Shown in pieces: positions 1 to 64,000 of a DNA stretch of 64,000 nucleotides. The stretch spans positions 3,455,882-3,519,881 of the forward strand of contig OX442420.1 in NCBI GenBank assembly GCA_949361645.1, given 5' to 3'. A program made the position numbers and the translations under genes. The notes under the pieces are model-generated. The model was not told the DNA's origin and ran no database searches. It saw nothing but the letters and a program-made list of their open reading frames with translations. Source of the stretch: Spongilla lacustris (taxonomy: Eukaryota; Porifera; Demospongiae; Spongillida; Spongillidae). Numbering within the stretch: position 1 is the first letter of the stretch; the number at the start of each line of letters is the position of its first letter.

Positions 1-815
1 TTGACTTTTCAATCTTGCATGTAAACAGAAAATGGTTATTTATCCAAACTTCAGCATCATGTAGTGTAATAGTACAAATTCTGTTTCACTAGCACTGCAA
101 GAAGGCATTGTCAAGCTGGCTGCAATGTTTGTATATTTTTATTTATTTATTTATTTATTATAATGCCATATATGGTGGAATGGAATTTGTTGATTTAATA
201 CCAGGTAATTCGCAATATATGATTTTGATTTATCAAAAGCAGATTCATTGGCAACTCAGTACCAGTGTGAATGTAATATAGCAGCATTCACATGAAATAA
301 TACCATCATGCATGCACTGATTTAGATTAAAATTAAAATTGAATCTCGCATGGCCAGCAATGGAATCTTGCATGGAAGGAGCAACCTTTCAGAACGAATA
401 TTAATAATTGCACAGGCCAATGTATGCAATGATAGTCTGTTTTGTTTAAAAATCAACAATGTTTGGGCTCAACCTTAAAAGTATGCTTTAAACATAGAAA
501 GATTCTTACTAATGCACTATACTTGTATAGTGTACTTGCATACATATCCAGGGCTGCAGACATTCATATAATCATGAGCAACACTGCAGAACCCTTACAA
601 GTATTACTTGAAAATTATAAACTGAGAAAATGAATGTCATACATGTATATGGAAATACAACTACAGTGGAAACGTTTTTGGTGCTCTTATTGGTAATTTC
701 AATCAATGCTAAATCACATGTTGCCAGTTCAGCAGAATGCAATTCTGGATTGTATGTTTGCAACACTAGTTAAAGGAAACATTGTACATGTTTTTATTTA
801 TTGTAACAATTCTTA
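1..815. other. Upstream flank of GAREM-like copy 1, no gene seen
   Basis: AT-rich sequence with no convincing ORF or family match on either strand. It probably holds the promoter and 5' UTR of the gene that starts at 861. A possible 3' splice signal (CTAACAG, ending near 827) lies just upstream of the start codon, so an upstream non-coding exon is possible. Confidence 0.4.
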
Positions 816-860
816 ATGACACTAACAGGAGGGAAATACTGTTCTGTAATAGATGCTAAA

Positions 861-2462
861 ATGGCAGAGGGAACTAAACCTTCTGCGCCTCCAAGAAAGA
901 AACCAGCTACAGGTCCCAAAAACACAGTCCGAAATATTATTGGAGGTTCTGCAACCAAGCCCAACCAAAGTGGTGCTCTTTCACTTACAGAATTTGTAGA
1001 GCAATTTTCTGATCGGCTGCCTCTCAGCATTCAGGTACAAACTGGATACCTTGGAGACAGTAGCCGTGTAACTCTTTCAGCATTTGATAGGCTTAATGTC
1101 CATTTTGTAAAGCACACTACAGTTGTGAATGCAAGTGTATCTTCAGTTCATTTCAGCATCCCTACTAATTCTGCTCTTGAGTTCAGCCTTTTGTACAATC
1201 CTAATAATAATGTTGATGAAGCATTGGAAGGCTTCACATTCAAAACTGTTGCTGATCTTATAAAATCAAAAAATTTACCACGATTTGTGTGTTGTACAAA
1301 AGCTTGGAAAAACGAGAAATGCACTATTAATAACAGGGAATTGCTTATCATCAGGGGAAAATGTGCTCCTCAAAGAACCACTGGTACTCAAGAAGCTATT
1401 GTTGTTCATAGTATCACATCATCCACACAGAAGATTCTTCCATTAGATTGTGAAGGTCAGTTCACAACAAAACCTAATTGCCTCCATTTATACCTTCCTG
1501 AGTACATAGCACATGTGTCAAATCTGTTTCCCTGTGAGGTTTGTATCTATACACAAAAAGCTGATATAAAGAGGCATACCCAAGCAATGCCACAGCACTT
1601 TATTGCTTCGGTGATCACACTAATGAAAACATCTACTGAAACCACTCTTCTTGCATCTCCAGTGCTTCCTGATCCTGAGTTCATTGACACAACCATGGAA
1701 ATTCCAATTGATATTCCTGAAGTAAAAATATCTGTCATTGAGTCAAAAGATATACAGCAAACACTTAACAAGAGTGCTTGTAGTGTACTACAAAGGTACA
1801 ACCCAAAACATGTGCAGTTTATGAAGGATGCAAATACTGAAGAGAATTACTCTATCCAGTCACAGTTGTATTCATGCATTCGGGAAGGGTATGAAACTGA
1901 TGGTATTCAGCCAGTTGAAGATTATGATTATATATCTCAAGGTTCATATTTACATCCTGGAATGCAAAGCTCAGTACAACGGGTCATGAAAGCATCAAAA
2001 TTAGGTAAACCACTTCCTCCAGTACCCCCTCAATCATCATTGCTGACCCCTTCATCAACATCTGGAGATGAAGAAGACATACAACATTTAGTACAACATG
2101 AAAATAAAATGATTAATGAAACTCATGTTCTTCATCCACTGTTAGCATTAAATCCACAGACACTAAATGTTGTGCCTGGCACAGCATCCTATGTTAACAT
2201 GGAGTGTAATACTTCTATGCCTAATCAAACTGTGTCAGATGTCAAAGCTTGGACTATTAGGTTTCAGGAGCTGCAAAATGTGATTGAGGCCATGCAAAAA
2301 AAAGTAGAAAGAATAGATGGCATACAACTTCAAGTTAAGAATCTGAGCCTGATGCTAAAAAAAGTACAAGTGGCAATTGGAATAAGTGATACTGAACCTG
2401 AAGATGAGAGTACTATTGCAGAAAGGAATCAGCATTATGTTTCAAAGATGTCTTCAAGTGAG
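861..2462 (+). CDS. GAREM-like CABIT adaptor, copy 1, exon 1
   Basis: This exon encodes 534 residues of a CABIT-domain signalling adaptor of the THEMIS/GAREM group; such proteins link receptor tyrosine kinases to Grb2/SHP2/MAPK. Seen: SH3 ligand PxxPxR at residues 7-12; CABIT domain at about 45-250 with the signature LPLDCEGQF (193-201) and upstream cysteines; SH3 ligand KPLPPVPP (383-390); YVNM at 444-447, which fits both YxxM (PI3K SH2) and YxN (Grb2 SH2); a coiled coil at about 461-506. An in-frame ATG lies 45 nt upstream, but 861 is chosen because both paralogues begin at the equivalent Met. The exon ends in phase 0 at GAG|GTTAGT; the open frame beyond this is intron read-through. The intron is 2463-3338. 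Signalling partners are inferred from family and motifs. Confidence 0.85.
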
Positions 2463-3338
2463 GTTAGTACTAGCTTACATGAGAAAGGCAGTATGGATGT
2501 TGAAAATTTATATGAAAAAGACTAATAGATACAATAACATATCTGCAACTGAATTGCATGTGGTTAGGGATTTGAGCACCAAAATGAAGTACATATTTAT
2601 TATTATGGTATAAAGGACCAATACTTCACAGGTATGGTACAATTAAGAAGTATATAGCCATTTCAAACTTCACCATTGGTAAGAACGTGAATAGTATAGA
2701 ATACCACGAACCCCTCCAAAATCAAATAAATCATTAAGATTATAATTACTAAAACAATATTTGTTGGCAGCCATGGTAACAAATATTTGGTCTTTTGATC
2801 GTAGTTTGGTCAAAAATGCTAGAGCATTTGTTGATAGAATGAACTCCAAGTTGAACTATTGATTAAGTATTACATTGTTTACACTCCTTACTTCAAGATT
2901 AAATTTATGAACTACATACAGTTGTACTGTTAATTTCCCTTGATTGCTACATCTTAAACAGCTAGTACGTACTGCATGTATTCATAGATTTTAGAATAGA
3001 ATTGGAAACCACGCACATGATCCATAGACCTGTGGAAAGACTCCATGTAGACATTGATATGTGTTAACTTGCTTGCTGGATAGCTCTGTGACCTCGCCCC
3101 ATAAACGTCAACTGTATTTCACAGATTTTTAATTGTTTCCAATCCTTCTACTCTATCTATGGTTAGATGTGCTGTTGCTAGATGCTTTTTCAATTATTTC
3201 CAATAATAGCAATTAAGCTATAGAAAAAGTTCTTTTTTAACTACTTAGCTGACTAACAGCATTGGAACTACTTGTTAGATGTGTGCATGTCCATCACTCT
3301 GAACATTGCTTCCAGAAACTCATACGTATTCCTTGCAG

Positions 3339-3557
3339 ATAACATACCTTCTCACAACCATGGGACTTAGTCAATATGCTGAAAGCTTCATAAAGGAAAG
3401 AATTGATGGAATGCTTTTTTTGGAGCTTGATGACAACATACTTCAAAGGGATTTGAATATTGATGTAAAGCTGCATCGAATACGACTTCTCAAAGTCATT
3501 TCAGGGAAACATTCAGCAAGGAATATTTTACATGGAGAGGATCCATACTTGCAATAA
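3339..3557 (+). CDS. GAREM-like copy 1, exon 2: SAM domain and stop
   Basis: This exon encodes the last 72 residues of copy 1. It begins right after a clean acceptor (TTCCTTGCAG) in phase 0 and opens with ITYLLTTMGL. The whole exon is a SAM domain of canonical pattern (GLSQYAESFIKERIDG, then LFLELDD and a HRIRLLKVI helix), a protein-interaction module that is C-terminal in GAREM proteins too. It is the same length (219 nt) as the equivalent exon of copy 2, and the 3' UTR after it is recognisably related to the copy 2 3' UTR, so the duplication includes non-coding DNA. Confidence 0.85.
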   Translation: MTYLLTTMGLSQYAESFIKERIDGMLFLELDDNILQRDLNIDVKLHRIRLLKVISGKHSARNILHGEDPYLQ

Positions 3558-3724
3558 AACAATGCATTTACAATACTATGCCCACATTGAACTTTAAGCA
3601 ACGGATTTGAAATCAGTGTGCACATAGCATTTTCACTGCATTATTTCATTTAATGATTTGATTCGTTTTGTAGACATCTACTGTAGTAAAGTTATGATCT
3701 AAATATTGACAAATCAAGGTCGCG

Positions 3725-4075
3725 TCCCGCTGACATATTGGTGGCTAACTGGAATAGAGGTTTGTCAGCAGCTTTCAATGTTGCGATGATGTCCTCGCTT
3801 AATCCTCCACTAATTGTTGAAGCTGGCACATCATCAGGGGTAGCAGCAAGAGTGGCAGAAGAGCACAAGCATGAAAAGAATGATGAGAAGTGTTTTTAGT
3901 TAGGATGGTCTTAGGGTGAAGAGGCAAGACAAGCTTTGTCCCAATTAGCATTGCTACTTGCTGTTTGGACCAATGGTAAATCCCAGACATTGTGAGCCTA
4001 TATGGCCGTCTCAATTTGTCTTTTGTTAGGGCCTATGCCAGGGCCATCCTTAACAGGTCCTACTGCTTGCCCACC
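3725..4075 (+). pseudogene. REL-type LINE C-terminal relic
   Basis: Translation gives a degraded C-terminal endonuclease region: SRPADILVANW followed by SAAFNV, which matches RPADVLIAGW and AAFDVTV of the intact element at 23283-27101. A little further on come a decayed LGW..GEEARQALSQLA block and the RANA-like end. The second catalytic Asp of the PD..D motif is Asn here, and several stops interrupt the frame. It is dead DNA of the same group as the 23-27 kb element. Confidence 0.6.
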
Positions 4076-4158
4076 ATAAACCTCCCAGACAATGTTTTGT
4101 AGTTATTAGTTGTGTTAGGTGTAGGTTTTATTTAGCTAGGAAGTAGTAATAAATGTAT

Positions 4159-5250
4159 TGTGCATTATTATATAGTGTTTTGCAGAGTGTACTGCAGTAG
4201 ACACTCCTGACTCTGTATGGCAGCAGGCACAACTTAGTTTACGTCAGTGTGGTCTAGGTATCTGCATCATGTCTCCTATCATTCTTCTGCTGCATACTTA
4301 GCTTCCACCTATCAAGTCAGACGTATCTTCTGAGGTTTGCAAGTACTTACATCACTCTATGTACCTTTTCAACCACCTTGTTGATCCACCTGATTCACTT
4401 AATCTTGATTCTATCGATACCAGCTATTTCACAAACACGCAGAAGTTCTTGTGAAACAAAATTGAGGATCATCAGTTTAGAAAAATATTTAGATAACTCT
4501 ACTCTGATTGACAGGGCACATTTACTATCCATCTCATCACCTTCAGTTACTCCATCCCCTAGTGTAGGCCTTCACTAAGAGCCCTCTGAATTTCAGGTAG
4601 CAATAGAATGGTGGCTCGTTATTCCAGTTGCTCAAGGCCGAAGTTGTTCCCACTGTAATGCTGCCTTGGATGCTTTTGGTCATCATGCACTGTATTGCAA
4701 GTTGGGGGGTGATGTCGTCTCACAACACAACAGGTTGAGAGACACAATGATTTTTGCCACCATACATGTCTTGCTCCACAACTAGAGATGGGTGGGTAGT
4801 CTAAGCAACGTACCTATCCAGCAGATGTACTTGCTCCAAACTTGGCCCTAGGTAAGCCAGCGGCATTTGATCTGTCTGTCTCATCAGCGCTAAACACACA
4901 AGTTTTTCAAGTAATGAGTGTGACAGCAAGTTCAGCTGCCTTGGCTGTCTAGACCCACAAACATAGACTAAATGATGAAAGGTGCAGAGAACTAGGCTGG
5001 GTTTGTATCCCTCTTGTGGTGGAGACATACGGATGATGGGGTACGGAGGCTCTTCAAGCACTTTCCAGACTTGCCACCTGTTTGTCCATGAGGTAGGGTC
5101 GTCCCAAGTCACTTGTATGTAACGAACTATACGGAAGGCTTCACTGATTTAACCTTTGTCAGAGCAAATGCTCGAGCCATCCTGACTCGCTCTCTGCAAA
5201 CAGTGCATGTTATTGTTGTAGATAGAGTGTATTATGTGTACTGTAGATGT
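4159..5250 (+). pseudogene. REL-type LINE relic, duplicate of 19431-20522
   Basis: This stretch decodes in broken frames to the C-terminal half of the REL-LINE protein. It begins with DSVWQQAQLSLRQCGLGI (compare DSAWKQAQLGLRFGGLGL in the intact copy), then a CPLC/GHH-like finger region, YPADVLAPNLALGKPAAFDLS and LGWVCIPLVVETYG. Many stops show it is inactive. The whole block recurs at 19431-20522 at a constant offset of 15272 with only scattered differences by eye, so the two are one duplicated relic and not independent insertions. Confidence 0.7.
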
Positions 5251-5625
5251 GAGATAGATAATATAGTGGATTTATGTTGATTTGTGTATCCTTGTCATGT
5301 ATTATTATTACTATTTACATGGGTACGATCTTATTATTAATGATATTTACAGATACACAGCAGTAAGATACATAAATAGTCAGGGACAAAACATCTGGAG
5401 AGGATGGCTGTGGCGTTGGCTCTAAGTTGAGGTTCAGCCTGCCATATAAGGCAGCTAGGACCTCAGCCTTAGCCCTGTTGCAAGGTGAGAGGCCAGGAGT
5501 GACAAAAACTCCATTGCTTCTGTCCCCCAAGCATGCACCATATGCCTCAACCACCATGGGGACGCAAACCCACCCTAGCCCCTTCCATTTGGCACAATTT
5601 TCTTCTTGCTTATTATTATATCAAT
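5251..5625 (-). pseudogene. REL-type LINE 3' end, antisense, joined to the preceding relic
   Basis: Read on the minus strand this gives a C-terminal tail (ATRLATGLALQ-like, then an AALYGRLNLNL block) and a 3' UTR. The same sequence occurs in sense orientation at about 20950-21290. Here it abuts the 3' end of the sense relic at 5250, making a head-to-head join of two 3' ends. It is a truncated, inactive copy. Confidence 0.55.
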
Positions 5626-5894
5626 TATGAACATGTATATGTTTTATAATTATATGACACTAATAAGTTGCTATAAATACCACGTGAGCGTATTGTACTT
5701 TTTAAATACCGCCTACTTTCCTCCGTTTTGTTCCCGTCTGGTTATATTGTAATTTAATTGTTTTACTCATGCACGTGGTGTATCTTTAAATAGTGACGTA
5801 CATGTAGACGCATGTGACGTCAGGTGCATCCTCTATACAATTTCAATCTAGTTCTAATTAAGGGGGTTGAATTTAATTAGTGACAAGATATTTT
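5626..5894. other. Intergenic, nothing recognised
   Basis: AT-rich spacer between the LINE relic and a small inverted-repeat element. No ORF or RNA gene is seen. Confidence 0.4.
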
Positions 5895-6066
5895 AAAAAA
5901 TTGGTTGATGTAGGATTTGTAGACACCAGTTGAGTGGAACAAGGAATTACGGAAACTGTACATTATAAATGTTACAGATCTGCAAATCTATCTACCTGCC
6001 TGAATTTGCTCAATGTAGGTCGTTTTACTCAACTAGTGTCTAAAAATCCTACATCAACCAATTTTT
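5895..6066. mobile_element. MITE-like element with about 40-bp inverted ends
   Basis: Arms at about 5896-5935 and 6027-6066 are near-perfect inverted copies of each other (AAAATTGGTTGATGTAGGAT at the outer end), enclosing about 90 bp of unrelated sequence. Size and lack of coding capacity fit a non-autonomous DNA transposon. No target duplication was identified, so the superfamily is unknown. Confidence 0.6.
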
Positions 6067-6789
6067 AAATGTTATAAGTAGTGCAAGCGCAACTATAGTA
6101 GCTTCGCTGCTTCAAACCTACTCAAAAAAGTTTCCTTTTCGTCAAGAGAGGAAAAGGACCCTCTGTGCTGAGAGTAGGAATCTTCTGGCGAAGAGGTCGC
6201 CATAATAAGAACATGTGATCCACAGTTATATTACTTGTAACTTCATACTGTGCAACGAAGTGCTAGTGCATGATATGGCATTCAAAACATGCGTGAAGAA
6301 CTCTTGTGCGTACGCTGTTGTTGCCAATTCAAGCCTCTATGCATAAATATGGAGCCACCATTTTGACAGCCGCACGGCCGGTTGGATCCATGCAAGCTCC
6401 TTTTATACGGTAACTGAGTACTCCTCCATTAAATAAGCAATCTCGAGATTGCGCAAATAAACCATGGATCAAGGGTTTGCGCAGGACAATCCCTAGATTG
6501 CGCAAATCCATCATCCATGGCTTCGCACGTAACATAAACATTCTTACTATTATTTACTATACTATAAAATGAATTACACATAATCCAAAGAGCTGTACAC
6601 TTCCAACTCAATCAGCTCATGGCGATAACCTTGAGGGTACAGGCAGTCATCTTCAAATCGACAATCCTGCTGCTGGTAGTGTAGTAGATAGGACTGTTCC
6701 GTTGCTCGATAAAGCACAGTCAATTAATCAAGCGAAATCTTAGATGCAGTATCCATGATCTGTTAGAGTTTCTCTGGAGCCCAATAACC
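6067..6789. other. Intergenic, short direct repeats only
   Basis: No coding sequence is recognised. Around 6440-6525 a phrase built on GATTGCGCAAAT is repeated twice in direct orientation next to CCATGG-containing sequence. It may be the left part of the hAT relic that follows. Confidence 0.3.
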
Positions 6790-7455
6790 CGCATCAGCCA
6801 ATCTTGCGGCCATTTCCCAAAAGAAAGTTTGGCAAGCAGCAACGGTCGTTTTGCTCCTCATGATATGATAAACACATTGGCTTCATTACAAAGAGAGCAC
6901 GGATAAAGCATTTTGCTACTATACTGCATGGTAGCTGAGAAAATGGATGGTAATAGAGACAATGCGTTTTCAACTGAAGGCTTTTTTAATTGGAAGAAAG
7001 GATTGTTACGTTTTGAAAGACACGAGAGCACAGCTGCTCATCGTGAAGCAGTAGAAATGCTTGTATGCTAAACAAAAGATGTTGGAGAGATGTTGAGCGA
7101 TAGTTATGTGTTAGAAAAAGCTGAAAACAGAAAAATGCTCTCATTAATTATAAGCTTTCTAGGTAGGCAAGGACTAGCATTGCGAGGACATCAAAAGAAA
7201 TCCATATCAGATCCAACTGAAGGCGGGGAATTAGACTCCAATTTGACATTGACATCTCAACAAAAGGAATACTTTTCAGAAGTGACTAAGATTCTCAAAC
7301 TTATTCTACTTATGCCTGCGACTAACGTGACTTCTGAGAGAAGTTTCAGTGCTCTAAGAAGGTTAAAAACATGGCTTCGCACTACACAGCAAAGAGTTAA
7401 CTGGTGCATGATACTACAGGATCGGAAAGATAAACTGCAATCACTGAAATAGCAG
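6790..7455 (+). pseudogene. hAT-type (ZMYM/TTF finger) transposase relic
   Basis: The left part (about 6860-7080) decodes to a decayed TTF/MYM-type zinc-finger block ending FNWKKGLLRFERHESTAAH. The open frame 7090-7452 ends in the hAT dimerisation signature LMPATNVTSERSFSALRRLK followed by an LRTT..RVNWCMILQ helix. These are the N- and C-terminal parts of hAT-like transposases; the long middle with the catalytic region is missing, so this is an internally deleted, dead copy. A 23-base C run and a terminus-like GTCTACGCCCTTG lie to the right at 7862-7900 and may be its end. Confidence 0.7.
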
Positions 7456-7861
7456 ATGAATTTATTAGAAGAAACCAAAAGCAGAATTGATATCTTAGTC
7501 AGTATACAATGGACTTAGAAGTGGAAATTTAAGCCTCTATCTTATATTTTATAGCCTGTCCTTCCTTGAAGGTGTTTCATTGAAGTCCATACTAGTATAA
7601 GTACAATCGATCGAGAATGAGATAGTCCATATTTCCTCATTTTGTTTCAGAGCAAAATAAATAAATACACCTATTGGAGAAGTTGCATTATATTTTATTT
7701 TTGATTAGTTATTCTATACGGGCTTATTACGCGATGTAATACGCTAATGACATTGTAACAACGTATCTAAACAATTACAAGTGTGTGACGCAATTGTAAT
7801 ACGCGCACTATTGAATAGCGCGCGCTTTGCAATTGATCATTAACGACTTAAAAAATCTGGG

Positions 7862-7900
7862 CCCCCCCCCCCCCCCCCCCCCCCTTGTCTACGCCCTTGA
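7862..7900. repeat. Poly-C run beside a hAT-like terminus
   Basis: Twenty-three consecutive C residues are followed by CTTGTCTACGCCCTTG. On the other strand this reads CAAGGGCGTAGACAAG then poly-G, resembling the CAGGGGCGGA-type termini seen elsewhere in this window (56.5 and 61.0-61.9 kb). The flanking 7460-8340 holds no gene that I can see. Confidence 0.4.
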
Positions 7901-8378
7901 CCAAGTTCCATAAGCATGGAGCGTTCGACCCCATTGGTGATTGGAATTCTTCTACATTTCAGATTTGTGTGTAGCAAAACATGTTTTGTGGTAGTGTATT
8001 CAATTCTTAATTCAGATACAGCCTAAAAAGTGCAATCCGATGCCCCATCGCACCTTCTAACCGTTGCGCACCGTAGGCGCCATTTTTGCAACCAAAAAAA
8101 AATAGGGTGGATAAACAAAAGATATATTACTCGCTACATGAAATTTTGTAATGAATCATTCTTTGTTTCAATTTTGGTAAGCCGCCCAATAAGGACTATT
8201 AACATTACAGGGTGCCCTACATGTACACGTATAGTGGAGCGGTATAAAGTGATCATTATCCACAGCGTATTTATCATGCTATAGGCCTACGTGTTTGGGT
8301 CTGTTATGAATTGTATTATTATATGTCTCGACTTTGGCAGGCGGTATCACTAGTATACAGGAGGGGAAGGTCCTATTG

Positions 8379-8478
8379 ATGATGGTAGTGGCCTCTGTGA
8401 TGGCGATAGTACACTTGCTATTAGTAATGTCCGGCGATGTGGAAGAGAACCCCGGACCTCTGGTTCAGCCCACCATAG
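8379..8478 (+). CDS. 2A-like signal-peptide exon of an NLR-type gene
   Basis: The exon encodes 33 codons plus one base. Tandem ATGs at 8379 and 8382 start a hydrophobic leader (HLLLVM core) that runs directly into SGDVEENPGP, an exact match to the ribosome-skipping 2A consensus D-V/I-E-x-N-P-G|P; the skip falls between codons at 8454-8456 (Gly) and 8457-8459 (Pro). N-terminal 2A sequences acting as alternative signal peptides are known from sponge, cnidarian and sea-urchin NLR-type proteins. The exon ends at ATAG|GTGAGA in phase 1 and joins the DEATH-domain exon in frame. The frame is open upstream to 8310, so an earlier exon cannot be excluded. Confidence 0.8.
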
Positions 8479-8531
8479 GTGAGATGAACATGTCACTGCT
8501 AAAGTTATGACTAATCTACTCTCTTCGTTAG

Positions 8532-8819
8532 ACCCACTGGACCTGCAATGCAGTGAGGAACACATTTATGAAATATCAACACTTAGCATAGAATGGAAGA
8601 TGTTGGGAAAACGTTTGATTGGTTTGCAGACCACCGAGGACATTGATCGTGAAGAACACAGTGAGCAGAACAAAAGAGATAAAATGTTAGAGAAGTGGTT
8701 GGAAATGAAAGGCTCTAAAGCCACATATAGAGTATTGATTGAAGCATTGCAACGCATAAAAAATGTTCAGGCTGCTGAGGCAGTGCAGAAATTGGCATCA
8801 TCACTGATGGCTATTGAAG
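8532..8819 (+). CDS. DEATH-domain exon following the 2A leader
   Basis: The exon is exactly 288 nt with phase-1 ends (acceptor CTTCGTTAG, donor GAAG|GTATGC), a module that can be added or lost without frame change. It encodes a full DEATH domain: IYEISTLSIEWKMLGKRLIG, then the KRDKMLEKWLEMKGSKATYR helices and a final LIEALQRI..AAEAVQKL helix. DEATH domains assemble apoptosis and innate-immune complexes. Its position directly after a 2A leader is the N-terminal layout of sponge NLR-like genes. The frame is intact. A standalone DEATH protein is an alternative, since no NACHT or LRR exon is seen downstream. Confidence 0.8.
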
Positions 8820-10207
8820 GTATGCATGTATAAACATATTGTTTAGTATAATGATGTGTTTTTAAATGTACATGTACTTTGATGAATAGTGAAGTAACCA
8901 TATTTAACATAGATATTTAAAATGACATATCAATTCCCAATGAATCCAACTATTAGCACACCAATGCTATCTTACTAACTAGTTATTAATTAAAACACTG
9001 CTAATATTGTGTTACATCGTACAAGGACATGTATGTGATGTATTCTAATTATGCATACGTTTAGGTATATATTAGCAGGAGTGGGGCAGATCAAGGAGAT
9101 ATTCACCAGTGGGGTCAGGGGCAGAGCTCCAGCCGATTTTGAATTTTTAATATGAAAATCCCATTCGTTTGGCTTCAATTTATTACTATACTGATGTAAC
9201 TAAGCTAATTCATAAAACCAAAGATAAAAGTCAATAACAGGCACAGAGGCAGGATTTTAGAAAGGGGATTTGATAAAGGCTTTGCTTTTTGTAGGGGTAC
9301 GAGCCCCAACTAGGTGGAAAGGGGATTAGACTCATACCCAAATCCAACTTACACAACAGCCGATGGATTATATCACCACTACCTATTTACACTTAGCTGT
9401 GATATAATCTATCCACTGCTGTATTATGTTGGGTCTGGGTATTAGTCTAAAGGGAGAGTGCTTGAAGTTCCCCCATGGGGGTATGGCAGAAGCTATGCAA
9501 CTGTAGTGTAAATGTAAACTTAATTTCAACCAGTGCATCTCTTTCAGATTGTTTTCAAAGCCATTATTAGTAGTACAAGTGATGTTGCAATGCATTTAAA
9601 ATCAAATAGTTAGTGTGGCTTTAATTGTCATACAGACTTCAATAAGACTATGTGTTTCATTGGAGCTTTAATACTACCTTTTTAACCACGTCATTGTCAA
9701 AACGACTAATAAAGTGGCTATTTGCACTAACATCACGTTCCCCAGGGGTAACGTGTATAGCATAAAATGTATGGAGCACTATCAGTTAATTACAGGCCGA
9801 TGTTGGGATCAGATAATAATGCCACATAGTCAAGGACTTGTTTGTAGTCATTATATCTAGTGAAAAAAAAAAAATCTATCCACTAATCTTTTCAGCTTTC
9901 TTAGCACTATCTACACATGATTAAAATGTGCTCTTCGACCAGGACAGTCACTTGCCACTCTTTACTTGCTATTTATAGCATATGACATTGATTAAAATGT
10001 TTTGATGCTGAAGATCAAAATACTGTTGACAAAATGGGTAGTTGCATTTTGAGCTTTGCATGTGTGACAAAGCAAAAAAAAGGTAATTGTCAGACGTCCA
10101 CCTGTTGCTTTGAGTGCTATAACCTGCTAAATAGCTCTTACACTAAGTTTACTTATGACAATAATATTATCGGAAAGCACATGCATTACGATTCTCTATT
10201 TCCACAG
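8820..10207 (+). other. Intron 2 of the 2A-DEATH gene
   Basis: AT-rich intronic sequence between the DEATH exon and the proposed third exon. It contains a palindromic element at 9327-9449 and a short GC palindrome near 9735-9756 (ACGTTCCCCAGGGGTAACGT). No other coding segment is recognised. Confidence 0.5.
9327..9449. mobile_element. Palindromic MITE-like element
   Basis: The left arm (from TAGACTCATACCCA) and right arm (ending TGGGTATTAGTCTA) are imperfect inverted copies about 50 bp long around a short loop. It is non-coding and lies inside the intron of the 2A-DEATH gene. Confidence 0.55.
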
Positions 10208-10267
10208 GTCCACCTCAATCAGTACCAATCAATCCTGTACCTGCCCCAGTTCAAAGTCAACATGAAG
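10208..10267 (+). CDS. Proposed proline-rich third exon of the 2A-DEATH gene
   Basis: A 60-nt segment lies between a good acceptor (TTTCCACAG) and donor (GAAG|GTTTGT), with phase-1 ends that continue the frame of the DEATH exon (MAIE-G-PPQSVPINPV...). The encoded 20 residues are rich in Pro, Gln and Val, as expected for a linker. Frame compatibility on both sides and divisibility by three support it, but the exon is short and no homology is available. The next exon, expected to carry NACHT or other domains, is not visible; transposon DNA starts at about 10595. Confidence 0.5.
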
Positions 10268-10594
10268 GTTTGTTATCAAGTCTTAATAGTACTGTCAGTT
10301 GAGTTAAACAGTTTTTAACCAGACCACTACCACGTCTCTGCACGATCGACTGTGTAATATGATATCGACAATCAGCACCACAGCATAAATTACACATACA
10401 TGTATGTGTAGTGAAGTAATGTTTTTACATATAATGGTTGACCTTGTAACAATCTGAGATGTGTCAGTGTCTGTGGCTCTGTCGGGACCATACCCTGATG
10501 GAGGAGCTTACAGTGATCCCCCAATGATTTTGTTTCAGTTGTGAATAGTTGTCTAAAACAGTTAGTATGGCAGCGGCAATCCTGTAGTATATGC

Positions 10595-11158
10595 GGCATA
10601 TATATAATAATTATATATATAGATATACGTGTAACTAAAACTATGCTGTATGGGAAAGTTGGTGTTATGATTTGTGTAGTGTTTATTACCTTTGGACTAT
10701 TCCATCAGCGCATGTAAAAGAGACTGGCTAAACCTGGTACCCATTGTTGTCCTATTATGCTATCAATGAATTGGCATAGTCCTAACTTACCGTCAGCTCG
10801 ATGCTGCGCAATAGGGTCTCAGGTTAGGCTACACTACATTTTGGTGACAAGGGACTTGAAACTGATGGCATGGCTCTAATGGGCTCGGTGGGGCCGTTTG
10901 ACTGCGATATGGATGACTGGAATTTATACTGGAGAGTACTGCAGCAGTTCTTTTTGGTGAACGAAATCATCAGTAAGAAAGGAAAGCAATGTGCCATTTT
11001 TCTGAGTATGTGTGGCAGTGCCACATACCAACTAATACGCAGCTTGGTTGCTCCTGGAAACCCTGCGGATAAGGAGCTAGCTGTCCTCATAAAGCTAGTA
11101 GAAGGTTATGTATCGCTGCCACTATCAAGTATTGTTCAATGTGATGACCTCAGTCAGC
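10595..11158 (+). pseudogene. Ty3/gypsy-type LTR fragment and gag start
   Basis: This is a diverged copy of 11540-12137. The left part matches the LTR (ATTACCTTTGGACTATTCCA core) and ends near the CTACACTACA/TTTTGGTGAC junction typical of an LTR/primer-binding-site boundary. The right part is an open gag start with GPFDCDMDDWNLYWRVLQQF and LIRSLVAPGNPADKEL, hallmarks of gypsy-type capsid proteins. It breaks off at 11158, where antisense LINE sequence begins. It is a fragment, inactive. Confidence 0.65.
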
Positions 11159-11414
11159 TGATAAAACGTTAGGATTTAGCGGTGATGTCACCGAGATATC
11201 AAAGGCAGCTGGTTTACCAAGGGCCCAATTGGGTAGCAAAATGTCTGCGGGGCGTGAGTGGTCATGGTCTGAAGTAAGGTTGCTACCCATCTCCACCTTC
11301 ACACTCAAGTGGGCTCTACGGCAAGTCTCCACCAACACATTGCGCAGATGGTTGTGACGGATGACCACGTCTCCTCCTTTTTTGCATGTTGTGGCATGGT
11401 GACCAAGGGGATCT
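11158..11414 (-). pseudogene. REL-type LINE C-terminal fragment (copy of 27884-28140)
   Basis: The minus strand decodes to the endonuclease region MVIRHNHLRNVLVETCRRAH, then SRPADILLPNWALGKPAAFD. It is identical by eye to the corresponding part of 27593-28140 but lacks the C-terminus and 3' UTR, being cut at 11158 where it meets gag. The junction shares CTGATAAAACG-type microhomology. Either a duplication breakpoint or an assembly join. Confidence 0.65.
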
Positions 11415-11415
11415 A

Positions 11416-11460
<45 letters not shown>
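11412..11460. repeat. (TTA)n array at LINE 5' junction
   Basis: About sixteen TTA units separate the 5' edge of the antisense LINE fragment from the gypsy LTR. The same array, one unit longer, separates the same two pieces at 28139-28188. Confidence 0.9.
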
Positions 11461-12290
11461 GTGTATTATGCAATAAACACAACGTAACTAATAATGGTAA
11501 CACACTATCTAACAGGTGTCTTAAGCTTGAAAGGACATTTTACATGTATCTGTTTTATAATTATAATTATATATATAGAAATACATGTAAATAAAACTAT
11601 GCTTTATGTGAAATTTGGTGTTATGATTTGTGTAGTATTTATTACCTTTGGACTATTCCATCAGCGCATGTAAAAGAGACTGGCTAAACCTGGCTAAACC
11701 GGGATATTGCATTATATTACTTAAGGTAGTGAGTGTATTGTACCCATTGTTGTCCTATTGTGCTATCAGTGAATTGGCATAGTCCTAACTTACCGTCAGC
11801 TCAACGCTGTACAATAGGGTCTCAGGTTAGGCTACACTACATTTTGGCGATGAGGGACTTAAAGCTGATGGCATGGGCTCGGTGGGGCCGTTTGACTGTG
11901 ATATGGATGACTGGAATTCATACTGGGGAGTATTGCAGCAGTTCTTTTTGGTGAACAAAATCAGTAAGAAAGGAAAGCAATGTGCCATTTTCTGAGTGTG
12001 TGTGGCAGTACCACTTACCAACTAATACACAGCTTGGTTGCTCCTGGAAACCCTGCGGATAAGGAGCTAGCTGTCCTCATAAAGCTAGTAGAAGGTTATG
12101 TATCACTGCCACTATCAAATATTGTTCAACCTGACCTTAGTCTGCTGCCCCTAGCTGAGATGCCAAAGGATGTTCCAGTGCCAGGTGATTTGATTTGATG
12201 ATGGGAGCTCTGTCAGATCAGGAGTCTCCTGTGACATTTACTGACATCAAAGCATGGACAGGGAAGGACCCTCTGCTTTCTCAGGTCAGG
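11461..12290 (+). pseudogene. Ty3/gypsy-type LTR and broken gag, duplicated at 28189-29018
   Basis: The LTR runs from about 11461 to the CTACACTACA/TTTTGGCGAT boundary near 11843. It is followed by a gag frame starting at about 11873 (MGSVGPFDCDMDDW...), which hits a stop after ~40 codons because of a frameshift at CCATTTTCTG; the rest (SVCGSTTYQLIHSLVAPGNP) continues in another frame to a stop at 12198. The 28189 copy has the same break, so it predates the duplication. The segment ends at the assembly gap. Confidence 0.7.
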
Positions 12291-12490
12291 NNNNNNNNNN
12301 NNNNNNNNNNNNNNNNNNNNNNNNNNNNNNNNNNNNNNNNNNNNNNNNNNNNNNNNNNNNNNNNNNNNNNNNNNNNNNNNNNNNNNNNNNNNNNNNNNNN
12401 NNNNNNNNNNNNNNNNNNNNNNNNNNNNNNNNNNNNNNNNNNNNNNNNNNNNNNNNNNNNNNNNNNNNNNNNNNNNNNNNNNNNNNNNNN
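12291..12490. other. Assembly gap (200 N)
   Basis: A run of exactly 200 N, so a scaffold gap of unknown true size. ORFs spanning it are meaningless. The left flank is a near-identical duplicate of 27884-29018, so the join across the gap is uncertain. Confidence 1.
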
Positions 12491-13080
12491 ATGCATCCCG
12501 TTCAATGACAAGTGCAGAAACCAGATATGCACAAATCAAGAAGGAACTACTTGCTGTGTTATTCTCCCTTGAAAAGTTTCACCAGTACCTATACGGCACG
12601 CATGTAGATGTTGAATCTGACCACAAACCACTCGAGATAATAACACAAAAGCAATTATGCCAAGCACTACCAAGACTTCAGCACATGCTGTTACGACTCC
12701 AGCGATACGACTATACACTTAGGTACACACCTGGAAAGGACATGGTTATAGCAGACACCCTGTCAAGAGCATACATACCATACACACCTAGTGATGACCT
12801 GGAGGAAGATTTGGACTGTGCAGTACACATGGTGCTGGAGAAAAGCTCTGCTACTGACAAAGGACTACAGAAGGTCAAAAAGAACACAGAAACAGATCAC
12901 TCCCTTCAGAGGTTACAAGGCTTCATCAGAACAGGATGGCCCGACAGTAGAGCTGATCTACCTGAAGACATCCGTGCTTACTGGAATTTTCGAGTGGAAC
13001 TGTCTGAAGCTGGTGGAATCATCCTAAAAGGAGAACAGATTGTGATACCTGCCAACATGCACAAGGACATCCTCAGTTGA
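12491..13080 (+). pseudogene. Ty3/gypsy-type pol: RNase H region
   Basis: The open frame from the gap edge to a TGA at 13078-13080 encodes the RNase H part of a gypsy-type polyprotein: TSAETRYAQIKKELLAVLFS, then LYGTHVDVESDHKPLE and LRYTPGKDMVIADTLSRAYI. These are the characteristic E and D blocks of retroelement RNase H. The reverse transcriptase must lie in the gap or be absent. The TGA interrupts the frame just before the integrase zinc-binding region; the downstream ORF is in the same frame, so this one codon splits the polyprotein. Confidence 0.75.
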
Positions 13081-14082
13081 ATACACTGTGGTCACATGGG
13101 AGTTGTCAAATGCTTACAGCGAGCAAAAGTTGGTGTATATTGGCCAGGCATGTCTAAAGATATTACGGACATGATCTTAAAGTATGAAACCTGTATCAAC
13201 ATGCGTAACTCAAATGCAAAGGAACCAATGACATCGGGACCAACCCCAAACAGACCATGGGATATTCTAGCCACTGACTTATTCCACTGGAATAAACAGG
13301 ACTACGTGCTGATAGTGGACTACTACTCTCACTATGTTGAATTCAGCAGATTGGATGACTCGAGCAATAAGTCAGTGATAAACCATACAAAGTCAATATT
13401 GGCAAGGCACGGCATTCCCACACAGATAATAAGTGACAATGATCCACAATACGCATCAGAGGAATATCAAAGATTTGTGAAAGAATGGGGTATCTCTCAC
13501 ACGATCACCAGTCCACACTATCCACAAGCAAATGGAATGGCAGAAAAATTTGTCCAGATAGTGAAACGACTCTTGAACAAAGCGACACAGGACAATCAGG
13601 ATCCATACATGAGTCTTCTCATCCACCGGAACACCAAGATTGACAATCTAGCTTCACCTGCTCAAATGCTTATGGGTAGACGATTGCGAACAAACCTACC
13701 AGTCATACCCAAACAGTTAAATCCCCAAACTGTTGACCCTGAGAAAGTGAGCTTCGAACGAAGACAAAGACAAGTCACACAAAAGCAGTATCATGACAGA
13801 GGATCAAGGTCATTACCTGTTTTGGAACCGCGAGAGAAAGTGAGGATGCAAGTGCAAGGGAGGTGGATACCCGCAACGGTAGTCAGTAGGGCCGATACGC
13901 CTCACTCTTACATTGTAGAAACTCAAAGTGGAAAGCACTACAGAAGAAACAGACGTCACCTGATGAAATGCCACAAGGATAATGAATCTTCTTTTGATGA
14001 CTATGTCCCTCCAGTTGAAAATCCTGCACAGGAAGAAGAGAGAAATGATGGTGAGCTCAATACAGAGGTTGAACCACCATAA
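13081..14082 (+). pseudogene. Ty3/gypsy-type pol: integrase region
   Basis: Continues the previous frame after the TGA. It holds the HHCC-like zinc-binding part (GHMGVVKCLQRAKVGVYWPG), an integrase core with catalytic blocks ILATDLFH (D), IISDNDPQYA (D) and YPQANGMAEKF (E), and a C-terminal KVRMQVQGRWIPATV / HLMKC region. All three acidic residues are kept, but the TGA upstream, a TAA at 14080-14082 and the insert at about 14160 make it inactive. The tail of the same polyprotein resumes at about 14660. Confidence 0.75.
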
Positions 14083-14159
14083 CACGAAACAGAAGAAAAT
14101 GAGCTGGCTGAATTTGAACTGGAAGATGACCCTGAAGAGACTCAGCACCGTAGGTGCCA

Positions 14160-14657
14160 TACCCGCGTAGGTGCTAAGATACCACATGGGTCATGGCACC
14201 CATGTGCTTATTAATATGGAGATAGGGCGTTAAACCCTATAAGAATCCCAGACACTAAAACTACAAAAGCTAAACTTAGAGGTAAATAAGATTTTCATAA
14301 TAACGCTGATCCCAGCTCAGGGATATCCCAACTGGTGTGGGTTTATGAACTCCATCAATACATTAACATAAAAAGAAATAATCAAACTACATCCACAAAA
14401 TGTCAATATCATGCCGCCCCCTCAAAACCAAAATGATGGTGTCTAGTAAATTGATGATTTATTAATCTATAAAGACAAACTAATACCAATTAACACATGC
14501 CCCCCATGAGCACCTGTCGCAACAAAAAATGTTGAACCATACACTGAATCGGAAATTGTAAAAGGAGCTTCATAATACTCCATTGCCTGTAATCCTGTAA
14601 AGATTAACCCCAATGTCACAGTTAAGGCTAAACTGATTATAACTTCTTTTCTTTTGC
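14160..14657 (-). pseudogene. cox3: Nuclear mitochondrial insert: cox3 fragment (NUMT)
   Basis: The minus strand decodes to the C-terminal half of cytochrome c oxidase subunit III. 14657-14465 gives [16 protein letters not shown] then [15 protein letters not shown] and HVLIGI. After a one-base frame slip, 14440-14343 gives RLINHQFTRHHHFGFEGAAW and VDVVWLFLFMLMYWWSS, then TAA at 14345-14343. Four TGA codons fall at conserved tryptophans, so this was mitochondrial DNA. The rest to about 14160 is probably mitochondrial flank with palindromes (CACATGGGT / ACCCATGTG). It splits the gypsy pol gene: pol sequence lies on both sides. The ends are approximate. Confidence 0.85.
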
Positions 14658-14659
14658 CA

Positions 14660-14800
14660 CTAATTATGAGTCAGCAGTGACAGACACGGAAGACACTCAT
14701 GAAGAACAAGTGACTCAGGATGCGCTGGAAGTACAACCACAAGCAGCACTCAACGCACGAGCTAGGCAGAGTGATCAAACCACCCGCAAGGTATAAAGAC
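14660..14800 (+). pseudogene. Ty3/gypsy-type pol C-terminal tail after the NUMT
   Basis: One frame gives an acidic stretch, and another the typical gypsy C-terminal phrase GRVIKPPARYKDFV at about 14764-14805. It is the displaced end of the pol frame that stops before the cox3 insert. A sequence ending near 14930 (CCAGTCTATATCTGGTGTAC...CCCTAACA) may be part of its LTR. Confidence 0.55.
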
Positions 14801-14932
14801 TTTGTGAAGATCTGAAAAAGGGATCACGTGTTTGATGGTGTGATGTAATAGCAACTTGTGGAATTGTCTCATATTAATCTCTTGTAATCGGTAGTCCAGT
14901 CTATATCTGGTGTACGAACCCTAACATTACAT

Positions 14933-15465
14933 ATGGCTGAACTGTTGGATTCGTTTAAGCGGCTTGATACAGTGGGAAAATTACGCTATAAAGAGAAGCT
15001 TGGTATGCTAGGAGTAACCACAGACCCATACAGTACTTCAAGATATGTTTGGCCGGCCCACAAAGTGTTTTCTTCGAGGCATATCACAAGGGCTGTGTAA
15101 ATCATGACAGCTCAAACTCCGCAATTGAGGCACAGAATCTCAACAACCCTACACCGTTTACATGCTTTATATCTCAATACACACGTGGATTCTGCTTGGT
15201 GCCACCATTTAGTGTTCTGTTTTACACAAAATGGCTCACAGTAGAAGTCACTAAATTGCCTTGTCTTGATTATGTTATAAATGACCAAAAACGAGGTGAA
15301 TTCAAATCAGTCCTATTACACCCACTGTATGATAGAGAGCTTATTTATATCGCTGGTGTTCCTTTTTACCCTTTTCACGGAGGGCCAGATGGATTACAAA
15401 ATTGTTTTCAATACAGGGACGGCAAACGAAAACCTCGTAACACGAGGATCACCAAATCGATATAG
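14933..15465 (+). pseudogene. Unrecognised ORF pair, probably transposon-derived
   Basis: An ATG at 14933 opens 55 codons (MAELLDSFKRLDTVGKLRYK...) that stop at 15098-15100. An overlapping open frame in another phase continues to 15465 (...FTCFISQYTRGFCLVPPFSV...FYPFHGGPDGLQ) without its own good ATG. The two look like one coding region broken by a frameshift. I recognise no family; the position beside a gypsy relic suggests transposon origin. Confidence 0.3.
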
Positions 15466-15554
15466 AAAAAAAATGGAACCAATCTTGTATTATAATAATG
15501 CTCCAATCCTGTCCACATGACACAAACCATTAAGGCATATGCATGGGAACAACA

Positions 15555-15794
15555 AGAAAGTTGGTGGTGTATAGGATTTGAAGGCAATAGTGGTGTAAAA
15601 AGCAGGGAAACAAGGGTTGAATGATAAGGAAAAACGAAATAGTCCTATATTTAGCTGGCACATATTGTGGAACATTATATTATGCATGCTTGTGCTAAAT
15701 ATAGGACTATTTCGTTTTTCCTTATCATTCAACCCTTGTTTCCCTGCTTTTTACACCACTATTGCCTTCAAATCCTATATACCACCAACTTTCT
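15555..15794. mobile_element. Hairpin (foldback) element with 101-bp arms
   Basis: The left arm 15555-15655 and right arm 15694-15794 are inverted copies of each other with one mismatch by eye, around a 38-nt loop (15656-15693). The outer ends read AGAAAGTTGGTGG. A diverged single arm occurs at 48589-48688. It is non-coding; the ORFs called across it are palindrome artefacts. Confidence 0.85.
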
Positions 15795-15799
15795 CATAG

Positions 15800-16440
15800 A
15801 GAATGTTTTTATATACTTGTTTCATTGCTTTTTATTCATAACTGGATACATATGCTTTCAAAAAGTCATGATACATTTTTTAAATATATTAACTGAATTT
15901 CATAACTCACGTTGCAACTGACATATTTACACTGATCACATATGCTACTATCTAATACAGAATATCATTTATATAGTACTAACTCAGCCATGGATGATAA
16001 ATATTTTTCCGTCCATAAGCAATGTTACTCAGTTTGTATATAAAAGTACTGATACCAGTGAAACTTTATTTTCTCATATAAGTCTGTTTTCTTCTTCATA
16101 TGACAGCAGCAGGTGTGTCCATCATCTCTTCCTTCATTACAGTACTCTGCAAATTAAAGTGATCTGTGTCAACTCAACTTCACCTCACTTCACGCACCAG
16201 ATGATACACTAAGTATGCTTAAATGTACTTAACAAGCAGGGTCCTTCACAAGCAACTACAATGCATGTGCCCACCAAAACAGTTCAGTTTAATTGAAGTC
16301 ATACCTATTGTACATGTATGATATCAGCAATCACACATCTGACCTCTGCTCAATCATTTTAATACAACTGATTTATTTCCTGTATGGCTAACATCAACAA
16401 ATGTTTGCCCCACAACCCGAATTTTAGCTGGAACGTCATT
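15800..16440. other. Intergenic, nothing recognised
   Basis: AT-rich sequence with only short chance ORFs. I see no gene, RNA or element. Confidence 0.4.
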
Positions 16441-16559
16441 CAAAATTATGAACAGCTCAGGGTCAGACAATGATAAAATTTCTGTTTCACTGACTTGGAC
16501 TTCAGATAATGTTTCCCATGTTTTGTTTAATGGTCAGTATGTACATGTAGTGGCAGAGC

Positions 16560-17580
16560 ATGACAACATGCATCTACTAAAATGGAAATGTGCAAACGAG
16601 TGTCAGCTGCTCACTATTGGTAAAATAGAAGTTGTATGTATAAAGGGAGGAGTAGGGGTAAGAGGGGAGGGAGTATTGGTAGGATGGAATGAATAGGGGG
16701 AGGAGTAGGGGTAGGAGGGGAGGAGTAGGGTAGGAGGGGAGGAGTAGGGGTAGGAGGGGAGGAGTAGGGGTTTGAGGGGAGGAGTAGGGTAGGAGGGGAG
16801 GAGTAGGGGTAGGAGGGGAGGAGGAGGGGAGGAGTAGGGGTAGGAGGGGAGGAGTAGTGGTAGGAGGGGAGGAGGGGAGGAGGAGGGGAGGAGGAGGGGA
16901 GGAGGAGGGGAGGAGTAGGGGTAGGAGGGGAGGAGTAGGGGTAGGAGGGGAGGAGTAGGATAGGAGGGGAGGAGTAGGGGTAGGAGGGGAGGAGTAGGGG
17001 TAGGAGGGGAGGAGTAGGGGTAGGAGGGGAGGAGTAGGGGTAGGAGGGGAGGAGTAGGGCTAGGAGGGGAGGAGTAGGGTAGGAGGGGAGGAGTAGGGCT
17101 AGGAGGGGAGGAGTAGGGGTAGGAGGGGAGGAGTATGGGTAGGAGGGGAGGAGTAGGGGTAGGAGGGGAGGAGTAGGAGTAGGAGGGAGGAGTAGGGGTA
17201 GGGGTAATAGTAGGCTTAGTGACAGGAAAGGGAAGGAGTGTGGGTAGTGGTAGGTAAGGGGAAGAGTAGGGTAGTGGTAGGTAAGGGGAGGGGGAGGAGT
17301 AGGATAGGGGAAGAGTGCGGGTGGCAGTAGTAGGTGCAGCTGGAGCATGTTGAGTACTCAAAGTTAATAGGGTGCCTCCACACCACTCCCTAAAGCACGC
17401 GTCTGATTGCAAAATGCTATCATAATTCACCTGAATAAAGACTGTCCAGCCCAGCTTGAACATCGATCTTCTATGCATTTTTGAAATAGTACCTTTGTCC
17501 TCAATACAACTTCTATTAGTGAGCAGCCGACACTCATTTGTGCATTTCCATTTTAGTGGACGCATGCTGTTATGATGCCT
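16560..17580. repeat. Inverted duplicate flanking a minisatellite
   Basis: About 80 bp at 16565-16645 (+) and about 75 bp at 17508-17580 (-) are related inverted copies. Both decode to LKWKC-x-NEC-x-LLT after an HN-M-type lead-in (EHDNMHLLKWKCANECQLLT and NSMRPLKWKCTNECRLLT). They may be two copies of one exon, head to head, with the purine-rich minisatellite between. No family is recognised. Confidence 0.5.
16640..17320. repeat. G-rich minisatellite, about 20-bp unit
   Basis: Roughly 680 bp of tandem TAGGAGGGGAGGAGTAGGGG and shorter variants, strongly purine/pyrimidine strand-biased with many GGGG runs that could form G-quadruplexes. The long minus-strand ORFs across it (Pro/Ser/Leu repeats) are by-products of the repeat, not genes. 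Confidence 0.95.
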
Positions 17581-19430
17581 GTCTTCTATCTTGTCCGCCA
17601 TGATAAACCTATCATTCAGGTCGACTGGTATAGCACCAAGCTGCATTGTGTGGTTGTAAGACGGGCATCATGCTCCGAACTAGCAGTATGGTACCTTACC
17701 TCAGCTAGAATGTCACAATCTGCATTTTAATTGCATCAATACACCTGCTTTTTTGTGCAACGCACCTGCACTAGCTTCACTAACAGCTGCATGTGCAGAT
17801 TTAGTACAGATCTCTTGTGCTAACCATGGGTGGGTATTATTTAGCTGATCTGTGTCAAGGCTACTTTTATATTATTCCACCAGTATGCTATATAAATTAC
17901 CAACAGTTTTCTAAAAAGTTACAAACAGAAGCCATGTGAAAACTGTTACACCTTCACTATGAATATGTATTGTGAAAGGCTTTGACAACGAGAATGAACT
18001 GACCTCCTTTTGTGCTATTGTTTACATAGGATAGCAGTAGCCCTACAATGCTGCACAGATTTTTTATTTTATAATCTTGTAAGATTATCATCAATGTGAA
18101 AGCTTGTTCGTTTTACCATACCCAGTGACAGTCAGGCACAAGAACAATTTCGTGTATGTAGATGTACAGCTACACAGAACATACACACGGTATGTGATCT
18201 CTCAGTCACGTGGATACACAAGCCTGACAAGGGTGAATTGAGCACGCATCACCAAACCATACAACGCAAACACATGTAAAGTATATAAACTTAAAATAAA
18301 CCTATATGTATACACACATACAAATACAAGACTTATTGTACATGTATATCACTCCGTACAATTCGAACGTACCTTTGGGGTTTAGAGATATCTTTCTATT
18401 TCCCGTGCGGTAGCATTTTTTCCCTGCAGCATGTTCGGCTGTCGATCGTTCTTGGAATCGCATTCTTTTCGCAGAAGCTGAAGCTATGGAATCGTCCCTA
18501 CGTTCTGTAGCTCTACATGGCCGCTGAATTTTCGCTGCACAGTTGCCTCTTGAAAGATAGTTTTGGCTCGGGTTTCTGGTGATATAGTTCTTCCTCAGCG
18601 GTTAGTTTAGGCTCGGGGTTCCGATTTATCGTTCTCGGACTTTAGCTTTGCTCTCTTCTGTAAATGTTTCCCTAAAACATGTCCAACTCAACTAAATATT
18701 ATGGCGGTATGGCTTGAAACACACTATTTGTAGCAAGAGCTACTGTAACAAGCGATCCCCATGAACATACTCACTTGTACGATATAACTTGAAATTCTGA
18801 ACCTATCGATACCGTTGACGTTCTTTGAAACGGCTCCCGTGTCGAGTTTTTCCCCCAGTAAAGTTATCAACATATGTATTTATGTTTTCAGTTAAAGGTC
18901 CAATACGATCCACGTGTATCTGACTCAAAAGGGCACTACCGCTTGATATTTTATCGTCCTTTGAAACGGTTCTTATCTCGAGTTCTATACAAATAAAGGA
19001 AGTAGGAAAAAAATGGCGCTATTCCGTCTGGGAACGAGGAAAAACAGGATCCCTTTTGTTCTCTTGAACCACACGGCTTTGTAGCATCAAACAAACATGA
19101 AACGGTTCTATTTCGACTTCTTGTTCGATACCGACAACTAGCTAAGCGATCCGATCCATAGAAGTCCCGTTAGAAGTGAGTCCCGTTTTTGTAATGATTT
19201 CATAATCGGGGTCAAATCCTATATGAGAGTTACTAACGTAACTCTCGATTGACATTGATGAACCGACCTTTTTTGAATTCTAACCATTCCACACCAGTAG
19301 ATGCTTTCAGGACCATTTTTTCAGCAACAACAGTCAAGTGAATGACGATTGTTTGTATCATATTTTTAACCTTTGTGGAGGTAGTTTAATTTATATAGTA
19401 TTTAAAGTAACTAATGGCGCGCGCTGGTGT
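17330..19430. other. Intergenic; diverged internal repeats at 18.5-19.1 kb
   Basis: No gene is seen. Around 18540-18620 the phrase TTTGGCTCGG / TTAGGCTCGG is duplicated. TTTGAAACGGCTC / TTTGAAACGGTTC / ATGAAACGGTTC motifs followed by TCGAGTT-like text recur at about 18826, 18959 and 19100, suggesting an old diverged tandem repeat. Confidence 0.4.
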
Positions 19431-20522
19431 TGTGCATTATTAAATAGTGTTTTGCAGAGTGTACTGCAGTAGACACTCCTGACTCTGTATGGCAGCAGGC
19501 ACAACTTAGTTTACGTCAGTGTGGTCTAGGTATCTGCATCATGTCTCCTATCATTCTTCTGCTGCATACTTAGCTTCACCTATCAAGTCAGACGTATCTT
19601 CTGAGGTTTGCAAGTACTTACATCACTCTATGTACCTTTACAACCACCTTGTTGATCCACCTGATTCACTTAATCTTGATTCTATCGATACCAGCTATTT
19701 CACAAACACGCAGAAGTTCTTGTGAAACAAAATTGAGGATCATCAATTTAGAAAAGTATTTAGATAACTCTACTCTGATTGACAGGGCACGTTTACTATC
19801 CATCTCATCACCTTCAGTTACTCCATCCCCTAGTGTAGGCCTTCACTAAGAGCCCTCTGAATTTCAGGTAGCAATAGAATGGTGGCTCGTTGTTCCAGTT
19901 GCTCAAGGCCGAAGTTGTTCCCACTGTAATGCTGCCTTGGATGCTTTTGGTCATCATGCACTGTATTGCAAGTTGGGGGGTGATGTCATCTCACAACACA
20001 ACAGGTTTGAGAGACACAATGATTTTTGCCACCATACATGTCTTGCTCCACAACTAGAGATGGGTGGGTAGTCTAAGCAACGTACCTATCCAGCAGATGT
20101 ACTTGCTCCAAACTTGGCCCTAGGTAAGCCAGCGGCATTTGATCTGTCTGTCTCATCAGCGCTAAACACACAAGTTTTTCAAGTAGTGAGTGTGACAGCA
20201 AGTTCAGCTGCCTTGGCTGTCTAGACCCACAAACATAGACAAAATGATGAAAGGTGCAGAGATCTAGGCTGGGTTTGTATCCCTCTTGTGGTGGAGACAT
20301 ACGGATGATGGGGTACTGAGGCTCTTCAAGTACTTTCCAGACTTGCCACCTGTTTGTCCATGAGGTAGGGTCGTCCCAAGTCACTTGTATGTAACGAACT
20401 ATACGGAAGGTTTTACTGATTTAACCTTTGTCAGAGCAAATGCTCAAGCCATCCTGACTCGCTCTCTGCAAACAGTGCATGTTATTGTTGTAGATAGAGT
20501 GTATTATGTGTACTGTAGATGT
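19431..20522 (+). pseudogene. REL-type LINE relic, duplicate of 4159-5250
   Basis: The same decayed C-terminal coding region as at 4159-5250 at a constant offset of 15272, with scattered substitutions only. At its right end the two loci diverge: here sense-strand REL-LINE sequence follows, there an antisense fragment. It is inactive. Confidence 0.7.
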
Positions 20523-20945
20523 GCTGCAGCACTTGTAGCAGAGAATCGGAAGTTGCAGGCCAATAGCCCCAAATGTCAAGAGCTAGGGTGGGCCTGCACA
20601 CCCTTGGCAGTAGAAACGTATGGCAACTGGGGTGAGATTGCTCAAGGAAAATTCTCCAGGCTTGCATCCCACCTTGCCATCAGCCAGTCCAGGCCAAAGG
20701 CATTAGTGGTGGCAGAGATATATGGCAGGCTTAACCTCCATTTGGTGAAGTCCATTGCTAGGGCACTCTTGGCGAGAGAACTTCATCCATCCTGACTGTG
20801 TATGTAGGAAATAGTAGTTGCATGTTTTTCAAGTGGTGTATACATGTTGTAATATATTAACAATGTAAAATAAAAATAATATAAGTGGTGTATATGTGTA
20901 CTTAATTTTTCAAAATGATAATAATTTTCAAGTGTAATAACAATA
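20523..20945 (+). pseudogene. REL-type LINE 3' end with 3' UTR and TAA tail
   Basis: A clean C-terminal reading ends in SIARALLARELHPS and a stop at about 20792-20795. It contains LGWACTPLAVETYGNWGE and SRLASHLAISQSRPKALVV, the conserved tail of the intact copy. A 3' UTR (TTTTTCAAGTGGTGTATAC) and an AATAACAATAATAATAAA tail follow. It is a 5'-truncated insertion; related UTRs occur antisense at 22.4-22.9 kb. Confidence 0.7.
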
Positions 20946-20949
20946 ATAA

Positions 20950-21290
20950 TAAACACGAAGAAATTTATGCCAAATGCAAGGGGTTAGGTGGGTTTGCATC
21001 CCCATGGAGGTTGAGGCACATGGTACTTGGGGGACAGAAGCAATGGAGTTTTTTCCACTCCTGGCCTCTCGCCTTGCAACAGGGCTAAGGCTGAGGTCTT
21101 AGCTGCCTTATATGGCAGGCTGAACCTCAACTTAGTTAGAGCCAATGCCACAGCCATCCTCTCCAGATGTATTGACACTGACTATTTATTTTATCTTACT
21201 GCTGTGTATCTGTAAATATCATTAATAATAAGATCGTACCCATGTAAATAGTAATAATAATACATGACAAGGATACACAAATCAACATAA
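20950..21290 (+). pseudogene. REL-type LINE 3' end, second UTR subfamily
   Basis: Decodes to LGGFASPWRL-like text in a broken frame and then to LNLNLVRANATAILSRCI-type tail, followed by a UTR rich in AATAATAAT. The same subfamily is antisense at 5251-5625. Its 3' side meets the 3' side of the antisense fragment that starts at 21291. Confidence 0.55.
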
Positions 21291-22386
21291 ATCCACTTCA
21301 CCAACCACTTGGCATGACTCCCCCAAGATGATAGGAGTGAGTGGAGAGGTCACTGTGATGTCCATTGCTGCAGGTCTACCTCTGTCCCAACCTGTCACAA
21401 GCAAATCAGCAGGACATTGACGGTTGTGAAGAAAGGATGCATTTCCTGTTCTACTAAACAGCTCACATTTTGAGAAATTGATATGGATACCCAAAGCAGG
21501 GCCCAGCTCCTCAATCAGTTGTACAGCACGAAGGACTGCTGGACGATTGCCAGCTAGGACCCCATCATCCATATACCAGGCCTGTAGGAGTAGGTCAATG
21601 CATTCATCATCTGCATTGATACTTGACACCAACTTCTAGAGGACTAAAGAAAACAGCAAGGGACCTAGGGGGTCACCCTGCTGCACTCCGCATTCCGAAC
21701 TGATCTGCCCAAGTGGATGCCATAGCAGTGGATGAGACCCATAGCAGTAGGAAACCCAGTGAAAGAGCTCCGGAAATAAGTGACACATTCTCTGAAAATT
21801 GCTTGTCTGGAAACTAGATTGAAAGCATTTTGCATGTCGACCTTTAAACACACAAAATCCTCATCCAACCAGTGGTCCTTGATACAACCTCTGACAGTAT
21901 GATCTTTTCTGCCCCTGCCTGACAGGCCACACCAAACTGTAAGGGTTGAAAGAAGTCTGCCGCCTTGTCCTTCAAAATGGTACACACACACTTTCCCGCC
22001 AGCCTCCTAATTACCTCTCCTACAGCAATTGGCCTGATATCAGGTGGGCAACCCTCTTTGACCTTGTTCAAAGCAATTAGCCTAGCTCCAGCAATAAATC
22101 TGGACACTGACGCTGGGGCTTTGCCAGCTACAAGGATGTTGACTACTTGTCAAAGTAAGGGGCAAATAGGTGTAGGAAGGGGGATTTTAGCCACATGAAT
22201 CAGGTGTTGCACCCGCAAACCTGAGGGACCCGCAGCTGTATCCTTGGGAAAGGACAGGAGAACAGAATGGATGTTGAAGTCTGGCCCCAGTGTAATAGGT
22301 GCACAGTCGTCTTCTTGCACTAAAGGAACTGGACCTCTGGGATGTTTTGCTTTCAACAGTTCCCAAGTTGTTTCATTGTTTGGTGC
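21291..22386 (-). pseudogene. REL-type LINE body: RT region, truncated and broken
   Basis: The minus strand carries, in several frames, TWELLKAKHPRGPVPL, SFPKDTAAGPSGLRVQHL, KEGCPPDIRPIAVGEVIRRL, the RT motif A region KVDMQNAFNLVSRQAI, motif B SECGVQQGDPLGPLLFS and motif C AWYMDDGVLAGNRP, then a jump to DRGRPAAMDITVTSPL. A large part between the RT and the endonuclease is deleted. Its 5' edge at 22386 abuts TTA repeats, i.e. 5' truncation at a TAA array. Confidence 0.75.
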
Positions 22387-22722
22387 TATATTATTATTAT
22401 TATTATTTTATCTTATTATTTTTTTGCGTTATTATTATTATTACAAATATATACAACCTTGATGATACTATACACATATACACCACTTGAAAAACATGCA
22501 ACTACTATTTCCTACATACACAGGATGGATGAAGTTCTCTTGCCAGGAGTGCCCTAGCAGTGGACTTCACCAAATGGAGGTTAAGCCAGCCGTATATGTC
22601 TGCCACCACTAATGCCTTTGGCCTGGACTGGCTGATGGCAAGGTGGGATGCAAGCCTGGAGAATTTCCCTTGAGCAACCTCACCCCAGTTGCCGTACATT
22701 TCTACTGCCATGGGTGTGCAGG
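22387..22722 (-). pseudogene. REL-type LINE 3' end inserted in TAA repeats
   Basis: Decodes to MAVEMYGNWGEVAQGKFSRL and HLVKSTARALLARELHPS on the minus strand, then the GTGGTGTATA-type 3' UTR and a TAA-rich tail (22381-22442). It is flanked on its 5' side by the TTA array 22724-22762. It is 5'-truncated to the last ~70 codons. Confidence 0.7.
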
Positions 22723-22724
22723 TC

Positions 22725-22762
<38 letters not shown>

Positions 22763-22764
<2 letters not shown>

Positions 22765-22962
22765 TATTTTTATTTTTTTATTAATAAATTCGGCCAAGTT
22801 GATACAACATGTATACACCACTTGAAAAACATGCAACTACTATTTCCTACATACACAGTCAGGATGGATGAAGCTCTCTCGCCAGGAGTGCCCTAGCAAT
22901 GGACTTCACCAGATGGAGGTTAAGCCTGCCATATATGTCTGCCACCACTAATGCCTTTGTAT
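22763..22962 (-). pseudogene. REL-type LINE 3' end, minimal copy
   Basis: The minus strand gives KALVVADIYGRLNLHLVKSI and ARALLARELHPS, stop, then the same 3' UTR as the neighbouring copy. Its 5' edge lies directly at a TAA-rich array (22965-22995) and its tail merges with the 22724-22762 array. Confidence 0.65.
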
Positions 22963-22995
22963 TATTTTTTTATTATTTATTATTATTATTATTAT

Positions 22996-23092
22996 TAATT
23001 ATTCATATTGGATTGATACAGTACAAACATGACACAGACACATGATATGCACAAAACAAGTTGCTAGCCTACTGAAGCTCAGGAGGAGGTAT
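22996..23092 (-). pseudogene. REL-type LINE 3' UTR-only copy
   Basis: About 97 bp matching the 3' UTR and last codons (..PPPELQ) of the copy at 27292-27511, bounded on both sides by TTA-type arrays. It is the most extreme 5' truncation in the chain. Confidence 0.6.
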
Positions 23093-23165
23093 TATTATTA
23101 TTATTATTATTATTTTATTATTAATGTATTATTATTATATTATTATTATTTATATTTATTATTAT
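23093..23165. repeat. (TTA)n tail of the intact LINE
   Basis: Imperfect TTA array directly after the 3' UTR of the intact element. It forms both its tail and the 5' junction of the next fragment to the left. Confidence 0.85.
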
Positions 23166-26100
23166 TAAAACAAGATACAGGAGAATACACGAATAGAAAA
23201 CATTACTAATATGCTACCACCTACAGTAATATTGTTACTATTATTATTATTACAAACTACACCTATAGTAATTCTACACTAGTCATGAGGGCAGGAGCTC
23301 CCTTGCCAAGATGGCTCTGGCAATGGATTTGACCAAAGTCATGTTCAGCCTGCTGTAAATATCCACCAAGACACAAGGTTTGGGAGAGGACAAGGTGATT
23401 GAAAGGTGGGATGCCAACCTAGAAAAAGTTAGATGAGCCTCCTTACCCCAATTGCAGAAGGTCTCGACAGCCAGTGGAATGCATGTCCACCCCAACTCCT
23501 GACATTTGGGACCATTAGTTAGTATCTTCCGGGCCTCTGCAGCTGCAGATGCTGCACCAGACATTCGACTAGAGTCCATCAATATGGCTGGGCAGAGTGG
23601 CGATGCTACCGTGACATCAAATGCTGCAGGCTTACCCCTGTCCCACCCAGCTATGAGCACATCTGCAGGTCTGGAGTGGCTGTGATCTCTGGTAAGACCA
23701 TGACCCTTCTCTATGCTCACACTCAAATGAGCTCGTCGACAAAAGTCCACAACAACATCACGCAAGTGATTGTGCCTCACCACCACATCTCCCCCATGCC
23801 TGCAGGTTACAGCGTGGTGACCCAAGGGATCAAGGGCAACATCTGTGCAAAGGGGGCACACAGTCCCACCAACACCTACACCTAGCCACCACCTCACTGC
23901 AGTCTGGAACTCATTGCACTCCATGTGTAGGCCTAATCCCATGGAGGGGACCACTGACAGCCATGAAGCTGCATGAGGGGCTGAAGCGGACAGAAGTCGG
24001 GCTTTGTTTGCTGGGGAAGATGCCTCCAACAAAGATTTAAACTGATTTTCATCAATTCTGCTGGACAGCTCTCTCTGAGGAGTAGGAGAAGCAAGAGCAG
24101 ACTCAGCTGTAATTGTGTGGTGTAAGGAAACCTTGGAGTTATAAGCTACGACTGCCTGTTGAAGATGGCGATTGTTGGAAAGGCCCAGGCCTGATGACGA
24201 AAGTGAGGCAATGAAGGCAGCAGCTGCATGGCAAGAAAGAGAACGAAGGCCTAAGCCCCCAAACCTCAAACCAAGCTGAGCCTGTTTCCAGGCACTGTCT
24301 GATACTTCAATGGCTGAGCAGAGCACAAAACACTTCCTCACATCTTCATCGAAGGACACAAGGGCATCCGAAGCCACACTAGGAGGAGTGACCCTAGTCA
24401 GATGAACCATCTTGCAAAAACCTCCACACATGCGCAGCAACGTGAAGGCCACCTGGAGATCAACTCCCGCCACATCTACCAGACTTGAGAGCAATTTCTT
24501 GGATTCAGCACACTTGTTAGCGATAAATCGGGAACAGTGTAAGTAGTCGCCAACAGGGGCACCAAGAATGTCTAGGTTTGGTAGTAGCGAGTACTTCACA
24601 GCTGGTGGGAAAGAGGTGTTGCCTTTACTGCTGAAGAGCTCACATTTGGCAAAATTGATATGCAGGCCCAGAGAAGGTCCCATCTGTTCAATGATGTGCA
24701 CGGCCCGCAACACAGCTGGACGGTTTCCAGCTAAGGCACCATCATCAAGATACCATGCCTGGTAGAGGAGGTCCACACATTCTTCATCAGCCTCCACACT
24801 GGAAATTAGTTTATGCAAGACAAGTGCAAAAAGTAATGGACCCAGGGGATCCCCCTGTTGAACCCCTGACTCTGAACTGATTTGTCCTAGGGGGTGCCAT
24901 AACAAAGGATGTGAACCATAGCACCAAGACACCCAAGGCAAAAGTTCAGGGAAAAATGTGGCACATTCCTCCACAACTGCCTGTCTGGAGACAACATTAA
25001 ATGCATTTTTCATGTCTACCTTGAAAGCCACAAAGTCCTCGTCTAACCAGTGCTCCTCTAGACAGATCCTCAGACCATGAGTGATTTTTTCTGCACCTGC
25101 ACGACATGCCACACCAAATTGTAGAGGCTGCAAGAAATCAGCTGCCTTCACCTTCAGCAAAGTGCACATGCACTTCCCTACCAGCCTCCTTAAGGTTTCA
25201 CCCACAGCAATAGGCCTTATGTCAGGTGCAAACCCCTCCTTGTTCTTGTTCAGTGCAATTAGACTTCCCCCAGCTAAGAACCGTGACACTGAAGTGGGTG
25301 CCTTGCCTGCTGCAAGGATATTGATGACTAACCTAAGGGAGGAGCATATGGGAGTGGGAAGAGGGATGCTGGCCACATCAAGCAGGTGTTGAACTCGTAA
25401 GCCTGAGGGACCGGCTGCAGTGTCTTTGGGGAATGATCGCAGGACAGAGAGGATATTGAAATCAGGTTGCAGTGCAATAGACTCCACATTTGGGACAACT
25501 GGAACTACAGGTGCAGGGCAGCTGGGGTGTTTTGCTTTCAGAAGTTGCCATGTGTTCTCATTGTTTGGAGCAATGCCACTTGACTGCAGGATTCGACAAG
25601 CTTTTCCAAACATGCCATATCTGCCCAGTGATATGGCCCTGCCTACATTGTTACTGTTTTGGCGAATGGAAGAGGTGCTCTGGAGGGTATGGCTGATTGC
25701 CCTGCCTTTAGCCAAGTTCCATAGTGGACCCAGGTCATTGTCTGTCCACATGTTGCATAACACATCCACTGGGAGAGGCTTATCATGACGTCCCTGGCGC
25801 CTAAGTGACGGGAGAACACATTTTGGGAGCATGAAAAGTTTGAGCCATGCCTCCTCAGAATTCTCCTGAATGACACATCGCAAAGCTGATGACAGTGCCC
25901 GGGCAAAGGCGGGCCTGGATCTTGATGGAATGAAGCGCAGTGTTGGCTGGTTAAGAAGGCACACCTCCTCAAATGTAGGGAGACTTGGTTCAAGTTGGTC
26001 AGGGGGTGGAAATTCAGCAGGTGGATCATCAGAAGGTGTGGGTGTGTTTTCTGAGTGTAGGGCAGCTGCTGCCCCTCCAACACATTTTTTGGTATGCGAG

Positions 26101-27103
26101 GAAAGCCTTGTGTTGGAGACCAGCTGAAAACAGTAGCGGCAAATGTAGAGGTCATTCTCCTCCAGCCAGGTGATTGGCACATCACCAGGGAATACACCTT
26201 GTGCATGTAGCGTCATGTGGGCTTTCCACATAGAGGGAGCAATTAATTCTGAGCACCCTTCGACAATACACTGCTGCTTCCTTCGCAGCCTAGTTGTTAG
26301 ATTACTGGGCTGATGGCGAGTGTTGACTGGTGGCTGACTGTGAACTCCATGGGGCTCTTCTGCGAAAGATAAACCAAGTGTAGGCTGTGACAGTGATGTG
26401 TTTCTGTTGGAAGTCCCTGAAGATGTTGTAGGTCCCAGAAACTGCTGTGGGGAAGTAGGAGGCTGATGAGGCAATACAACATGCAGATCGCTCGCGAGGG
26501 GCACGAGAGGGGACTGTGGACGTGAAGTCAACGAAGGTTGAAGCGAAGCAAGAGGGGGCTGTGGGTTAGCGGTCAATAGTGGTGTTGACGCGGGCTGGGC
26601 CTGAGGATCAGAATGTGATCTCGGCAGCTGTGATTTAGGCAGCTGTGAGTGTGGCAGCTGTAACCGAGACGGTTGCAGATCTTTCAGGGTCGAATGATGC
26701 CCAGGCAACAGGCAAGAGGAAGAGGGTCGATGCCGTAAACGATACCGACTAGACGAAGTCGGGGGCGACAAGGGGGGTCTGTGGTAGGCCACAGCAGGTG
26801 GCTGCGGTAAGGAGTTAATGACCTGCGGAGAGGAGCGAAGCGGCTGAGGCGGGTTGGAAGATGAATAGTGTTCTAGAGGAAGTAATGAGGGTTGCGACGC
26901 CTGAGCCGATGAGCATGAAGGCGAAAGGATAGGGAGCAGCGGTAGCGGCTGCGACGATGTCTGAGAAGCTGTAAGCCTAATCGAAGCGTTAGCACACTTA
27001 CCTTTCCTTCCTGGGTAGCAGTCGATGCAGACTTTCTTGCCTTTAGCACAGGAGCAACCCTTACAGAGCGCTCTCTTGCCGTTGCAGCTGCAGCAAGGCA
27101 TTC

Positions 27104-27108
<5 letters not shown>
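23166..27108 (-). mobile_element. Intact REL-type non-LTR retrotransposon in (TAA)n
   Basis: A complete-looking element: a few bases of 5' leader, one 1272-codon ORF, about 117 nt of 3' UTR and a TAA tail, with TTA/TAA arrays on both sides. No LTRs and no apurinic-type endonuclease are present. Dong of the R4 clade is a known REL element found in TAA repeats; affiliation to that clade is inference. The absence of stops over 3.8 kb suggests recent activity. Confidence 0.8.
23283..27101 (-). CDS. RT/REL-endonuclease polyprotein of a non-LTR retrotransposon (1272 aa)
   Basis: Single intact ORF. Residues 3-37 form a compact CXC (tesmin/TSO1)-like cysteine cluster; 41-270 are Pro/Ser/Gln-rich. 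There is a C2H2 finger at 278-299 (C278, C283, H295, H299) and a CCHC finger at 321-340. Reverse transcriptase spans about 555-850: motif A FKVDMKNAF (D696), motif B SGVQQGDPLGPLLFA (745-759), motif C WYLDDG (D786, D787). C-terminal CPLC...GHHAVTC finger (1082-1100) and restriction-like endonuclease RPAD (D1147) ... AAFDVTV (D1162). This order is that of REL-type LINEs, which nick target DNA and prime reverse transcription there. The ATG lies about 7 nt from a TAA array, so the 5' UTR is almost absent. Confidence 0.85.
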   Translation of the reverse strand: MPCCSCNGKRALCKGCSCAKGKKVCIDCYPGRKGKCANASIRLTASQTSSQPLPLLPILSPSCSSAQASQPSLLPLEHYSSSNPPQPLRSSPQVINSLPQPPAVAYHRPPLSPPTSSSRYRLRHRPSSSCLLPGHHSTLKDLQPSRLQLPHSQLPKSQLPRSHSDPQAQPASTPLLTANPQPPLASLQPSLTSRPQSPLVPLASDLHVVLPHQPPTSPQQFLGPTTSSGTSNRNTSLSQPTLGLSFAEEPHGVHSQPPVNTRHQPSNLTTRLRRKQQCIVEGCSELIAPSMWKAHMTLHAQGVFPGDVPITWLEENDLYICRYCFQLVSNTRLSSHTKKCVGGAAAALHSENTPTPSDDPPAEFPPPDQLEPSLPTFEEVCLLNQPTLRFIPSRSRPAFARALSSALRCVIQENSEEAWLKLFMLPKCVLPSLRRQGRHDKPLPVDVLCNMWTDNDLGPLWNLAKGRAISHTLQSTSSIRQNSNNVGRAISLGRYGMFGKACRILQSSGIAPNNENTWQLLKAKHPSCPAPVVPVVPNVESIALQPDFNILSVLRSFPKDTAAGPSGLRVQHLLDVASIPLPTPICSSLRLVINILAAGKAPTSVSRFLAGGSLIALNKNKEGFAPDIRPIAVGETLRRLVGKCMCTLLKVKAADFLQPLQFGVACRAGAEKITHGLRICLEEHWLDEDFVAFKVDMKNAFNVVSRQAVVEECATFFPELLPWVSWCYGSHPLLWHPLGQISSESGVQQGDPLGPLLFALVLHKLISSVEADEECVDLLYQAWYLDDGALAGNRPAVLRAVHIIEQMGPSLGLHINFAKCELFSSKGNTSFPPAVKYSLLPNLDILGAPVGDYLHCSRFIANKCAESKKLLSSLVDVAGVDLQVAFTLLRMCGGFCKMVHLTRVTPPSVASDALVSFDEDVRKCFVLCSAIEVSDSAWKQAQLGLRFGGLGLRSLSCHAAAAFIASLSSSGLGLSNNRHLQQAVVAYNSKVSLHHTITAESALASPTPQRELSSRIDENQFKSLLEASSPANKARLLSASAPHAASWLSVVPSMGLGLHMECNEFQTAVRWWLGVGVGGTVCPLCTDVALDPLGHHAVTCRHGGDVVVRHNHLRDVVVDFCRRAHLSVSIEKGHGLTRDHSHSRPADVLIAGWDRGKPAAFDVTVASPLCPAILMDSSRMSGAASAAAEARKILTNGPKCQELGWTCIPLAVETFCNWGKEAHLTFSRLASHLSITLSSPKPCVLVDIYSRLNMTLVKSIARAILARELLPS

Positions 27109-27141
<33 letters not shown>
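27104..27141. repeat. (TTA)n array at the 5' junction of the intact LINE
   Basis: About 12 TTA units immediately upstream (on the minus strand) of the start codon of the intact ORF. It is interpreted as the insertion target and as the tail of the next element to the right. Confidence 0.9.
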
Positions 27142-27290
27142 TTTGGTAAATAATAATATTATTGGAGTAAATGCACATACAACATTACAATGGAATACAT
27201 GAAATACACATATTATTATTGACCATAGATTACATGTACAATGAAATAAAACCCCTAAGTAGTGTACAGCACACCAAAATTATATTATTA
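27142..27290 (-). pseudogene. Probable 3' UTR-only LINE fragment
   Basis: About 150 bp of non-coding sequence bounded by TAA-type repeats on both sides, in line with the neighbouring truncated copies. No coding part remains, so the assignment rests on position and boundaries only. Confidence 0.35.
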
Positions 27291-27291
27291 T

Positions 27292-27509
27292 TTTTTTAAT
27301 TCATATTGGATTGATACAGTACAAACATGACACAGACACATGATATGCACAAAACAAGTTGCTAGCCTACTGAAGCTCAGGAGGAGGTATGGACCTGGAC
27401 AGGATCGCGGTGGCATTGGCCCTGACAGGATTCATGCTCAACCTCCCGTACAGCTCATGGATGACCACTGACTTTGACTTTCCCAATGATGTAGCCAAAC
27501 GGGACCCAA

Positions 27510-27511
<2 letters not shown>
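27292..27511 (-). pseudogene. REL-type LINE 3' end
   Basis: The minus strand decodes to LGSRLATSLGKSKSVVIHEL, then YGRLSMNLVRANATAILSRS and a stop, followed by a 3' UTR (ATGTGTCTGTGTCATGTTTG). The 5' edge lies at the TTA array 27511-27554. It shares a UTR with 22996-23092. Confidence 0.7.

Positions 27512-27554
<43 letters not shown>
27511..27554. repeat. (TTA)n array
   Basis: About 14 TTA units between two truncated LINE copies; the tail of one and the target of the other. Confidence 0.9.
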
Positions 27555-27556
<2 letters not shown>

Positions 27557-27592
27557 ACACAACACTTAAATCACACTACAGTTAATTAAACT

Positions 27593-28140
27593 TTAAGATG
27601 GGAGCCACCTGGAGAGGATCGCTGTTGCATTCGCTCTCACCAAATGCAGGTTGAGCCTACTGTACAGCTCAGACAGCACAGCTGATTTTGTTTTGCCCGA
27701 TGTAATGGCAAGACGGGAGGCAAGCATTTTAAATGAATCTATGGCTTCTTTTCCCCAAGCACCATACGACTCTGCAACCAGAGGTATACAACACCACCCC
27801 AAGGCATTGCATTTGGGGTCATTTTCCATGTGTTTGCGCTCTTCAGTGGACAACGCAGCTGCCCCAGCTGACAATCCCGCTACTGATAAAACGTTAGGAT
27901 TTAGCGGTGATGTCACCGAGATATCAAAGGCAGCTGGTTTACCAAGGGCCCAATTGGGTAGCAAAATGTCTGCGGGGCGTGAGTGGTCATGGTCTGAAGT
28001 AAGGTTGCTACCCATCTCCACCTTCACACTCAAGTGGGCTCTACGGCAAGTCTCCACCAACACATTGCGCAGATGGTTGTGACGGATGACCACGTCTCCT
28101 CCTTTTTTGCATGTTGTGGCATGGTGACCAAGGGGATCTA
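27593..28140 (-). pseudogene. REL-type LINE 3' end with intact endonuclease region
   Basis: A 166-codon open frame (28093-27593) carries the whole C-terminal part: MVIRHNHLRNVLVETCRRAH, SRPADILLPNWALGKPAAFD with both catalytic Asp residues, LGWCCIPLVAESYGAWGKEA and LVRANATAILSRWLPS. It is 5'-truncated at the TTA array 28139-28188. The 5' half is duplicated at 11158-11414. Confidence 0.75.

Positions 28141-28188
<48 letters not shown>
28139..28188. repeat. (TTA)n array
   Basis: About 16 TTA units between the LINE copy and the gypsy LTR, matching 11412-11460 but one unit longer. Confidence 0.9.
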
Positions 28189-29018
28189 GTGTATTATGCA
28201 ATAAACACAACGTAACTAATAATGGTAACACACTATCTAACAGGTGTCTTAAGCTTGAAAGGACATTTTACATGTATCTGTTTTATAATTATAATTATAT
28301 ATATAGAAATACATGTAAATAAAACTATGCTTTATGTGAAATTTGGTGTTATGATTTGTGTAGTATTTATTACCTTTGGACTATTCCATCAGCGCATGTA
28401 AAAGAGACTGGCTAAACCTGGCTAAACCGGGATATTGCATTATATTACTTAAGGTAGTGAGTGTATTGTACCCATTGTTGTCCTATTGTGCTATCAGTGA
28501 ATTGGCATAGTCCTAACTTACCGTCAGCTCAACGCTGTACAATAGGGTCTCAGGTTAGGCTACACTACATTTTGGCGATGAGGGACTTAAAGCTGATGGC
28601 ATGGGCTCGGTGGGGCCGTTTGACTGTGATATGGATGACTGGAATTCATACTGGGGAGTATTGCAGCAGTTCTTTTTGGTGAACAAAATCAGTAAGAAAG
28701 GAAAGCAATGTGCCATTTTCTGAGTGTGTGTGGCAGTACCACTTACCAACTAATACACAGCTTGGTTGCTCCTGGAAACCCTGCGGATAAGGAGCTAGCT
28801 GTCCTCATAAAGCTAGTAGAAGGTTATGTATCACTGCCACTATCAAATATTGTTCAACCTGACCTTAGTCTGCTGCCCCTAGCTGAGATGCCAAAGGATG
28901 TTCCAGTGCCAGGTGATTTGATTTGATGATGGGAGCTCTGTCAGATCAGGAGTCTCCTGTGACATTTACTGACATCAAAGCATGGACAGGAAAGGACCCT
29001 CTGCTTTCTCAGGTCAGG
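28189..29018 (+). pseudogene. Ty3/gypsy-type LTR and broken gag (duplicate of 11461-12290)
   Basis: Same LTR, same gag start (28601) and same gag frameshift as the first copy; one substitution noticed near the right end. Here the sequence continues without a gap into degraded pol. Confidence 0.75.
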
Positions 29019-29960
29019 TACCTGATCCTGCATGGTTGGCAATAGGATTCATCCTTTGGAGATAAATTGCAACCATTTACTAGCTGTAAAGATGAGCTAA
29101 GTGTTCAAGAGGATTGCATTTTATGGAGCCATTGTGTTGTAATACCACCAGCTGGGGTGGGGCAGTGAGTGATTCATGTGTTACATGATGCACATCCAGA
29201 TATACATCAAATAAAAGCTTTGGCTAGGAGTATGGTGTGGTGGTCTGGAATTGATGCAGATTTGAAGGCAAAAGTTAAGCAATGTGCAGCCTATCAAGCT
29301 AACAGGAAGTCACCTTCAGAAACACCACTGCACCCTTGGGAGTCTTGGTGATGCCTTCATGTGGACTTTGCTGGACCATTCTTGGGTAAGACTTTCCTAA
29401 TCCTGGTGGATGCACTCTCTAAATGGCTTGAGGCTATCACAGTTTCTACACCTTCCTCACAGCAGGCTATCAAAGCTCTCAGGCATATCTTTTCTACTCA
29501 TGGGCTACCTGAAGTTTTGGTTTCTGCCTTTACCTGTATGCATTTCGCTACCTTTGTTAAAAGGAATGGGCATGATGAACATGGTTACTGGGTAGGGGGG
29601 AGGAATTTGGATACTCATCTATCCCGATCCCTTTTCCAATACAGATTGATTCCGTACTCTTTTACAGTTCATTCTCCGGCATAACTGATGTTTGGATGTA
29701 AGCCAAGATCATACCTTGATTTCCTTTTCCCAGATGTGGGAGTCCAAATCTTCTTTTCCAATACAGATTGATTCCGTATGATGAGCATGCTAAGGTATGT
29801 ATGTTCAGAGAGGGTGACCTTGTGTATGCTTGCAACTTCAGTGGTAATGGTTCTACATGGATTCCGGGTAAGGTGGTCGCCATGACAGGTCCGGTGTACA
29901 TGGTCATTGTCCTTACGGATGGTCAACAAGTGTGACATCATATTGCTCATGTATGAGCTC
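29019..29960 (+). pseudogene. Ty3/gypsy-type pol relic (integrase part)
   Basis: After gag the sequence jumps to a zinc-binding/integrase region: VIHVLHDAHPDIHQIKALAR, VKQCAAYQANRKSP, then HVDFAGPFLGKTFLILVDAL and STHGLPEVLVS. The tail (29690-29960) decodes in shifting frames to FGCKPRSYLDFLFPDVG, GDLVYACNFSGNGSTWIPG and a DGQQV-HHIAHV end. Protease, RT and RNase H are deleted and stops are frequent. It belongs to a different gypsy lineage from the 12.5-14 kb pol, judging by the sequence. Confidence 0.7.
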
Positions 29961-31480
29961 GTGGCTGTGCAGAAATGGTAACTGTTACATCTAAGGATGA
30001 AGATGTAGTGTTCCCAATGGGGACACCTGCACTCCAGAGGTTATGAGTGTTGGAGCAGAAATTGTCCCTCAGGACAGAATCTGCTAGTAAAAATTGTCCC
30101 CCTCTAATGGAAATTGTCACAATACTTCATACCATGTGAAAAGAGGTTTTTGTTTTGCCTGAACGGAAGGGTATGACCTTAGTTTCAATGGAGTCTGGTG
30201 TGGCAGTGCATACGCACTATAACGGATTTGCTGAATCACAAAGCTATCGCTATAATTAAACCATTAAAGTCAATCAACCTTGAAAATGTGCAATAGTAGT
30301 ATTATATGTTTACCCATCCTATAAACTATTTCAATACTCAGGAATTGATGGCATGATCTGAAGGTATTTTTTTCTGCATGCATGGTTTCATTATTTGTAA
30401 TGTTTTTATTTTGGTAATTGCACTTCAGAAGCTTTCATAAGCTTTCTTGAACCAGAGGTAAATTTGTGCATTTGAGATATGGAAAGTACAGTTTCTAGTG
30501 CCCCTACAAACATTTAGTCATATATTTACAATCTTGCTTTACTATCAACCATCCATGCAATGCTAATAGTGTAAGGCAGCAAATTAATTGAAATTGTTGT
30601 GTTTGCTGCATGCATGCATTTATTTAATACGGTTATTGCACAATGGCCATTACGTCTATAGGAATTAAGCATTGTAGCACAATTAATCATTTTCAGTATA
30701 CACCTGTATACAATCCTCCTGCATTTAGTCTGGAAGCACCTGGTAATAGCTGTGACAAAAATCAAGATGGATGCGATACCGAGGATGCATGCACCTGCCA
30801 ATGAAGCTAGTGAAGGTTACTGGCCTCCATGCATGTAATGAATGATAAATAAATGTCATGCACCACCATCTGGCTGAGGTACATGAGAGAGAAAATGGAC
30901 CATGTTACCCAACCATACAATGTAAGGATATCTCATACACCTGTGCCTAGAGGAAGAATAATAGTTGATGGTAACTGGTGTTTTAGCGAACTGCATGGCA
31001 CGCATGATTACTGACTCCCCTGCAGGAAGATCGTGCCTCTTGATTACATCATGCATGTCCCACCTGCTTCCAAACTCTCATACTACCTATGAGGGGAAGA
31101 AACTATGGCAAATGGAAATTCGAAAGTGTCCAATACATGTACACATGCAATTGCATTATCTGGGCATAACTGTAAATTGTTGAAATATACACACTCAATC
31201 AGAAATTAAAATTCACTTCCGCAAATCTTTGGCAATTGTAGATCAATATAAATCAATGATAGTATACCCTGCAGATAACTCAGAAGAAAATGATCTTTCA
31301 CTGATAACATTAAAAGAATTAGTCCAAGCCAAGAGCATGATAGACTTCTTTTCAGATTATCCTGCAAAGCAAAAGCTTTATTGTCATATGAGCAGTGTTA
31401 CTTTTAGCAATTGGCAACACAGGTTGTACAAATTTATATTAAGAAATCATTCTTTTAAATAGTCTTTTACTAGTATTCAA
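29961..31480. other. Intergenic, nothing recognised
   Basis: AT-rich spacer. Short open frames occur (for example 30526-30801 on the minus strand with one hydrophobic stretch), but none has a recognisable domain or splice context. Confidence 0.4.
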
Positions 31481-31489
31481 TAAAATTGC

Positions 31490-31880
31490 TTCAAGATTTT
31501 GATAAGTGGAATAGCCAGGTTGATCCAAGCAATATTGTATGCTGATTAATGGCTAGATCAATGGCTTCAAAAGTAGGGCTGTGATAAGGCTGCCCATTGC
31601 CATCATCATATCGTTTTGGAGTATTTCACAAAGGCCATCTCTCTTATCGGGAATCTACTCCAGTGTGTTCAATCAATTCAAAGAGTAGATGACACATTTC
31701 TCACTTCTCATACCTTTTAATAGTTAATTCTTCAAGATGTTGACCCTCAGCATCAGATAAAGACTGCTTTTGCAATGTTTTGCTTAAATTATCTGTATCC
31801 TTCCACATAGTTGTGAACATGCGCTTCACAAAGATCAATGATACTGGCAGATGAAACATATCGGGAATGCTAGTAGCCAT
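31490..31880 (-). pseudogene. hAT-type (DUF4371/ZMYM1-like) transposase relic
   Basis: The minus strand decodes to MFTTMWKDTDNLSKTLQKQS, LSDAEGQHLEELTI, a broken LLFELIEHTGVDS block, KRYDDGNGQPYHSPT, FEAIDLAI and, in another frame, LDQPGYSTYQNLEAILL. This order is that of ZMYM1-like hAT transposases. Two stops, a deletion after YHSPT and a frameshift show it is dead. Sequence to about 33250 may be more of the same element, but I could not decode it. Confidence 0.6.
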
Positions 31881-34480
31881 TTATGTATGCAAAGAAAATT
31901 GTTATGTTAGAATGATTAATTTCTGATGTGGCAAAAATGATCAGCCTCCTCCTCTTGACTTTACAACATACATATGGTCGACCTGTATTGTAAACACTAA
32001 AAATAATAATAAATAATAAATTCAGTTCAGTAATAAGATTGGTCCAGCAAACACCAGTGGTGTTCGATCTATCATTAAGCACAGCCACTGGAAGAGCTTT
32101 CTGCCATTAAGGTTGCTATGAAACGTTTCATATAAAAGCAAATGTCTTTAACACATCAATGTACGGAACTTAAGAAAGGCACTCAAAACTATTGAAGCAT
32201 TACAGACCTGCGTATTGAGTTAAATAAAGTTTCAAGAAACTCAGCTGCTAGCTTATGCTATTACACCCTTTAACCACTAGGTTGGGAGCAGCATACTACA
32301 TCCATCATTTGGATCCCAGACTCTGCATGGTGCTATCTGAGAAAGGTTTCAAATTACTCTTGAGACTGCTGGTGTTGATTGCTCAGCCTCCACAGTTCAT
32401 AAAGAATAGGATGACATACTAGTGTATGGCAAAACGTATCTTAACCTAGTCCTAGTCCAAGAAGGATGCAAAACAATATGGTGGAAGCTTTACAATTTCT
32501 GTGATGCCCACAAGTGGAGCAATATACTTACCACTGGCAATGGGCATCTGGAGCATGTATGCTCAAAACTGAACTAACCAACAAACCTGTCTAAGGGGAC
32601 TCAACTTGACAATCTAATATTGATGGCCCCTGTGATGCAACTGGCTCATTGCACTATTGTTGGAAGAATAGCTATGTCAAGTAAATCAACCACAGGGTAG
32701 AAGAGTTTCAGTTATTACCACCACGCTTGATGGAGATGGCGTTGAGGAGTTTGTGTTTGATGATTGGATTGAATGAATTACTACTGAGTCTGACTGAACC
32801 AATTTTCCCTCATTTTCATGCATCTGTTTTGAATTGATACTACATTTATATGTGCTTGTGTAATGAAATACATCTAATGCAAATGTGGCTAAATAGTGGT
32901 ATTGAAAATATCATCCAGTTGTTGTCAGTACAAAACTCCCGTTATCCAGACATTAGAATGAACTTAATGGAAGCACTGCTCCATACTTCCTGTTCAACTG
33001 GAATAGGGTGAAGTGGTGATCCTTCCTTCACAAAAGTGGCATCATGTGCTGTCTGACATAGCTCACTGTTTCATACAAAATTTGAAACATCTTCCTAGTA
33101 GAACCTTTGCCAATCTGTTTGAACCTTTTATCAAACCCCAAATAGCTTGCTACAGGTATAGGTATATCTAAGCAACTGCTGAACATATACCTTCGGGGAG
33201 AGAATGACAGCACTCATCATCCTCTGTCGCCATCATCAATCACTCAAACAGATTATTGAGACTTGTACTTCATGCAATACCACTATCATCTCTATGTAAA
33301 TGTTATTATTATTATTATTATTATTTTGGGGGAGGAGGGGGGGGGGGGGGGGAAATGATATACGAAAACACTTCAAATACTGCAGGCAGTGAAGAAAAAT
33401 GGGTGTGGGGACATTTTACCATGGCGAGTCATTTTTGTCCTAGTGGATAGGCACAAAATGAAACTCTCTACCTTATATGCTCTGAAGGACGTAGACCTTT
33501 GCCTAAGATCAACATTGCATTCACACTCACTAGAGCATCAGCGTAGGAAGGAGTTTAAAAGTGTTGGGACAAACTTTGATGGTCATCATGAGGAGGGTTA
33601 TGGAGAGGGGTACCCCTCCCACCCAGCACCCAGCCAGCTAGGGGAGTGCTGTGCCCCAGAAGCAATGCTTTTTGCATTTAAAGACGTTACAAAACTATGC
33701 TAGAATCAGTGCAATTCATTACAAATTACGCATTTAAATGTAGTATCGCTGGTGTAAAAGTGGGGGAGCATTTGCCCCCCCTGCCCCCCCCCCCCCCCCC
33801 CTTTTCATATGCCACTGTAGAGTGCACAGAAGGTTAATGCAGCTATTTAAACTTCGCCACTTATGCAGTCCTCCACTTCCGTGATTCTTGTTTTTCATGT
33901 AGTACGATTTCAGGTAAGTGCCAGTGCATATGGGACTAATTTGACACTCTTTACATACATATAAGGAAGGAGTGGTCCCCACCCTTTTCCTTTTTACTAG
34001 ATACTATGATCCGACCTCGCAAACACTCCCGTTTGGTGTCAGGCTTTTGCTCCTTTAGAAATGAAAGAAGGGGAGGGAGGAGAACCCTCCCTCCATATGT
34101 AAGGTACATTAAATTAGCCTCATCCCTATTTAAAAGTACCCTGCTATTAATTACATTGTGCACTGGCAGGCACTTCATCAATGTATTGTTTTTGAACTGC
34201 ACGAAATACCCAACTTAGTAAGATAAAGTTGACTTGCTGTCAGATTCATCACAGTGGGCCCTTCCCCCTTACTTTATTTGAGAGTAGTCCTTTTTAATCA
34301 GGTGGTTTTCAGAATTTGGAGGGGAGGGGGGGGGGGGGACTGCATACATAAATGCCAAAAATTCACTGCATGTTTATAAGTGGGGTTGGCAGAAGAAGAA
34401 AATCCTTCCAAATTCATACCATATGGGCAACTGTATAAATGATATGTGGAAGGATAGCAAAGAGTCTGTGAGGTGTGCAC
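31881..34480. other. Intergenic with G/C homopolymer runs
   Basis: No gene is recognised. Poly-G at 33340-33352, poly-C at 33787-33801 and poly-G at 34322-34339 mark probable ends of small DNA transposons. Text around 33600-33680 (CCCCTCCCACCCAG ... AGAAGCAATGCTTTTTGCAT) is related to 47865-48010. Confidence 0.35.
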
Positions 34481-35010
34481 TAGCTGCACTGACATGTTTA
34501 AAGGTATGCAATTCGTCTTCATTGAGTTTCACAAAGCCCAATGTACATTCATTGAGGAGAAATACATCTTCCAATGTTGCCTTTGCAGCTTTGCTTCACC
34601 CTGGAAGGCAGCGTCTTTCTCTGCAGCAGGTGCTGGAGCATCTTGCACCTGCCTTGTTTCATTGATACCTTTCACTGCTGTCTGTGCTGTCAACAGTGCA
34701 TGTAACTTTTCATGGTGTTCTGATAGATCAACATTACTGCCAATGTGGTGGTTAAAAGCAATCACCTTCTGCTCTCATCTTGAAAAAATTAATAAAAGCA
34801 GGAGAGAATAGCAATAGTCCTCTCTCTGGGTTTCATTTGAGGGGTAGAAAAGTTTATGATTTGGCAATTGAGGCTTTTGTAACTTCTGGTATACTCTGGT
34901 ACTATTGTCACTCATCCAGTGACACACATTATACTCTACAAAATCATATAGGCATACATCTGGCAGTGTTTTGGGTCTACCCTCCAAAATATGTTTGGAG
35001 CCAGGATTAG
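34480..35010 (-). pseudogene. Helitron (Rep/PIF1-like helicase) relic
   Basis: The minus strand 34987-34775 reads LEGRPKTLPDVCLYDFVEYN, YQKLQKPQLPNHKLFYPSNE and TQREDYCYSLLLLLIF. After a break, 34765-34529 reads LSEHHEKLHALLTAQTAVKG and INETRQVQDAPAP, then LNEDELHTFKHV in another frame. This is the stretch just before the helicase domain in Helitron replicases. The Walker A region is missing and stops are present, so it is an inactive fragment. Confidence 0.65.
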
Positions 35011-35104
35011 TCAGCCCCAGACCAATGAGGTGATAAAGCTTGGATGTAAGAACTTCCTCCGATCACATTGAGACACTTCACGGGTTGAACTTGGATTATG
35101 CAGG

Positions 35105-35240
35105 GGGAATGGCCAAGGGGGTAAGGGGTGTGGTCTTGGAGGTAAGAGGTTTGGCCAAGGAGGTAAGGGGTGTGACCAAAGAGGTAAGAGGTGTGGCCAA
35201 GCAGGTAAGGAGTGTGGCCAAGAAGGTAAGGGGTGAGTGC
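35105..35240. repeat. Minisatellite, 21-bp unit
   Basis: About six imperfect copies of GTGTGGCCAAGGAGGTAAGGG. The frame through it (VRGVAKE-type heptads) has no other support as coding. Confidence 0.9.
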
Positions 35241-35249
35241 ATATAGCTC

Positions 35250-36720
35250 ATTGTGTGCCCCTACATAATGAAAAAACCATCCTCATCTTTAAGCACTGCT
35301 CAAGGCACTAGCTGATGTGGTCTATGAACACTTACAGACAAGGAAGCCACACAGCATGCACCAAAGCATATGTGACCACACACCCAGGAGTAAGCCCTAC
35401 CCCCAGAAATGAAACTCATTCCATAATCTGTTTGCATGCATATGTTCAAATGATCTCCAAATGGACTGCATAAAAATGAACGAAAAAAACAAAAGGATTC
35501 CTCCCAAATTTAACATGCATGGAAAATAATTAGACAACCAAAATCAATTTTCACATAGAGAGATTGTGTGAGAACAAGTGTACAATAATTGAAAGGAAGA
35601 GGTTGTACCATTATGACAATATACTGTTTTGTTACCATAGAATTTAAATTTAAGAACCAGAAGGTGGATCTTGCTGGACATAAATTTAGATTGTGTATAT
35701 ATACATATACACAATCTAAATATTGCCATGTGAACACTTTTAAATAACACTCCATAGTACGCAATGATTATGTCGTCAGGATGCTTTATTTATATATCTG
35801 ATACCTGGAGATGTTCTTCCAGAATATTCTAAAGCCATTGGTATAATGGCACTCTTTAAAACTGAGTTATAAGAGACGATGGAGAAGAAAAATGAGTATG
35901 GGAATGAGAACAACATGAGCTTTCATAGGTGGTGGAGCCTGGAGAGCAAGTGGGGAGTGGTAAATCAAAGTCTACAGTAGAGACGCTATATATGCATCAA
36001 GAAACCACTTAACCTAAAAAACTGAATAATGTTTGGTTTAGGTAATATAGTTTTTTTGTTGTTTACCAACCATAACTATTTTATGCTATTACAAAATGTC
36101 ATGCAAGGATTTGAACAATCTCGTTTTTAACCTCCATAAAATTAATTTTTAATAGTACAGATTTATGTAAAGGCATTTTTTCAAGATTTGAACTTCTCCA
36201 TGTTGGTACATCAGTGTACATCTGGGACTGACTTAAAACACCACAAATGAATCCATTTTATTGTAATGCTGCCAGCTGAGTATCAGCCTCTTTTTTAATT
36301 ATATGTGCAGAAGGATGAAAGGATGTTTAGTACATAAATTTAACAATGCAACGTCTCAAGCTAAATGTGTGGCATGCATTGCCTTTTTTCCATCACTCTA
36401 ACTTTGAAGTAGCCCTCTTTGCTTCTTATTTCAAGTGTTGGTTGTTTTCAAGTTAGAATAAAGTGATTTGCAATACCTATATAGATCAAAGACCATACAA
36501 CCAGTACATGCAGTATCGTTAATATCTTTTTTAATCTGCAGCAACATTTACATCATGGACATGAAAATACCATTCACGTAATCTAGTGTCAGGAAGGTCA
36601 CATCAGCAAGGAATATAAAATAAATCAAATCATTAATTAAAATAGTGAAAATGAGATGTGTAGACTGAGTTGTAAACAGTTGCTTAAGGTTCAATGCCGA
36701 CATAGTATTGTCAATACATT
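35250..36720. other. Intergenic 3' of GAREM-like copy 2
   Basis: No gene seen. A 38-bp palindrome of the ATTTAGATTGTGTATAT type lies at 35684-35721. Confidence 0.4.
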
Positions 36721-36723
36721 GTT

Positions 36724-36942
36724 TCAAGGTAAGTACGGATCTTCTCTTTGTAAAATATTCCTTGCTGAATGTTTCCCTGAAATGACTTTGAGAAGTCGTA
36801 TGCGATGCAGCTTAACATCAATATTCAAATCCTTTTGAAGCATGCTGTCATCAAGCTCCAAAAAAAGCATTCCATCAATTCTTTCCTTTATGAAGCTTTC
36901 AACATATTGATTAAGTCCCATGGTTGTGAGAAGGTGCGTTAT
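36724..36942 (-). CDS. GAREM-like copy 2, exon 2: SAM domain and stop
   Basis: A 219-nt exon after a TTCCTTGCAG acceptor, phase 0, identical in length to the copy 1 exon. It encodes ITHLLTTMGLNQYVESFIKE, RIDGMLFLELDDSMLQKDLN and a HRIRLLKVISG helix, a complete SAM domain, ending EDPYLP-stop. The 3' UTR beyond is related to that of copy 1. Confidence 0.85.
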   Translation of the reverse strand: MTHLLTTMGLNQYVESFIKERIDGMLFLELDDSMLQKDLNIDVKLHRIRLLKVISGKHSARNILQREDPYLP

Positions 36943-37673
36943 CTGCAAGGAATGCAAATTTGTGGAAAACAATTGTTAGTGGTGGTCGGTTTGATTACCT
37001 AACACCTAACATGTACATTAGTTCCAATACCACAAATCAGTGAAGTAAGTTAAAGAAAAACGTTTTTCAAATGCTTAATTGCTGTTGTATATTGTGACTG
37101 AAAGTAATTGTAAATAAATTTAAGATTCTGCAATCAGGTGGAGTTAACAGTACGTAGTTCTTAAATTTTGTCTGGAAGCAGGAAGTATATTTCATTCCCT
37201 AAATTCAAACTATAGTTCATAGATTGTTATACCAACACATTTAGTACTGTGTGCATTTGACCAAACACTAATCAAAGACAAAATCAAGATCAATATTTAA
37301 GTGTAAAATAGTGCCTTCCAGTATTAATTAACGGTTAATGTCTAGATGTTTTCTTCCATTTTGGATGGGTTGGTGCATGTTCTAAGCTGTAAATTTCTTC
37401 CTACTTCTTCCCACAACAGTTTAGTACATTTTTTTTTATTGAAGAAAATTTGAAATTTTTTTGATCGTACAATATCTGTAAAACCTTGATAATATTACCC
37501 AAAATTTGTACTTAATATTGGTGCTCAAATGCCTAGCTATAGGCAAGTATTATAAATCAGATTAATTTATACTGTTGTAGATATGTAATTGTTTCTATTA
37601 ATTCTTTTCTTGTGTGCATATAGATTTTCAACATCCATACTGCCTTTCTCATAAATGTGTACTTAGTACCAAC

Positions 37674-39197
37674 CTCACTTGAAGACATCTTTGAAACATA
37701 TTGCTGGTTCCTTTCTGCAATAGTACTCTCATCTTCAGGTTCAGTATCACTTATTCCAATTGCCACTTGCACATTTTTTAGCATCAGGCTCAGATTCTTA
37801 ACTTGAAGTTGTATGCCATCTATCCTTTCTACTTTTTTTTGCATGACCTCAATCACATTTTGCAGCTCCTGAAACTTGATAGTCAAAGCTTTGACATCTG
37901 AAACAGTTTGAGTAGGCATAGAAGTATTACTCTCCATTTTGACATAGGATGCTGTGTCAGGCACAATGTTTGGTGCCTGTGGGTTTAATGCTAATGGTGG
38001 ACTGTCATCTCCTGTTGTTGATGAAGGGGTCAACAATGATGATTGTGGGGGTACTGGAGGAAGTGGTCTACCTAATGTTGATGCTTTGGGGACCTGTTGT
38101 TCTGAGCTTTGCATTCCGGGATGTAAATATGAACCATGAGATATATAATCATAATCTTTAACTGGCTGAATACCATCAGTTTCGTATCCTTCCCTAATGC
38201 CTGAATACAACTGTGACTGTATACAATAATTCTCTTCAGTATTTGCATCCTTCATGAATTGAACATATTTTGGGTTGTACTTTTGTAGCACACTACAGGC
38301 ATTCTCGTTTAGTGTTTGCTGCATATCTGGGGACTCCATGATAGATATTTTTACTTCAGGAATATCAATTGGAATTTCCATGATTGTTTCAGTGAACTCA
38401 GGATCAGGAAGAACTGGAGATGCAAGAAGAGTTGTTTCAGTAGATGTTTTCATTAGTGTGATCACTGAAGCAATAAAGTGCTGTGGCATTGCTTGGGTAT
38501 GCCGCTTTATATCAGCTTTTTGTGTATAGATACAAACCTCACAGGGAAACAAATCTGGCACATGTGTTATATACTCAGGAAGATAAAGGTGGAGGTTATT
38601 AGGATTTGTTGTGAACTGAGCTTTACAATCTAATGGAAGTATCTTCTGTATGGATGATTTGATGCTGTAGACTATCAAAGTTTCTTGTGCACCCTTTCCC
38701 TTAATGATAAGCAATTCTCTGTCATTAATAGAGCACTTCTGATTTGTCCAATTTGTCATGCAGCATACAAGCTTTGGGAGAATTCTGGCTTCAATAAGAT
38801 CTGCTACACTTTTGAACGTGAAACCTTTCAATGCTTCATCAACGTTATTGTTAGGATTGTACAATAGGCTGAACTCAAGAGCAGAATTAATAGGTATGCT
38901 GAAATTTGCTGAAGATACACTTGCATTAACAATTTTAGTGTGCTTTACAAAATGGACATTCAGCCTATCAAATGCTGAAAGAGTTATACGACTACTTTCA
39001 CCAAGGTATCCAGTCTGTACCTGAATGCTGATAGGTAGCTGATCTGAAAATCGCTCTACAAATTCGACGAGAGAAAGGCTTTCTGTAAGCTTCTGTTTGT
39101 TGGCCTCAGCTGTACAAACTGCCACACTATGTCGGAAGCTTTTGATAATTGATTTCTTTCTTCGAGGTACTGATGGAGGTTGCGATTCTTTTGCCAT
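37674..39197 (-). CDS. GAREM-like CABIT adaptor, copy 2, exon 1
   Basis: A 508-codon exon starting at ATG 39197 and ending at GAG|GTTGGT, the same phase-0 junction as copy 1; the intron is 36943-37673. It keeps the full layout: PxxPxR at residues 8-13, CABIT at about 45-240, SH3 ligand RPLPPVPP (377-384), YVKM (418-421) and a coiled coil at about 435-480. Oddities: the CABIT signature reads LPLDCKAQF, so the usual Gly is Ala, and YVKM lacks the Asn that makes the copy 1 motif a Grb2-type site. It is shorter than copy 1 between the proline motif and YxxM. The frame is intact, so it is probably functional. Confidence 0.85.
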
Positions 39198-39965
39198 CCT
39201 ACAATTTAATGAAGAACAGTTTTTGTTAGTGTTGATGCAAAATATATAGTGCTCATATTGACTAAGGTAAAAGCTAATTACAATACTGACAATCTGGTTC
39301 TTCTTTTTTTTTTACCAATACAGATTGCTCAACTCAGCAAAACACAAGATGATACATTTAACATTGCTGGTATGCTTTGCACCCATTTTTAAACTGCCCA
39401 ATGAACCTTGCCTATTTTGCTCTAATCTTTTTTTTTTTTTAAGGATTTATAGTCCGCAGATGATGTACGTTTAACCCCGTATAATACATGTATTTTGGAT
39501 TTAGTGATACAAGGTGCATGGGAATTATTCAAGATCATGGGCGCCCCCAGCATTTCTGGAAGGGCCCCATTCAATATATTCACGTGACGTGGCCGTTACT
39601 CGTTCTTCAATAATCTGAGTGTTCTCTTGTGTTTTCAAGCGCACAGTGATAGCGGAGCGATCTGATTGGCCATGAGTATCGTGCAATTCAGCGGGATATA
39701 TCGTTTTCATACCTAACCGCGTGTGGTTTATGGTTGGTTGATTGATGCTAGAGTAGTTAATGTTTTCTGTCTACTTGACTCCACTACTCAGTAAACGTGC
39801 CAATACTTTACATTAGACGGTATCATAACATTGATGTCGATCTGCCACATGTAGGTCATGCATTAACATCGAACAGTTACTTGTAGCAGAGATATATTGT
39901 GCCTGATGCATATTCACTATAATGTGCATATTTATAGCCATATAGTGGGGAGAGAAGTTTGAATT
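39198..39965. other. Upstream flank of GAREM-like copy 2
   Basis: Non-coding as far as I can see; it probably includes the promoter and 5' UTR. An acceptor-like TTGTAG sits immediately before the ATG at 39197, so an upstream non-coding exon is possible. Confidence 0.4.
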
Positions 39966-40559
39966 TATCCGAAATTGCCCTCGGCGCCTCCTTGCAAAAC
40001 CAGGAGCAGGAGCAGGAGCAGGAGTTGCTTCCTATAAAACCAGGATCAGGAGCAGGAGTTGATACCTAAAACCAGGATCAGGAGTGGGAGTAGGAGCAGG
40101 AGTTGCTACCCAAAACCAGGAGCAGGAGCAAAAGTTCATACCATATTAGCAGGAGCAGTATGCCTTATGAGCAAGAGTGCACATGTGTGGCCTCATTAAG
40201 TTTAAGCTGTGTGGCGGGTGCTGTAGCATACCATTTTCTATGCATGCGTGCATGTCTGTAATATTAGTAAAATTTATTTCTCCACATTTCTGAATATCCA
40301 ATACATGAACAGAAACTGATTTGTTTTCTATTCAGTTCCACAAGGATGAACTTTGACAAATTTTGCAGTGGTCCAGACTGCCCTCCGCATTATTAAAAAA
40401 GTGAACTCGTGAGCTCTACTGCATGAAAAACAAGAGTTTTTTTTTTTTCTTTTACAAATGTTGCAAAACAATGCACTGTTGTTAATTGCATGAGTATCCT
40501 GCATTTTTTAGCCAGAGCCCCTAGCAGCTAAGCTCGATAATTCCTTTTGATATTGCTTC

Positions 40560-40840
40560 TTTCCACACCTATATGTGTCCCACTGGCTGTGGAAGCCTAT
40601 GGGTGTAGGGGGACTGAAGCCAGGCAACACTTGGCAAGATTGGCTTCTCGTCAGAGCACAAGATACAATCTTTCAAAGCCCCAAGCTATTGCCAGTCGAA
40701 GTCTCAGTTTGACCCTGGTCAGGGCAAATGTTATAGCTCTACTGTCCTGTTTTGTGTCCTTCCATCCTGTAGTATATACATTGCTTTTAATAATTTGTAT
40801 TGTCATAATGATTTCGTAAAGAAAGTAATAATAATAATAA
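40560..40840 (+). pseudogene. REL-type LINE 3' end inside the foldback element
   Basis: Decodes to CVPLAVEAYGCRGTEARQHL, ARLASRQSTRYNLSKPQAIA and LSLTLVRANVIALLSC, the conserved C-terminus of the group. A (TAA)5 tail ends at about 40840. It is 5'-truncated. Confidence 0.65.
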
Positions 40841-41689
40841 TAGCTTTATATGCCATATAGAACATTTAGAGTTTGTGTTGAGCGTCAAGTTAGTGTGTGG
40901 TTGGTCACTGCCTTAATTAGTGTACACTAGTTTAAACGGACTAGCAGAGAAGCACAAGAGTTGCAGGTACATACTCTGTATCATGCACATGGGGCAAGTA
41001 TGGGTCATACTTAAAGAGAATTCCAGTGTCCAGGTAGACAGTTAAAGTAAGAATGTCTGGTGGTGTTCTAGCGAGAAGAGTGATATGAGGATGAGTGTAT
41101 TTTGTTAGTAGATGATGAGTTATCTTTGTGCATGCAGGCTTTATCAGGAAGGAGCATCGCATTTCACCGCTACATACATGCATGCATGCATCATGCAGTA
41201 AACTGCATGTGCTAGGAGAAATAAATTGAGCATGGTTTTATAATGGGCTCTCTGATGTATATATATATAATATTATAATTATAATTATATATATATACTA
41301 TACATCTGATCTATATATACAGTACTATTCTTTGCTTTTGAGATTGTCATTAAAATTTTCAGAGTGCATACATGCCAAAATGATATACTATTATAGTATG
41401 CAGCACATAGCACATAGCACCCGTCATAAGAGCTTAAACAGGAACTAAATAGAAAACAAATCAGTTTCTGTTAATCTATTGGGTATGGAGAAATAAATGC
41501 ACTCAGACATGCGGAGTGCACGCAAGCATAGAAAATGGTATACCATACAGCACCCGCCACACGCGAGCTTAAACTTAATGAGGCCACACATCCACACATA
41601 TGCACTCTTGCTCATAAGGTATACTGCGCCTGCTCATTTGAGATTTTAGGTATGAACTCCTGCTGCTCCTGCTCTTGACTTTACTGAGG

Positions 41690-42130
41690 TAGTAACTCCT
41701 GCTCCTGCTCCTGGTTTTAGGTAGCAACTCCTGCTCCTGCAACCTGGTTTTAGGTAGCAACTCCTGCTCCTGCTCCTGGTTTTAGGTAGCAACTCCTGCT
41801 CCTGCTCCTGGTTTTAGGTAGCAACTCCTGCTCCTGCTCCTGGTTTTAGGTAGCAACTCCTGCTCCTGCTCCTGGTTTTAGGTAGCAACTCCTGCTCCTG
41901 CTCCTGGTTTTAGGTAGCAACTCCTGCTCCTGCTCCTGGTTTTAGGTAGCAACTCCTGCTCCTGCTCCTGGTTTTAGGTAGCAACTCCTGCTCCTGCTCC
42001 TGGTTTTAGGTAGCAACTCCTGCTCCTGCTCCTGGTTTTAGGTAGCAACTCCTGCTCCTGCTCCTGGTTTTAGGTAGCAACTCCTGCTCCTGCTCCTGGT
42101 TTTAGGTAGCAACTCCTGCTCCTACTCCTG
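41690..42130. repeat. 32-bp minisatellite (right foldback arm)
   Basis: About 14 near-identical head-to-tail units of TGGTTTTAGGTAGCAACTCC plus TGCTCCTGCTCC. Units are highly uniform, so the array is young or recently homogenised. Confidence 0.95.
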
Positions 42131-42150
42131 CTTATAGCTACACCCGGGGC

Positions 42151-42800
42151 ACTTTTTATCAGATGTGCACACCACCGTACTACTTTTTTTTTTCAGACAC
42201 AGTGGGTATGGCAATGATGTATGATCTTCTTATCGACCATGCAGCTATTACGTATAGTACGTATGTACATGTACAAGGATTAATAATCCACCATGCAGGT
42301 ATATATAATAAGATGGCAACAAAGCCTATCCGTAATTGTGCCTGGTGTCAATTCAAATTGAATTACACTGAGCAGTTACAAGAAAATATGTGATGAACTG
42401 GTAATTTGTGTTCACAGTACACTACCTGGATGGTTAACTTTGGATGGATGTGATGTTCTGTGCTTAAAATACGGACATGTAACTCACTCTACTGTGTAGG
42501 ATATGCACACTTTTAGTTATTCGTGGTTTGAGGCAATCATTAAAATGACAAGGGTACCAACATCAGTGACAAAAGAAAACCAGGTTACAGTATTTGTCAC
42601 TGTCTCACGCTGCAGCCTTTCTTACAACTGAGCTGTCAAATACAAAAGTGGGGTGTGCTATTATTGCTAAAGTGCAAAGTTTATTGTTAGCATAATGTTT
42701 CTACAAGATTATTGTTAACACACAGTTTCTACAAGAGTGCTTATTGTTACTACAAGTCGTCATGTACAATGATTGAAAGGGGAGAGAGGCTGATTGCCCA
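42151..42800. other. Intergenic, nothing recognised
   Basis: No gene, element or structured repeat seen. Confidence 0.4.
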
Positions 42801-42957
42801 ATTCCTGAGATCAAGACAGCAGTGCTTTTGCATCAGCTCTGACAAGAACTAGGTGTAACCTGCCATAGAAGGCTTGGGCCATCAAGCAAGCCAGGTAAAG
42901 TTGGACTGTTTTTTCTGCATGGTCCCAGCAGGCATACCCAGTAGCAATAGAGCAAGG
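42800..42957 (-). pseudogene. REL-type LINE C-terminal scrap
   Basis: The minus strand reads AFYGRLHLVLVRADAKALLS at about 42875-42815, the final helix of the group. A G run (42958-42976) interrupts it on the 5' side. Confidence 0.5.
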
Positions 42958-43079
42958 GGGGGGGGGGGGGGGGGGGCAGAAGCATCATTGAGTGCCTCAC
43001 AAGTTACATCTGTGCATCTGCATCAATTAAGTCTGCTGAGTTACATGGCCACCTCAGTGTGCCATTGAGAAGAGCCAAC

Positions 43080-43850
43080 ACATGTGCTATCCTGCTCATG
43101 CCTACCTATTTTTTTAGATCAACATAATTGCAGTCACATGCATGCACTCTTTCATTTGCAAGGTTTAATTCCTTAGTTATCTGACGTGTTTGTACTACCT
43201 GAATTGCAAGCGCATGCAGTTACATGCTCGTATAGAGTATAGAGTTCCTTTGTTTGCATGATTTAATCGTCATACTGGTGAGATTGACATTATCAAACTG
43301 AGTACTTTACAATACTCACCAATGAGCACCAATATGGCAGACTAGTTAGGGAATTAATATTATTATATCACACGATGAATGGGCTACCCAGTGTGCACAT
43401 TTATATGCATTTCTTACTTAGCTTCATCGAAGCTTTCAACTTAATTGGAAATGTTATCATTCCCATATGTACATGTGTCAGATTTCTTGAGTATCTATAC
43501 TATGCCATATGGAATATTTGTGCATGGGAGTTGGAGAAAGCAGGGTATGTACTAAGTAGTGTTGTGCTATTTCTCAGTATGTCGATACATGTACGATAAT
43601 TCAGACCACTCAAGTCTCACAAGCTTGAGCCTCATGCATACAGAGCCCACATCTGATTCTCATGCTCTCACACCTAACACATTTGCTCCCACGCATACGG
43701 CTTTTAGTTATTGTATTTAAAACTTTTACTGAACTAAAATTTCATCATGGCTTACGGTAAAATTATTTATAATTTAATCCAAAAGCATAGAAACAGCAAT
43801 TACACATGCATATACATGCAATTAAATCAATTTTATAATTCTATTTTTAA
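43080..43850. other. Intergenic, nothing recognised
   Basis: AT-rich spacer; the small ORF at 43375-43599 has no recognisable domain. Confidence 0.4.
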
Positions 43851-43869
43851 AGCAACCTGATGGTGTCTC

Positions 43870-44210
43870 AATTGACCCTTGGAAGTGTGGGATGCAACAT
43901 GTCCTGATACTTTTGCACCATCTTACTCCACACTTGCTGCACAGCACGTTGGAGCAGTTGCTCAAAAAACGAAAGATAAGAAGATACAGAAATATAAACA
44001 CCTTGACTCATGCCACTTTTTCACTCCAGTCGCAATAGGAACGACTGTAGTGTTTAGACCAAGGACAACTGTGTTCTTTAAAGAGTTCATCCATTGGTTG
44101 AGGCAGGTGTCTGGTGAAGCTAACTCCTTTGCATATCTAACCCAGAGGCTATCAGTTGCAACGGGGCAATGCAGCTTCCATGTTTGGGACAATGAAAGTG
44201 TATTATGAAG
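43870..44210 (+). pseudogene. C-terminal relic of a second LINE type
   Basis: Open frame with VWDATCPDTFAPSYSTLAAQ, VGAVAQKTKDKKIQKYKHL, HFFTPVAIGTTVVF and LTQRLSVATGQCSF. This is the C-terminal layout WDVTVPDT...KYxxL...FxPVAIET...LxQRxSVA of another group of invertebrate LINE polyproteins with a restriction-like endonuclease. No start and no RT are left; it is a fragment. Confidence 0.6.
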
Positions 44211-44259
44211 ATGAAGAATTTTTTGCATAAGTTTGTTTGTGCTATAATATATGCATGTT

Positions 44260-44700
44260 ATTGCAGAAGGTCTCAACAAGCTAAGGGAATGCAAGTCCAC
44301 CCCAAATTCCTGACATTTGGGACCATTAGAAAGTAACTTGCGGGTCTCTGCAGCTATACATGCTGCACCAGACATTTGGCTTGAACCCCTTAATATGGCT
44401 GGGCACAGTGGCGATGTTACTGTTACATCAAATGCTACAGTCTTGCCACCCAGCAATGATCATATCTGCAGGTCTGGATTGGCTGTTGATCTCTGATAAG
44501 AGCTTGGCCTTTCTCTATGCTCACACTCAGATGAGTTTGTCAACAGATGTTCACAATGACTTCATGCAAGTGATTCTGCCTCACCACCACATCTCTCCAG
44601 CTTAATTTCAGCGTGGTGATCCACGGAATCAATAGCAGCATCAGGGCAAAAGGGGCACCCAGTCCCAACAACACCCACACCTAGCCACTACCTCACTGCT
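44260..44700 (-). pseudogene. REL-type LINE C-terminal relic
   Basis: The minus strand reads, with breaks, SQSRPADMIIAGW, VAFDVTVTSPLCPAILRGSS and SGAACIAAETRKLLSNGPKC, very close to the same region of the intact 1272-aa protein. Frameshifts and stops make it inactive. Confidence 0.65.
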
Positions 44701-44719
44701 CATTGAAATGTAATGAATT

Positions 44720-45840
44720 AATTGGGAGCGGTAACCTCCCGCACGTGCACGCAAATTTATACTTTTATATGTATGATTGCCTCTGCAACTAATCATTTGT
44801 TATCTCAAAGCCAAACCAAACGCTACGCAGCTGCGGCAAAGGCTTTAAGCTACAATTTATAATCTTACAGGAAGTTGATTTGGAATTTCCAAACGACTGA
44901 AGTCAGTCTCGGTTTTAAACTGGTGCATGAATTTGCTAGACCTTCGTGCAGTGGCAAATGTGTTTTTGATCCCTAACTGACCTCGCCAGACTGTACACGT
45001 ATTTCTTTTGTTTCTATTAGGCTTGTATATACATTTCGAGCATTCACACAACTGTAGTGCCAGTCCTCTTTGCTTCCAGGGGTGTTTCTGTGTATATATT
45101 TGTGCGCACAATAAATAAATTAGATCAGGTGCGTGCGTTTTAAAGCTAAAAAATCAACTCCCTTCCACAACCTACCCTCGATCGCTGATTATTTCGTATA
45201 TGTAACCCCCCTCCCCCCTCCCCCCCCTGACTTGTGAGTCTGGGCACGAGACTAATCTCACGCTAATCTCACGCCTGATTTACCACTGCATGACGCTTTA
45301 AAATAAAAAAGCTATGACGATATACAGTATGTACATGTCATGGTTATCACGCGATATACCTTCTTTCCTTCTCGTGCATCCACTTATGCATGGTTTGAAA
45401 GCATAACTTGCATTGTAATGCAATACATTGTGCATATTGAAATCATGCACAGCAACAGCTTTTCTAGTTCCATACATCCAATTGTACATGTGCAAAGGTC
45501 GCAACAATGAATCTAATCTTGATCGCAGCTCAGATTCATGGTCAAAATATATAATACCATCACCGCGTGAATATTTAATTCCCATAGGCATTAAATTACG
45601 CCGTCGTGCAAAATCCTGCATGTTCAGTACATGTACCATGCAGGGAGTGTTTATAAACACCAGTATTGACAACGGTATACACCGGTATTGACAACGGTAT
45701 ATACATGCATGTATTTAGTATAGTAAAAGATGGCAGAACAGCGCGCGCCCCTGGATGCTTTTATTTAAAATAATCAGAAAACCTGATATATACACTTGTA
45801 CATGCATGTACATAAATGTCCCTAATAACAAGTACAAATA
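44720..45840. other. Intergenic; unrecognised ORF at 45298-45642
   Basis: No gene recognised. A minus-strand open frame with an ATG near 45642 encodes about 114 residues (MVHVLNMQDFARRRN..., MGIKYSRGDGIIYFDHESEL) without repeats or low complexity. No family is recognised and no splice context is seen, so coding status is open. Confidence 0.3.
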
Positions 45841-45841
45841 T

Positions 45842-45931
45842 CACACACACACTCACACACACATGCACACACACACGCATGCACACACACACATGTACAC
45901 ACACAAACACATGCACAAACACACACATGCA

Positions 45932-45982
<51 letters not shown>
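45842..45982. repeat. (CA)n microsatellite with interruptions
   Basis: About 140 bp of CA repeats broken by ATGCA steps, ending in a pure (CA) block. Cys/Val and Thr/His ORFs across it are artefacts. Confidence 0.95.
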
Positions 45983-45985
<3 letters not shown>

Positions 45986-45986
<1 letters not shown>

Positions 45987-47520
45987 CATGCAAGAAAGCA
46001 GGCTCAAAGCAAGCGTACATGTACAAGTATTCATATACCCATCGCAAGTAAACAAGCTAGCCGCATCAAATAACGATACATGTATGTACTGAGGATGCCA
46101 AGTACCTCATCCCACTTACCATTGCTCTATCGAGAGCTGGTTGATCATGCCCATCGCGTTCGAATCGTTACCTGGTACTTACATTACACACACAGATGGT
46201 ATATATGCATGTATAAACCGATCATCATAGAGACAGGCAAAACAAATGTTATTCCGCAATAGCATAATGATTATCCATTTGCCTGTCCCACCCCGACCCG
46301 ATCGTAAGATTTTCAAGTACATATTTTTTAAACGCTTTTTTTAATCACGACCTTCAGTCCGCACGAGCGCACCCCTACCCCTCTCGCACCCACCCCCTGA
46401 TCCGCCCATTTTTTTCAATATACAGTCATCCATGCATCCTAAAACATTACGACAAGAGCGCAATCAACGTCATAACTTACGGTTCGATTCTTCGTCAAAA
46501 GTGTTGCGAATGTCTTTGCTTGTCTAGCTATTGTCGCGTGCATGCATGACCCCTCAAGTCAATATCAATATTCATGACGGGATCTTTGTCTCGGCCCCAA
46601 ACTCAGTTAGCAGCGGATGGATTACATCACCGCTACGCTAAGCAATTGCAAGGGTCTGGTATAACCGTAGATAGTATAGTAAGTATCTAGAGCTCTATGG
46701 TACAACTGTAAACCCTGTATAACTGTAAAACTGAGTGACATTACACAATTTAATGTATTTTTGCGTGGGCTGTTTTACTCGCACGGAACTGGGAAGGTGG
46801 GTGATTGCGAGCAGCTCAACATCATCATGCCTTATTACGCACGTATTTTCATGAGTTGTTTGTGCCTATTGCTGGTGTAAGGTCCCCTGTAACGTAAGCC
46901 TATCAGAGTCTCCTTTACACACTCCATCATAGCGATCAACTTGCTACAAGCACGTGCACGATTCGCACATCAGGATATCACTTGCCACTACCTGTGAAGG
47001 CGTACTGATAGGGTTAAGTGGCCGAAGTTAACGATATATCGCGGTTAAATTTGACGTACCGCGGTTATTTATAGCAGTTAAAGTAATTTTACGGCGGATA
47101 ATTAACCATGCACGCAGTTAACCTAGAAGCTTCGAATTCTGACGGAGAAATATGGGCTTATGCATCGTTTCTTTGATATGTTATTGACATGCAACAGAAA
47201 ATGCACTTTCTGAAGGAGCGGTTGAATCAGGAATGGCTAGCTAAATAAAGAATAGTCAAGTTTAGCCATTATAAAGTATTTCACGTTCTTTTCTAAAGTC
47301 TGTTTCGTCTTCTTTTATATACTTATCAAGTTCTTTGTCTACATTTTCTGTATTGTATTCATTTGACTCCCTTTTTTTAACCATACAAATAGTATAAGTT
47401 AAAATCATCATCATTTGTACTTGTCAGTAGCAGAAGATATCCTTGGTATCTTCCTGGAATTTTTTTTTGCACAAAGATGTCCACTGATATGTTACTCATT
47501 TGCATGCCGCTACTTAGCTT
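45986..47520. other. Intergenic, nothing recognised
   Basis: No coding region seen. A hAT-like terminus (CCCCCTGATCCGCCC) occurs at about 46394-46409. Confidence 0.35.
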
Positions 47521-47527
47521 TTAGCTT

Positions 47528-48495
47528 ACTTTTTTGCTGTGCAGGTAGCGACGGCCCTCTAACAGTCTCTCTACGCACCATGCAATATAAATGTAATTAA
47601 ACAGAATGGAAAAAGGTCGCACTGAAATGATATTCTTCACTCCCGGCCAGGCCTCCCCACAAAAAAACGATAGGAGGGAGTTATCAATATCCACAAATGC
47701 CCCCAATTTTCCCCGCGTTTCTCGTGGCCGCCGACAGCCAGCCCGGAGCCCGGGGCAAAAGTATGTATCCCGGGCCCTTATGTCGTGCAGCATATAGACA
47801 CCACCGTAATAGAAATGGTCCAGTTGTTCTAAATTGCAAGACGCCACCCCGGGAAAAAGGTATACCCCTCCCACCCAGCTAGAGGGTACAGTAACCTTCC
47901 CCTCCCACCCAGCTAGAGGGTACAGTAACCTTCCCCCCCCTCTCCCTATCGGGGTCTGCAATGACTCTGCATGGGGCACAGTCCAGAAGCAGACGCTTTT
48001 TGCGTAGAAAAAACTGCGCAAAAAATGCACTAATTGATGTGGGTCCCGGGCCCCCGGAGGGCTGTAAAAGCTCCCCCATCGAGCATTTCGAATTGTCTAG
48101 ATGAAAGTACGATGTTCGATGATGTAATAATATGGGTGTGGGAGCTGAGACGCTGGAGAAAAGTGGATTAGTTTATTGCAACTAAATGTACTAGACAACC
48201 GTGCAACCAAAAAAAACACGTCAAATCAATTATTGATTCACAATAGATTTCACAGTAAAATCAATCGCAAATCAAGCGCCCTTGTGATTTTGCTGTGAAA
48301 TCATGCGTTGATTTAACAATTGATTTAAAATCTGTTGCAAAATCAAAAATTGATTTGATGCGTTTTTTTGCTGTGCAGGTGGCGACGGCCCTCTAACAGT
48401 CTCTCTACGCACCATGCAATATATATGTAATTAAACAGAATAGAAAAAGGTCGCACTGAAATGATAATCTTCACTCCCCCCACATTCCAGGCCCC
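47528..48495. repeat. About 130-bp direct repeats flanking a GC-rich insert
   Basis: 47528-47660 and 48362-48490 are near-identical (TTTTTTGCTGTGCAGGT ... GGTCGCACTGAAATGATA). Between them lie a tandem duplication (CCCACCCAGCTAGAGGGTAC, 47875 and 47904), GGGCCC-rich text and an AT-rich set of imperfect inverted AATCAAT-type repeats (48217-48360). It looks like a non-autonomous transposon pair or an element with direct terminal repeats; not identified. Confidence 0.5.
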
Positions 48496-48588
48496 GGAGT
48501 TGATTTATGGTGGTAAATCATGCTCGCTCGTTAATTAAACAAAAATACAGTGATTGGTAATTGACAAGATATAAAAAACATTCTCTCT

Positions 48589-48688
48589 GAGAAAGTTAGT
48601 AGCATATAGGATTTGAAGGCAATAGTGGTGTAAAAAGGAAGGGAACAAGGGATTCAGTGAAGATATACAATAATTCTTCCTATTTTAG
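48589..48688 (+). mobile_element. Single diverged arm of the 15.6-kb hairpin element
   Basis: GAGAAAGTTAGTAGCATATA, GGATTTGAAGGCAATAGTGG and GTGTAAAAAG match the arm at 15555-15655 in order, with several differences, and the inner end TATTTTAGC is also shared. There is no second arm. Confidence 0.6.
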
Positions 48689-48699
48689 CGTTTTTTTTG

Positions 48700-50870
48700 A
48701 TTGGAAATATATATATATAATCAGAAAGCTTACCCATTTATAAAGAGTAATAGCTACTTTTTTTGGAATTGTGCTTTATAAATAACTCCCTGTTACATGA
48801 AAATGTCGAATGGGTATATAGTTTTTGATGTGGTAAATGCCCTCGGGTACACTTTTTTTTGGGTCATGTTTCCCACTACCATGAGTATTACTGAATCAAA
48901 ATTGCATTAAATATGGGTTATACAACTATAGGAGGGTACATAAATTCCTTTTTCAAACAAGCCAACTGAAGCTTCTATTGCACTCGTTTTCAACTGTAAG
49001 TTACAAGACATTGGGACGTGGTCCACTCATCCAAAGTGCTAGCGAAGGCATGTTTTGCAATTTCTACCAAAACATCAAGTCAGTACCTGTCTGGATACGA
49101 TTCTTGCGGTAATGCCGTTTTCACATTGAGTCATTACCTTGCACTGCATATCACTCCGACCGTAAGAGTTGATTACATGTATTTAACTTAGAGCCACAAT
49201 TTTAAACCATCACTGTGCCTAGAACTAATGGGATACATTGTGGTTAATTTGTCACTGAAATTACTCATTAAATTCGCAATTATCGTAATATGCTACAATC
49301 TGATTGGAGCCGCAAGATTTCGGTCACTTTTTCTACGCGAGTGTTGCCGTAATGGTGATGTAATCCATCCATTACTGCTAAGTGGGTCTGGAGCTGAGAT
49401 TATACGGACCATGGGGGAAAGTACTAGGCAACCAACCCGTTCCCGGCTGAGCTAACGTAAATTACTACAGCGTCATATTGTACGTGTTACCTACTTCGAA
49501 CGAATCATTATTGCAACATAACATAACATCAAATTAAACCAAACAGTCTGACGACTTGAATAAAACACTGAACTATCCATCGTTGCCTTCTACTTCAATA
49601 GCAAAAAAGAGCAAAACTATCTGATTTCTTGGTATTAATTAATTATGATTTTAATTTTATTTATAAACAATGCTTATGCAGAAAATAAAAAGATAGCAAA
49701 GCTTACTTTGACCTTCAGACCACAAGTGTGAAACCAAAGCTATCATTATTATTATTATTTGTATACTTTAAGATCAATTACGTATGCACTTTGAATTATA
49801 TGCTAATTTACAGTTCAACCAATAGCATAACAAAACATTCTTTTAGCTGAATTGAAGGGTATAATTTGTAATAGTGCATTTTTGTTCCGTTTTAGTTGTA
49901 TGTAGGTGATCTGTGTGTCATTGGCCTATATTTTTTATGGGGGGCTCGAGGAAAGAATAAAGAGGGACAAGGTGCTTGTAGAGAGGGATAAAGGGTGGAG
50001 ATCTACTTAGCAGTAATGGAAGACAAGTCAAAGTGTAGTATATATAGAGGCAGAGTCACCTAATACAGTATATATAAGTACAGCAGCCAGAGATGATAAA
50101 TATCATTGCTGCATAGGGACAAAAGGGTGGAAGGATACAATGTAATTTCGAGCCTATATGGTTCTGTGAATTGCAGTACTTGTGACATGAAGCTTAACCT
50201 TATAAAGCAGGGACCAAGGCAATTACGAACATACCCTGTGCACATGCTCACTCCCCCCCCCCCCCCCCACTATTCAACCTTTTCACTAGCCATAGAAATA
50301 GCTGGGTTATGATGAAATGGTATTAGTAGAATGTGCATGCACATTGTGGAATGTATGTTTTTGTGATTAGTGTATTTGTGTCTTGTGCCTGTCTGTGACG
50401 TGCGTGTGTGACTTTTGGAAGGTGCATGGTCTCTGTGTGTAGTGCACATGCTGATATTGTACTTTTTGTATGTGTTTCCACATTGTATGTGATGTGTGCA
50501 TACGATTTTGTGAGTGTCTTTTGTGCACCAAACATATGTAATCTGATAGCAGTTGTCATATTTATGCAGACCTCAATCCTAGGAATCTTGTTGGACAGGC
50601 ATTGCACGTATTCATCATCACTGCTATAGTGTATTCAAGGGCGGATACAGTTAATGTGTGTCTGGTGGATGTTGTATCTCACGTGAGGATATCTGATTGG
50701 GGGGTGGGGAAGGTGGGCGTGGTGAGTATATCCCTTGTCAAGCTTGGGAGATATGGGAGTGTGGTCCCTATCCTCAAAGAGGGGCCCTTGTAGGGGCCCT
50801 CTCCCCAAGCTAGTGTGTTGACACCTGTTTTGTTAACTGATAATGATGGGTCAAACAGTATACATGCATT
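48700..50870. other. Intergenic, nothing recognised
   Basis: Only chance ORFs. A C run lies at 50256-50268, and AAGGGCGGAT, a hAT-like terminus, at about 50638. Confidence 0.35.
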
Positions 50871-50880
50871 ACAGGATTTT

Positions 50881-51893
50881 CTAGATTAATTGGTGAACTT
50901 TACAACCGTGACACCATCTTAGCTGCCACTGAGCATAACTGTGACTTTGGTGTCCAAATGTACAGTGTGTAGGCTGCACTTTCCCATCTGCCAAGTGTCG
51001 TATCCCATTGGGTGCCGCTGTTGTCGCCGCCCCTATCCTGAAGCTGTGCCCTGAATAGTGACTGGGGTCTATGCCTGCTGCTGTCATTGCTTCACTCATC
51101 CCAGAAACCAGGCGGTCTCGAGTTAGCGCATGGCCATCCTTGAACTTAAAGAATGGACCTGGCTGGGAGCCCCTCATCACCATATAGTTTAGTATGGAGG
51201 CCACAGGGCACAGGGTTGTCCCTGTGGTGCCCAGGTAGCCGGACTACCACACCCTTCCGGAATGGATCCGTCTTTGATGCCTTATTGTTACCTCAATGTA
51301 CTGTGGGGCTTTAATGCTATCTGTCCGTACATCCCCCATGGCTCAAGTGAACTGCAGGGTCATACGCTGAGTCCGATGGAACCACAACCTCTCCTGATCG
51401 CAGGAACCCGAAGAAACACATGCATGCTGCTGCCCATAGCATAGTAGCATCATGCTGGGCTGCTGCCTGTACCCAGACTGCTTTCAATTTTTCCAAGTAG
51501 TGTTATTGGTAGGCATGGGCGAGTGTTTCCTCCTGACAACTTTCGGAATCCCCTGATTGCATACCCCTCACGTGGCATCCCTCCCACGTTTGGATCATCC
51601 AACCCCATTGCAATTTGAGAGTACGTAGCGAACGCCCGCAAGGTATGTCTTGGCTGTGTTGCCTGATATCCATCATTGTATAGTGAGGCAACAAACTATG
51701 TGAGAGTGTTCTCAGTTACTGGGAAGGCTGTTAGCTTCAGCATTTCACACAACTTGATGTAACAGTTGCCACCAGCTCTGTACATGTTTTTGATTGATGG
51801 TGCTACTCTGGCTGAAAACAGTTCAATCGTGTCCAAGCAACTGATGTCCAGTCTGGCTGCTGTGTGATCAGCACCTGTGGTGAGATGTGACAT
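50881..51893 (-). pseudogene. DIRS-like tyrosine recombinase relic
   Basis: The minus strand holds, in three frames, an N-terminal part (ARVAPSIKNMYRAGGNCYIK), a middle part (DDPNVGGMPREGYAIRGFRK) and the catalytic C-terminus (GPFFKFKDGHALTRDRL, YSGHSFRIGAATTAA with the H..R pair). This is the recombinase of DIRS/Ngaro-type retrotransposons, which integrate without an integrase. Frame breaks show it is inactive. Confidence 0.7.
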
Positions 51894-52099
51894 CGGCGTG
51901 CGGCCGGTACCTGAGAAGCAAAATACGCAAAATCATTTCATGACAGAGCATCTTCCAGCCCATTCTCCTTCCCGGGAATATGGGCGGCTCGGATCTCCAA
52001 CCCATACATAGCCTTTATAAAGAATAAGCAGCGAATAATGTGCATTGTCCAGGGTTTCTTTGAACTCTCAGATCACTGCTGCTTTGTTGTCACAATACA

Positions 52100-53285
52100 T
52101 TAATATATATTGTCTTTCCACATTCTACCCCCCACCGCGCATGCCAACACCATTGGCAGGGTTTCCTTCGGAGTAATGGGAGTCTGCGTGAGCTCAGGTG
52201 GCCATTCGTAGTGGATCCACCCTTCATCCCACCAAGCTGCACAGCCCAGTGACCCAGATGCATCTGAGTAAACCATCACATCGGGTGTTTTGTTGTTTTG
52301 TAATGGAATTGCTGACACCCCATTCCATGATGCGAGAAACTCATGCCACCACATAAGGTCGAATTGAAAGGTGGCATTACGGCGGACTAGGCGATGGTTT
52401 GAGTTAACCCTTTTTAGAAGATCTAGCATTCTTCTCAGGAATGACTGACCAGGGCGAACAACCCTACAAGCGTGCTCCAGCTTTCCTACTAGTGACTTTA
52501 AGTCCCTTGCTGCTGTCACTTTTTTGTGAAGCCATGCTGCAATTAGGGCCCTGAGCTCGGACAGCTTCTCTAGTGGGAGTCGGAGCTCATGATTGTCTGC
52601 ATCGATCTTGATGCCCAGAAACACCACACTGGAGGAAGGACCCACGGTCTTTTGCTCCACTATCTCCACCCCCAGCCTATGAAACACGGACCTTAAAATG
52701 GAGAGGTAGTCAGCGCATTGCTGTAAACATGGTGACCCCATCAGCAGGAAGTCATCTAGATAGTGCATGGAATTGCAGACTCCCTCCCTCTGGCATGCCC
52801 ATTCCAAAGCATTGGCCATCATTTTAAATATTTTTGGCACTGCACCTTCGAACTGCATGCCAAGCAGCCAGCAGTCCTCCGGGTGGACTGGAACAGTCAA
52901 TAGGCCACCTTAATATCTACCTTTGCCATTTGTGCCCCCTTTCCTAGCTTTATGACACGACTTGCTGCTTCGCCGACTGATGCATAGGTCAGTGAGCACA
53001 ACCTTTTATCTATGCCACTGATTACACTGGCTCCATCCGGTGATGATAGGTCAAGTAGGAGCCTCCATTGCCACTACATGTAGATCCTTTAGGAATTACC
53101 CCCAAACCGACTAATCTGCATGGAATGTGTGGGCCAACCACTCTGCCCTCAGCACATTCGGCGGCCAGGTAATCACTGATCACCTGAGTATGTTCACGTG
53201 CCAAAGGCAAGTTGCTCTTGCTACTCCGGCAGGTGTGACCCTCATAGTTGAATCCCACCCTGAACCCATCCCTTAAACCAGACAT
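52100..53285 (-). pseudogene. DIRS-like reverse transcriptase/RNase H relic
   Basis: 53285-53022 encodes the N-terminal RT part (GFNYEGHTCRSSKSNLPLAR, YLAAECAEGRVVGPHI). A separate frame, 52900-52100, gives PVHPEDCWLLGMQFEG, APKIF-like text, the active site MHYLDDFLLMG, then VFLGIKIDADNHELRLPLEK and GKLEHACRVVRPGQSF, and RNase H with VMVYSDASGSLGCAAW. The region normally between GMQF.G and PKIF is deleted, and a frameshift separates the two ORFs. It fits the DIRS order gag-RT-RH-recombinase read leftwards. Confidence 0.75.
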
Positions 53286-53599
53286 TATGTAATCCCTGAA
53301 TAATTGTCAGGGTGGTTGTAGAGGGCTTCCTCCCATGCTGATCAAGTCAGCGGGGTGTTGATGGTGTCCCCGGGGCTTGGTGATGTGAGTGCCATACTAC
53401 ACCTGGGCCTGCAACTGTCAAGGGCTATGAGGCTTTGTGTGTACATGTACACACCTGAAAGTTCATGGTACAAAGAGAACACTTTTATCACTACACATTC
53501 CAGCTATTGTCACACTCAATATATCCAACTGAATAAAAGATATCTGTTTACCATGCAAGCTTTCAACCCAGCAGCCCTTATTTTCACACCCCTGTTGAA

Positions 53600-54997
53600 T
53601 TCGGTTTACATCACATGGCCCCTGCTTCACTGGGTGAGCTCCCCCACATGCCTAGGCAGACATGCCGGTAACGGCACCACGGACGTGTGCATCCCATTTC
53701 ATTCCACCTCCGGCAGACCTTGGTGGATGGGGTGTTTGAGCTAGCCCCTGCACCACTGGCCTTGGGTATACATGCTGTGAACACCGCCTCGAGGGTGCAT
53801 TCCATGTCTGTTTGGTCGAGAAGGGGCAGTCCTTTACAGCATGGTCCATTGATGTGCACAAGCTACACCAGGCCACGGTGTTGGCCTTTCCTGTGGTATA
53901 GGAAGGGATTTATGTGTTTGCAGTACTGTGCCCAAGCTAGGCCACTTAGTCAGAGTTGACCTTCATGATGGACACCATGTAGGCCAGCAGCTCTGGCACA
54001 GTCTCTGGATATTTTTGTGACATCACACTTGTGAACATAGCAAAATACCGGATCAAGGTGTTTGTACCTGTCACCTGGCATTTTCGGCGGGCTAGGCCCA
54101 AGGCATTGACCATTGGGTCATCTCCCTTCTGCAGCCAATTATCTGACAGCATCTCCCCCCAAGTCGACTAACTCCCACCGCCATATCCTCTCTGCTAGCT
54201 TCTTAGGGACTGGGGCCATCCCTTGCCCTACATAGATGCCTTGCTCAGCTGTGAGCGTTAGTGCATCTAGGGGGTTCCCCTGACCCACAGGTGGTAAACC
54301 ATCTACCAAAATAGCCACGTTTCGTGAGTGCATGAGCACCCTCAACTGGCTGGGTTGTCGGGACCACTGCATCCACCATGATGAACAAAAAATTAAAAAA
54401 TAAATAAATAATAAAATAAAATCCAAACTGAACTACAGATAATTAACACATAGATCATTACCATGATTAATAAAATTAAGCATGCTGTAGTCACGTGCAT
54501 CGCTAGATCCGCAACTACTCGCTGAAGCTCGCTGGAATAACGGCGTTGTGTTGGTTACCCGCTGGGGTAACGGACATCAAGGGTTACTCACTGGAGTAAC
54601 GGGCATCAAACGGCCGCACGGTGTCGGGCACGCGATGACTCGTAGGAATCATGGTATCTCGCTGTAACCCTTATATCTAGCTGGCTGTTGTCGTATTACG
54701 TTGACACATCTACTATGCATGCTTGACGTCGTCATCCTACCATGTGGGAGAAACATGTAAATCCCTTGTGTGCGCGTGCTCACCCGGCATCCATCCCAAC
54801 CGTGCTCACTCCGGTGCTAGGGCCTTTTCTACTAGAGCCTGAACCATGGTCTCCACCACACTGCTTGATTGGGTGGTTAAGCCGCTGGCCTCTCCCTCAC
54901 CATCTCCCATATCTGCTCTAACCAAAAGAACTGGATGTCGAGAGCTCCTACTCTGCCGTGCTGCCACGAGGTTCAACTGCCTCAATTGCGCATGCAC
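53600..54997 (-). pseudogene. DIRS-like gag region relic
   Basis: Broken minus-strand frames upstream of the RT include a CCHC knuckle (CSLCTSMDHAVKDC at about 53870-53829), a capsid-like LIRYFAMFTSVMSQKYPETV block (54070-54010) and an N-terminal part at 54997-54806. The order and the adjoining RT support gag. The left flank at 54540-54620 contains a twofold GGGGTAACGGACATCAA / GGAGTAACGGGCATCAA repeat that may be terminal repeat sequence. Confidence 0.55.
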
Positions 54998-54999
54998 AG

Positions 55000-57430
55000 C
55001 ACTCTAATATCGCATTAACCTGGTTATAATCCATTAACCTTCACGAATAATAAAAGGGGGGGAGGGGGGTAGAAAGGGGGTCCTGCGCCTGTCCCCTCAG
55101 AAAAAAAAATTTGAGCATTGAATTCCTGGTTTTGAAACGTTTTTCACACCTTTAATACACTTTACAATTACAGCACAAATTATACAGCACAATGTGGCAC
55201 TACTAATCCCGGCATGGAATATGATTTTATAAGAATTGCAGCTTTCGTGTGTGTAGTCTTGCTATTGCTATGTTTCTATGGACATGCAATAAAGTTAGAC
55301 TACTAAGTCTGTTCTCTCCCATTGGTGTCCTCAAGAAAGGCTTAAGTCGATGTAAAGCTGAGAATGTAAGTTAGGCACACAAGACATTACTGGAATTGTA
55401 ATCATTATTCTCAACAGAGTAGAAATGTTGGGAAACAGTATACTGTCACACTTGTTTAGTGCTTCAATAGGGCTGTCTGGCAGGTCCATTTGTGTTTCCA
55501 ACAGTGCAGCTCAGTTTGCAGTGAAAGAGGAGCAGGTAAATCATCCTTGTAGAGTGATGCAAGATTGTTGACAAGAGTCTGCCAATCATCCTTCTTACAA
55601 ATAGTACAAGGTACCATGCAAACACAGCCCAAGAATTGCTACTTTTGCATTTGTAGAAAATTTGTCCTCCATCTCCTGCAAAAGATGATCAAGGAAAGGA
55701 GCAGTCAGTGATTTTCAGTTACACTTATAGGTACATCTGCCTCAACATTCGATCTTTCAACTGTAGATTTCTGTATAACTGTTGGTTCAATTTATTGGAT
55801 CCGTTTTTTGTGAGGCAAACTTTACTCGGATTATACATGTGATGTCTAGTTTTATTACATGCAGAACCCTTAATTGTTTTTATTCATTGCTTGACACACT
55901 GGCACAGTTCATTGCTAAAATCGAGATACTGTCACTATTGATCAGTAGCATGCCCATCTGTATGCATCATCCGGTAGTAATGCTGTTAATGATGAATTAA
56001 TATATTTTGTATAACTGAAATACTGTTGCCTGTGGTAGAGCACACACATAGGTACTATGTGTGTGCTATTTTTGTAGTTTTAGTTTTATATTGGATCTCA
56101 CTGTACCTATTTATATAGTTTTTACAAAATTAATATTTACAGATAAATGTAGCCCAATGAGTTCTGAGTAACTTGGCTGAGTCAAAAGCTAATAAGCTTA
56201 CCTGCAAGCTCAGATAAACGTACTATAATAGCATCCTAGATCTGGGACAAAAGTCCTAGATCTCGGACATCTGGAGATTAAAGATTAAACCTTTGATATA
56301 GCTGAGGAGATTGTATACAACTACCAATGTCAGCAGAAAAGAGAACTGTTCTATCACTGGAAGCAACCCACGTGCGTCACTTACAGTGTCTCTGTTCCAA
56401 GAGACAGAATCTTTTCCAACTATAGTACTATACCGAAGGGGCGTGGTTCAAATTAAAAGGAAGCGTGTTTAAAGGGAAGGAGCACCCCCCCCCCCCCCCC
56501 CCCCCCCCCGATCCGCCCTTGGTATTAATTGCTTATCACTGTGCATCGGCTGAGACCATGTCTTATTACAATCTATGCTAACTTATGTGCATGCACCCAA
56601 CAGTAATTTACAGTAGCACTTTGAGGGACAGCTGATTGAGACATGCATTTTTTAAAATGTTTTTGAAAAGCAACAAGTGCCTTTCTTTTTCTAGATGAGG
56701 GTACTACATGTAAAGTATGCTTAGATTTTATCGTTTTATAGTACGTCATTACCTTGAGCTTTTTTTGGCCATGCCTCATCGGGGTAACACGTACAGATGG
56801 CAGCCCAGGTTAAAATATGAGTATGGGGTCCCCTTGCCGATGGCCAAATATGAATACAGGGAGATGGGGGGCCCCTCCTAACATTTGATCAAATACGGAT
56901 ACGGTGGTCCCCTACCCCCCTTGCATTGCTGCGTTCCGTGCCGCTTGATTTTTTTTTCAGTACTGTTTTGCTATGATACAATACAAATGACTGTGCGAGG
57001 CCCCTATTATACCTTGAGGCCCCCCCCCCCCATTCCCCCAACAGCTCTGGTAATAGAATTTTTGGTTTGATTTTAAAAAATAAAAAGGATATTGTTTGCT
57101 TTAAGAATACCAAAAAAGCTGATACCCAAACCTGTATATTAGCAGAGGAGGCTATAAAAAGGGCAAGGGAGGAGGAATGCCTGGAGACCAACCCTTTTCT
57201 CCATCATGATATATTTTTTAAGGTTTATATGTCTGTTTGCAGAGTGCTGAGATTGTACCCAAAAAAATGTGTCCCAATTTCTAATTACAGAGATTTTATT
57301 TTGATATGTTAAGACATTTTCGTTTGTTATACTACTTGTATTGGTGGAGTGATGTAACTGTGGCATTAATTCAAATAAACATTTTTAGCAATGTATCACA
57401 CTGTAATTAACATTTTGACTCAGGTATGCA
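55000..57430. other. Intergenic with hAT-like terminus; possible exon at 57100-57210
   Basis: Mostly AT-rich non-coding DNA. A run of about 30 C at 56480-56509 is followed by GATCCGCCCTTGG, a hAT-like terminus. A plus-strand segment at about 57110-57205 reads ADTQTCILAEEAIKRAREEE and CLETNPFLHHD, which looks protein-like, but no family or clear splice pair is seen. Confidence 0.3.
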
Positions 57431-57433
57431 GTT

Positions 57434-57640
57434 CTAATCCAGTCCTTGCATAATACTCCTTGCTGAAAGCTTCCCTGAAATGATCTTCAGAATTTGTTTT
57501 CGATGCAGCATTACAGCAATTTTCAAATCATTTTGAAGCACACTGTCATCTAGTTCCAATAACGTAATACCATCAATCCACTCTTTTTTGAAAGTATCAA
57601 CATATTGGCCAAGATTCATGGCTGTAAGAAGATCTGTTAT
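57434..57640 (-). CDS. GAREM-like copy 3, exon 2: SAM domain and stop
   Basis: A 207-nt exon after a strong acceptor (TTTTTTCTTTTCCAG), phase 0, encoding 68 residues: ITDLLTAMNLGQYVDTFKKE, WIDGITLLELDDSVLQNDLK and HRKQILKIISG. It is a complete SAM domain, slightly shorter than in copies 1 and 2 and more diverged. It is intact although exon 1 is broken. Confidence 0.75.
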   Translation of the reverse strand: MTDLLTAMNLGQYVDTFKKEWIDGITLLELDDSVLQNDLKIAVMLHRKQILKIISGKLSARSIMQGLD

Positions 57641-58132
57641 CTGGAAAAGAAAAAATGAAACTTTTAATCCCATTCACATGGTCATATTCAATTTCAAAAT
57701 TCTTTAGACTTTTAGATTGCTTGTCAAAATTAATGCAAATGCATCTAGTACGTTATACACATCCATTCTTTAAAAAATTGGTGCTTGAATAAAAGTTTTA
57801 GTTTCGATTAGGCCCAATGTTGATGACAGCACTCTTCTGATCAGGTCTAAATGTTTATCTATTAAGTGCCTATTTATTCTTTGAGGAATACTGCCAAATA
57901 ATTTCATCAAAGCTATAATGTACATTAGGTTGCCATGAATTAGTTATTTTGTAATGTACAACCATATGCATCATTAAACCACACAATCATGGATACCAGC
58001 AAAATTAATTGCTAATATTGAATCATGAATTTTTTTAAACTGAAATGCACATTTTTGTACAATCAAATATAATTTAGGTATAATTTTCTGAAATTCTGAT
58101 TGTATTTTTTAAAATGCACTAATTTTTCTTAC

Positions 58133-59849
58133 TTCACTAAAAGTCATCTTTGAAACAAACTGGCGATTTTGTTCTGCAATAAAACTTTCATCATCAGGTT
58201 CAGCTCCAATTACCGCCTGCACATTTTTCAGCATCAGGCTGAGATTCTTGATTTGACACTCTATGCCATCAATCCTTGCAACTTCCTTTTGCATAGTCTG
58301 AATGATACCATGAAGCTCCTCAATTTTTTTTTTCAATGCTCTGTAATCAGGCACAGATTCAGTATGCATTTGTGCACTCTCCATCCTGGTATAATACATT
58401 GCTGCATCAGGCACATTTTCATGAGTTTGTGCACTCTCCATCCTAGTATAATACATTGTTGCATCAGGCACATTTTCATGATTTTGTGCACTCTCCATCC
58501 TGGTATAATACATTGTTGCATCAGGCACATTTTCATGGGTCTGTGGAGTCAACACTGATGCCACGTCACCGTTTGTAAGATCAGGTAAATCATTCCATTC
58601 ATTTTTATGGGAGCCTGAAAGTGGCACACCTTCCTTGTCTTCATTTCTTATTGGAGAACTCAGCAATGAAGGAGAACTTGTTGGAATTCGAGGAAGTGGT
58701 CTCGGAAGTGTTGATTGTATAGTCAACTTCTGTTCTGGATTCATTGTGCTGCGACACAAATCAGAACGTTTCTTTGAACATACATAATCATAATCTGATT
58801 GAATGCCATTAGTTTCATATCCTTCACGAATACCCGAGTACAATAGTGACTGGATATTGTAATCCTCTTCTGTACTTGCATCCTTCATAGATTGGACATT
58901 TTTTGGGTTGTAATTTTCTAGGATGTGGCGGGAATTTTCATAAAGTTCCTGTGTTTCATTTCTATCTGATGACTCAATGACAACGATTTTGACTTCAGGA
59001 ATATCAACTGGAATTTCCATAATTGTGTTACTGAACTGAGGAATTGCTGGAGATGCGACAAGTGTGGTTTCAGTCGATGAACGGATTAGTGTTATCACTG
59101 AAGTAATGAAATGCTGTGGTATTCCTTGCATATGCTCCTTCGGGTCAGCTCTTTGTGTGTAGATACAAACCTCACTGGGGAATAGGTTAGACACATGTTC
59201 CATGTACTCGGGAAGGTAAAGATGGAGGTATTTAGGGTTTGTTGTGAACTGACCTTCACAATCTAATGGAAGAATCTTCTGTGTGGATGATGTGACGCTG
59301 TAGAATGTAATAGTTTCTTGGGTATTATTGGTTGTTTGAGGAGAACATGTTCTCGTAATGACAAGCAATTCCCCGCTATTGATAGAGCATTTCGAATTTT
59401 TCCAAGCTTTCATACAACAGTGGTAGTAATTTTGCTTTTGTAAGATCAGCAACAGTTTTAAATGTGAAGCCTTTCAATGCTTCATCAACTTTATTGTTAG
59501 GATTGTACAATAGGCTGAACTGAAGAGCAGAATTAGTAGGAATGCTGAAATGAACTGAAGATACACTTGCATTCACAACTTTAGTGTGCTTTACAAAATG
59601 GACATTCAGCCTATCAAATGCTGAAAGAGTTACACGGCTACTTTCTCCAAGGTATCCAGTTTGTACCTGAATGCTGAGAGGTAGCTTATCAGAAAACTGC
59701 TCTACGAATTCTGTAAGTGAAAGGGCACCACTAAGGTTCCATTTGGAAAGAGTTTCAGAGCCTCCAATAGTATTTCTGAGCTGTTTCTTTTGACTAGTAG
59801 TTGGTTTATTTCTTAGAGGCACAGGAGGAGGTTTTGCTCTCTCTGCCAT
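58133..59849 (-). pseudogene. GAREM-like copy 3, exon 1 with 8-nt deletion
   Basis: The exon starts at ATG 59849 (MAERAKPPPVPLRN, PxxPxR ligand) and ends at GAA|GTAAGA, the shared phase-0 donor; the intron is 57641-58132. The length, 1717 nt, is not divisible by three. Comparison with copies 1 and 2 shows 8 nt missing at about 59418-59422, in the CABIT domain just before the conserved CC-x-KAW block. The frame shifts there and a stop follows at 59376; the rest stays open in the other frame to 58133. CABIT signature LPLDCEGQF, SH3 ligand RPLPRIP, three YTRM motifs and a coiled coil are all readable. It is either a young pseudogene or a local sequencing/assembly error. Confidence 0.75.
58381..58551 (-). 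repeat. Three 57-bp in-frame repeats carrying YxxM
   Basis: Three tandem units start at 58381, 58438 and 58495, each 57 bp, encoding HENVPDATMYYTRMESAQ with minor changes. Each unit carries one YTRM, a PI3K-type SH2 site. Copies 1 and 2 have a single equivalent unit (SYVNM, SYVKM). Confidence 0.9.
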
Positions 59850-59864
59850 TTTATTGCAGGACAA

Positions 59865-61025
59865 ATTTTATATTTCCCTGCTGTAGGTGTTATACATTTC
59901 AGTAAAAATTGCTACTTACCTGTATATTAAACATATTACAAACAGATGTTAATCAGTGCTACTAACATACACTGAGGTAGAATCCAAAGCAGCTGTGTAT
60001 TTGCACTCCACTACACTGGCAAATGCAATCCTAGTTTGCAATTGCAGCCAGAATTATTGGGAGGGCTAATTTCTACCATATATATAAAATTATATATAAT
60101 TATAATACCATACATATACATATATTCACCTAGATAAAATACATACCAAAAAACAATTCACTGTAGTTGCATGTATGATACTATAAACTGCATTTCATAT
60201 TTTTTGCCAGTTAATGCTTCTATAGGGCCAGTTGCTCAAGAATCTAAGGATGGCTGCAGCAGTTTTGGGGCAGAATGATATTATTCAAAAAGCAACAAAA
60301 AAGCAACAAAAAAGACACTGTCCTTAATGCCCAACTAGTTGTGTACATGTACAATAAGTATTGTTTTCACTTCTTTCAGCCCATAGCTATGTGTTCATTG
60401 ATACAGTCTATGCATTCAAAGATCACCTATATTGACAGTGTACGTGTGTGTAGTGTCCCAGTACATGTATATCATGGAAAGGTGATTATGTGCAATTATA
60501 CATCAACTGCTATGCACATGAAAGAGGATATGTACTGCGCAAGACAATAATTTTTCTATATCTTAATTAAGCTGAGTCAACAGCTGCATCTCTATCATAT
60601 CTAGCAAAGCTTAACAATCATTATACAGCACTGCATAATTAATTAGGTGCAATGATATGTTCACACAGCACAACTTAGTTTATGCATTTATATTGATGTT
60701 AGCCTGTGCATTTTTGCCTGGAAGACTATATTACCCAGTTGCCATGATTCAATTTTAAGCTTCATCCATGGATAGGCCTACTGTGTCTCATTTAATTATT
60801 AACAAATGCTGCTATATTATATGCTCACTAATACGAGTTGCTAACGAATCCAATTTGATAAAATCAGATTCATATAGTGAAAATTACCTGGTATTGAATC
60901 AACAAATTCCATCCCACTGTGCAGGGCATTATTTAAAAACATGCACATGAACGTAAACATTGCAGCTTGGTACTGACTTCTTGCAGTACTAGTGAAACTG
61001 CGTTTGTACTAGCACATGATATGAA
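59865..61025. other. Intergenic upstream of GAREM-like copy 3
   Basis: No gene seen; it probably includes the promoter of copy 3. AT-palindromic text lies at 60080-60120. Confidence 0.4.
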
Positions 61026-61027
61026 GG

Positions 61028-61875
61028 CAGGGGCGGCGGAGCAGGGGGGGGCTGGGGGGGGGGGGGGGGGGCTCAGCCCCCCCTTGCGCTACCATCATCA
61101 GGTTATGAATAACTATAATTTTATTGCGAGCGTGTGTTCTTCGAGATTGCTGTACTGACAGTGACTGTGGGTTTAAATAGGGTTAGTCTCGCAAGCCAGA
61201 CCTACTTCGTTATACACTGGACTGGGGGCAAGGATCAGTAGTTCCTGACTCTGAATGACTTCTTTATCGGTGTTTTGTTTGGGTGCGTGTATAAGGCAGG
61301 TTCTATTGCATGAATCGTGGTCCGTCCGAAGAAAGACACTGAAGTCTGAGCTGTGTTGGAGCGTTAAAGGTACCGCGTGGGGCAAACGTTACAAAGTGCT
61401 GTTTTGAATTGGGGGAACGAATTCGAAGAGAGTAATTCTGTGAGTTGTCGAGGCAGCTCAGTACCCTTAAAAAAACTACAAGACATCAACGTCAAACGCA
61501 AGTATAATTTCGAAGATGAGACAACTGTTTATCTAATTGAGATCCTGCATGACAGAAAGAAGATTTAATAACTGCTTCATCTTGCATGTGCATAAAGAGC
61601 TTGCAGAATGCATTGATCTGGAGGATGTAGCCAATGAATTAAATGATCATGCAGCGAATTAATCATGAAATCATTGAACGCAGTTGTGTGCTATTCTTTA
61701 AAATCTTGTTGGAGTACGAGTTCTTTTCTGAAATGTTGAAACAGGGTACGTGGAAGCTTGAACGATTACAAAGATACGCTTGTTTAAACACGGAGCTTTT
61801 TTTTTTTCGGTGGGGGCGGAGGCGAGGGAGGCCGGGGGGCCCCCCAAAAAATATGGACACCCTCCTCCGCCCCTG
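61028..61875 (+). mobile_element. Deleted hAT-type element with CAGGGGCGG termini
   Basis: The left end CAGGGGCGGCGGAG (61028) and right end CTCCTCCGCCCCTG (to 61875) are inverted copies with one mismatch. Inside, about 61577-61660 reads FHLHVHKELAECIDLEDVAN-type text, the extreme C-terminus of hAT transposases. The rest of the transposase is gone. Flanks share TGAAG near the ends, but no exact 8-bp target duplication is seen. Confidence 0.6.
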
Positions 61876-62546
61876 TGAAGCTGGAAGTTGTATAATCTTA
61901 GTTTCCCATGTTTTGTTTGCATGAATGATTGCTTAGAGTTACAATTTTTGCCAACTTTTGCCATTTACTGAGGTACGATTCATTTACACTGCTCAAACAC
62001 CAATTGCCTATCTGACAATACGTAATTTGAGCAAGGCATCATTAAAAAAAAAAAAAAAAATGCGGTGGTGAGGGGTGTTACTTTTGCTGTAGCACCAGCA
62101 TTACACTCCGTTATTCATATACGGTGGAATTAAGTTGTTTACGATAAGGACTTAAAATGTATCACAATCCATTAGTTTGGAATGAACGGTGGTATTCTGA
62201 ACGAATATTTTTGCACTGGCAGCAATTAAACATAACATTTCGAAACACCATGAGACGTCTAAGTATATTGGTAAACCTTTGTTGGCCGGTTTGAGGGCAT
62301 TAGTAGAATGCGCAGGCTGCCGCCGCAGTTCCATTTGAACAGTTCCTTTGAACAATTGAACGTCCCCGTACTACAATATCAGCGTTAATTTTATGCCAAA
62401 ACTCATCTAGGACAATCGGGTAGAACGCTACCCCATACCCTTCTGTCGGTGAGTCGGTGCGCTTATCACGTGTGCATGTGTGCATGCCGCCATGTGTGCA
62501 TGTGTGCAATGCACATGGCCAACCAAATCCTGTTGCCGTACATTAT

Positions 62547-62732
<186 letters not shown>

Positions 62733-62937
62733 GGGCTAATTATAAAGCAATAAGTTTTGCTTTGCAATAGTGGCGACATATCCAATGTAGTGCTATATCG
62801 ATCGATACTAATCAATACGATGAGCATTTACACTATTGACTAGTATCAATATCATTACACCACAACTTACCTTAATGTGCAGTTGAGAGTTTTTCTATGG
62901 GGGGGTGAACACTGCCATAATTCAACACGCGCTCGCT

Positions 62938-63110
62938 TTTCGTATTCGGGTCGCGCCATCTCGTATTCGGGTCGCGCCATCACGTATTCGGGTCGCGCCA
63001 TCTCGTATTCGGGTCGCGCCATCTCGTATTCGGGTCGTGCCGTCTCGTATTTGGGTGGTGCCATTTCGTATTTGGGTGGTGCCATTTCGTATTTGGGTGG
63101 TGCCATCTCG
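62938..63110. repeat. Minisatellite, 21-bp unit, 8 copies
   Basis: Eight head-to-tail units of TCGTATTCGGGTCGCGCCAT type; the last three are a variant (TTTGGGTGGTGCCATTTCG). One minus-strand frame reads MARPEYE heptads and starts inside the repeat; I see no evidence that it is a gene. Confidence 0.95.
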
Positions 63111-63894
63111 TTACAGCTCCGTAACAGTACGTTAGGTAAGAACGTTCTGTTACAGCTCCGTTACAGACATGATACCTCTTAGCCGTTTATTTGTGATTGC
63201 ATAATACCATTGCCATCGTTCCGTACCAGGCTATGGTTTGGATCCAGGGAATTTGTTTTACTTAATTGTATATAATCAGGCATGCTTATGAGCGCCGGTT
63301 GTACGCTCAGCTTCCTCTCCTCTCCGTGCATTCGACAGTACGTAAGAACGGTACGTTCTGACCATAGTACATACTGACACATGCGTAGGGTACTGTCGTT
63401 AAGCTCATGCACCAATGAGAACCCGAGAGTAACGTGTCCTTTGGACCTCTGCTCACTTTGCATCAATCTTCTAATTTAACAATAAGACCGGTACCATGCA
63501 GAAACTGCACAATAACATGTGGTGTTAACTGAGTTACACATATTTGTACATATACAAACACCTTGATTGCATCATTAGATTTATGATGGCACTTGCCTGG
63601 TAAAATGCAGTGATATATAAATATTATACACACATGCAAAAGTGGCACTTTTGAAATAGAATATCTTTAAAAGTACCATTTCTCTTTCTTGCCTTTGATT
63701 CTTAAAAAATTCTATAACTTGGAGTTTTGCCAGGTCGTCCAAGTTTCCAATATTGCAATCTGTATTGTTTAGGTAGTTTAACTAAACTTGGTGGACATCA
63801 AAATAAATTATTGTGATCCTACATGTAATGCCACAATTTAGTAGAATGTCCAAATGTTTTATATAATTATAATGTAGATATCATTGATTTTCAG
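63111..63894. other. Intergenic; possible earlier coding scraps of the next gene
   Basis: Mostly non-coding. At about 63733-63812 the text reads GRPSF... and GGHQNKL, weakly like parts of the family of the next feature, followed by a GTGATC donor. A duplicate CCGTTACAG / CCGTAACAG phrase lies at 63113-63165. Confidence 0.3.
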
Positions 63895-64000
63895 CTGGTG
63901 GTTTGTTATTCATGGAGGCATTGATGGCTATAGTCGTCGAATCATATACTCCAATAACAATCGAGCAGACACAGTTCTGCAGTTATTTCTTGCATCTGTA
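63895..64000 (+). CDS. Integrase-core domain exon, cut by window edge
   Basis: After an acceptor (GATTTTCAG) the frame reads [20 protein letters not shown] and [15 protein letters not shown] to the window end. It matches the integrase-core proteins that are abundant in sponges, corals and fish (pattern RWxFVIHGxIDGYSR ... NNRAxTVLxLF), transposon-derived or domesticated. The preceding intron may be only 82 nt (63813-63894). The rest lies outside the window, so gene or relic cannot be decided. Confidence 0.6.

Follow-up and report, generated by a model that had tools for sequence, protein, structure and literature searches.

Our analysis of a 64,000-nucleotide stretch of Spongilla lacustris DNA (hereafter the window, meaning the whole stretch) supports a model in which two of its exons, one for a hydrophobic leader ending in a 2A motif and one for a DEATH domain, are exons 2 and 3 of a multicopy NLR family of freshwater sponges, preserved here as a truncated copy, and in which members of the family would skip the Gly-Pro bond of the 2A motif and so yield two products. 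Taken as a whole, we consider this model likely to be correct. A complete member would comprise, in order, an N-terminal exon with a YRARIG motif (the YRARIG exon), a hydrophobic helix, SGDVExNPGP, DEATH and NACHT. In our model, ribosomes that have reached the hydrophobic stretch and the 2A sequence of a complete member would mostly leave Gly and Pro unjoined, releasing a membrane-prone N-terminal peptide of ~125-135 aa together with a cytosolic DEATH-NACHT receptor that starts with Pro, while a minority of unskipped chains would retain the hydrophobic segment and could be directed to membranes. This segment is internal, and unskipped complete chains may or may not enter the ER. The family represents a new variant beside the published 2A-bearing NLRs of sea urchin.

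The features of the window locus are as follows (all plus strand).

8203..8345, +, remnant (limits approximate) of the YRARIG exon's 3' end and intron (alignment; in-frame stop, splice sites judged by eye)
8379..8478, +, 2A exon, hydrophobic leader MMVVASVMAIVHLLLVM followed by SGDVEENPGP-LVQPTI, donor GTGAG (related leaders at another 48 loci, sorted by eye)
8430..8459, +, SGDVEENPGP, skipping predicted after Gly (8454-8456) and before Pro (8457-8459) (sequence, motif pattern search)
8479..8531, +, 53-bp intron, phase 1, GT..AG (sequence)
8532..8819, +, DEATH-domain exon, 96 aa, phase 1-1 (Pfam, structure, at least 134 genome matches)
10208..10267, +, short exon rich in proline, phase 1-1 (also conserved at the paralogs C3:1354k and C3:1381k)

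The frame of the 2A exon opens at 8310, past a stop, and MMVVASVMAIVHLLLVMSGDVEENPGPLVQPTI begins at ATG 8379; the first in-frame ATGs are those at 8379 and 8382, and shorter in-frame starts lie at 8400 and 8427. DVEENPGP starts at 8436, in frame inside the coding exon, a GT donor follows 8478 and an AG acceptor precedes 8532. Because the 53-bp intron shifts the frame, splicing is needed at 8478/8532, and the phase 1 join leads into DPLDLQCSEEHIYEIS... of the DEATH exon, which ends at 8819 and is followed by GT. If the donor of exon 10208-10267 is unused, the protein ends after ...SQHEGLLSSLNSTVS. The initial annotation had proposed a leader exon ending in SGDVEENPGP and joined in phase 1 to a complete DEATH exon at 8379-8819; its coordinates proved right, the splice sites are present and the DEATH exon is intact. 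The exon scores 35.3 bits against Pfam PF00531 (E 1.2e-8, cut-off 22.6), and the AlphaFold model of the ORF protein (P0001, pLDDT 88.5) has the helical fold of death domains, with FADD, TRADD, RAIDD and RIPK1 death domains as best PDB matches at probability 1.00 and a best E-value of only 0.021. By sequence, a profile of 24 relatives matches the death domains of RIPK1 and Fas (best E 6.6e-5).

The 2A motif is not peculiar to the window. When the genome was searched at the DNA level (248.6 Mb, or 248.56 to two decimals, in 51 contigs), the strict pattern DVEENPGP gave 19 sites (5 forward, 14 reverse) and D-[VILMF]-ExNPGP gave 54, with DV in 49 and DI in 5, while the reversed patterns gave 0 in both cases, ruling out a chance origin of the window motif; relaxing the pattern to DxExNPGP raised the count to 55, the additional site having a stop within the motif. 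Sorted by eye, 49 of the 54 sites belong to one leader family, typically LL(I/V/L)(L/M/I)SG-DVExNPGP-LGQ, and the remaining five comprise four with a different DIEENPGP leader and one on C17 that has no hydrophobic leader. The invariance of the motif itself is built into the search pattern; at positions independent of it, Leu -6 (48/49), Leu -5 (45/49), Ser -2 (45/49) and Gly -1 (48/49) are kept while the codons vary. Counting against the model, at three of the 49 loci every Met of the open frame lies within 10 codons of the motif or none is present ahead of it; one of the three is C9:9389151, with a frame that starts just 5 codons ahead of the motif. Two of the 49, in all, have open frames that extend just 13 and 5 codons ahead of the motif.

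Support for the idea that the 2A exon belongs to an immune gene comes from what lies behind it. The window DEATH exon has at least 134 matches in the genome at E ≤ 0.01 (150 of 162 candidates scored) and NACHT at least 83 (104 of 141 candidates scored); for linkage we used the best 76 of the 134 and 77 of the 83, on the same strand and downstream of 2A, within 15 kb for DEATH and 40 kb for NACHT. With these matches, DEATH follows 33 of the 54 2A sites and NACHT 26, both domains follow 18, DEATH only 15 and neither 13, the last two counts weighing against the model; among the 49 family loci, DEATH or NACHT follows at 41. Random placements gave means of 0.25 for DEATH and 0.73 for NACHT, with maxima of 3 and 4 in 500 trials. 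A 2A site lies upstream of 12 of the 13 closest DEATH matches among those listed, the window counted, and at 21 of the 49 family loci the DEATH exon match begins 60-89 bp past the motif. In the nearest paralog (C3:9557k), the 2A exon and DEATH are accompanied by an open NACHT reading frame of 562 aa, making it an NLR with NACHT in the same gene.

The reverse association is looser. Among the best 76 of the 134 DEATH matches, 42 have no 2A within 15 kb upstream, from which we conclude that the DEATH exon does not need 2A; nine of these 42 sit 416-971 bp before NACHT and form a class of NLR that has no exact 2A. In the 1.5 kb before each of seven of the 42 exons, we found no convincing match to a variant 2A or to YRARIG. 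Two relatives have no NACHT in a further 7-8 kb of sequence, which counts against the model: C2:2442k, in 8 kb downstream, and C9:7310k, where DEATH is followed by an ORF of 296 aa that has neither NACHT nor any other Pfam match at E up to 0.1. The latter locus (C9:7301600-7308600) suggests that 2A leaders may also serve DEATH proteins that are not NLRs.

Database relatives of the leader reach far upstream of it, which led to the discovery of the YRARIG exon, which starts MG[VI]D[LV]..YRARIGTF and lies a few hundred bases before 2A. A 51-aa query finds 32 copies genome-wide, 30 of them within 700 bp upstream of a 2A site and two not; all 30 sites are among the 49 family loci, and with this query the exon was not found at 24 of the 54 2A sites (19 of the 49 family loci), which counts against its being universal. 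One YRARIG exon without an exact 2A within 700 bp downstream, at C2:9062192-9062344 (minus strand), is possibly a copy with an altered 2A. The donor and acceptor of the intron between the YRARIG and 2A exons were placed by eye, and phase 0 was computed for one locus. The exon has a median dN/dS of 0.11 over 28 codons (124 pairs among 18 MGVDL sequences, filtered for at most 8 residue differences and dS above 0.15), and we conclude from this value that it is coding; a Pfam search of the region gave no match at E up to 1.

The presence of this exon changes the reading of the leader. In three long models, two of them spliced in this analysis, NPGP falls at residues 125, 127 and 134, compared with residue 24 in the window copy, and the hydrophobic stretch lies ~100-125 residues in wherever the YRARIG exon precedes; in one YRARIG-2A leader AlphaFold places a helix at residues 91-122, just before 2A, at a low overall pLDDT of 52. 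At the YRARIG-bearing loci (30 of 54), 2A is thus not within ~26 aa of the initiator Met, an arrangement that is possible in the window copy because the upstream exon has been lost there. The proposal that members of the family natively begin with the short hydrophobic leader is not supported: the YRARIG exon comes first at 30 of 49 loci, although one gene model, P0126, fits the proposal. Where the YRARIG exon puts NPGP at about residue 125-134, the hydrophobic segment can no longer be read simply as a signal peptide, and it may equally well anchor the chain in a membrane or be a helix that serves only for stalling.

The same architecture is present in a second genus. Four predicted proteins (P0088-P0091, Ephydatia muelleri / Em gene set) run from MGVDLATYRARIGTF through SGD(V/I)E.NPGP to NACHT in one chain, and the NLR models EMCRGX_G002758, EMCRGX_G002839, Em0001g2612a and Em0001g2569a have the MGVDLATYRARIGTF leader, hydrophobic stretch, 2A, death-type region and NACHT; all E. 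muelleri proteins are gene models, and the last two were placed in this species by their Em prefix. In the two of these models that were tested, P0088 and P0089, Death scores 23.6 and 25.3 bits (Pfam cut-off 22.6), and NACHT is above its cut-off too. P0088 and P0091 are apparently two annotations for one gene. The junction LGQNTE-DLLDMECSEED of P0088 is homologous to LVQPTI-DPLDLQCSEEH of the window. Of the initial annotation's reading, a 2A-type element joined to the DEATH domain of an NLR-type family is supported: related leader and DEATH exons are found at many loci, and E. muelleri gene models have the same join. Whereas the window copy is truncated, the E. muelleri models continue from the leader through NACHT; and whereas the S. 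lacustris leader is split by an intron, contig-derived E. muelleri-type proteins have one ORF straight across. E. muelleri also has 2A leaders joined to another death-type exon. P0126 (Death, partial NACHT and LRR matches) begins inside the hydrophobic stretch, ~23 residues before the skip site; as a gene model it would place 2A within ~26 aa of the initiator Met, and it counts against a long leader in every member.

The window copy is best explained as a truncated member whose upstream exon would have decayed and whose NACHT would have been lost, with retroelement sequence near its downstream side. Its upstream region aligns solely with the 3' end of the YRARIG exon, nothing aligning with the 5' (YRARIG) part; an in-frame stop lies inside the relic and, judged by eye, the family donor and acceptor positions have no GT or AG, another AG lying slightly downstream. 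On C6, NACHT is absent from the profile-search matches listed, and a tblastn of the paralog NACHT exon against the window, covering ~55 kb downstream of DEATH, gave no match with E below 1, so that the window copy is not a complete NLR. Upstream of the 2A exon, at 7072-7452, there is an ORF that encodes a hAT dimerisation domain, and within 1 kb of exon 10208-10267 there is a fragment (11150-11416) that by eye resembles the retroelement at 23283-27158. A clear YRARIG start is likewise missing from some related copies on C2 and C4.

The 2A, DEATH and 10208-10267 exons of the window copy are still intact. Pairwise dN/dS of its DEATH exon against 11 paralogs, which does not measure present selection, is 0.16-0.67 (0.16-0.46 against ten unbroken paralogs and 0.67 against the broken copy C3:10145038), and in 84 DEATH codons it has 3 private changes, compared with 0-7 in the ten unbroken paralogs and 23 in the broken copy, the last partly due to its shifted frame. 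The intact exons, these dN/dS values and the private changes suggest either that the truncation is recent or that the fragment is still in use. If transcribed, the locus would encode, at its longest from the ATGs at 8379/8382, a leader of 26-27 aa followed by a DEATH-only polypeptide.

We regard the sponge family as the counterpart of the sea-urchin NLRs with N-terminal 2A signal sequences (SpNLR2A) described by Roulston et al. 2016 (PMC4981915). According to the parts of that paper covered here, 2A occurs in 85 of 241 urchin NLRs, or 14 of 87 later NCBI entries with a 26-aa N-terminal 2A; the urchin leader skips at an estimated ~80% in vitro, and a skip-dead mutant sends a reporter to the Golgi and the medium. 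Common to both families are a hydrophobic leader and SGDVExNPGP before DEATH-NACHT NLRs in many copies. They differ in that, at 30 of 49 sponge loci, a conserved coding exon precedes 2A, which then lies near residue 125-134; the window copy is without that exon and without NACHT. In the same parts of PMC4981915, several mutations of L13 and L14, as well as R11A, lower skipping, while the natural variant M12V is active. With numbering matched by eye, Leu -6 and -5 of the sponge family correspond to L14 and L13, and the window leader has Leu and Leu at these positions, Val at 12, as in M12V, and Met in place of R11. Long hydrophobic side chains thus adjoin the motif, a suitable upstream context as judged from this by-eye comparison with the mutants, and the Leu, Leu and Val match leads us to expect skipping should the window leader be translated.

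The initial annotation held that N-terminal 2A leaders were already known in sponges; our literature search, with subscription papers outside its scope, recognised no published 2A in sponge NLRs among the papers listed. In the portions of text covered, PMC5009743 does not contain "2A-like", the Dysidea avara NLR paper (PMC12909245) does not contain "ribosome skipping", "2A peptide" or "signal peptide", and the E. muelleri genome paper (PMC7385117) does not contain "NLR" or "NACHT". PMC5890393 was rejected as a sponge case, "2A-like" being part of a gene name and NLR occurring solely in the references of the text covered. According to PMC12846837, 2A recoding is seldom put to cellular use.

As originally interpreted, the window locus would natively encode a small DEATH protein with an N-terminal signal/2A leader, and its one mRNA would give a cytosolic form together with a secreted or membrane form. 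In favour of this reading, the 26-27-aa leader has a maximum 17-residue hydropathy of 2.59 and ATG 8382 has A at -3 and G at +4, the 26-aa urchin leader of matching length confers dual localisation in mammalian (HeLa) and plant cells (PMC4981915, part of text), and P0126 likewise starts just before 2A. Nevertheless, the coding exon found upstream at 30 of 49 family loci is largely lost from the window copy, and we consider this reading unlikely. A reading in which skipping is weak or absent and the hydrophobic exon, although it retains the motif, does no more than anchor the protein in a membrane is consistent with the predicted helix right before 2A and with the SGNVEMNPGP or SGNIEMNPGP that replaces the motif in some E. 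muelleri relatives; against it, the sponge family conserves the Leu positions that the urchin leader requires in order to recode fully (PMC4981915), and its probability is very small.

An origin of the 2A exon as a retrotransposon remnant, linked to DEATH by chance or exon trapping, is suggested by the occurrence of 2A sequences in non-LTR retrotransposons (as stated in the parts of PMC4981915 and PMC11512398 covered), by the many retroelement ORFs of the window and by the retroelement fragments that separate DEATH from NACHT at C3:9557k. Yet while such elements have the same 2A motif, in S. lacustris it is linked to immune domains: the 41 of 49 family loci with DEATH or NACHT after 2A (in the match sets given above) are far above random, and the E. 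muelleri models have the same 2A-DEATH join. As the present state of the 2A exon we disfavor a retrotransposon remnant, and the reading as a whole appears very improbable.

It is tempting to speculate, although we would not yet bet on it, that 2A provides freshwater sponges not with a detachable signal peptide but with two co-encoded immune products per NLR mRNA of this kind, one a conserved ~130-aa YRARIG peptide whose tail is the hydrophobic 2A segment, the other a DEATH-NACHT receptor, that truncated copies supply DEATH-only decoys, and that the 2A leaders of sponge and urchin are either independent or of ancient common origin. The presence of ~49 loci in one sponge and of the family in a second freshwater-sponge genus suggests that 2A-NLRs are no echinoderm oddity. 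Dozens of natural variants, and relatives with and without 2A, allow tests of where 2A in innate immunity comes from and what it does there, and the function of the upstream YRARIG peptide is open to direct study.

Finally, we note several features beside the main family. The second leader family, LLLM(S/A)G with DIEENPGP, is found at C1:6194780, C1:6274373, C5:265160 and C10:8724616; downstream of the C10 leader, within 600 bp, a sequence matches Death only weakly (sub-threshold, 14.3 bits, E 0.047). The isolated DIEVNPGP at C17:4073019, which has no hydrophobic leader, has no match to DEATH within 15 kb or NACHT within 40 kb. In the window itself, an ORF of 1291 aa with a reverse transcriptase domain occupies 23283-27158 (minus strand), and fragments like its C-terminal part recur, by eye, in the window and at the end of E. 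muelleri P0128; retroelement ORFs, the second with integrase domains, lie at 12235-14082 (plus strand), with 200 bases masked at 12291-12490. Three long frames related by eye, at 807-2525 (plus), 37557-39311 (minus) and 58109-59867 (minus), are apparently intronless duplicated CABIT genes, the domain being called in 807-2525 and in a part of 58109-59867 and not in 37557-39311.
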